Shown: positions 1 to 30,477 of the stretch, piece by piece
Layout of the letters: every line of letters starts with the position of its first letter
Numbering within the stretch: position 1 is the stretch's first letter
Source: a virus
IMG/VR virus record: IMGVR_UViG_3300010885_040084
Location: 1 to 30,477 of that record
Strand: one strand, 5' to 3'
DNA length: 30,477 bases
Position numbers and translations under genes: made by a program
Notes under the pieces: generated by a model
The model's database searches: none
What the model was told of the DNA's origin: nothing
Seen by the model: the letters and a program-made list of their open reading frames with translations, nothing else

Positions 1-308
1 CCTATACCTCTGATTGAATCAGGAGTATCTATACCGAAACATGAGATTGGAAGTCCTTTATCAGTTCCAGTATTTGATAATACAGGTGAAGCTAGGTTTA
101 ACCAACCCTTCCACATGTACTTATAAAATTTATTTGCTAGATCAGGACGATCTAATCTTTTTGCTACTGCATCAGCAACTCTTCTGTATGCTTTCTTTGG
201 ATTCTCATCAGGTAGTAAATAACCATTTGAAATTGTTGCCAAAGATACTTCATTCATCCAAGAAGGGTAATCCTTCTCTGGCTCCCATTTACTGTAATCT
301 ATATTCAT
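1..308 (-). CDS. nrdA: Ribonucleotide reductase large (alpha) subunit, N-terminal part, runs off the window
   Basis: This is the first 102 codons of the class I ribonucleotide reductase catalytic subunit, which reduces ribonucleotides to deoxyribonucleotides together with NrdB. I read it by translating the minus strand from the ATG at 308-306. It begins MNIDYSKWEPEKDYPSW, and further in come ISNGYLLPDENPKKAYRRVA and LASPVLSNTG followed by KGLPISCFG. The Ser-Cys in the last stretch fits the conserved first active-site cysteine region of NrdA. There is no N-terminal ATP-cone, so the protein starts directly in the N-terminal helical domain. Its ATG overlaps the stop of the upstream HNH gene (ATGA), which suggests coupled translation. 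The gene is cut by the window edge at position 1. Family is fairly sure; the exact start is the only plausible ATG I see. Confidence 0.85.
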   Translation of the reverse strand, partial: MNIDYSKWEPEKDYPSWMNEVSLATISNGYLLPDENPKKAYRRVADAVAKRLDRPDLANKFYKYMWKGWLNLASPVLSNTGTDKGLPISCFGIDTPDSIRGI

Positions 309-1111
309 TTAATTTGGTTTTTGTTGTTTCCGTAATTTATATTTTCTTCGTACGTAATTAAACATCCTTTTAATTTTCCTCCTTTTACTGGAATTTCTGT
401 ATTTCTATTTCTCTTCAAGGTTCCTTCGTCATATGCTTTTAGTGCTTCTTTTAAGTTGTCAAATATTTCTCGACTTCTGTCTGGATGTATAATTATGTAC
501 TTTCCTTTTGATTTGCCATAATTACCCGCTAACTCCCCTGGCCTTTTCGTTCCAAAATTACCATTTGATTCACCTACTCTTGCATATTTTTCCCTTCTTC
601 CTTCTTTTCCTAACGCATCTAAGGTACGTTTCTGTGATTGTTTACGTTTCTCAATAGCTTCTGGTGTACGTTGTCCTCCTGTATTGTTCAGTGTTCTCAT
701 GCTTTCAAGCCCTTGTTCTGAGTGATATTTTCCCTCGTACTTCTGTCTTTTAGTTTCTAAGGATTTTTCCATGTTTTTAGGAATACACATAGGATTTCTA
801 GTTTTCATAATATGCCTTCTATCCTCAATGGTATACTTTTCAAATGCAAGCTGTATCCTAAGCCTTTCTCCTTCCACTGTTTTACCCGATAGCATCAGCC
901 ATGCGACTTTATCTTGTAACTTCCCAAGCCACTTGTATCGCAACCAATGTGCTGTAGCGTGGTCTTTCACCGATAGTCTCACTAAATTATCTTCTCCATT
1001 ATCTCCTTGTTCATACCTTGGAACGATGTGATGTCGATGTGTAACTTCTTCTAATTTAGTAGTTTTTCTTTCTTGTAAGAACCTATTGTAAATTTCTTGC
1101 CAGTTTATCAT
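305..1111 (-). CDS. HNH homing endonuclease between nrdB and nrdA
   Basis: This is a 268-residue HNH-type endonuclease, most likely a free-standing homing endonuclease that cuts homologous intron-less alleles and spreads by repair. The HNH core is N-terminal: HRHHIVPRYEQGDNGEDNL at about residues 25-43, followed by the second-His region KDHATAHWLRYK. The middle is rich in Lys, Arg and Asn with Gly-Asn-[FY]-Gly segments (SNGNFGTKRPGELAGNYG) that resemble NUMOD3-type DNA-binding repeats. The C-terminal part (SREIFDNLKEALKAY) resembles a NUMOD1-like helix. It is inserted between the two ribonucleotide reductase genes, and its stop codon overlaps the nrdA start. It lacks the Cys/His C-terminal finger of the other HNH protein in this window. 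An inverted repeat lies directly upstream of its ATG and may restrain expression. The HNH call is strong; homing is inferred from location. Confidence 0.85.
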   Translation of the reverse strand: MINWQEIYNRFLQERKTTKLEEVTHRHHIVPRYEQGDNGEDNLVRLSVKDHATAHWLRYKWLGKLQDKVAWLMLSGKTVEGERLRIQLAFEKYTIEDRRHIMKTRNPMCIPKNMEKSLETKRQKYEGKYHSEQGLESMRTLNNTGGQRTPEAIEKRKQSQKRTLDALGKEGRREKYARVGESNGNFGTKRPGELAGNYGKSKGKYIIIHPDRSREIFDNLKEALKAYDEGTLKRNRNTEIPVKGGKLKGCLITYEENINYGNNKNQIK

Positions 1112-1113
1112 GA

Positions 1114-1132
1114 TATTTGTTTATAACAAATA
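1114..1132 (-). promoter_or_regulatory. 8-bp inverted repeat just upstream of the HNH gene start
   Basis: TATTTGTT and AACAAATA are perfect inverted copies separated by TAT. They end 3 nt before the HNH start codon at 1111. The minus strand reads GCCTATTTGTTATAAACAAA, which also resembles the recurrent promoter-like motif of this window. It may be an operator, or an RNA hairpin that hides the start codon. Confidence 0.45.
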
Positions 1133-1167
1133 GGCAAGAAAAAGATTTTTTTACTATTCGAGCAACA

Positions 1168-2151
1168 TTAAAAAACGTTATTCGTATCCCAATCCATATG
1201 CCCTTTGCTGTACGAAGTAACTCTGACCGCGAAGAAATCAGAATGCATTTTACCTCCCGTTAAACTATCAAACCATAACATTTGTTTCAAAGCTCCTTTA
1301 TCGATTTCTTCTGAAGGTATTAAGGGTTTCAATCCTAAATCTCCCATCTTAGTGTTTACTCTGTGTTTGATAAAGTTTTTTAATTCCTCTTTAGATAAAT
1401 TCTCTAAATCTCCCATTTCAAATATCTTATCGATAAAATTGAATTCTAGTTGAAGAGCAAGGGTTGCTGCTTGTCTAATATCACTGATAAGTCTTTCTGT
1501 TTTCAATTCTGGATATTCTTGCATTAATTGTCTAAATAACCAACAACCTGCTTCTGAATGAAGTGATTCATCTCTTACAGACCATTCTACTATTTGTCCT
1601 ACTCCTTTTAGCTTATTTCTCATTTTAAATGATAATAATACTGCAAAAGAAGAAAATAAATTTACTCCTTCGGTAAATGCTGAGAATATTGCTAGAGATC
1701 TAGCAGCTTCATGCCAATCTGTTTCTCCGCTATTTCCGTCACGAACATCCATTAAAGATTGAATTTTAGCTGCAGTTGATTCGTCTTCTAGGAATTCTGC
1801 AAAATTATCCAATCCTAATTGTTCGTTTAATAGAGCATATGCTTCAGCATGAATTGTTTCAAAGGCTCCAAAGGTAACTGCCATCATAATAACTTCCGGC
1901 TTTCTAAACCATTTTGTTACTAAGGATGTCCAGTAATCATTTACTACTGTTTCTGTTTGAGCAAAGCCTTTTAAGATTCCTCCTATAACATTCTTTTCGT
2001 GCGGTTTAAGATTCGAATTCCAATCTGTTACGTCTTGTGACATTGGAACTTCTGTATGTAACCAGTGAGCTTGGTGGGCTTTCAGCCAGTAATCGTGGGC
2101 TTGTGGATATTCAAATGGTTTGTAAACTATGCGTTCGTCTTTTAGACTCAT
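1168..2151 (-). CDS. nrdB: Ribonucleotide reductase small (beta) subunit, class I
   Basis: This is the 327-residue radical-generating subunit that partners NrdA to make dNTPs for phage replication. The ferritin-like diiron site can be read off: Glu67 (AQTE), Glu98 and His101 (FETIH), Glu161 (FTEG), and Glu195 and His198 (RDESLH). The spacing puts Tyr105 (HAEAY) at the radical tyrosine position of E. coli NrdB Tyr122. The C-terminus is acidic and ends in Phe (DWDTNNVF), as expected for the tail that docks onto NrdA. Length is slightly short of cellular NrdB (about 375 residues), which is usual for phage versions. The gene lies downstream of the helicase with a 54-bp gap holding a weak copy of the promoter-like motif. 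Nothing appears broken. Confidence 0.95.
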   Translation of the reverse strand: MSLKDERIVYKPFEYPQAHDYWLKAHQAHWLHTEVPMSQDVTDWNSNLKPHEKNVIGGILKGFAQTETVVNDYWTSLVTKWFRKPEVIMMAVTFGAFETIHAEAYALLNEQLGLDNFAEFLEDESTAAKIQSLMDVRDGNSGETDWHEAARSLAIFSAFTEGVNLFSSFAVLLSFKMRNKLKGVGQIVEWSVRDESLHSEAGCWLFRQLMQEYPELKTERLISDIRQAATLALQLEFNFIDKIFEMGDLENLSKEELKNFIKHRVNTKMGDLGLKPLIPSEEIDKGALKQMLWFDSLTGGKMHSDFFAVRVTSYSKGHMDWDTNNVF

Positions 2152-2192
2152 ATTCGCTTTTTTTAATATTCGTTATAGATTATGACTGTAGA

Positions 2193-2202
2193 AATAAATA
2201 GG
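2193..2202 (-). promoter_or_regulatory. Weak copy of promoter-like motif before nrdB
   Basis: The minus strand reads CCTATTTATT here, matching the first half of the recurrent CTATTTATAATAAA motif. It lies about 40 nt upstream of the nrdB ATG and just after the helicase stop. The second half is not conserved, so this is a tentative member. Confidence 0.3.
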
Positions 2203-2205
2203 CTT

Positions 2206-3558
2206 CTAGAATGGAACTTCACTCTGTAATTCGAAGAACTTATTAGCTATTTCTTTATATCCTCCTCCTGGTCTTTCATTGTTATCATCCAAAATTGCAC
2301 TACCTAATATCTCAATATGACCATTATTTGTATCTACTTTAGCATCGTAGGTCATTCCGTCCATTCCGTATCTATTCTTCATAACGTGAATTCTTCCTGT
2401 ACCTAATACTTTATCTTCTTTCTTTCTTGATAAAGATAAACAGATATCTGCTACCATCATCTTATCGTAAGAACCTGCTGCTTTATCTCCTTCGATGACA
2501 TCATCCTTTGCTCCCATTCTATTAACTTGAGATGGTGTTAGAATAGGTATTTTTAATTCCTTAGCTAGTCCTTTTGTTGCAATGAATACATCATCTATTT
2601 CATCTTTTCTCTCTGTGAAACGAGATTTCGAAGGTGCTTTTAAATAGTCAACATAATCAATAATAACAAGATCTGGTTTATGATCCATATCAATACATTT
2701 TTGAATATGTGATTTAATTGTATTTACTGAAGCTCCTTTTGGTGGATATTCTTTTACGATTAGTTTTCCTTTTAAATTACTAACAATTTTTTCTACCTCT
2801 GGTCTATGTTTGTTTACTTCTTCAATTGAGTAACCTGTAAAGTAGCAGTCAAATCGTTTACCTACATAATCTTCTCCTAATTCTAAAGTATAGTAATTTA
2901 CATTGAATCCTAATTGGACAGCATGTGCTGCTGCTGCAACCATAGTCCATGACTTTCCTCCTCCTGGATTACCAAACATAATAATTAAATCTCCTGGTCC
3001 CCATCCTCCTTGAATACCGTCATTTAATACAGGCCATGGAGTAGGAATGGTTGGTCTATAATCTTGTCTATATCGTGATTCAACATCCTTATTATATTCA
3101 TGACCGATATTTTTATCCATACCGGCTCTCATTGCTTTCTCAATCATATTCCGGATTCCGTCAAAGTCTCCTTGATTTAATAAGTCTGCTGAGTTTAATA
3201 ATGCTGCTTTTAATTCCTGATTTTTACAGAAGGTTATAAACTCTTCTTGAACATAAGCTAAATCTTCTTGAGTTGATTCGTAACAACCTCTTAATTCAGA
3301 TTTAACTGCTGTTTGTAAAATATCGTTATCTACTTTTTGTAATTCTACTTTTAAAATATCCATCGTAATTGTAGTATGGTATTTATCAAAGTATTTTATA
3401 AGTGTTTCTATAATCCACTTATGTGCGTCTGAATCAAAATATTCAGATCGTATTAAGTCTCTTGCATTAAGGATAAACTTTTTATCGGTAAGGAATGCTC
3501 CCAATACCTTTAATTGGAATCCTTTTCCGTACTGCGATAATTTTGATAGGCTTGTCAA
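2206..3558 (-). CDS. Replicative DNA helicase, DnaB/T4 gp41 type
   Basis: This 450-residue hexameric 5'-3' helicase would unwind DNA at the phage fork. The N-terminal helical domain covers about residues 1-140. The RecA-like motor follows: Walker A GNPGGGKS at about 196-203, a catalytic-Glu region YYTLELGEDYV near 223-232, Walker B PDLVIIDYVDYL at about 295-306, a sensor-like TPSQVNRMG at 341-349, and the C-terminal DnaB-like motif HVMKNRYGMDGMTYDAKVD at 391-409. This is the domain order of DnaB and T4 gp41. The reading frame begins with TTG at 3558-3556. No ATG is available before the first conserved helices, so I accept TTG as the start. It lies 27 nt downstream of the RNase H gene and probably shares its transcript. 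Confidence 0.93.
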   Translation of the reverse strand: MTSLSKLSQYGKGFQLKVLGAFLTDKKFILNARDLIRSEYFDSDAHKWIIETLIKYFDKYHTTITMDILKVELQKVDNDILQTAVKSELRGCYESTQEDLAYVQEEFITFCKNQELKAALLNSADLLNQGDFDGIRNMIEKAMRAGMDKNIGHEYNKDVESRYRQDYRPTIPTPWPVLNDGIQGGWGPGDLIIMFGNPGGGKSWTMVAAAAHAVQLGFNVNYYTLELGEDYVGKRFDCYFTGYSIEEVNKHRPEVEKIVSNLKGKLIVKEYPPKGASVNTIKSHIQKCIDMDHKPDLVIIDYVDYLKAPSKSRFTERKDEIDDVFIATKGLAKELKIPILTPSQVNRMGAKDDVIEGDKAAGSYDKMMVADICLSLSRKKEDKVLGTGRIHVMKNRYGMDGMTYDAKVDTNNGHIEILGSAILDDNNERPGGGYKEIANKFFELQSEVPF

Positions 3559-3585
3559 TGTATATAACTTTTATTGGTTAATAAC

Positions 3586-4608
3586 TTATTTTTGGTATGT
3601 TGAAAGCGGTCTGAATAATTCTAACCATCCTTCAACGTTTTTGTTTAGAGCTTCGATTTGATCTGACTCTAGCATTTTTAAAAAAGTAATTACCTGTAAA
3701 GAAGGTATTGGCTCTTTTATCTTGTCTAATATATGAACTATTTCATAATCTCCCAACCTTGGCTCGGATAAATTCATTAATTCATAATTAGTTTTTACTT
3801 TATCCCAATCGTATAGTATTTGTGCAAATACTTTCTTAGTTTGTAATTTTTGCTCACATATTTCGTAAATGTCCCAAAGTGAAAATTTTGGATCGTCTAT
3901 AATACGTGAGAATTCTTTTAGAAGGGTTTTAGGTCCTAATCCCTTAACTCCTGTTAAGTTATCTGAGCTATCCCCTAGCAGTGCTTTCATTATTAGGTAA
4001 TTCTCAGGAATCATACCTATTTCTTCCTGTACTTCCTTTTTTCCATAGGTTTTTTTCTTGATAGGCGAATAAACTTGTATATTTTCATCTACTATCTGTA
4101 AAAAATCTTTATCAGAAGAAACAATTGTTACTTTTTTATTGTTAGCTCCAAATTTCTGAGCTAGATACGAAATTGTATCATCTGCTTCTATCTTATCAAT
4201 GGAAATTAAAGTAAGTGGTAAGCATTGTAAGTATTCAACCAATCGTCCCATTTGCATTGTCATGCTTTGGAATTCATCGTCCTTATCATCGAATATTTCC
4301 CAATTGGTAATCCTTTTAATATTCCTATTTGCTTTGTATTCAGGATCAATATTCTTTCTACTTGAAGAGGAAGCTTGTCCATCAAATACGCAAATAATTC
4401 TAGTAGGGTCAATTGTTCTACTTAGAAACCCTAACGACCTTAAAAAACCAACAAGACCACCGGTATGATGGCCCTTTGGGTTGATCGATTGCAACATTGC
4501 AAATGATCGTATGAAAGTATTCATACTATCTACAATTAGTACATGATCATTAAGTTTTCTATCTGGTTTTTGTTCGATTTTATTTAGTATGTCTAAATAA
4601 CTAATCAT
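3586..4608 (-). CDS. 5'-3' exonuclease / RNase H, T4 Rnh-like (PIN plus H3TH)
   Basis: This 340-residue FEN-family nuclease is expected to remove RNA primers and flaps during lagging-strand synthesis. Acidic metal-binding residues occur in the family pattern: the Asp of HVLIVDSMNTF near residue 27, CVFDG, the cluster KIEADDTI, SSDKDF, and GDSSDNL. The helix-three-turn-helix DNA-binding motif follows as GVKGLGPKTLL. Length is close to T4 RNase H (305 residues). The gene overlaps the start of the helicase-side operon cleanly: its ATG at 4608 lies inside the 3' end of uvsX (8-nt overlap), and the helicase starts 27 nt after its stop. The DNA polymerase in this window lacks its own 5' nuclease domain, so this separate protein probably supplies that activity. 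Confidence 0.92.
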   Translation of the reverse strand: MISYLDILNKIEQKPDRKLNDHVLIVDSMNTFIRSFAMLQSINPKGHHTGGLVGFLRSLGFLSRTIDPTRIICVFDGQASSSSRKNIDPEYKANRNIKRITNWEIFDDKDDEFQSMTMQMGRLVEYLQCLPLTLISIDKIEADDTISYLAQKFGANNKKVTIVSSDKDFLQIVDENIQVYSPIKKKTYGKKEVQEEIGMIPENYLIMKALLGDSSDNLTGVKGLGPKTLLKEFSRIIDDPKFSLWDIYEICEQKLQTKKVFAQILYDWDKVKTNYELMNLSEPRLGDYEIVHILDKIKEPIPSLQVITFLKMLESDQIEALNKNVEGWLELFRPLSTYQK

Positions 4609-5680
4609 CGAGCATTTCTATATCAGTTCTTACATCTTCTCCTACTTCAGCTTCGATTGTAACTGTAAAGTCTGTTGTTCCTAAAGTGTTAGCCCAGGAT
4701 CCTTTATGAGCATCTTTATAGTTATCAATTGCTCTCTTATCGTCAGCAATAAATCCATGACTAGTCATAATGATTGCTCCTCTAGACTGAATTCCATCGA
4801 TATGGTTCTTTTCTATCTGAACTTTAGTTCTTTTAGCAAATTCAAATTCCTTACCTTTGTTTACAGCTTTAATTTTAGAAGTACCTGAATTAGTAATATT
4901 TCCAAAGGTAATAATAACTGTTGCATCATACCACATGGTTTTTCCTCCTTTATTTTCCAAACGAGGTTGCCCCATTGGATGTTCAGGTTTTGCAGTCCAG
5001 ACTTTATTAATAGCTACTAGGGTATTTGTATACTTGCTTGCTTCTTTTCTTGATAACATAATCTTTTGATTTACGTTATTTCCAAATTGAGTAGACATAG
5101 CTCCTGCATTCCATTCGTTATTATTTTTATTTGATCTTACTGATAGGTCACTTGGGACTGATCCAACTGAATCCCATAAGAATAATAAGTCGTAAGGAAG
5201 ATTTCCTTTTTTCTGTTCATCAACTAAGTCTAAGATGTATACTGCTACATCCTCGATTGTATTTAGGGTTCCTCTATCTGCATATAGGAAAAATCCTTTA
5301 TAGTCAGTTATCTCTCCTGTTTCCTCATCAACTACTTCTTCAACTTCAAGTCCCATCATCTGAGCATGTGGCCAGGACCATTTCATCTCAGTAATAATAA
5401 ATACTGGAAGGATACCTTGTTTTTGAGCATTAACTGCTGCTTCCAAAAGTAGTGTAGTTTTACCTGTATCGGAATGCCCTCTTAAGAGAGTTATATGCCC
5501 CATAGGAATTCCTTTGAGAGATGTCACTTCCGAGAAAGCATCTGATACTTTAATCCAGCCTTGTTCTTTAAATTTAACAGAGGAATTGCTAAAACCTTTA
5601 TTTTTTTTAAAATTATCAAGACTAAAACCGCCTTTGATTATTTCGCTAGCGGTTTTTGGTGTTGTTTTCTTTCCTGCCAT
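4601..5680 (-). CDS. uvsX: RecA/UvsX-like recombinase
   Basis: This 359-residue strand-exchange ATPase of the RecA family resembles T4 UvsX. It would promote recombination-dependent replication and repair with gp32. The ATPase core shows Walker A GHSDTGKTT at residues 68-76, VFIITEMKWSW at about 93-103 carrying the catalytic-Glu region, and a Walker B-like LLFLWDSVGS near 165-174. An L2-like loop region lies around residues 195-205 (MSTQFGNNVNQ). The acidic C-terminus (VGEDVRTDIEMLDD) resembles the regulatory tails of RecA proteins. It lies 2 nt downstream of the gp32 gene and overlaps the RNase H gene by 8 nt, so ssDNA coating, recombination and primer removal are one transcriptional package. 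No anomalies seen. Confidence 0.94.
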   Translation of the reverse strand: MAGKKTTPKTASEIIKGGFSLDNFKKNKGFSNSSVKFKEQGWIKVSDAFSEVTSLKGIPMGHITLLRGHSDTGKTTLLLEAAVNAQKQGILPVFIITEMKWSWPHAQMMGLEVEEVVDEETGEITDYKGFFLYADRGTLNTIEDVAVYILDLVDEQKKGNLPYDLLFLWDSVGSVPSDLSVRSNKNNNEWNAGAMSTQFGNNVNQKIMLSRKEASKYTNTLVAINKVWTAKPEHPMGQPRLENKGGKTMWYDATVIITFGNITNSGTSKIKAVNKGKEFEFAKRTKVQIEKNHIDGIQSRGAIIMTSHGFIADDKRAIDNYKDAHKGSWANTLGTTDFTVTIEAEVGEDVRTDIEMLDD

Positions 5681-5682
5681 TC

Positions 5683-6513
5683 TTAGTTGAATAAGTCGTC
5701 GAATTTACTTACTGTATCTTTTTTACCAGTAGCTGCAGTTTCTAAAGTAAAGTCTGTTTTATTACTTCCTAAAGCCTTATCTAAGTTAGTTTCTTCAGTA
5801 AGTGGTGGAGTTACCGGGGCAATTGCTTCCGTAGGTTCAGCTGGTGCTGCTTCTACTTCTCCTGGGTTTAGATATCCTTGTAGTTGCTTTTTAATATACT
5901 CGTAATCAAACTGAGTAAATGTATCTTCTGGGTTTGGTTGTTCTTTTAGCCAAAGATCTACTTTTACATTATCTGCTGATAATGGAGAAGTTTTAGGTTT
6001 AATACGAACAGTTGTTGTTGGATAGGGATTTCCTGGTGTTTGTTCAACTACCATATCATATCCATTCATTACGTCTGTGTAATCTCCGATATCTTCATCT
6101 TCTGCTAAAGCTAATAATGCTTTATAGATATTAGTACCGAATGACCATAACCTAACTCCTTTATCTTCTTCTCCTCTTACAATAACAGGAGCAAATACTC
6201 TAGTCTTTGGAGATAGTTTTCCTGATAATGACCAGTTTTCTTTATCAGAGGTCTTTCTTAATTCTTTTACGAATTCTTCAATTGGATCTTGCTTACCGAA
6301 ATTCGATAAAGCGATCATTGGAAATTTACCGATGTTGTAGTGGAACTTTAATTCCTTGAAAGGAAAGGATGGATCGTAAACGGAAGGTACAATTCTTACG
6401 ATATGTTTTCCATTTGTTGGTCTCCAGAAGATTTTCTCATAATCTACTTTTTCTCTTTCTTGACCGTTGTTGTTCAGTCCAGCCAATTTTGACTTAATTG
6501 CATCTAAATTCAT
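5683..6513 (-). CDS. Single-stranded DNA-binding protein, T4 gp32-like
   Basis: This 276-residue protein would coat single-stranded DNA and organise replication and recombination. It follows the gp32 plan. A short basic N-terminus (residues 1-22) could carry cooperative self-binding, then a core with DYEKIFWRPTNGKHIVRIVPS and the aromatic/basic ENWSLSGKL...RVFAPVIV strands. An extended Pro/Glu/Ala/Thr linker (about 218-240) leads to an acidic tip, KFDDLFN, of the kind that binds partner proteins. T4 gp32 holds a zinc with one His and three Cys, but this protein has no cysteine at all, so the zinc site is lost. It has a long repeat-rich leader that may be an autoregulatory site. Position directly before uvsX supports the call. 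Confidence 0.9.
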   Translation of the reverse strand: MNLDAIKSKLAGLNNNGQEREKVDYEKIFWRPTNGKHIVRIVPSVYDPSFPFKELKFHYNIGKFPMIALSNFGKQDPIEEFVKELRKTSDKENWSLSGKLSPKTRVFAPVIVRGEEDKGVRLWSFGTNIYKALLALAEDEDIGDYTDVMNGYDMVVEQTPGNPYPTTTVRIKPKTSPLSADNVKVDLWLKEQPNPEDTFTQFDYEYIKKQLQGYLNPGEVEAAPAEPTEAIAPVTPPLTEETNLDKALGSNKTDFTLETAATGKKDTVSKFDDLFN

Positions 6514-6524
6514 TTTTTACTTGT

Positions 6525-6600
6525 TTTAATTTAACTTTAATTTAACTTGCTTTTTCTTGCTTAATTTTTCTTGCTCTGTCTTGCTCTTCTTTAATTTAAT
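6525..6600 (-). repeat. Short direct repeats in the gp32 leader
   Basis: Two exact tandem copies of TTTAATTTAAC (plus strand, 6525-6535 and 6536-6546) and a near copy TTTAATTTAAT (6590-6600) bracket four CTTGCT copies (plus strand). The block ends 11 nt before the gp32 ATG. Confidence 0.85.
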
Positions 6601-6685
6601 ATATGAATTCTTTTTGTATTCTACAACTCCTTTCTTTTCTTTTTAAAAATTAATACTCCGTGACTTAACTATATTAGACAAGGAT

Positions 6686-6704
6686 AGCTACCTATGTGGT
6701 AGCT
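6686..6704 (-). other. RNA hairpin in the gp32 leader
   Basis: AGCTACC and GGTAGCT pair perfectly (7 bp) around a 5-nt loop. No U-run follows on the minus strand, so it is not an intrinsic terminator and more likely a leader structure. Confidence 0.65.
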
Positions 6705-6752
6705 TCTCCTATATTCTCTTTATGTTTTTATGTGTTTTTAATAACGTTTTTC

Positions 6753-6778
6753 TTTATTATAAATAGTAACTTTTTACC
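6753..6778 (-). promoter_or_regulatory. Extended promoter-like motif before gp32
   Basis: The minus strand reads GGTAAAAAGTT, then ACTATTTATAATAAA. The first 26 nt match the element at 8029-8054 at 23 positions. It begins right after the stop of the 151-residue gene and would give a leader of over 200 nt to gp32. Confidence 0.55.
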
Positions 6779-6785
6779 GAAAACC

Positions 6786-7241
6786 CTATAATTCTACTAT
6801 ACGATATAGCTTTGTATTTACTCTTTTTAGTTCTGGACCTTTTGTTAATAGTATGCAATTTGCATAATCAGGCCAGTTAATTTTAAAATTTTTATCTAAT
6901 GTTCCTCCATTAAGTGATTCAATTAATCTATTTAAGGAATTGATTGTATAGAGGGTATTTGATTCTTTCTTTCTATGAACTAAGACTGTATTTGGAATAA
7001 AATTTGATACATTATCTAAGTCAACATTATATGTAATTACAAATTCCTCTTGGCTTTTTGCATACAATATAAATATCTTATTGTAAATTATTTTATATCT
7101 GTCTTGAATTGTACTCAAAGTCCCTTCTAGGGTTTCTTCGGTAGAAAAAGTACAGACGAGTTTATTTGACATAGTTAGTAGGTTGTAATCATATTCGATA
7201 TCGTAATCGAATTGTAATGTATTTGTTGCTTCTTGTATCAT
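6786..7241 (-). CDS. Phage protein of unknown function (151 aa)
   Basis: I do not recognise this 151-residue protein. The first half is rich in acidic and aromatic residues (FDYDIEYDYNLLTM) with beta-strand-like stretches, including KIIYNKIFILYAKSQEEFVITYNVDL. The second half holds a helix around NSLNRLIESLNGG, a WPDYANCILLTKG segment, and ends in KRVNTKLYRIVEL. There are no transmembrane segments or signal peptide. It lies between an HNH endonuclease and gp32, in the replication block, so a role in DNA metabolism or its regulation is possible. I cannot name one. Codon use and AT content match the neighbours. The ATG at 7241 is preceded by an A/T-rich GCTATATTTATAA stretch, a variant of the window's promoter-like motif. 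Confidence 0.75.
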   Translation of the reverse strand: MIQEATNTLQFDYDIEYDYNLLTMSNKLVCTFSTEETLEGTLSTIQDRYKIIYNKIFILYAKSQEEFVITYNVDLDNVSNFIPNTVLVHRKKESNTLYTINSLNRLIESLNGGTLDKNFKINWPDYANCILLTKGPELKRVNTKLYRIVEL

Positions 7242-7303
7242 TTATAAATATAGCTTTTTTATATTAACCTACTCTACTCTAATATAAGTAAAATATCTAG
7301 AGT

Positions 7304-7930
7304 TTACAACTCCCTTTGTTTACAGTTTTGAAAATGCCACCTTTTCATAGAATTACCTCCTTGCTTACTGCAGTGTGGACAAATAACTACTGTTTGAGGT
7401 CCATATGGTTTTCTAGGTCCTGATATTGCTTCTCTATGTTCTTTTGTTTTTGGACTTTTCATTTTTTGGATAGTACTACTAGTGTGATGTTTTCCAAACA
7501 TAAAGTGATTCTGACCTGACATTGCTTCTGATCTTTTTTTGTTTGAACTCTCAGATGCTGGTATACCTTTATTCCATGGTGATTTATTATACTGTGGGTT
7601 ATTACTTCCTAGCATCTTTTTTGATTGAATTTTTGAGAATACTTTTTTTGATTCTTCATAAGCTCTACTACTTACTCGGTAATCTCTACCCGGTCCTTTC
7701 TGATTACACATTCCCCAGAACGCTAATACTAATTTCTTATTTTGAGGATATATTCTATACAATAACCAGTGACATATAAAATGCTCCCTTGCTGTTAATT
7801 CTGCTAGGTTTTCTTTTTCATTACTTCCTCCCATGCATTTAGGGATAATATGATGCTTTTCCTTATAACCTTCTAGTTTTCTTTGTTTTGCTCGATCGAT
7901 AATTTGATCGTAAATTTTTTGATAATTCAT
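7304..7930 (-). CDS. HNH homing endonuclease with C-terminal Cys/His finger
   Basis: This 208-residue putative free-standing homing endonuclease lies between the DNA polymerase and an unknown gene. The HNH motif is N-terminal: EKHHIIPKCMGGSNEKENL at about residues 24-42, then AREHFICHWLLY. The middle has NUMOD3-like segments (GSNNPQYNKSPWNKG, GQNHFMFGKHH, SPKTKEHREAISG). The C-terminus carries a candidate zinc finger, CPHCSKQGGNSMKRWHFQNC, with Cys-x2-Cys and a His/Cys pair. The same finger type recurs in the decayed endonuclease at 20685-20861, so the two elements share a DNA-binding module. Its leader contains two hairpins with complementary loops. HNH identity is strong; mobility is inferred. 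Confidence 0.88.
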   Translation of the reverse strand: MNYQKIYDQIIDRAKQRKLEGYKEKHHIIPKCMGGSNEKENLAELTAREHFICHWLLYRIYPQNKKLVLAFWGMCNQKGPGRDYRVSSRAYEESKKVFSKIQSKKMLGSNNPQYNKSPWNKGIPASESSNKKRSEAMSGQNHFMFGKHHTSSTIQKMKSPKTKEHREAISGPRKPYGPQTVVICPHCSKQGGNSMKRWHFQNCKQREL

Positions 7931-8061
7931 ATTAAATAAAAAAAGGAGAAATTAAAAACAACTACCTGGTCCGTAGTAAATTTTTAAAATCTCCGTAATG
8001 TTTTTATCGGTAGGACCAGTACCTTCTATTTACTATAAATAGCAACTTTTTAACTAAACCC
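7931..8061 (-). promoter_or_regulatory. HNH leader with two hairpins that have complementary loops
   Basis: This gene-free stretch follows the polymerase stop. After the promoter-like motif at 8029-8054, the transcript would first form GGTA-CTGGTCC-TACC (8009-8023) and then CTAC-GGACCAG-GTAG (7962-7976). The two 7-nt loops are exact reverse complements. They could kiss, or the whole could refold as one long-range stem across about 32 nt of A/U-rich spacer. Confidence 0.6.
8029..8054 (-). promoter_or_regulatory. Extended promoter-like motif before the HNH gene
   Basis: The minus strand reads GTTAAAAAGTT, then GCTATTTATAGTAAA. It matches the gp32 element at 6753-6778 at 23 of 26 positions. It starts just after the polymerase stop codon, about 100 nt from the next ATG. 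Confidence 0.55.
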
Positions 8062-9387
8062 TTAAAAATCTAATGATTTTCCATATTCTATTTTTGTCGG
8101 ATACCTTCCTTCCGATTCCATTATTCTTTGAATTTCTTCCAACGTTTCTTTTCCATCCTCTTTATTAAAATCAAATATTATTGCATCATAGACATATAGA
8201 GCTATTTTAGTTTTCTTTCCTCGTAAGTACTTTATTAACTGCTCTAATACTCTTATGTTTCTGCTCGTCTCTAAACTTTGCATAAGGTAGTTTAGTAACT
8301 TTTGTGGATGCATATCAGATAAATCCCTTGTAAATCTCTTTCCTGATATCGGATCTTGTATATAGCCTTGTTCTTTAAACTGCTTCCATAGCTGTGTTGT
8401 ATACTTTTCCATTTTTTCAAATACCTCTAGGAAGGCATACTCAGGTGGTATCTTTCCATATATTGCTTGAAAATTAATCTGCTTTGCATTTGCATACTCC
8501 TCCTGTGTTATAACCTCTTTTTTAAAGTAAAGTCTTGCTAACTGGATGTGTGCAGATTCGTCGGTTAGTTCGTATCCTACCTGTTCGCACAATATCCTAA
8601 GATGGTAACCGTCATAATCATATGCAACAAAACAATCATTCTGAGGTATAATTGCTTTTCTAAATTCTTGTGCTTTAGGAATTGCAGCGTAATTCACAGA
8701 ATTAAAAGCATTTGTTGGACGGGAGGTTGTATTATACAGATTATAAGAAGTATATGCTATATTATCTTCCATATTAAATACAGGATTATTTGGTTTAAAT
8801 AAATCCAAGTATGGTTGATAAATTGTTCTTAGTCCGGTATGCTCTATTGCAAAAAATACTGAAGTGGCTATTTTATTGTAGAAATCAAATCCGTTTGGTA
8901 TTGTATATTGTAATATGCAATCTATAGCTTTATAATCCTCTTCACATTTTTCATATAACTTTGAAATTGGAACTAATGCATTTACTTCTTTAAAATCATG
9001 CAATCTATTATAGAACCAGTTATATGTTTGATTATTTTTACCTAATTCTAATCTATCGTAATTAGTCATTGAATAAATTAACGATATATCTAGAACATCC
9101 TTTAATATAAAGTGGTACAGCAATTCTTTCTTATCTAATGTATAAAGTATTTTGTAAGATTTTAACAGCTCGTAGACACGATCTTTATCTACATTAAGTC
9201 CTTCATCATGATTTATTGGAATAATATATCCTTCCTCTTGATTTAATGGCCGAAGATATACTGCTATCGTTTTAGTTAGTATAGGATGGTAGTTATCGTT
9301 TGAGGAGATTACTTTTACGTATCCTCCTTCCTCACTATAACTTTTCAGCATCTCTAATTGCTGATCTGATTCAACGATGTAAAACAT
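8062..9387 (-). CDS. Reduced family A DNA polymerase without evident proofreading or 5' nuclease
   Basis: This 441-residue protein is a PolI-type polymerase, presumably the replicative or a repair enzyme of the phage. TSRPTNAFNSVNYAAIPK (about residues 217-234) corresponds to the template/primer-binding region of family A. Motif A is CFVAYDYDGYHLRI, with the catalytic Asp kept. Motif B is AKQINFQAIYG, with Lys, Phe and Tyr-Gly kept. Motif C is YVYDAIIFDF, with the second catalytic Asp kept. By alignment to E. coli PolI from memory, Glu710 is His, Arg754 is Tyr, and the His-Asp-Glu of motif C is Tyr-Asp-Ala. The first 150 residues look like a shrunken 3'-5' exonuclease fold, but the Asp-x-Glu of motif I is missing. 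The gene follows a strong terminator. Confidence 0.82.
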   Translation of the reverse strand: MFYIVESDQQLEMLKSYSEEGGYVKVISSNDNYHPILTKTIAVYLRPLNQEEGYIIPINHDEGLNVDKDRVYELLKSYKILYTLDKKELLYHFILKDVLDISLIYSMTNYDRLELGKNNQTYNWFYNRLHDFKEVNALVPISKLYEKCEEDYKAIDCILQYTIPNGFDFYNKIATSVFFAIEHTGLRTIYQPYLDLFKPNNPVFNMEDNIAYTSYNLYNTTSRPTNAFNSVNYAAIPKAQEFRKAIIPQNDCFVAYDYDGYHLRILCEQVGYELTDESAHIQLARLYFKKEVITQEEYANAKQINFQAIYGKIPPEYAFLEVFEKMEKYTTQLWKQFKEQGYIQDPISGKRFTRDLSDMHPQKLLNYLMQSLETSRNIRVLEQLIKYLRGKKTKIALYVYDAIIFDFNKEDGKETLEEIQRIMESEGRYPTKIEYGKSLDF

Positions 9388-9413
9388 TTATATAACCTTT
9401 TCTTTAATATACG

Positions 9414-9439
9414 AAAAAAGGCCTGCAAAAGCAAGCCTT
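9414..9439 (-). terminator. Intrinsic terminator ending the structural-gene block
   Basis: The minus strand forms AAGGCTTGC / GCAGGCCTT (9 bp, one G-T pair) around a TTTT loop, followed at once by TTTTTT. It lies 20 nt past the stop of the 115-residue gene and before the polymerase gene. Confidence 0.85.
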
Positions 9440-9459
9440 GTTGTATTTTTATTGTAGAA

Positions 9460-9807
9460 CTAAATATCTTTTACCTGATCTACTGTAAACCCTAACTCTG
9501 TAGCTAGTTGTTCGATTTCCGGAATATCTTCTCCTGAGTATTCTGCTTCAATGGTTATTAAGTTTGCAATCTCTTCAACCTTACTAAAATATTCTTCACC
9601 TTTTAGTTGAGTGATTTTGCTCTTTAATATAGGTTGTTCCTGTTCTGCTTTATCATAACTATTTCCATATCCCTGATCTAAACTATAGTCGTTTGAAATA
9701 TATGCTTGTACTAGTGTTAGTAAATCTTCACTTTCTTCTTTTAGTAGTTTTGAATTAGTAGTTAATTTATTCTCTACTAAGAATTTTTTTAAATTAAAAT
9801 TTTCCAT
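9460..9807 (-). CDS. Small acidic phage protein of unknown function (115 aa)
   Basis: I do not recognise this 115-residue protein. It starts MENFNLKKFLVENKLTTNSKLL, an amphipathic segment, and is then strongly acidic with many Glu (EEYFSKVEEIANLITIEAEYSGEDIPEIEQLATELG). The C-terminal 40 residues look helical and could be a small helical bundle. The short N-terminal segment with LKKFLVEN recalls the N-terminal tags seen on some T4-like head proteins, but the likeness is weak. It is the last gene before the terminator that closes the baseplate block, and has its own promoter-like motif 11 nt before its ATG. It could therefore be expressed apart from the baseplate genes. Confidence 0.75.
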   Translation of the reverse strand: MENFNLKKFLVENKLTTNSKLLKEESEDLLTLVQAYISNDYSLDQGYGNSYDKAEQEQPILKSKITQLKGEEYFSKVEEIANLITIEAEYSGEDIPEIEQLATELGFTVDQVKDI

Positions 9808-9818
9808 TTTGTTTTTAT

Positions 9819-9832
9819 TTTTATATAAATAG
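9819..9832 (-). promoter_or_regulatory. Promoter-like motif before the 115-aa gene
   Basis: The minus strand reads CTATTTATATAAAA, 11 nt upstream of the ATG at 9807, in the short gap after the 229-residue gene. Confidence 0.45.
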
Positions 9833-9835
9833 TAT

Positions 9836-10525
9836 TTATTTTCTTAAATCGAAATTAGCTTTTCTATCGTTTTCTAGTTTTATTTCAGGATCTTTTTCTA
9901 CTTCTGTAGTAGTTGATAATATCGGTTTTTGATTTGTAGCTGGATCTTCTACAAGGAAGGAATAATCTGTTATAAATGTAGAAATTCCTGGCATCTGAGA
10001 TTCTAAAGCTGTAATTGTTTTTTTATTCTTTGATGCTGCTCCTTCATATGGATATCCATTAAAATTTTTATCTTCGGCTGGTCCTTGTATGATCCAGTAT
10101 ACTGTTGCAAAACTCTTATTAGGGATTTCTTTTCTTATTGCTAAATAATCTTCTTTCGATACTTCTGTAATTTTCTTTGTATTATTTGCTTGGACAAAGT
10201 ATCTTGTAATTGCCCCTTTATTTTTATCAGAGTTTTTTACTTTTGGTTTAAAAAAACTTTTTAAAGCCATAGATAGTAATGCTGTTGCAACAGTTAGTAG
10301 TTGGCCAGGTAATTCTGTTCTTACTTTTATCAGCTCTCCTCCTTTATCGTCTGGGGTTTTTCCTGCAAAGTACCTTTTTTTGTAATCTTCAAAATAATTA
10401 CCTTTATAATCTTTACCTGTGTCTTTATATGCAAATTCTCCTCCTGGTGTAGATTTAGGTTCAGTATATTTTGTTTTTGCTATATACTTAACTTGTTTCG
10501 ATTTTGTATCTCTATCTGTTGCCAT
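9836..10525 (-). CDS. Putative virion protein of unknown function (229 aa)
   Basis: I do not recognise this 229-residue protein. It starts 2 nt after the hub-lysozyme gene ends, so it belongs to the baseplate operon. The first 75 residues are rich in Lys, Tyr, Asp and Gly and probably extended. A hydrophobic stretch follows (LPGQLLTVATALLSMALKSFF, broken by a few polar residues) that could be an amphipathic or membrane-active helix. The rest is mixed, with a strand-like segment ATVYWIIQGPAEDKNFNGYPYEG. The C-terminus is charged. From position it could be a spike, a baseplate accessory factor or a protein injected with the DNA. None of these is shown by the sequence. Confidence 0.75.
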   Translation of the reverse strand: MATDRDTKSKQVKYIAKTKYTEPKSTPGGEFAYKDTGKDYKGNYFEDYKKRYFAGKTPDDKGGELIKVRTELPGQLLTVATALLSMALKSFFKPKVKNSDKNKGAITRYFVQANNTKKITEVSKEDYLAIRKEIPNKSFATVYWIIQGPAEDKNFNGYPYEGAASKNKKTITALESQMPGISTFITDYSFLVEDPATNQKPILSTTTEVEKDPEIKLENDRKANFDLRK

Positions 10526-10527
10526 AA

Positions 10528-13398
10528 TTATGCGTATGCTGAATTATCTTTTGAAATATCTGCCCAGTATTTATTAAACTTAGCCTGTCTATCATCTAAT
10601 CCGTTTGTACCTCCATTTACTCGTTGTGTAACTCTTCCTACATCTGCAGTTGTTATTCCTCCTGTCAATCCTGTTATGTTTCTGGATAAGTACTTCCACC
10701 AGTAGCATGCAGAATCAGCTGCAAAATAATCTCCTTCAAGTATCGAAGGGTTTGTCATTATATCTGCTTTAGATCCTGTACTTTTTAAATACTTACTGTA
10801 TTTTGTGTAATTTTCTCTACCTGTAATTTGGATATACCCTCTTCCTTTAAACTTAACTCCATCTCCTGGCTGTGTATTCCCTAAATCTTTTCTTCCTTCA
10901 TATGCTTTTCCTGATGCAAATTCTTTCTTCCATTGAAAGTTTCCTGATTCATGAGCACATTGAGCAAGAAAATGAGCTCTTTCTGTAGGAGCTGTAATTC
11001 CATACCTTCTCATAGCTCTTACAAGTTCAGTTGGTGGCGGCGGGGCTGGACCTTTCTTGGTTGTTGTACTAGATTTTGGAGTTTGTTTTTGCTCAGTTGA
11101 ATAATTTCCATCTACTGTTGTAGCTGTTCCAACTGTTCCTGCTGCTGCTATTTCTTCTGCAGTAGGAGTATCAATAGTTAAAAATTGTGCGGCTATGTTT
11201 GTTAACCATCTACTATCTTTCCCTATAGTATGTTCTAGTCCAGTTATTAGGTATCCAAATTTTTCGTTATATTTACTTGGAAGTATTCCTGCATTAATTT
11301 TAAAACTCTCTGCTACCCTAAGTCCCCCTACTCCGTCTAATGTAATAGATAGTTCAACAGGAACTAATCCAGGTACTGGTTGGCTTTGTATTATTCTATT
11401 TTTATTAGCTTGATCTACTGTCCATTCCTTATGACAAGTTTTAGCCGTTTCTAATTCTTCTTTATCGTATCCTGTGTTTGAATTAAAATTTTGAAAAAAA
11501 TCTATTACATCTGTTAACCAGTCAGCAAATCTCTCTGTCTTATCTTCTTCTTCTTCTTTTGCTGTCTCTTTACTAATACTTGATACATCTTTTGTAACTC
11601 TAATTCTATCAATGATTCCTGAGTTCCATTTTAGTATATTTTCAACATTTTCAGAATAGTTTTGTGTAGTTCCTTGGGCTGCAATTGATATTTGAGATCC
11701 CATTTCATTAGTTATTTTACTACTAATACTAACTTCACTGACGGTTGTTTTTACTCCTGAGATATTTATTACTGGAGAGATATCTCCTAATACTGTTGTA
11801 TTTTTTCTATCTACTACAAAAAAAGTACCTCCATCATATTCATCATCGTATACTAATGCTAATTCATTAATACCTCCCAAAGCATCGTTCATTCCTTCAA
11901 ATATACTTGTAAGTATGTCGGATAAACTTTTATTAAATTTTCCTTCTGTATCAAGTGCCTCATCCAATTTTTGCTTAAGGTACGGTATTGATACTAATAT
12001 ATTAAGTACATCATTTTTATATTTCTCATCAACTACAAGATTATTATGTATTGCATCAACTTTTCCTGGTACTACTGATAAAAAAAATGTCTTATAGGAC
12101 CAATCTGATAAGGTAGGTGCTGTTGGTAGTACGCAAACTGTTGGGTCTATTGAAAAATGTGTAGGGAAGGTGAGTAGGTCTGATGATAGTTGTTGAACTT
12201 CCCCGTCCATTACGTATTCGTACTCTGTGTTAAATTTAAGGTATGTTCTAGAACCTGTGTCTTCTTCTTTTTTTGTATTATCAACAGGGACAACCATTTT
12301 ATTTATAATATCTAAAAAAGTTCCTAACGTAATCCATTGCATAGGAGTTTCTGTATCAGAGAACCATCCATCATCTAATTGAATATCATCATAATATCCT
12401 GTAAATGGTTTTAGTACGGCAGCTAGATCTGGTGCTTCTGATGCTAGGTCATCTCTATTGAATGTACTGCCAAACATTGATCCCATTTTACCTAACTTAG
12501 CAAGTGCATAATGAAATATACTCTTTTTTTGTTCTTTTCCTTCTTCACTATCCGGATCATCATATTGAGCCTTATCTTTTATTCTTAATTTAGGATCAAA
12601 AGCTGATTTTATTAATTCAATAATTTCACCTGCAGATATAATGCTAATAGAGCATTCGTACTCTCCTGTAGGTTTAAAACTCCAATTAAAGTTTTTTATA
12701 TTACCGAACATTGCATCGTAATTGTAATCTGATTGTTTTCTCGCTCTATCAATGTCGTTTAGTATCATATCTACTTTAACGTTTTTTCCGTAGAATAAGT
12801 TTGGAGATACAGTATGTACAGCTGTACTGTATGATCCATTATTCATAAAGTAAGCAGTATGTCCCCATTCTAGTAGAACTGAAAAACCTGGTCGTAGAAA
12901 TAATTTTTCTATCATATCAAAATCCTCTAGAGTCCATACAGATATTTTTACCTCTGCTTCTCTTAAAGTACCGTAGGTATTTTTTGATTTAACAGACATT
13001 CCTGTTACACCAGGCATTGGCCTAATACCTGTACTATTCGGCCTGTTGTTGTAAGCAGCAAAATTATCTACTTCCTTACCTGTATTTACACCGCCTCTAA
13101 GTCCTCTGTTTGGATTTAGTAAACCGCCTTGTAATATATTTGATCTTGCTAGAGTGTTATCTCCTGTGATGTCTGTTCTACCTTCCTTAGCTTTTAGTTT
13201 TTTTATTTCATCTTGAGATAAAGTATTAACACTTGAAGATAGTCTAATCCAAGCTGTTCTACTGTTTTGATACAGTATATCTTCTCTTTTCTTTGTGAGT
13301 GTTCTCGATAGGGAGGCTTCCCTAGCTCTTATTTGATCTGCTACACTAGGTCTAATACCACTTCCAATTTTTCCAGTACGTGAATTACTTGTTGCCAT
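10528..13398 (-). CDS. Baseplate hub protein fused to a GH19 chitinase/lysozyme-like domain
   Basis: This 956-residue protein is the likely centre of the baseplate, carrying the wall-degrading activity used at infection. The N-terminal part (about 120-260) has a T4 gp27-like hub signature: PMPGVTGMSVKSKNTYGTLREAEV, a helix LEDFDMIEKLFLRPG, and SVLLEWGHTAYF. A Thr/Ser/Lys/Pro linker (about 750-789, ending PAPPPP) leads to a GH19-type domain at about 790-956. Its AQCAHESGNF carries the likely catalytic Glu near residue 817, followed by AYEGRKDLGN, a Gly-Asp-Gly, and FKGRGYIQITGRENY. T4 splits this function between gp27 and gp5, and gp5 uses an unrelated lysozyme fold. The stop overlaps nothing; the ATG overlaps the LysM gene stop by 1 nt. 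Confidence 0.85.
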   Translation of the reverse strand: MATSNSRTGKIGSGIRPSVADQIRAREASLSRTLTKKREDILYQNSRTAWIRLSSSVNTLSQDEIKKLKAKEGRTDITGDNTLARSNILQGGLLNPNRGLRGGVNTGKEVDNFAAYNNRPNSTGIRPMPGVTGMSVKSKNTYGTLREAEVKISVWTLEDFDMIEKLFLRPGFSVLLEWGHTAYFMNNGSYSTAVHTVSPNLFYGKNVKVDMILNDIDRARKQSDYNYDAMFGNIKNFNWSFKPTGEYECSISIISAGEIIELIKSAFDPKLRIKDKAQYDDPDSEEGKEQKKSIFHYALAKLGKMGSMFGSTFNRDDLASEAPDLAAVLKPFTGYYDDIQLDDGWFSDTETPMQWITLGTFLDIINKMVVPVDNTKKEEDTGSRTYLKFNTEYEYVMDGEVQQLSSDLLTFPTHFSIDPTVCVLPTAPTLSDWSYKTFFLSVVPGKVDAIHNNLVVDEKYKNDVLNILVSIPYLKQKLDEALDTEGKFNKSLSDILTSIFEGMNDALGGINELALVYDDEYDGGTFFVVDRKNTTVLGDISPVINISGVKTTVSEVSISSKITNEMGSQISIAAQGTTQNYSENVENILKWNSGIIDRIRVTKDVSSISKETAKEEEEDKTERFADWLTDVIDFFQNFNSNTGYDKEELETAKTCHKEWTVDQANKNRIIQSQPVPGLVPVELSITLDGVGGLRVAESFKINAGILPSKYNEKFGYLITGLEHTIGKDSRWLTNIAAQFLTIDTPTAEEIAAAGTVGTATTVDGNYSTEQKQTPKSSTTTKKGPAPPPPTELVRAMRRYGITAPTERAHFLAQCAHESGNFQWKKEFASGKAYEGRKDLGNTQPGDGVKFKGRGYIQITGRENYTKYSKYLKSTGSKADIMTNPSILEGDYFAADSACYWWKYLSRNITGLTGGITTADVGRVTQRVNGGTNGLDDRQAKFNKYWADISKDNSAYA

Positions 13399-13703
13399 TA
13401 CCTAGTTGCATTAACTTGATTATATAGCTGAATTGCTCCGCTTTTGTCTGCAGGTATTCTTAATTGTACTCCGGGTACTATTGTTAGTCCAGATTGTTGG
13501 AAGGTGTTTGCTGATGCTATAATCCACCATAGACTGTCATCACCGTAGAATTGTAGTGCTAGGGTATCGTACCTATCTCCTGCAGTAGTTATAACATAGT
13601 AGTCTTCTTGATTTAGAGGTATTTCCGGATATATAGAGTTCGTATAGTAAGGAACTCCTGTAGATGTTTTTTCTGTTTTAATATTTGTGTACCTATTTGC
13701 CAT
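13398..13703 (-). CDS. LysM-domain baseplate protein (gp53 / P2 gpX-like role)
   Basis: This 101-residue protein has one LysM-like domain from about residue 33 to 85: EDYYVITTAGDRYDTLALQFYGD, then LWWIIASANTF and VPGVQLRIP. In contractile tails, small LysM proteins (P2 gpX family) and the LysM-bearing T4 gp53 sit in the baseplate next to the hub and help hold it together. Position between a tube-initiator-like protein and the hub fits such a role. The ATG and stop each overlap a neighbouring gene by 1 nt (TAATG arrangement), so it is translationally coupled within the baseplate operon. No signal peptide, which argues against a secreted wall-binding protein. Confidence 0.82.
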   Translation of the reverse strand: MANRYTNIKTEKTSTGVPYYTNSIYPEIPLNQEDYYVITTAGDRYDTLALQFYGDDSLWWIIASANTFQQSGLTIVPGVQLRIPADKSGAIQLYNQVNATR

Positions 13704-15814
13704 TAACTTATTTCTTCTGCTTGTGTAAAAAACGGTGAAGCACCTGGTTGATTTGTATTCTTGCTTGTAAAATAATGATATAGTCCTGTTTGCGGAGCAA
13801 AGTCATGTATCGGTTTAAAGGATATACTACACTCTAGTACCATTGGTAATTCTTGTACGTCTGATTCCCCTGATTCTGGCGATTTCATTGCAATTTCCCA
13901 TGGATAATCTGTTTGCCAAGCATACTTAATACTAGTTATTACACCCGGCACTTGTGTAAGATATGAACCTAAAGTCAATTTAACAACAGTACCTCTCATA
14001 AAAGCACTATCTCCATATGTAGGTGCTGTAGTCGAAGCTAAATAGACCATTTTTCTGTATAACGGTTTCATTTCTGATCTAGTAGCTGCTGCTATTTTAA
14101 ATGAAAAATTAATATCTCTACTAAATCCTCCATATGTATAGAAATCTTCTGCTCTACCTACGTACTTATGACCTTGCCAATCGGCATTAAATGAATCATC
14201 TAAACTATCTAAAAATGCTCTAAAGTGAATAAAAACACTCTCCCTGCTATCTGGGTTTATTATTTCAAAATATAGCTTTGCAAAATCTCTTGCTGCTGAA
14301 TTTCCGTCTGGGTTTGTTTTTGTGAGATCTAATGCATTTATTTTATCTTGTACTTCTGGATCTGTTGGTGCATTATAATCTACTCTAGCTATTTTTTTTC
14401 CCTGAGATCCTAATCCTACTCTGGTTTCTCTAGCATACTGTGTGTAGTCTTCTTTAGGAATGTTTTCATATCCTTCTTCTGCTGAAGCATATAATTTACT
14501 TCCTTGAGCTCCTGAATCTCTAAAGTCTTGTATTTTTTGAGTTCCGAATACTAAAGTCCCTCTATCTCTATTAGGGGTAAATTTTTCATTACCTACTTGA
14601 TCTTTCTTAGCTTCTTGAATACCTATTCCCGAAACTGTATTTACGTTAGCTTGATTAGGTACGTAATATGTTTCTAGGTTTGGTAGTGGTTGACCTAAGT
14701 TACCATTTATTACTGCATTTGTATAGGTCTTACTTTCGTTAAAAGTTTCAAAAAGACCTCCTTTTACATCTCCTTTATCTCCAGTTGATGGAATTAGTTT
14801 TTTAGTTTTATTCTCTGAAGGATTTTCTACAGGTTTTTTATATGGTTTAACAGTAGTGTACTTATTCTTATCTAGTAATCCAGGGTTTGGCTGATTTTTA
14901 GATCCTATTTCGCTCTTACTATCTTTACTTCCTGGTAGTTTTCCTTTTTCTACTGTAGTATCATTTGGATGTATTCCATCACCTACTGCTGGAGATACTA
15001 TTATCGGTGCTCCTGTAAGTGTATTACCTATTACATCTTTTGCTGTCTTTCCTGTATAGGTATCTTGTGCAGTGTATAGCTGCTTTCCGTCACTACCGTT
15101 ATTCGAAAGCAACTCTTCCTGATCAGCTTCTTTTATCTGATTACTTCTTCCTAATTCAAAAGGTTGAGCTGTTGTTTCGTACTGAGGTCCTAGCAGTGTT
15201 ATTGGTTTTCCTGCCTCTGTTAATGCTTTATGTTGACTACTGTCTTCTGGTATAGATAAGTTAAGGTAATCATCGTAATCAAACTTACTCTCTCTCCCTA
15301 ATAGCTCTGATTCATGTACTCCGGGAACTTCTTCCCCTCTTAATGCATACTGTGCTCCTTCTATTCCTCCGGCTCCAAAAAATTGAGCAAAACCAGAAGC
15401 TTGGTTTCCGTTTGCTGGTTGAAGATATGTATCAGTTCTAAATCCTTTTAAGAAATGAAGTCCTGTTCCATTTACAGGAACTTGTGCTAGGGTTGATCCT
15501 AATATCTTTGCTGTACCGACTAAGGTATTTCCTAATTGACCTAATACTGCTCCTGCTACTGTTTTATTCCCTCTATTTTTTATTTTTTTATCAATATCTA
15601 TTTGTTGAAGCAAAGCTTCATTTAACAGATACTTAATTCCTGGTTTATCAATAAGCATTTGGGCAATACGGGAAGTATCGTCTATACGGTGTTGAGCCTC
15701 CATTCCTAGTTGACTTCCAGGTGCTTGACCTATGTTCTTAGTAATGTAAGGTTTATCGTTTCCATAACGAAGACTTTTTAGGTCTGTTTGGAGATTTATT
15801 AATCCGTTTGCCAT
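13703..15814 (-). CDS. Large baseplate protein with C-terminal tail-tube-like domain
   Basis: The last ~200 residues of this 703-residue protein (from about 505) read as a tube-fold domain: FAKLYFEIINPDSRES, HFRAFLDSLDDSF, GRAEDFYTYGGFSRDINFSFKIAA, then VVKLTLGSYLTQVPGVITSIKYAW and ECSISFKPIHDF. This pattern resembles the tube-like T4 gp48/gp54 proteins that cap the hub and start tube assembly. Position after the tape measure, as genes 48 and 54 follow 29 in T4, agrees. Residues 1-120 include a helical segment; the middle (about 200-480) is low-complexity, rich in Lys, Asn, Pro and Gly, and likely disordered. It is twice the length of gp48 or gp54, mostly because of that middle region. The tube-initiator role is inferred. 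Confidence 0.7.
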   Translation of the reverse strand: MANGLINLQTDLKSLRYGNDKPYITKNIGQAPGSQLGMEAQHRIDDTSRIAQMLIDKPGIKYLLNEALLQQIDIDKKIKNRGNKTVAGAVLGQLGNTLVGTAKILGSTLAQVPVNGTGLHFLKGFRTDTYLQPANGNQASGFAQFFGAGGIEGAQYALRGEEVPGVHESELLGRESKFDYDDYLNLSIPEDSSQHKALTEAGKPITLLGPQYETTAQPFELGRSNQIKEADQEELLSNNGSDGKQLYTAQDTYTGKTAKDVIGNTLTGAPIIVSPAVGDGIHPNDTTVEKGKLPGSKDSKSEIGSKNQPNPGLLDKNKYTTVKPYKKPVENPSENKTKKLIPSTGDKGDVKGGLFETFNESKTYTNAVINGNLGQPLPNLETYYVPNQANVNTVSGIGIQEAKKDQVGNEKFTPNRDRGTLVFGTQKIQDFRDSGAQGSKLYASAEEGYENIPKEDYTQYARETRVGLGSQGKKIARVDYNAPTDPEVQDKINALDLTKTNPDGNSAARDFAKLYFEIINPDSRESVFIHFRAFLDSLDDSFNADWQGHKYVGRAEDFYTYGGFSRDINFSFKIAAATRSEMKPLYRKMVYLASTTAPTYGDSAFMRGTVVKLTLGSYLTQVPGVITSIKYAWQTDYPWEIAMKSPESGESDVQELPMVLECSISFKPIHDFAPQTGLYHYFTSKNTNQPGASPFFTQAEEIS

Positions 15815-15823
15815 AGTTGCTTA

Positions 15824-16033
15824 TTATCCTGGGGGATTGTCCAAATACTTTGCTGGTGTTACTCCGTCTAAATCTAAAACAGACGGGGATGGATACCCAC
15901 CTGGTAGATTAGGATTGTTGTTAATTGACGATTGGTAATGCATAGTTGAGTTTGGATTGGCACTAGCAATTTGTGCTGGTGTAAGTCCGTCTAAACCTAG
16001 GTTGCTTGATGGTAATAAGTCTAATAGTCCCAT
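15824..16033 (-). CDS. Small baseplate-region protein with repeated LDG-TPA motif (69 aa)
   Basis: I do not recognise the family of this 69-residue protein. It carries the same motif twice: LGLDGLTPAQI at residues 12-22 and LDLDGVTPAKY at 53-63, joined by an Asn/Pro/Gly/Ser-rich linker. It ends LDNPPG. The duplicated short motif suggests two equal binding sites on a multimeric partner. It lies between tape measure and the tube-initiator-like gene, with its own promoter-like motif upstream, so a baseplate or tape-measure accessory role is plausible. The ATG at 16033 follows an A-rich leader without a Shine-Dalgarno sequence. Its codon pattern and the duplicated motif make chance unlikely. Confidence 0.75.
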   Translation of the reverse strand: MGLLDLLPSSNLGLDGLTPAQIASANPNSTMHYQSSINNNPNLPGGYPSPSVLDLDGVTPAKYLDNPPG

Positions 16034-16049
16034 ATTAATTGTTTTTTAT

Positions 16050-16063
16050 TTTATTATAAATAG
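16050..16063 (-). promoter_or_regulatory. Promoter-like motif before the 69-aa gene
   Basis: The minus strand reads CTATTTATAATAAA exactly, 16 nt from the ATG at 16033 and just after the tape-measure stop. Confidence 0.55.
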
Positions 16064-16067
16064 TGTG

Positions 16068-19067
16068 TTACTGTGATTTTAAAACTGCAAGTGATTGTGC
16101 TCTACCTACTTTATTTGCATCTAAGTAAATATCTTGTCCATCTCTAACAAGATTAATTAGTGTTGTTAATTTTTCATTTACAGCTGCCATTGAGGAATTG
16201 CCTTCTCCTTCTTTTCCTGTTGCTATTTTCTCTTCTCCTCCTCCAAAAAGTGATGCAACTCCATCTGCTACTGCTGTTAGGCCTGTTACTGCTACTAGCG
16301 CCGGAATCGCCATTGGTCCTGCAAGTGCTATTGCTCCTAACCCTGCTGCTATTCCGAATAAGGCTGGTCCTAGAAGAAGCATTGGTCCTATGCTATCCAT
16401 TGTAACAGCTCCCATTAGTTTTACAAATCCATCTGCTACTGCCCCCACCATTGTTGCTAGTCCTGTAAAAATAGAAGTAACTACTGTTCCGAAGGCTTCA
16501 ATTGCAGGTGCTGCCGATGCTAGTGCAATTCCAAATGGTATCATTGCCAATCCTAGTGCTGCTATTAAGCCTATTGCTGCGAATGGAAGTCCTGTTGCTG
16601 CTGCTACTCCTAATGCTCTTAACCCTGTAGCTAATGCTCCTAATCCTATTGCTGCTGCTTCTCCTATTAACGCTATTCCTCCTAAGAATATTAATGAAGG
16701 TATTGCTATCAGTCCTGCTACTCCAAAAGCTGCTAATGCTAACGACCCCATAAGGGTACCTGACATTGCACTTAGTCCTGTTGCTAATGCTGTAAAGTTT
16801 GAAGATAAACTTTTCAAGTCTACTTTCCCCATAAACAGTAAAAATGGTGTAGATGGAAGTGCAAGTACTAAAGCTGGGCCTGCTAATGCTAAGTTGACAA
16901 TTCCTTTTAGTACTCCTTGAGCACCCATTTGTTTTAGTCCTTCTGCAAGATTCTTCATACTATCTTTAAATCCTGTCCCGCCTACCTTATCTTCTACGGT
17001 TCCTTTTGCTTTATCTTCAACGGCTCCTTTAACAGTATCTAGTATACCCCCCTTTTCAGGAGCTTCAGCTACTTTTGGTGCTAATCCACCTAGGTAACTA
17101 TCTTTTATCTCTTTAAACTTGTCGAAAAAGTCTGATTTGCTTATGTCTTTGAGTGATTGTCCTAAGTTACGGATTCCACCTACCATTGAACCTATGCCTT
17201 TTGCAATAGCTCCTCCCATAAAATATAACCCTATTGCAATTAATAGTGGTTTTATTAGTCCTAGTGTATCTAAGAATTTAACTATATACCCAACAATTCC
17301 TGCAATTGGATTTATAATTGCCCCTATTACATCTGCTATATCTGCAACAATATCTAAGATAGGAGCAAATGCTTGAGCAAGCTTATCAATAGCTTTCGAT
17401 ATTCTTTCTTGAACATCCATCTGTTTCATCGACTCCGCTGTTACACCTGCTGCTGCTGCTGCTTGTTCTTCAGTCATATGCTTCTCGATAGCTTTATTAT
17501 ATGCTATTCTTGCAAGTTGGTCTTTTGTTAATCCTAATGCTTTTGCATAAGCCTCTTGTTGAATTCGGTTCATTTTTCCAAATTCATTAATATCTACTGA
17601 ATTTTTAAAGATTTCGTTACCTAATCCAACTAAGTCATTCTTTAATGCTAGTTCTCTAGCTCTCTCTAAATTAAGCTGTTTTCCTGTTAGTAGTTCTGCT
17701 TCTAGTTCTGCTGAAATTGAGTCTTCAAAATTCATTAACGAACTTGCTATACTATCAACATCTTTTAACTCTAATCCTAATCTTCTTGCAGCTGAAGCTG
17801 CTTTTGCAATCATTGCAGGATTGTTTCCTAATGAGAGTTTTATTGAGTCTGATGTTGTTGCTACATCCCTTAGTATTTGTCCTTGACTTACTGCTGCTCT
17901 ATTTGCTTTATTAAATGCAGATGTTGATGCTACAATCCCGTCAACCATCCCGTTAATATCACCTGTGGTTGTCTGTGCCATAACAGCTAATCCACCTGCT
18001 TCATCAGCAGCTAAACCCATTTCATTTTTAAGTCCTGCTGCTCCTGCTAGTACGTCTGATGAAAATGCATTTTGTGCATTGATGCCTAACTGTTGTGTTA
18101 GTTCAACTGCTACTTTTAGTACATCTACTGTAGTTGCTACTTCAAAATTTGCTCCTGCTAATGCTTGACTATTTTGTCCAGTTAACCTTTCTAATTCTAC
18201 AGATGCTTTATTTACTTCTAAAAATCCTGTGATAATTTTTTGTATTCCGTAATCAACAACATTTACTAAAGTAATTTGTTCTTTTACTGCTTCTGCAATA
18301 TTTTTGTATTTATTTGTCTGAGACTTTAGTTCGTCACTCTGACTTTTGTATAATAAAAGCTGCTTTCTTAGTTCAGATTTTTTTTCTAATTCGTGGACAC
18401 CAAGTCTTGCATACTCCTTTCCTATATCTGCAATTGCCTCTTGATTTAGCTTGTACTGCAGTCTTGCTTGCTTTGTCTTTTCAATTGCATCTGAGAAAGG
18501 TTTTGATAGTCCTTCAAATCCTAATTTTCCTAAAAGATTACCTACTCCTTCTAATCCTACTCCTAATAATCCTATTTCTTTGTTAACTTCTTGTTGTAAC
18601 TTAATAGTTTTATCAACCTGATTGTTAAACTCAATTGCTTCCTTAAGAGCATCTCTAGTAGCTTCTAAGTCTGCGTCATTTAGATTACCCATACGTTCGG
18701 CTATCCTAAGTTCTTCAAAGTGTACTCTAGCCTTGTCTTTTAAGTCTTTTAGTTGTTTTTCTGTGTATGTATTCTCACCTCTTCTATAATCAACTAATTT
18801 TCTTGAAATATCAGAAATACCTGTAAGGGATTTTTTTGCTGTTGCCAAATACACATTCTGCCTTGACATTTCATTGACGCTATCTTTAAACGATTTTGAA
18901 ATATAGTCAAGATGACCTCCCATTTCCCTAAGCTCAGTTGAAAGTGCTCCAAGTAACTGTTTAGCATCTTGTAGATTTTTTACATCAAAAGGTTGTATAT
19001 ATCCTAACTTCTTTCTGAGATCTTCAATCTGAGTTTTAAAATCTTTTAATTCTTCTGCAGGTGTCAT
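16068..19067 (-). CDS. Tail tape measure protein
   Basis: This 999-residue protein sets tail length and would be ejected from the tube at infection. It has the expected make-up: a long N-terminal helical and coiled-coil region (about 1-300, with heptad-like stretches such as ELRKQLLLYKSQSDELKSQTNKYK), an Ala/Gly-rich middle (about 300-560), and strongly hydrophobic Ala/Gly/Leu/Ile segments (about 565-665 and 730-960) that could enter the host membrane. A short Lys/Glu/Gly-rich spacer (about 690-715) separates the two hydrophobic blocks. It is the largest tail gene besides the fiber and follows the gp26-like pair, as gene 29 follows 26-51-27-28 in T4, although it is longer than T4 gp29 (590 residues). 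At about 0.15 nm per residue this would predict a tail of roughly 150 nm. Confidence 0.88.
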   Translation of the reverse strand: MTPAEELKDFKTQIEDLRKKLGYIQPFDVKNLQDAKQLLGALSTELREMGGHLDYISKSFKDSVNEMSRQNVYLATAKKSLTGISDISRKLVDYRRGENTYTEKQLKDLKDKARVHFEELRIAERMGNLNDADLEATRDALKEAIEFNNQVDKTIKLQQEVNKEIGLLGVGLEGVGNLLGKLGFEGLSKPFSDAIEKTKQARLQYKLNQEAIADIGKEYARLGVHELEKKSELRKQLLLYKSQSDELKSQTNKYKNIAEAVKEQITLVNVVDYGIQKIITGFLEVNKASVELERLTGQNSQALAGANFEVATTVDVLKVAVELTQQLGINAQNAFSSDVLAGAAGLKNEMGLAADEAGGLAVMAQTTTGDINGMVDGIVASTSAFNKANRAAVSQGQILRDVATTSDSIKLSLGNNPAMIAKAASAARRLGLELKDVDSIASSLMNFEDSISAELEAELLTGKQLNLERARELALKNDLVGLGNEIFKNSVDINEFGKMNRIQQEAYAKALGLTKDQLARIAYNKAIEKHMTEEQAAAAAGVTAESMKQMDVQERISKAIDKLAQAFAPILDIVADIADVIGAIINPIAGIVGYIVKFLDTLGLIKPLLIAIGLYFMGGAIAKGIGSMVGGIRNLGQSLKDISKSDFFDKFKEIKDSYLGGLAPKVAEAPEKGGILDTVKGAVEDKAKGTVEDKVGGTGFKDSMKNLAEGLKQMGAQGVLKGIVNLALAGPALVLALPSTPFLLFMGKVDLKSLSSNFTALATGLSAMSGTLMGSLALAAFGVAGLIAIPSLIFLGGIALIGEAAAIGLGALATGLRALGVAAATGLPFAAIGLIAALGLAMIPFGIALASAAPAIEAFGTVVTSIFTGLATMVGAVADGFVKLMGAVTMDSIGPMLLLGPALFGIAAGLGAIALAGPMAIPALVAVTGLTAVADGVASLFGGGEEKIATGKEGEGNSSMAAVNEKLTTLINLVRDGQDIYLDANKVGRAQSLAVLKSQ

Positions 19068-19078
19068 TTTAAAAATAG

Positions 19079-19092
19079 TTTATTATAAATAG
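19079..19092 (-). promoter_or_regulatory. Promoter-like motif before the tape measure gene
   Basis: The minus strand reads CTATTTATAATAAA exactly, 11 nt from the ATG at 19067 and directly after the hairpin at 19095-19119. Confidence 0.55.
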
Positions 19093-19094
19093 GT

Positions 19095-19119
19095 AAAGCC
19101 CATATTATCTACGGGCTTT
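19095..19119 (-). terminator. Hairpin overlapping the stop of the 95-aa ORF, possible weak terminator
   Basis: AAAGCCC and GGGCTTT pair over 7 bp around an 11-nt loop that contains the stop codon of the 95-residue ORF. The U-run on the minus strand is only the three T of the stem, so termination would be weak. It could instead protect the 3' end or act on both strands. Confidence 0.4.
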
Positions 19120-19392
19120 TGTACTATAGTCTGGAGCTTTAATTTTTCCATTGTCAAGTAATGACTGTTTTCCTGAAGCTTTCTGACTCTGTTTATTTTC
19201 ATTTTCATAAAACTCAATCATTGTTCTATGTGTGAATCTTCTTAACCATATAGGAAATTCGTATACTTCCCCAAAAGAATATCCTCCCTTGCCATGGAAA
19301 CATATATCATGGATTTGATTAAAGAGAGACGCTCTATACTCCGGCGTCAGGCCAAAGAAAGCTAACTCCAATTGGAATATCAACCCCTCCAT
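19105..19392 (-). CDS. Out-of-frame overlapping ORF after gp26-like gene; candidate tail-assembly chaperone partner (95 aa)
   Basis: This 95-residue ORF starts inside the gp26-like gene, overlapping it by 59 nt in the +1 frame. It reads MEGLIFQLELAFFGLTPEYRASLF, then a Gly/Phe segment GKGGYSFGEVYEFPIWLRRF and a polar Lys/Gln/Ser-rich C-terminus. T4 places gene 51 (a baseplate hub assembly factor) after gene 26, so this may be the positional equivalent; I see no clear gp51 sequence likeness. Two overlapping ORFs in different frames, between tube and tape measure, are also the hallmark of tail-assembly chaperone pairs made by programmed frameshifting. It may be translated from its own ATG at 19392 or as a fusion. 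The frame is open upstream of that ATG for at least several codons. Confidence 0.72.
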   Translation of the reverse strand: MEGLIFQLELAFFGLTPEYRASLFNQIHDICFHGKGGYSFGEVYEFPIWLRRFTHRTMIEFYENENKQSQKASGKQSLLDNGKIKAPDYSTKARR

Positions 19393-20074
19393 CTGGTCCG
19401 TTCTCAGGATAGAACTTTAGGTTTACATCAGGCTGAACTTGTCTAATATGCTCTCTAAATGCTCTAGAATCTCTAGCTAAGAAATAATTATCTACGAAAT
19501 CTCTAATTGTTTTTATTTCTGTATCTCCATTTACCGAGGTAATCATTCTCTTTAGTCTTGTAGATAGTTCTGCTGAAGATTCTTTGTTAAGTCTCTTAAG
19601 CCCTTTTACTTCTTGATCAATTGCTTGTTCGTCAGCATGAGTAAGTAGTTTGAATGTTAGTACGGCTTGAGAGGATGGAGTAACAAATGTAAATTTATTC
19701 TCTCCTGATTTAAATAATGATTCATCTAATTCTTTTGGTTCAAGTAAAGATAAATCAACTACTTGTTTTTCTCCTGCGTAGTCAAACTCATAATCTTTTC
19801 CGTAACCTAAAATACGGGAAGCAATTAATATTGCATTCTTATCCCCTACTAGTAAATCTCCATAGGTAATTGGTGTTACGATAAGAGATTGTAATAATTT
19901 ATCAATAACTACTCCTGATTGTATATAGTTTTGATTTGTTAGAATATCCTCTTCTCTAGCAGTCATGTACTTCATTTCAATTTTACCTTCTGCTAAAGGA
20001 GAATCTTTTGGGTAAAGTAACCCTTTTGAAGGAAGTTCCACCATTTCGGTAGGAAATTTTTGTTTTTGTTCCAT
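19334..20074 (-). CDS. T4 gp26-like baseplate protein
   Basis: This 246-residue protein matches what I know of the T4 baseplate protein family that includes gp26. Signature segments are VELPSKGLLYPKDSPLAEGKIEMKYMTAREEDIL (residues about 12-45, the conserved N-terminus), then VIDKLLQSLI, LLVGDKNAILIASRILGYGKDYEF and a C-terminal RDFVDNYFLARDSRAFREHI. T4 gp26 is a baseplate hub component or assembly factor; some workers compare such proteins with tail-assembly chaperones because of their position. Length is a little above T4 gp26 (208 residues). It is preceded by a terminator and a promoter-like motif, so it begins a unit. The 3' end overlaps the next ORF by 59 nt. Confidence 0.85.
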   Translation of the reverse strand: MEQKQKFPTEMVELPSKGLLYPKDSPLAEGKIEMKYMTAREEDILTNQNYIQSGVVIDKLLQSLIVTPITYGDLLVGDKNAILIASRILGYGKDYEFDYAGEKQVVDLSLLEPKELDESLFKSGENKFTFVTPSSQAVLTFKLLTHADEQAIDQEVKGLKRLNKESSAELSTRLKRMITSVNGDTEIKTIRDFVDNYFLARDSRAFREHIRQVQPDVNLKFYPENGPDGGVDIPIGVSFLWPDAGV

Positions 20075-20100
20075 AAATTTTATTTGTTAGTAACTTTTTC

Positions 20101-20114
20101 TATATATAAATATA
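20101..20114 (-). promoter_or_regulatory. Promoter-like motif before the gp26-like gene
   Basis: The minus strand reads TATATTTATATATA, a looser version of the recurrent motif, 26 nt from the ATG at 20074 and just after the terminator at 20131-20156. Confidence 0.4.
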
Positions 20115-20130
20115 TGAAAATAAAATTTAT

Positions 20131-20156
20131 AAAAAAAGCCTGTATTTACCAGGCTC
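20131..20156 (-). terminator. Intrinsic terminator after the tail tube gene
   Basis: The minus strand forms AGCCTG / CAGGCT around a GTAAATA loop, followed by seven T. It lies 25 nt past the tail tube stop. Confidence 0.85.
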
Positions 20157-20180
20157 TTATTGATTGTATTTTGTACTTGA

Positions 20181-20669
20181 TTAATAGTTTAAGACACAAT
20201 AATCCATTGCTATTGTAATTCCTATCTCTACAATACCATCCGTTGAAGTCCAGTCGAATTGACCGAAATCACCTTTAGTAAGAAAGGCTCCTTTAATAAT
20301 CCATTCTCCTACGATATCTCCTACAGGACCTAATATGTTTAAAGTTAAATCTTTTTTGTAGAAATCAGAATAACCTGATCTACCGGTTACTGATTCGTGT
20401 GCTAGACGAGCCCATTCCATTACTGCTTGTGCTCCAGAAGGTGTGATTGGTGAATACAAAGTCATATCCATATCTTGCCACTCTCTTTTTCCCCTAATTT
20501 TTCTATAGGTATTAATGTGATCAAGTTTTATTACTGGATCTTGGAATGTTGGTGCTTTTACATTCTTTACCATAAAGGCTGGAATGTTATCTATATACAT
20601 TACGAACCTGTGTTGAACCATTGGTTCAAAAGCTCTAAACATTATCTCATTAGGGTCGAGAACAGCCAT
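20181..20669 (-). CDS. Tail tube protein, T4 gp19-like
   Basis: This 162-residue protein stacks as hexamers to form the inner tail tube. Length is essentially that of T4 gp19 (163 residues). Family features include an N-terminal FEPMVQHRFVMYIDNIPAFMVKNVKAP, where incoming strands face the next ring, a central YRKIRGKREWQDMDMTLYSPI, a helix GAQAVMEWARLAHE, and a C-terminal strand pair EWIIKGAFLTKGDFGQFDW and EIGITIAMDYCVL. It follows the sheath gene, as 19 follows 18 in T4, but here a decayed homing endonuclease separates them. It ends in a strong terminator, so tube may be transcribed at a different level from the downstream genes. No anomalies in the protein. Confidence 0.94.
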   Translation of the reverse strand: MAVLDPNEIMFRAFEPMVQHRFVMYIDNIPAFMVKNVKAPTFQDPVIKLDHINTYRKIRGKREWQDMDMTLYSPITPSGAQAVMEWARLAHESVTGRSGYSDFYKKDLTLNILGPVGDIVGEWIIKGAFLTKGDFGQFDWTSTDGIVEIGITIAMDYCVLNY

Positions 20670-20684
20670 ATATTTCTTATTTTA

Positions 20685-20934
20685 TTAGTTATTTTTATTT
20701 TTATTTTGTTTGCAATTTTCTCTATGAAATCTCTTAAAAGCACTTGCTCCTTGTATCGATCTTCCACAATGCTCACAGTTTTGTATTCTGTGACTTGGAT
20801 TGTTACTTATAAATAGAGCTACTTGATGGTTTCTTTCTTCTACTTTTGTAGTCGTAGGCACGTTTTTCAGTGCCTATTCCTACATAAAATACTTTATTTG
20901 AATCTAAATTAATATGTCTGTAAACGACTATCAA
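20685..20934 (-). pseudogene. Decayed GIY-YIG homing endonuclease with zinc-finger remnant between sheath and tube genes
   Basis: Two short frames survive. The first (20803-20934, TTG at 20934, no ATG) reads VVYRHINLDSNKVFYVGIG, then TEKRAYDYKSRRKKP, and stops. This matches the N-terminal catalytic strand pair of phage GIY-YIG endonucleases of the YRH...FYVGKG type. The second frame (20685-20861, GTG at 20861) overlaps it in another frame. It reads RNHQVALFISNNPSHRIQN, then CEHCGRSIQGASAFKRFHRENC, a Cys-x2-Cys...His-x4-Cys finger close to the finger ending the HNH protein at 7304-7930. The catalytic middle is gone. The simplest reading is an endonuclease gene collapsed by a frameshift and an internal deletion. 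A still-functional small finger protein from the second frame cannot be excluded. Confidence 0.72.
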
Positions 20935-20944
20935 GATACTTTAT

Positions 20945-20958
20945 TTTATTATAAATAT
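20945..20958 (-). promoter_or_regulatory. Promoter-like motif after the sheath gene
   Basis: The minus strand reads ATATTTATAATAAA, one change from the consensus. It lies just past the sheath stop and before the endonuclease relic, and probably serves the tail tube gene now. Confidence 0.5.
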
Positions 20959-20972
20959 GTGTTGTTAATAAA

Positions 20973-23078
20973 TTATGCAAATGTAGCTCCGGTTGGTTCA
21001 ACTACGAAGTCTAATACTACGAATTCGATAGTTTTTGTTGGTTGGATATAAATTTGTCCTACTAATTGATTTCTATCTACAACATCTGCTGTGTTGTTTG
21101 TATCATCCATTACTACTCTATAAGCATAAAGACCTTGTCTTTGTACTACTGATTCTAAGTAAGGATTTACCGTCGCTAAGAACTTATTTCTTGTTGCTAT
21201 AGTATTCTGTTCGAATACTAAGTTTTTAGCTTGGTCACCAATAAACTTCTTAAGTTCTATAAGTAAACGTCTTACATTTACTCTATCTAATGCTGATGCT
21301 TTAGTTTGTAATGTTTTTTGTCCGAATACTGAAATACCTGTTCCTGGGAATGTAGCAATTGGATTTACTTTTGCTGCATAAAGAGTATCTCTATCCCCTT
21401 TAGTTAATTTTCTTTCTGCTTGAATTACTCCTGGAAGTCCTCCTCTTACAAGTCCTGCTGGGGCAAACCATGGTGCTGTAGCTGCATCTGTAAATGCATA
21501 AACTCCTGGAATAATTGTTCCTGCTGGTGCATATTCGTTTCTACCTGTAGCTGATTGAAGTTGCACCCAAGGCCAGTAAGTTGCAGCGTATGATGAGTTA
21601 ATTGTTACTGCTTGACCTGTTACATCACTTACAATCGATCCTGTCTTTACCAAATCAACTACTGCAATACAATCTCCTCTTGATTCTGCTAATGATATAA
21701 AAGAAGCAAGTGTAGAAGTAAATCCGGCGTTATTAAGTAATCCTGGTGTTGAAACTACGTTAAATTGGTAATCATCTTTATTCGATAATAGTGAGATTGC
21801 TGTTGCATAGTTTGCAGGTACCAATCCTTGAGATTCTCCTGATGTAGTTCCTATTGCTCCAAAATAACTAGCTCCTGATTTTGCTGTTCCTATAGCACTG
21901 TAAAATGCTCCTGAAGCTGCTCTTGGTAAATATGTTGAGAAGGAAACTCCAGATGCATTTGTATTAACTGTGATTCCATCATTCGCTAAATAATCAGGAG
22001 TTGTTAAGTCTACTGAAGATACTCTAATATAGTTTGATCTGTTAGGGAATGTACCTTGGAAGTAGTTGTACGATACTCCTGTTGATGAATCTGTTGCTAC
22101 TGTTACGTACTGGTTACCTATTACTTTCTCAATATAGTTATCAGATTTTGGATCTAGTGATAAGTTAGTAAATGTTTCTAGAATTACCTGATTGTTTGTA
22201 TTATCGTTACCCTGTCTTACAAGTAATGTGAATGTTCCTAATGTTGTATTAATATTTGCAACTTGACATCTTACATTATCTGCTGAACCAGATATTAATG
22301 ATCCGTCTGAGTTTTGAGCTCCTGGATCTGCTGCTCCTGTTGCGTTATTGTAAGTAACTCCTTTTCCTAATGTAGTTAAAGTAAACGGTGCTTGATCTGT
22401 ACCACCTCCTAGGGTAATTAATGTAAAGTTAGGTGTTGATTTTGCTGCTGATCCAGTTAAGAAAGTTATTCCATTTGCTAAAGTACCTAATGATGCTGTT
22501 AGAGCTAATGCTGTAGCAGTTCCTGAAGCTGAAACAGGTACGTAAGCTGATGCTCCGTTAATTTCTGTTACTAAATTAGTTATTGTAGTTGCTACTGAAG
22601 ATCCTGTTGCAAAGTACCAAGTATTTCCTGATGGATTATCTGCTGGTACTGATCCCGTAGCAACGAATGTATATGTAGTTCCAGCGTATGATACTGCGTA
22701 CTGTTGTCCATCTGCTGATTGAGATGCAATAGTTCCTGAACCTGTTGCTTTATTTAATCCTGTTAAAATATTTGTTGAAACCGCTCCTGTATATGATCCA
22801 GATACAACTCTAGTCACTAATGCTGTTTGACCTCCTTGTGAGAAATAGTTTTTTACAGCAACTGAAGTTAAAAATTCGTAGATATTAGACGCTGAAGTAA
22901 ATGTCTCCCCAAACTTTCTAGTATAATCGTTATACGAAGTTACAGCAGTTGGCTGATTGTCAGGTCCTTTAACTGTTGGTCCAATAAATGCTGCTCCTGC
23001 TGCAACTGGTGCTGGTTGTACAAAAGAGATGTCATTTTCCCTTGTAAATACTCCTGGAGAGATAATTGATTCTGCCAT
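20973..23078 (-). CDS. Tail sheath protein, T4 gp18-like
   Basis: This 701-residue contractile sheath subunit wraps the tube and contracts to drive it into the cell. The N-terminus MAESIISPGVFTRENDISF and PVAAGAAFIGPTVKGP is typical of sheath proteins. GSLISGSADNVRCQVANINTTLGTFTLLVRQGND (about 259-292) matches the T4-like sheath core. The C-terminal domain from about 595 (DRVNVRRLLIELKKFIGDQAKNLVFEQN...) ends with QIYIQPTKTIEFVVLDFVVEPTG, the strand exchanged between subunits. A Ser/Thr/Ala/Gly-rich stretch at about 104-235 is inserted before the core and may be a surface domain. Start at ATG 23078. It begins a unit, with a hairpin and promoter-like motif upstream. Confidence 0.95.
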   Translation of the reverse strand: MAESIISPGVFTRENDISFVQPAPVAAGAAFIGPTVKGPDNQPTAVTSYNDYTRKFGETFTSASNIYEFLTSVAVKNYFSQGGQTALVTRVVSGSYTGAVSTNILTGLNKATGSGTIASQSADGQQYAVSYAGTTYTFVATGSVPADNPSGNTWYFATGSSVATTITNLVTEINGASAYVPVSASGTATALALTASLGTLANGITFLTGSAAKSTPNFTLITLGGGTDQAPFTLTTLGKGVTYNNATGAADPGAQNSDGSLISGSADNVRCQVANINTTLGTFTLLVRQGNDNTNNQVILETFTNLSLDPKSDNYIEKVIGNQYVTVATDSSTGVSYNYFQGTFPNRSNYIRVSSVDLTTPDYLANDGITVNTNASGVSFSTYLPRAASGAFYSAIGTAKSGASYFGAIGTTSGESQGLVPANYATAISLLSNKDDYQFNVVSTPGLLNNAGFTSTLASFISLAESRGDCIAVVDLVKTGSIVSDVTGQAVTINSSYAATYWPWVQLQSATGRNEYAPAGTIIPGVYAFTDAATAPWFAPAGLVRGGLPGVIQAERKLTKGDRDTLYAAKVNPIATFPGTGISVFGQKTLQTKASALDRVNVRRLLIELKKFIGDQAKNLVFEQNTIATRNKFLATVNPYLESVVQRQGLYAYRVVMDDTNNTADVVDRNQLVGQIYIQPTKTIEFVVLDFVVEPTGATFA

Positions 23079-23158
23079 GTTTTTTAAAATTGTGTTAGTT
23101 ATTTTTTAATAATCTATATATTGAGAAAACCTAAACTAAATAAGAAGGTCTTTTATTC

Positions 23159-23171
23159 TCTAATAAATAGG
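23159..23171 (-). promoter_or_regulatory. Promoter-like motif before the sheath gene
   Basis: The minus strand reads CCTATTTATTAGA. It lies 80 nt from the sheath ATG and directly after the hairpin at 23173-23194. Confidence 0.4.
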
Positions 23172-23172
23172 A

Positions 23173-23194
23173 AAGGAGAGTCAAAACCCTCCTT
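23173..23194 (-). terminator. Hairpin after the coiled-coil gene, possible weak terminator
   Basis: AAGGAG and CTCCTT pair over 6 bp around a 10-nt loop, with a short T-rich tail. It lies 21 nt past the stop of the 87-residue gene. Confidence 0.4.
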
Positions 23195-23215
23195 AAGTAA
23201 TTCGATACTGTTATT

Positions 23216-23479
23216 TTACTCTTCTTGTAATTGACTGGGGATAAAAACTCCTTCCTCGATATTAATAGTTCCGTTTCCGTATTCTTTTTCTAGAAATTCT
23301 GCTAGTATTTTTTCTTCATCCTTTAGTTCAGTAAGAAATTGTTCTACATTTAATCTTCTCTGATTAATATTTAGTTTTTCTAACTCTATTTGACCTAGTT
23401 CTACTTTTACTTCCTGGTTTCTAAACTGTATTGATTTTATTTGATCTATGATTTCTTGTGGTAATTTTGTTGGTTCCAT
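23216..23479 (-). CDS. Small coiled-coil protein of unknown function (87 aa)
   Basis: I do not recognise this 87-residue protein. Residues about 10-65 form one long helix with heptad-like hydrophobic spacing (IIDQIKSIQFRNQEVKVELG, then IELEKLNINQRRLNVEQFL and EEKILAEFLEKEYG), so a coiled-coil dimer or trimer is likely. A short C-terminal tail (TINIEEGVFIPSQLQEE) follows. No membrane segment or signal. It sits between a small membrane protein and the sheath gene, at the end of the fiber block. It could be an assembly factor or a minor structural protein. A variant promoter-like sequence (CTTATAATAAA on the minus strand, 23492-23502) precedes its ATG at 23479. Confidence 0.75.
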   Translation of the reverse strand: MEPTKLPQEIIDQIKSIQFRNQEVKVELGQIELEKLNINQRRLNVEQFLTELKDEEKILAEFLEKEYGNGTINIEEGVFIPSQLQEE

Positions 23480-23528
23480 AAACTAGTTATTTTTATTATA
23501 AGTTATCGATTTTTATTTAAAAAAACAA

Positions 23529-23894
23529 CTATGATAATAATAGTAGAGCCAATATTGCTCCTAATATACCTCCATAACTTCCCATATTAACATCTGTTTG
23601 ATGAAATGGTGCTTGGTATTTATATTGATAATACCCTTCTCTTACCCCATTAATAGCATAAGCTCCAAATCCTCCTAAAAAGATAGGTAAGAAGTTCCCC
23701 GTTTCTTCTAGATGAGCATAAGTAAATAATAACCAAATACTAAAAAAAGTTAATACTAATGAGTAACCAAGATGTTTATGGTAGTTCTGCTTTATAAAGT
23801 TAGGTGTAAATATTTTTTTTATATCTAAGATATAGTTTGTAAAGTTTTTCCAAAGTATAGGAAAAATTATTACTTCAAAATAAAATTTTTTCAT
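23529..23894 (-). CDS. Small membrane protein of unknown function (121 aa)
   Basis: This 121-residue protein has about three membrane-spanning or membrane-associated helices: LGYSLVLTFFSIWLLFTYAH (about 42-61), FLPIFLGGFGAYAING (about 68-83), and GSYGGILGAILALLLLS at the extreme C-terminus (about 105-121). The N-terminus is amphipathic and basic (FTPNFIKQNYHKH). I do not know the family. Size and helix count would allow a holin, but no soluble endolysin gene is next to it and holin families are not recognisable by eye. Its ATG overlaps the stop of the 59-residue gene by 4 nt (ATGA), so the two are co-translated. A host-envelope or superinfection role is equally possible. Confidence 0.75.
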   Translation of the reverse strand: MKKFYFEVIIFPILWKNFTNYILDIKKIFTPNFIKQNYHKHLGYSLVLTFFSIWLLFTYAHLEETGNFLPIFLGGFGAYAINGVREGYYQYKYQAPFHQTDVNMGSYGGILGAILALLLLS

Positions 23895-24070
23895 AGTGAT
23901 TCAATATAAGTTTGTATTTCTTCTTGAGTAAAAAACTCTCTGTTATATACAGTTCCATTTGCTATTAAATAAGCTCTGTATAATTCAAATGTAGGTTCTC
24001 CATCTTCCATAATCACAATCTCATTGAGATCGTTAAATGTTATACTATCTGATGTTAAATAATAATTCAT
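23891..24070 (-). CDS. Small protein of unknown function directly after the fiber gene (59 aa)
   Basis: I found this short frame by reading the gap after the fiber gene. It encodes 59 residues beginning MNYYLTSDSITFNDLNEIVI, followed by MEDGEPTFELYRAYLIANG and TVYNREFFTQEEIQTYIESL. Both ends are tight: its ATG (24070-24068) begins 1 nt after the fiber stop codon, and its stop overlaps the ATG of the membrane-protein gene (ATGA). The frame has no stops and typical codon use for the window. The protein is acidic with mixed strand and helix, without membrane segments. Genes directly after fiber genes are often fiber assembly chaperones, but I have no sequence evidence for that here. Confidence 0.7.
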   Translation of the reverse strand: MNYYLTSDSITFNDLNEIVIMEDGEPTFELYRAYLIANGTVYNREFFTQEEIQTYIESL

Positions 24071-24071
24071 A

Positions 24072-27000
24072 TTAAGTAAATTTAATTAATTGCATTCCTC
24101 CAAAATCTAAAGCACATATTGCTGAATTGGCATTATTACTACATCCTGCTGACATTGTTAGCAATGTTGAAGCTGCTATTAAATTAGTACTTACTGTTCC
24201 AGTAACTGTATCTCCGGTATTTAATCTTTTCAATGTATATTTAATATTTCCACTTACTGTTTCTATAGTGGCATAGTACATATCTGTAGAAACTGTATTA
24301 GCAGGAAAAAGAGCACCTAAATCTATTGAAGTTGCTGTTCCTGTTGCATCGTTATGAATAAATTGCCAATTAGTACTACCATCTATTCTAGCAAATGCTG
24401 CACAATTTATAAACGTAGTTGGATCAACATTTGTTACAATAAAATTTGCTACAAAAACACCAATAGAATATCTTACATTGGTATTTGTTGCACCAGTTGA
24501 AGCTCCAAATTTAAATGATGCCTTAAAGCCAGTATTTATACTAAAATAACCTACAACTTGTCTAAAGGTAAAAACATTAGCTGCAACAGCTGTAGTTTCT
24601 AAAGCAATTCTTGTTGTTCTTGTAAATAGATTAGTATCTGTAATTGTTCTTATTCCTGGAGTTCCACCAATAGTTAAAGCAGTTCCTACAACATTATTTG
24701 TTGTTGCAGCACCATTATTAGGCATATTAATAGTTATGTCTTGTAATAGTATATCAGGTGCTACAAAGCTTGATGTACTTGAAGTTAGTACGTAAGGTTG
24801 TAACATTGAACTAGTTGCACTTGTTAGCACATAGTCAGGAGCTAGTGATGCTGTAGCTGCAAAGGATGAGCTTACTGCTTGTAAAACATATGAAGCACTT
24901 TGTGCATTTTGAACGTATGAAGCTGTTAATGCATTTGTAGCCCAAGATGAAGTTCCAAATAAAGAACCTGTAAATCCTCCAGTAAATGATCCTGAAAATG
25001 ATCCTGTATTTGATAGAAATTGATCTACTCTATTTGCTGTTACTATTAATGAAGGAATACCTGGTACTACTCCAAATGCGGATTCTGCATGTAAACGTAC
25101 ATTAGCATCTGGTGAATACCACATTAATTGGAAGTAATCATTTGCCGCTGCATTTACAAAGAAATTCCATGCTGCAACGTAATGAGCCCCATTACCAGTT
25201 AATTGTACTGATGTTGCTGTATCTGTTAAATTTGTTCCATTTTTTCTAAGCCAAATCCATATTTCATCTGTTCCTGAATCTGTTTTATCTACTTGAGCAG
25301 AAAATTGAATGTCGTATACACCTGCATTTTCAGTCTTAATATATGTGTTAAATGGGTCTGTTGATCCGGATACTAATACTCCATTTGTAATGTCTGTTGT
25401 GTTAAGAGACATTGAACGAGCGGTACCCGCTACATTAGTTTGTGTTTGGGTAGAGTAAAACGACCCATATGATCCAGTTGCTGTATTAAACCCACCACCA
25501 CTACTTAATGCTGAGACTGTAACTTGTCCTAAACCATTAGTTGGTGATAGTGTTACATTTGGTCCTGCTAGTAATTGTGTTACTCCTCCGTTTAGAGCAT
25601 ATGAAGCTGTTATTGAATTGTTTGACCAAGATGAAGTACCAAATAAAGATCCTGTTATACCTTGAGTTACATTTAAAGAACCAGTTATTACTTGATTTCC
25701 TATAAAAGTATTTGAACCAGTTGTTGCAAATGATCCTGTATTTATACTACCACCAGAAGCTGTTGAATTTATAGTTACCGAACCGCTTCCGCCATTGGTT
25801 ATAGTTACATTTGTTCCAGCGATAATTTGTGTTACTCCACCGTTTAGTGCATAGGAAGCTGTTGTAGCAAATGAACTTGATATTGATCTTGAAGAGCTTA
25901 TAGCAAAAGATGCAGTTAAAGCATATGATGCACTTACTGCTTGAGTAGCATTTGCAGCATTATCTGCATTTGTAGCATTTGTTGCAGTTCCTGTTAAATT
26001 TCCAATTATACCTCCAGTTACATCTAAGGATCCTGTTATTTCAACTATAGAATCATGAGCATATATTAAGTTTGATCTATTTTCATTACTTGTACCATTT
26101 CCGTGAATAAACGAAGATGATGTTCCAAGTGGTATATTATATTGACCCTGTACATGTTGATAGTTTCCTAATGCTACTGTTTCTAGACCTTCAGCATGAG
26201 CATAGATTCCTATTGCTTGGGTAAGTCTACCTTCAGCATGGGAACCAACTCCTATTGCTTGTGTGGATGCTCCTTCTGCATGTGAATAAGTTCCAACTGC
26301 TTGTGTGTTTCCTCCTTCAGTATGTGAATAATTTCCTAAGGCAGTAGTAGTCTGTCCTTCTGCATGGGAGTAGTCTCCTACAGCTTTAGTGCTATTTCCT
26401 TCAGTATGTGAGTATATTCCCGGTATAGTGCTGGTGCTTCCAAAGGTTCCGCCATTGTTTAGTAAGTATGTTATATCTCCAATAACACCTGATGTTACAT
26501 TTAATGTAGTATCTACTAATTGTATTAATGTGCTAGACCCATTAAAAGTAACAGTGTCAATTAAATAAGATGTCTTTGTATTAATATTAGTATCAAACAC
26601 ATATAAATAACCGCCTGGTGTAAAAAAGGATGATACATTACTATTTAGAGTTATTAATCCATTTACTATATTACCTTTTTCAAATGCAGTTTGAATACCT
26701 GTTTTTGTTTGAGTTCCTTCAGCATGAGAATAGTTTCCTATTGCAATTGTATTATTTCCTTCTGCATGTGAGTATATACCACTTGCTGTAACTGCAAGTC
26801 CTTGTTGTAAACTCTGATTTAAGTAATCAAAAGTAAATGATCCTGTACCCTGAAGTCGACTTCCACTATTAAATTGAATTTGAGTAGTACTTCCTCCAGC
26901 GATTGATGGTGCCCAAGAAGCTGATATTGCAAATGAACTTGATATTGCTTGTGAAGCACTTATAGCAAATGAACTTGATATAGCATTTATAGCCCAAGAA

Positions 27001-27218
27001 GCAGTACCAAATAAAGAACCAGTAAAACTGCCAGTAAAACTTCCTGTGTTATAAGATGAAGTAAAAGCATTAAATGAAGAAGTTGTTACAAAAGAACCAG
27101 TATTTATACTTTGTGCAGGTAAATTTGTTAACCCACTACCGTCTCCGGTAAAACTTCCTGTAAAAGATCCAGTTAAGTTAACAGTTATTTGCTTTCCTTG
27201 TATTAATTTTAATGCCAT
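24072..27218 (-). CDS. Long repeat-rich phage appendage (tail fiber / neck fiber-like) protein with C1q/TNF-like domain
   Basis: This 1048-residue protein probably forms a trimeric fiber used in host recognition. It alternates repeats and globular domains. Residues ~15-100, ~395-460, ~495-550 and ~738-800 carry GSFTGSFTGSLFGTASWA and ASYAL/SSSFA-type repeats. Residues ~148-176 and ~268-366 carry about nine 14-residue SHAEGxxTxAxGx units, like the left-handed beta-roll heads of trimeric autotransporters. An approximately 90-residue insert splits the array. Residues ~583-725 look like a C1q/TNF jelly-roll (TENAGVYDIQFSAQVDKT, EIWIWLRKNGTNL, YFQLMWYSPDANVRLHAES). A second beta-rich domain fills ~825-1048. 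It starts 3 nt after the gp15-like gene and shares its operon, so a neck-attached fiber is as plausible as a tail fiber. Confidence 0.82.
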   Translation of the reverse strand: MALKLIQGKQITVNLTGSFTGSFTGDGSGLTNLPAQSINTGSFVTTSSFNAFTSSYNTGSFTGSFTGSLFGTASWAINAISSSFAISASQAISSSFAISASWAPSIAGGSTTQIQFNSGSRLQGTGSFTFDYLNQSLQQGLAVTASGIYSHAEGNNTIAIGNYSHAEGTQTKTGIQTAFEKGNIVNGLITLNSNVSSFFTPGGYLYVFDTNINTKTSYLIDTVTFNGSSTLIQLVDTTLNVTSGVIGDITYLLNNGGTFGSTSTIPGIYSHTEGNSTKAVGDYSHAEGQTTTALGNYSHTEGGNTQAVGTYSHAEGASTQAIGVGSHAEGRLTQAIGIYAHAEGLETVALGNYQHVQGQYNIPLGTSSSFIHGNGTSNENRSNLIYAHDSIVEITGSLDVTGGIIGNLTGTATNATNADNAANATQAVSASYALTASFAISSSRSISSSFATTASYALNGGVTQIIAGTNVTITNGGSGSVTINSTASGGSINTGSFATTGSNTFIGNQVITGSLNVTQGITGSLFGTSSWSNNSITASYALNGGVTQLLAGPNVTLSPTNGLGQVTVSALSSGGGFNTATGSYGSFYSTQTQTNVAGTARSMSLNTTDITNGVLVSGSTDPFNTYIKTENAGVYDIQFSAQVDKTDSGTDEIWIWLRKNGTNLTDTATSVQLTGNGAHYVAAWNFFVNAAANDYFQLMWYSPDANVRLHAESAFGVVPGIPSLIVTANRVDQFLSNTGSFSGSFTGGFTGSLFGTSSWATNALTASYVQNAQSASYVLQAVSSSFAATASLAPDYVLTSATSSMLQPYVLTSSTSSFVAPDILLQDITINMPNNGAATTNNVVGTALTIGGTPGIRTITDTNLFTRTTRIALETTAVAANVFTFRQVVGYFSINTGFKASFKFGASTGATNTNVRYSIGVFVANFIVTNVDPTTFINCAAFARIDGSTNWQFIHNDATGTATSIDLGALFPANTVSTDMYYATIETVSGNIKYTLKRLNTGDTVTGTVSTNLIAASTLLTMSAGCSNNANSAICALDFGGMQLIKFT
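26121..26777 (-). repeat. Coding repeat array: SHAEG-type 14-residue units
   Basis: About two units (26691-26777) and seven units (26121-26417), each 42 nt, encode SH[AT]EG-x2-T-x-A-x-G-x-Y/G. The two blocks flank an insert of about 90 residues. The last unit is degenerate (YQHVQGQYNIPLG). Confidence 0.85.
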
Positions 27219-27221
27219 ATC

Positions 27222-28451
27222 TTAACTAAATTTTCCTACTATTATTACTTGATCTGTAGAATCTAATGTAAATCCTAGTTGATTAAATGTAACTTGTATG
27301 TTTGCTCCACTCTGCACTGTCGTTCTATTTTCTGTTGGAATCATTACTCCGTTTATATATACTTGAAAATCCCCTTCATCCATAGTAGGGAATCCAGTTG
27401 GTGGTGTTGCAATTAAATGATTATTAAATGTAGCAGTTGTACTTGTTACTGTATTTGCTAATGCTGTATTTGACATTCCTACGTACGCTATCTGTTCTGC
27501 TGTCATTCCTGATCCTCCTGTTCCTCCCCCGCTAGATACTCCGGTTAAGGCTGTATCGTAGAAGCGAGTAGGAGCTTGTGTTAGTGGGCTTCTTGCTGCT
27601 GCATTAAGAATTTCTACACTACCTGCTGTTTCTATTTTAAAACTAACAGCTGATTTTGAGAAGAATTTTCTTGGATTAGCTGCAGAAGTATTTATTGCAT
27701 CCGATACTATATACCCTGCCATTTTAATTTGGAAGGTAGTTTTTACTGTTCTATCATTTCCTTCTACTAATTCAGTTGTTGTTGTATAATTATCAATTGC
27801 TGCTCTAAATTTAAATCTCTCAGGATCTCCCCAATAAGCATCTGATGCAAAATTAATTGATTCAACTATCTTATTCATTTGCTCTACGTATTCTGTAAAT
27901 ATTGTACAAGAATAAGTAATATTAATATAATCAGGAATAATAACTCCGTAAAATTCTCTTACCGGAATTCTATTTGTAAGTATCCCAAAAGCATCGTATA
28001 TATTTTTATTTGAGTATTTTTTTTCAAAAACACCAAAATGAATTGGATTATTTGCATCCATTTTATTCCCAAGAGCTCTATTTTTTTCAAGAGAATCTCT
28101 CTTAAACATAATTAATGGTGCTTGCATTTTACCGTCCTTATCTCTATAATACCCATCTTTTTGAACTGATGCCCATCTTTCTGGTGAACCGTAAATGAAA
28201 GGAACAGGTACTTTTATTCCGTTTTGTTGTACGGATGGTTTAATTACATTTTGAAAATAGTATACAATTGCAGAATCTATATCTTTTAATCCAACTGAGA
28301 AATCTTTTGTATCGTCATTCTTCCTTGTTCTTTGATTTTCTCTTCTTTTATTTGCTGGCACAGGAGCTTTACCATTATTCAAATATGGTGTAATCGTCTC
28401 TTGAGACAATTCTACTTGTGATTTTGGTATAGGCTTTCTTGTTTTTGCCAT
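27222..28451 (-). CDS. Tail sheath stabiliser/terminator, T4 gp15-like, with extra C-terminal domain
   Basis: The first ~300 residues of this 409-residue protein match T4 gp15, which caps the sheath and tube at the head-proximal end. Shared signatures, compared from memory, are KVPVPFIYGSPERWASV (near residue 80-96; T4 RVPITYASKEHF), IIPDYINITYSCTIFTEYVEQMNKIVESI (about 171-199; T4 YELSIFTRYEDDMFQIVEQI), and a strand TFQIKMAGYIVSD (about 239-251). A Gly/Ser linker (SSGGGTGGSG, about 306-315) then leads to a further ~93 residues with EGDFQVYINGVMIPTENRT and STDQVIIVGKFS, a small beta-rich domain that T4 gp15 lacks. It overlaps the gp14-like gene by 1 nt. Confidence 0.85.
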   Translation of the reverse strand: MAKTRKPIPKSQVELSQETITPYLNNGKAPVPANKRRENQRTRKNDDTKDFSVGLKDIDSAIVYYFQNVIKPSVQQNGIKVPVPFIYGSPERWASVQKDGYYRDKDGKMQAPLIMFKRDSLEKNRALGNKMDANNPIHFGVFEKKYSNKNIYDAFGILTNRIPVREFYGVIIPDYINITYSCTIFTEYVEQMNKIVESINFASDAYWGDPERFKFRAAIDNYTTTTELVEGNDRTVKTTFQIKMAGYIVSDAINTSAANPRKFFSKSAVSFKIETAGSVEILNAAARSPLTQAPTRFYDTALTGVSSGGGTGGSGMTAEQIAYVGMSNTALANTVTSTTATFNNHLIATPPTGFPTMDEGDFQVYINGVMIPTENRTTVQSGANIQVTFNQLGFTLDSTDQVIIVGKFS

Positions 28452-28939
28452 TATAATCTATCTTTTACAATTGCTACTTTGGTTGATCTAGTTAAGTGAC
28501 ATTCCAATATTAACGATACGGATGCTCCAAAATTACTTCCATAATCAGTTAGACTATATGCATTGTCTTTCCCTAAGAATAACTGGTTCTCTGTAATGTT
28601 ATCTATTTCGTAGTAATTCTCCATCCACATTACAATATCTCCAATCTCAGGTTCAGTATTTGTATCTATTAGATCCTGTCTTAACATATTGAATTTAACC
28701 TCTCTTACAATATCCACCCCTAAATCATCTACAGTTGATCTTTGATCTCCTCTCTGAATTAAGCAATTATATTTGATTGGAGACCAGAATACTTTTTCCA
28801 TTCCCTCTCCATAGATATTTGCAGTAGTTTGTTCTAAAGACATTTTATAGAATAGGATTTCCTGCTCTATAACGTCTGAGAGAAGTTCTCTGTTAATTCC
28901 TGTGAATAATCCAAAATCTCTTTGACTACCGAATATCAT
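28451..28939 (-). CDS. Neck protein, T4 gp14-like
   Basis: This 162-residue protein is likely the head-closure or neck component between the portal-proximal adaptor and the tail terminator. The N-terminal helix has IEQEILFYKMSLEQTTANIYGEG, comparable to the neck-protein pattern in which a helix with Gln and Asn is followed by a beta-barrel. The rest is beta-rich (FWSPIKYNCLIQRGD, VREVKFNMLRQDLID, GDIVMWMENYYEIDNIT). It is shorter than T4 gp14 (256 residues). The call rests on shape and on position between a gp13-like and a gp15-like gene. Overlaps both neighbours by 1 nt, the TAATG coupling used throughout this operon. Confidence 0.75.
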   Translation of the reverse strand: MIFGSQRDFGLFTGINRELLSDVIEQEILFYKMSLEQTTANIYGEGMEKVFWSPIKYNCLIQRGDQRSTVDDLGVDIVREVKFNMLRQDLIDTNTEPEIGDIVMWMENYYEIDNITENQLFLGKDNAYSLTDYGSNFGASVSLILECHLTRSTKVAIVKDRL

Positions 28940-29250
28940 TATCTATTTGTTGGTTCTATTGTATTTGATGCTACTTCTACTCTTTTTATATTAGGTACAA
29001 GCCTGAAAGCATCTTTTCTTATTTTTTCATACACCCCTTGTGCCGGTCTTGAAGTAAGTATTTTTACTTTTAAAACCACTATGTTAGTTTCTTCACTAGA
29101 ATCTATAGCAGTTACTCTTGTAACTCCAGGCATAGCTCTAATAAAATCAGCTACTTGAGAAGCAGTAATTTCGTCTGTATGCCTTACTCTCATTAGTCCC
29201 TGGTATAGGCTAAATTCTTTTGCTTCAGTTAATATATCTTTTAATTTCAT
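28939..29250 (-). CDS. Small ferredoxin-fold-like protein of unknown function in the neck operon (103 aa)
   Basis: I do not recognise this 103-residue protein. It begins MKLKDILTEAKEF and then shows alternating helices and strands: ITASQVADFIRAMPGVTRVTAI, EETNIVVLKVKIL, GVYEKIRKDAFRLVPNIKRVEVA. This looks like a small beta-alpha-beta-beta-alpha-beta (ferredoxin/ACT-like) fold. It is tightly coupled to the gp13-like gene before it and the gp14-like gene after it, each by a 1-nt overlap. T4 has no gene between 13 and 14, so it is an extra component here, perhaps a neck accessory. The short N-terminal KDILTEA segment loosely recalls T4 capsid-targeting tags; this is weak. Confidence 0.75.
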   Translation of the reverse strand: MKLKDILTEAKEFSLYQGLMRVRHTDEITASQVADFIRAMPGVTRVTAIDSSEETNIVVLKVKILTSRPAQGVYEKIRKDAFRLVPNIKRVEVASNTIEPTNR

Positions 29251-30413
29251 TATCCTATATAAATTAACATTGGTACTTGGCTAAGAGTTTTACCTAAAGC
29301 CTCTACTTCTGCTGCTTTTCTTTCTAATTGTGCTTGTTTTGAAGTAGCATCTAAATCCCCTCTTAATTTTTCCAATAATGCTGTTTTTTCTGTTCTAGCA
29401 TCTGATAATAAATCAGCTTGATTTAAAGTAGCTTCTGAACCTGGAATAGGAACTGTTGTATATTTTCCTCTAACGTATGCTAATAATTCTTTTGCAAGTG
29501 CTAAGGTATATCTATAAATCCATTCCCTACCTGGTGTGTTAATCTGAGTAAAGGAAGGATTTGTATATGGTACATTTGATATATTTGTTATTGGAGTTCC
29601 TCCTGTAGCTGCTGCAGCAGTATTTGCATTATCACTTAATCCCTGTTTTTCTGCTACTTTATAATATTCAAATCTTATATACCCTGATCTGGTTGGTACT
29701 GGAAATAATCTTAATTGATTATCGATTATTTCAAAAGAGTATGCTAATTTTCTTACCTGGTCATTAAATTCAATTGCCTGTACTTTTAATATATCATAAG
29801 AAATTGGCATTAATAAGAAATTAACCCCTGGTGAGTATGATCCAAAATCAAAAGCATCCATAAGTGATTGAATACCTGTTCCTGTACCTGCATAAGGATC
29901 AAAGTATCTCATAATGGCAGGTGGTGCTTGGTAAAATACTTTTCTTATTTCAATTGATCCTGTTATTCCTTGACCAATCGCCCATTGTTTTACATCATAT
30001 ACTTGCTGTCCAGAAATTACTTCTATTGATCCAGTATACATTCTTACGTTACCTCCTACACCTGCTTCAGTTCCATATGCTTCAGATAATCTAATCGTAT
30101 TTTGAATAGAAGGCGTAATTACTGAATTATTTAGATTTGATCCTGTTGGACCTCCTTCTAATGATAGGTAATTCTGTACTACTTGTGCTTGATATACTTC
30201 ATTTCCGTAAGTAGTTACAGCTTCTTCAAAGCATGCATAAAATGATCCTGAGTTAAGTTCAACATCCATTAACGGATATCCTAACCTAATGGCACAATAT
30301 TTTGCTACCTTATCTGCTGAGGATGAAAATTGGTTATCTGCATCGTAAAATCCGAATGGTGTTTGACCTGGTGAGAATGTAGAACTACCATTCCATATTG
30401 ATACTGTTGCCAT
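29250..30413 (-). CDS. Neck / head-completion protein, T4 gp13-like
   Basis: This 387-residue protein probably binds the portal after DNA packaging to form the neck. The N-terminal half contains DKVAKYCAIRLGYPLMDVELNSGSFYACFEEAVTTYGNEV, a helix pair used in adaptor proteins. The middle is beta-rich, with EVISGQQVYDVKQWA, RKVFYQAPPAIMRYFDPYA and NQLRLFPVPTRSGYIRFEYYKV. The C-terminal helix region, REWIYRYTLALAKELLAYVRGKYTTVPIPGSEATLNQADLL, has the gp13-family pattern of helix, Gly-Lys-Tyr, and a conserved Pro-Gly then Leu-Asn turn. Length is close to T4 gp13 (309 residues) plus insertions. It opens the operon, with a promoter-like motif 9 nt before its ATG at 30413. Confidence 0.8.
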   Translation of the reverse strand: MATVSIWNGSSTFSPGQTPFGFYDADNQFSSSADKVAKYCAIRLGYPLMDVELNSGSFYACFEEAVTTYGNEVYQAQVVQNYLSLEGGPTGSNLNNSVITPSIQNTIRLSEAYGTEAGVGGNVRMYTGSIEVISGQQVYDVKQWAIGQGITGSIEIRKVFYQAPPAIMRYFDPYAGTGTGIQSLMDAFDFGSYSPGVNFLLMPISYDILKVQAIEFNDQVRKLAYSFEIIDNQLRLFPVPTRSGYIRFEYYKVAEKQGLSDNANTAAAATGGTPITNISNVPYTNPSFTQINTPGREWIYRYTLALAKELLAYVRGKYTTVPIPGSEATLNQADLLSDARTEKTALLEKLRGDLDATSKQAQLERKAAEVEALGKTLSQVPMLIYIG

Positions 30414-30422
30414 TGACTATAA

Positions 30423-30437
30423 TTTATTTATAAATAG
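30423..30437 (-). promoter_or_regulatory. Promoter-like motif before the neck operon
   Basis: The minus strand reads CTATTTATAAATAAA, preceded by AAACTTG. This resembles the extended form at 8029 and 6753. Confidence 0.5.
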
Positions 30438-30447
30438 CAAGTTTCTA

Positions 30448-30477
30448 TCAATCTCTAAAATCCTGATATACTTTTAG
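30448..30477 (-). CDS. Possible C-terminal tip of an upstream gene
   Basis: A minus-strand frame entering from the window edge reads LKVYQDFRD and stops at 30448, just before the promoter-like motif. Only ten codons are visible, and one other frame also stops within the stretch, so identity is unknown and even its coding status is uncertain. Confidence 0.35.
   Translation of the reverse strand, partial: LKVYQDFRD

Follow-up and report, generated by a model that had tools for sequence, protein, structure and literature searches.

The gp32 gene and its surroundings

The window, by which we mean the whole stretch of 30,477 nucleotides of viral DNA analysed here, encodes on its minus strand a gp32-like single-stranded DNA-binding protein (Table 1). 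Its assignment as a gp32 homologue, which had been made from the bare sequence, is borne out by profile matches to Pfam PF08804 (E 2.1e-11, 44.7 bits against a cut-off of 26.8) and to phrog_1192 (E 7.5e-16). Flavobacterium phage immuto, the closest named phage, has an annotated ssDNA binding protein with which the window protein shares 71% identity; identity to T4 gp32 is 23% in the alignment. The locus sits in a replication gene cluster, in which gp32 is followed by UvsX-like, then 5'-nuclease, then DnaB-type genes. The corresponding region of immuto has the order gp32, recombinase, 5'-3' exonuclease and DnaB helicase, and the position of the gp32 promoter is also the same as in the window.

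The window protein contains no cysteine and the Cys columns of T4 gp32 are not conserved in the alignment, so that the zinc site formed by one His and three Cys is absent. The N-terminal LAST sequence (KRKST) is also absent, and the group to which the window gp32 belongs begins with M(N/D)(L/I). Because the protein differs from T4 gp32 in having neither the LAST sequence nor the zinc site, cooperativity of the T4 type is not to be assumed for it. An AlphaFold2 model reached a mean pLDDT of only 39.7, too poor to use, and a search of solved structures with the protein sequence, aimed at the OB-fold core, gave no informative match.

Two HNH homing endonuclease genes (phrog_655) lie near the window gp32, at 7304-7930 and 305-1111, both on the minus strand. 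At one related locus (L002) an ORF resembling a GIY-YIG endonuclease (2274-2906) ends right at the gp32 promoter, an arrangement reminiscent of T4, in which segG adjoins gene 32 (PMC535899).

Table 1. Features of the gp32 locus in the window, with the basis of each assignment.
Feature	Position	Strand	Basis or remark
gp32-like single-stranded DNA-binding protein gene, 276 aa	5683..6513	-	PF08804, phrog_1192, immuto match
Predicted gp32 5' untranslated leader, 78 nt, nearly unstructured	6591..6514	-	-7 element and F. johnsoniae rule; folding
GTTAAATTAAA, downstream tandem copy	6525..6535	-	11 nt before ATG at 6513
GTTAAATTAAA, upstream tandem copy	6536..6546	-	Once in L004, L006, L010; twice in L001, L002, L009
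AGCAAG copy 4	6546..6551	-	Repeat and conservation analysis; last G is first base of 11-mer
AGCAAG copy 3	6556..6561	-	Repeat and conservation analysis
AGCAAG copy 2	6570..6575	-	Repeat and conservation analysis
AGCAAG copy 1	6580..6585	-	Repeat and conservation analysis
Near copy TTAAATTAAA	6590-6599	-	Read from sequence
-7 promoter element TATATTAA	6596..6603	-	Fixed place relative to TTG, 79/80 gp32 loci
-33 promoter element TTG (within GGAGTTGTA)	6624..6626	-	TTG-N20-TATATTA count in window
Conserved box TCACGGAGTATTAATT	6648..6663	-	About -57 to -72 relative to predicted start; flanked by hairpin and promoter
Stable hairpin, 7-bp core (6686-6704) and 4-bp outer helix	6681..6710	-	Folding; outside predicted leader

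The promoter and the predicted transcript

A promoter of the form TTG-N20-TATATTAA is found on the minus strand at 6626-6596, between the hairpin and the repeats. In order to evaluate it we fetched 80 related gp32 loci, and a TTG-N(17-22)-TAnnTT promoter lies directly upstream of gp32 in 79 of them, 77 being recognised by an automatic pattern and two (L001 and L009) by eye; the remaining locus, L048, is without the TTG. The motif TTG-N20-TATATTA occurs four times in the window against 0.39 expected, three of the four preceding genes, and promoters of the same class stand before about 33 genes of G001, the 156.9-kb relative that carries locus L010. The predicted gp32 promoter resembles the sigma-A signal of Bacteroidota, TTTG / TAHHTTTG at -33 / -7 with the start 4-5 nt downstream (PMC6847099, PMC9723704), except that the final TTTG reads TTAA. 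According to the rule for F. johnsoniae, in which the T of TAHHTTTG is at -12 (PMC6847099), the -7 element predicts an mRNA start at about 6591. The original prediction had regarded 6514-6704 as one leader, which appears incorrect: the promoter separates the hairpin from the repeats, placing the repeats in the predicted leader and the hairpin outside it, where it would be present only on read-through RNA.

At 9405-9434 (minus strand) of the window and at several G001 sites, the promoter seems to share part of its sequence with a hairpin of intrinsic-terminator type, the T-run of which enters the -7 element, e.g. GGCTTGCTTTTGCAGGCCTTTTTTCGTATATTA; a strict exact-stem scan gave two such cases in the G001 coding strand.

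At 78 nt, the predicted window leader has roughly three times the usual length of about 24 nt. Most of the leaders predicted in G001 have 7-28 nt, with about 24 nt for the other promoter-driven genes and 71 nt for gp32; the four longer calls in that genome are, judging by their sequences, probably chance matches inside upstream coding sequence. For gp32 itself, the predicted leaders measure 19-31 nt in most loci, 44 nt in L013, 59-61 nt in L002 and L003, and 68-80 nt in the five loci with a four-copy GCAAG array (L001, L004, L006, L009 and L010).

Repeats in the predicted leader

The predicted leader comprises the four AGCAAG copies, the tandem 11-mers and four UUAAA units, and its purine content is 78%. 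Both repeat patterns had been described correctly beforehand, namely AGCAAG four times at steps of 10, 14 and 10 nt, and the 11-mer in exact tandem with a near copy, ending 11 nt before the start codon. The accompanying claim that the repeats are regularly spaced holds only loosely, the steps varying among relatives between 9-11, 14-15 and 10-11 nt. We rejected a leader peptide reading of the array, as the steps of 10, 14 and 10 nt are out of frame.

Four copies of AGCAAG were reached in none of 5000 dinucleotide shuffles; some 6-mer with at least two G/C reached at least four copies in about 4-5% of the shuffles, and an 11-mer repeat turned up in about 15%. On their own the repeats are thus only mildly surprising, and it is their conservation in relatives that marks them as more than chance. 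When the five loci with the four-copy array are compared pair by pair, the bases at GCAAG positions are the same in 196 of 200 cases (98%), against 168/214 (79%) in the spacers and 65-73% in the flanks (5' flank, 51/79; 3' flank, 217/298), a comparison that is anchored on the motifs and so favours them and that involves related loci, for which reason we take it as evidence and not as a clean test. Four-fold sites of gp32 in the same loci show 63-91% agreement. The comparison of leaders that had been proposed as a check therefore gave GCAAG as better conserved than its surroundings.

The array is not general among close relatives. L002 and L003 have two GCAAG copies and no hairpin, while L005, L007 and L008, whose gp32 is 84-88% identical, have leaders of 24-31 nt without repeats, as does immuto (about 30 nt, also lacking the hairpin). 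In the gp32 tree the repeat leaders occupy one region, interspersed with repeat-less relatives, a distribution that may reflect a single gain with losses or separate gains. Clustered GCAAG (three overlapping pairs) occurs in G001 in the gp32 leader only, and 16-mer and gapped scans returned no further gp32 leader with GCAAG. An A-rich match of the GCAAG scan in L224, L233 and their copies was discarded, as it lies within coding sequence of an unrelated phage.

Folding of the leader and of the upstream hairpin

The predicted 78-nt leader folds at only -1.8 kcal/mol. Considering the stretch from -80, no gene start in the window is less structured than that of gp32 (rank 1 of 26). In G001, where gene starts are approximate and come from a simple ORF caller, the gp32 region from -80 to +20 is the least structured of 201 when minimum free energy is the measure, and takes second place when pairing probability is used. 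T4 gp32, an established case of autoregulation, served as positive control. Over -60..+10 its start region takes second place of 73 in ensemble energy and so belongs, like that of the window gp32, to the least structured ones of the genome section; over -80..+10, when the pseudoknot region is included, it falls to 22nd of 73. The start region of immuto gp32 is unexceptional (energy ranks between 7 and 24 among 87). For both T4 and immuto the ranks refer to the genome sections fetched, and the statements on T4 sequence rest on records L198 and L221, annotated as mutant T4 clone. The folding ranks bear out the earlier proposal that, as in T4, the translation start lies within unpaired A-rich sequence.

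The 7-bp hairpin AGCTACC-N5-GGTAGCT was likewise confirmed. It folds at -15 kcal/mol (z -3.4; -5.4 to -6.0 for the folded homologues) and lies upstream of the promoter, 172 nt from the gp32 start codon. Within the collection it is confined to five contigs, each time preceding gp32, and the core stem is invariant in the five loci carrying the four-copy array. Covariation analysis of five sequences gave no signal above shuffles, the core stem never varying. An intrinsic terminator was rejected by eye, as no T-run follows the stem. No Rfam family reaches its gathering score in the window, and two matches over 6480-6800 are at chance level. The hairpin might serve in the processing or stability of read-through RNA, or might act at the DNA level as an operator-like site. 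All five loci carrying it also contain TNACGGAGTAYTAATT and the TCACGGAGTATTAATT box lies where an activator site could be located; the CACGGAG box alone is common, and there was nothing relevant among the matches listed.

Discussion

It is a long-standing question how gp32 distinguishes the mRNA that encodes it from the other single-stranded nucleic acid present, and a review has called for gp32 autocontrol to be studied across diverse T4-related phages (PMC3014915). The gene 32 operator of T4 consists of a pseudoknot within about 67 nt of the AUG and an unstructured stretch directly after it (PMC535899, PMC3014915), and both the pseudoknot and the UUAAA/UAAA units are essential for repression (PMC535899). 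The predicted window leader resembles the operators of T4 and RB69 in that a long unpaired A/U-rich stretch, of more than 40 nt and with UUAAA/UAAA units, precedes gp32 and extends over the translation start, and it may work like T4's operator. The sequence of the leader differs from T4 in its GCAAG copies, as the original prediction held, but not in the TTAAATTAAA units, which are of the same kind as the UUAAA/UAAA repeats of T4. On the other hand, the predicted window leader has no counterpart of the pseudoknot of about 28 nt that immediately precedes the unstructured stretch in T4; since the pseudoknot is a defining feature, the leader should not be filed as a T4-type operator. It also differs from T4 in its lattice, about twice as long, in the extra GCAAG repeats and in the lack of a Shine-Dalgarno sequence. 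The gene 32 leader of RB49 is reportedly without a pseudoknot as well, and the two sources disagree on whether UUAA-type units remain in it (PMC535899, PMC3014915); a GCAAG array is not described for RB49.

We tentatively favour autoregulation of gp32 through the coating of a long unpaired leader without a structured nucleation site. According to this proposal, which is built on sequence comparison and folding, a host-type (Bacteroidota sigma-A-like) promoter belonging to gp32 itself would give rise to an mRNA whose 78-nt leader has hardly any base pairing, and translation would proceed without a Shine-Dalgarno sequence via the A-rich start region. Once in excess over the available single-stranded DNA, gp32 would coat the unpaired leader cooperatively and block the entry of the ribosome. 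The leader could in this way enable gp32 to stop its further production, the properties that count being, as in T4, the length of the lattice and its unstructured state, but minus the pseudoknot that provides T4 with a folded RNA landing site. The GCAAG repeats would probably represent preferred contact points, and the hairpin would be relevant only on read-through transcripts, for example in processing or stability. If autoregulation needs the repeat leader, then L005, L007, L008 and immuto must do without it or achieve it differently. A more specific proposal, that the zinc-free gp32 without LAST sequence recognises the four GCAAG copies by sequence, as a linear operator replacing the pseudoknot in one clade of Flavobacterium-type T4-like phages, seems to us rather unlikely.

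Ranking close behind autoregulation, and possible in our judgement, is a leader that simply provides a strong, Shine-Dalgarno-less translation start for a protein required in quantity, keeping the start codon open by means of its long A-rich unpaired sequence without any feedback by gp32. Bacteroidota do without Shine-Dalgarno sequences and tune initiation by low structure and upstream adenines, A-rich unstructured leaders being the general rule in the Flavobacterium host group (PMC6847099); the Shine-Dalgarno-less leaders of Flavobacterium and its phages share with the window the predicted host-type promoter and the A-rich unstructured start (PMC6847099, PMC9723704), and the leaders of other promoter-driven genes of G001 are also A-rich, e.g. 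AATAATTAAAACAATAAAAGTT. However, leaders of this type are typically about 24-33 nt long and repeat-less, in contrast to the predicted 78 nt with four GCAAG of the window, and the ordinary genes of G001 manage with about 24 nt. Furthermore, the near-invariance of GCAAG, with its G and C, while the A-rich spacers drift is something that lack of structure alone does not need.

That conservation beyond the surroundings would also fit a sequence-specific site for another factor, whether an RNA-binding protein encoded by phage or host, a small RNA, or a protein that binds the DNA shortly after the promoter and acts there. The restriction of the array to one gp32 clade and the spacing of 9-11 nt within pairs, approximately one turn of the DNA helix, point in the same direction. 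Nevertheless, shifts of 1-2 nt in spacing between loci fit poorly with tight helical phasing, a general regulator would have a single target in G001, where no second clustered GCAAG leader exists, and no candidate factor was identified; we therefore consider such a site improbable.

Nucleation of gp32 at the hairpin with spreading across the repeats, the full T4 model that had been put forward originally, has very little likelihood. Its attraction lies in the stability of the hairpin, in the unchanged core stem of the five array loci and in its expected presence on transcripts that read through from upstream genes of the same strand. Yet the hairpin is cut off from the repeats by a conserved promoter and stands far from the AUG, unlike the structured part of T4, a pseudoknot adjoining the lattice (PMC535899); L002 and L003 have GCAAG repeats without such a hairpin, and the pair changes in the hairpin show no covariation above shuffles. 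Least probable of all is a T4-type replication origin, with the transcript of the purine-rich leader kept on the template as an R-loop, for although that leader directly follows a promoter in a replication gene cluster, purine content is at least as high at about 39 places in G001 and the GC skew does not switch at gp32.

The relatives provide a natural test, since the leader has 78 nt and repeats in one virus but is plain and about 24 nt long in others whose gp32 is 84-88% identical. The contributions of lattice length and of sequence repeats would thus be directly separable, and this in a host group not using Shine-Dalgarno sequences.

Other genes of the region

A protein that resembles family A DNA polymerases, with a length of only 441 aa, is encoded at 8062-9387 (minus strand), and the annotation of immuto lists two separate 'DNA polymerase family A' genes, which suggests a split polymerase. 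At 9460-9807 (minus strand), the window encodes a small protein with the N-terminus MENFNLKKFLV(E/V)NKLTTNS, which is common to three small proteins encoded in tandem at 1350-2769 of L004; these proteins possibly represent a putative capsid-targeting-like leader family.
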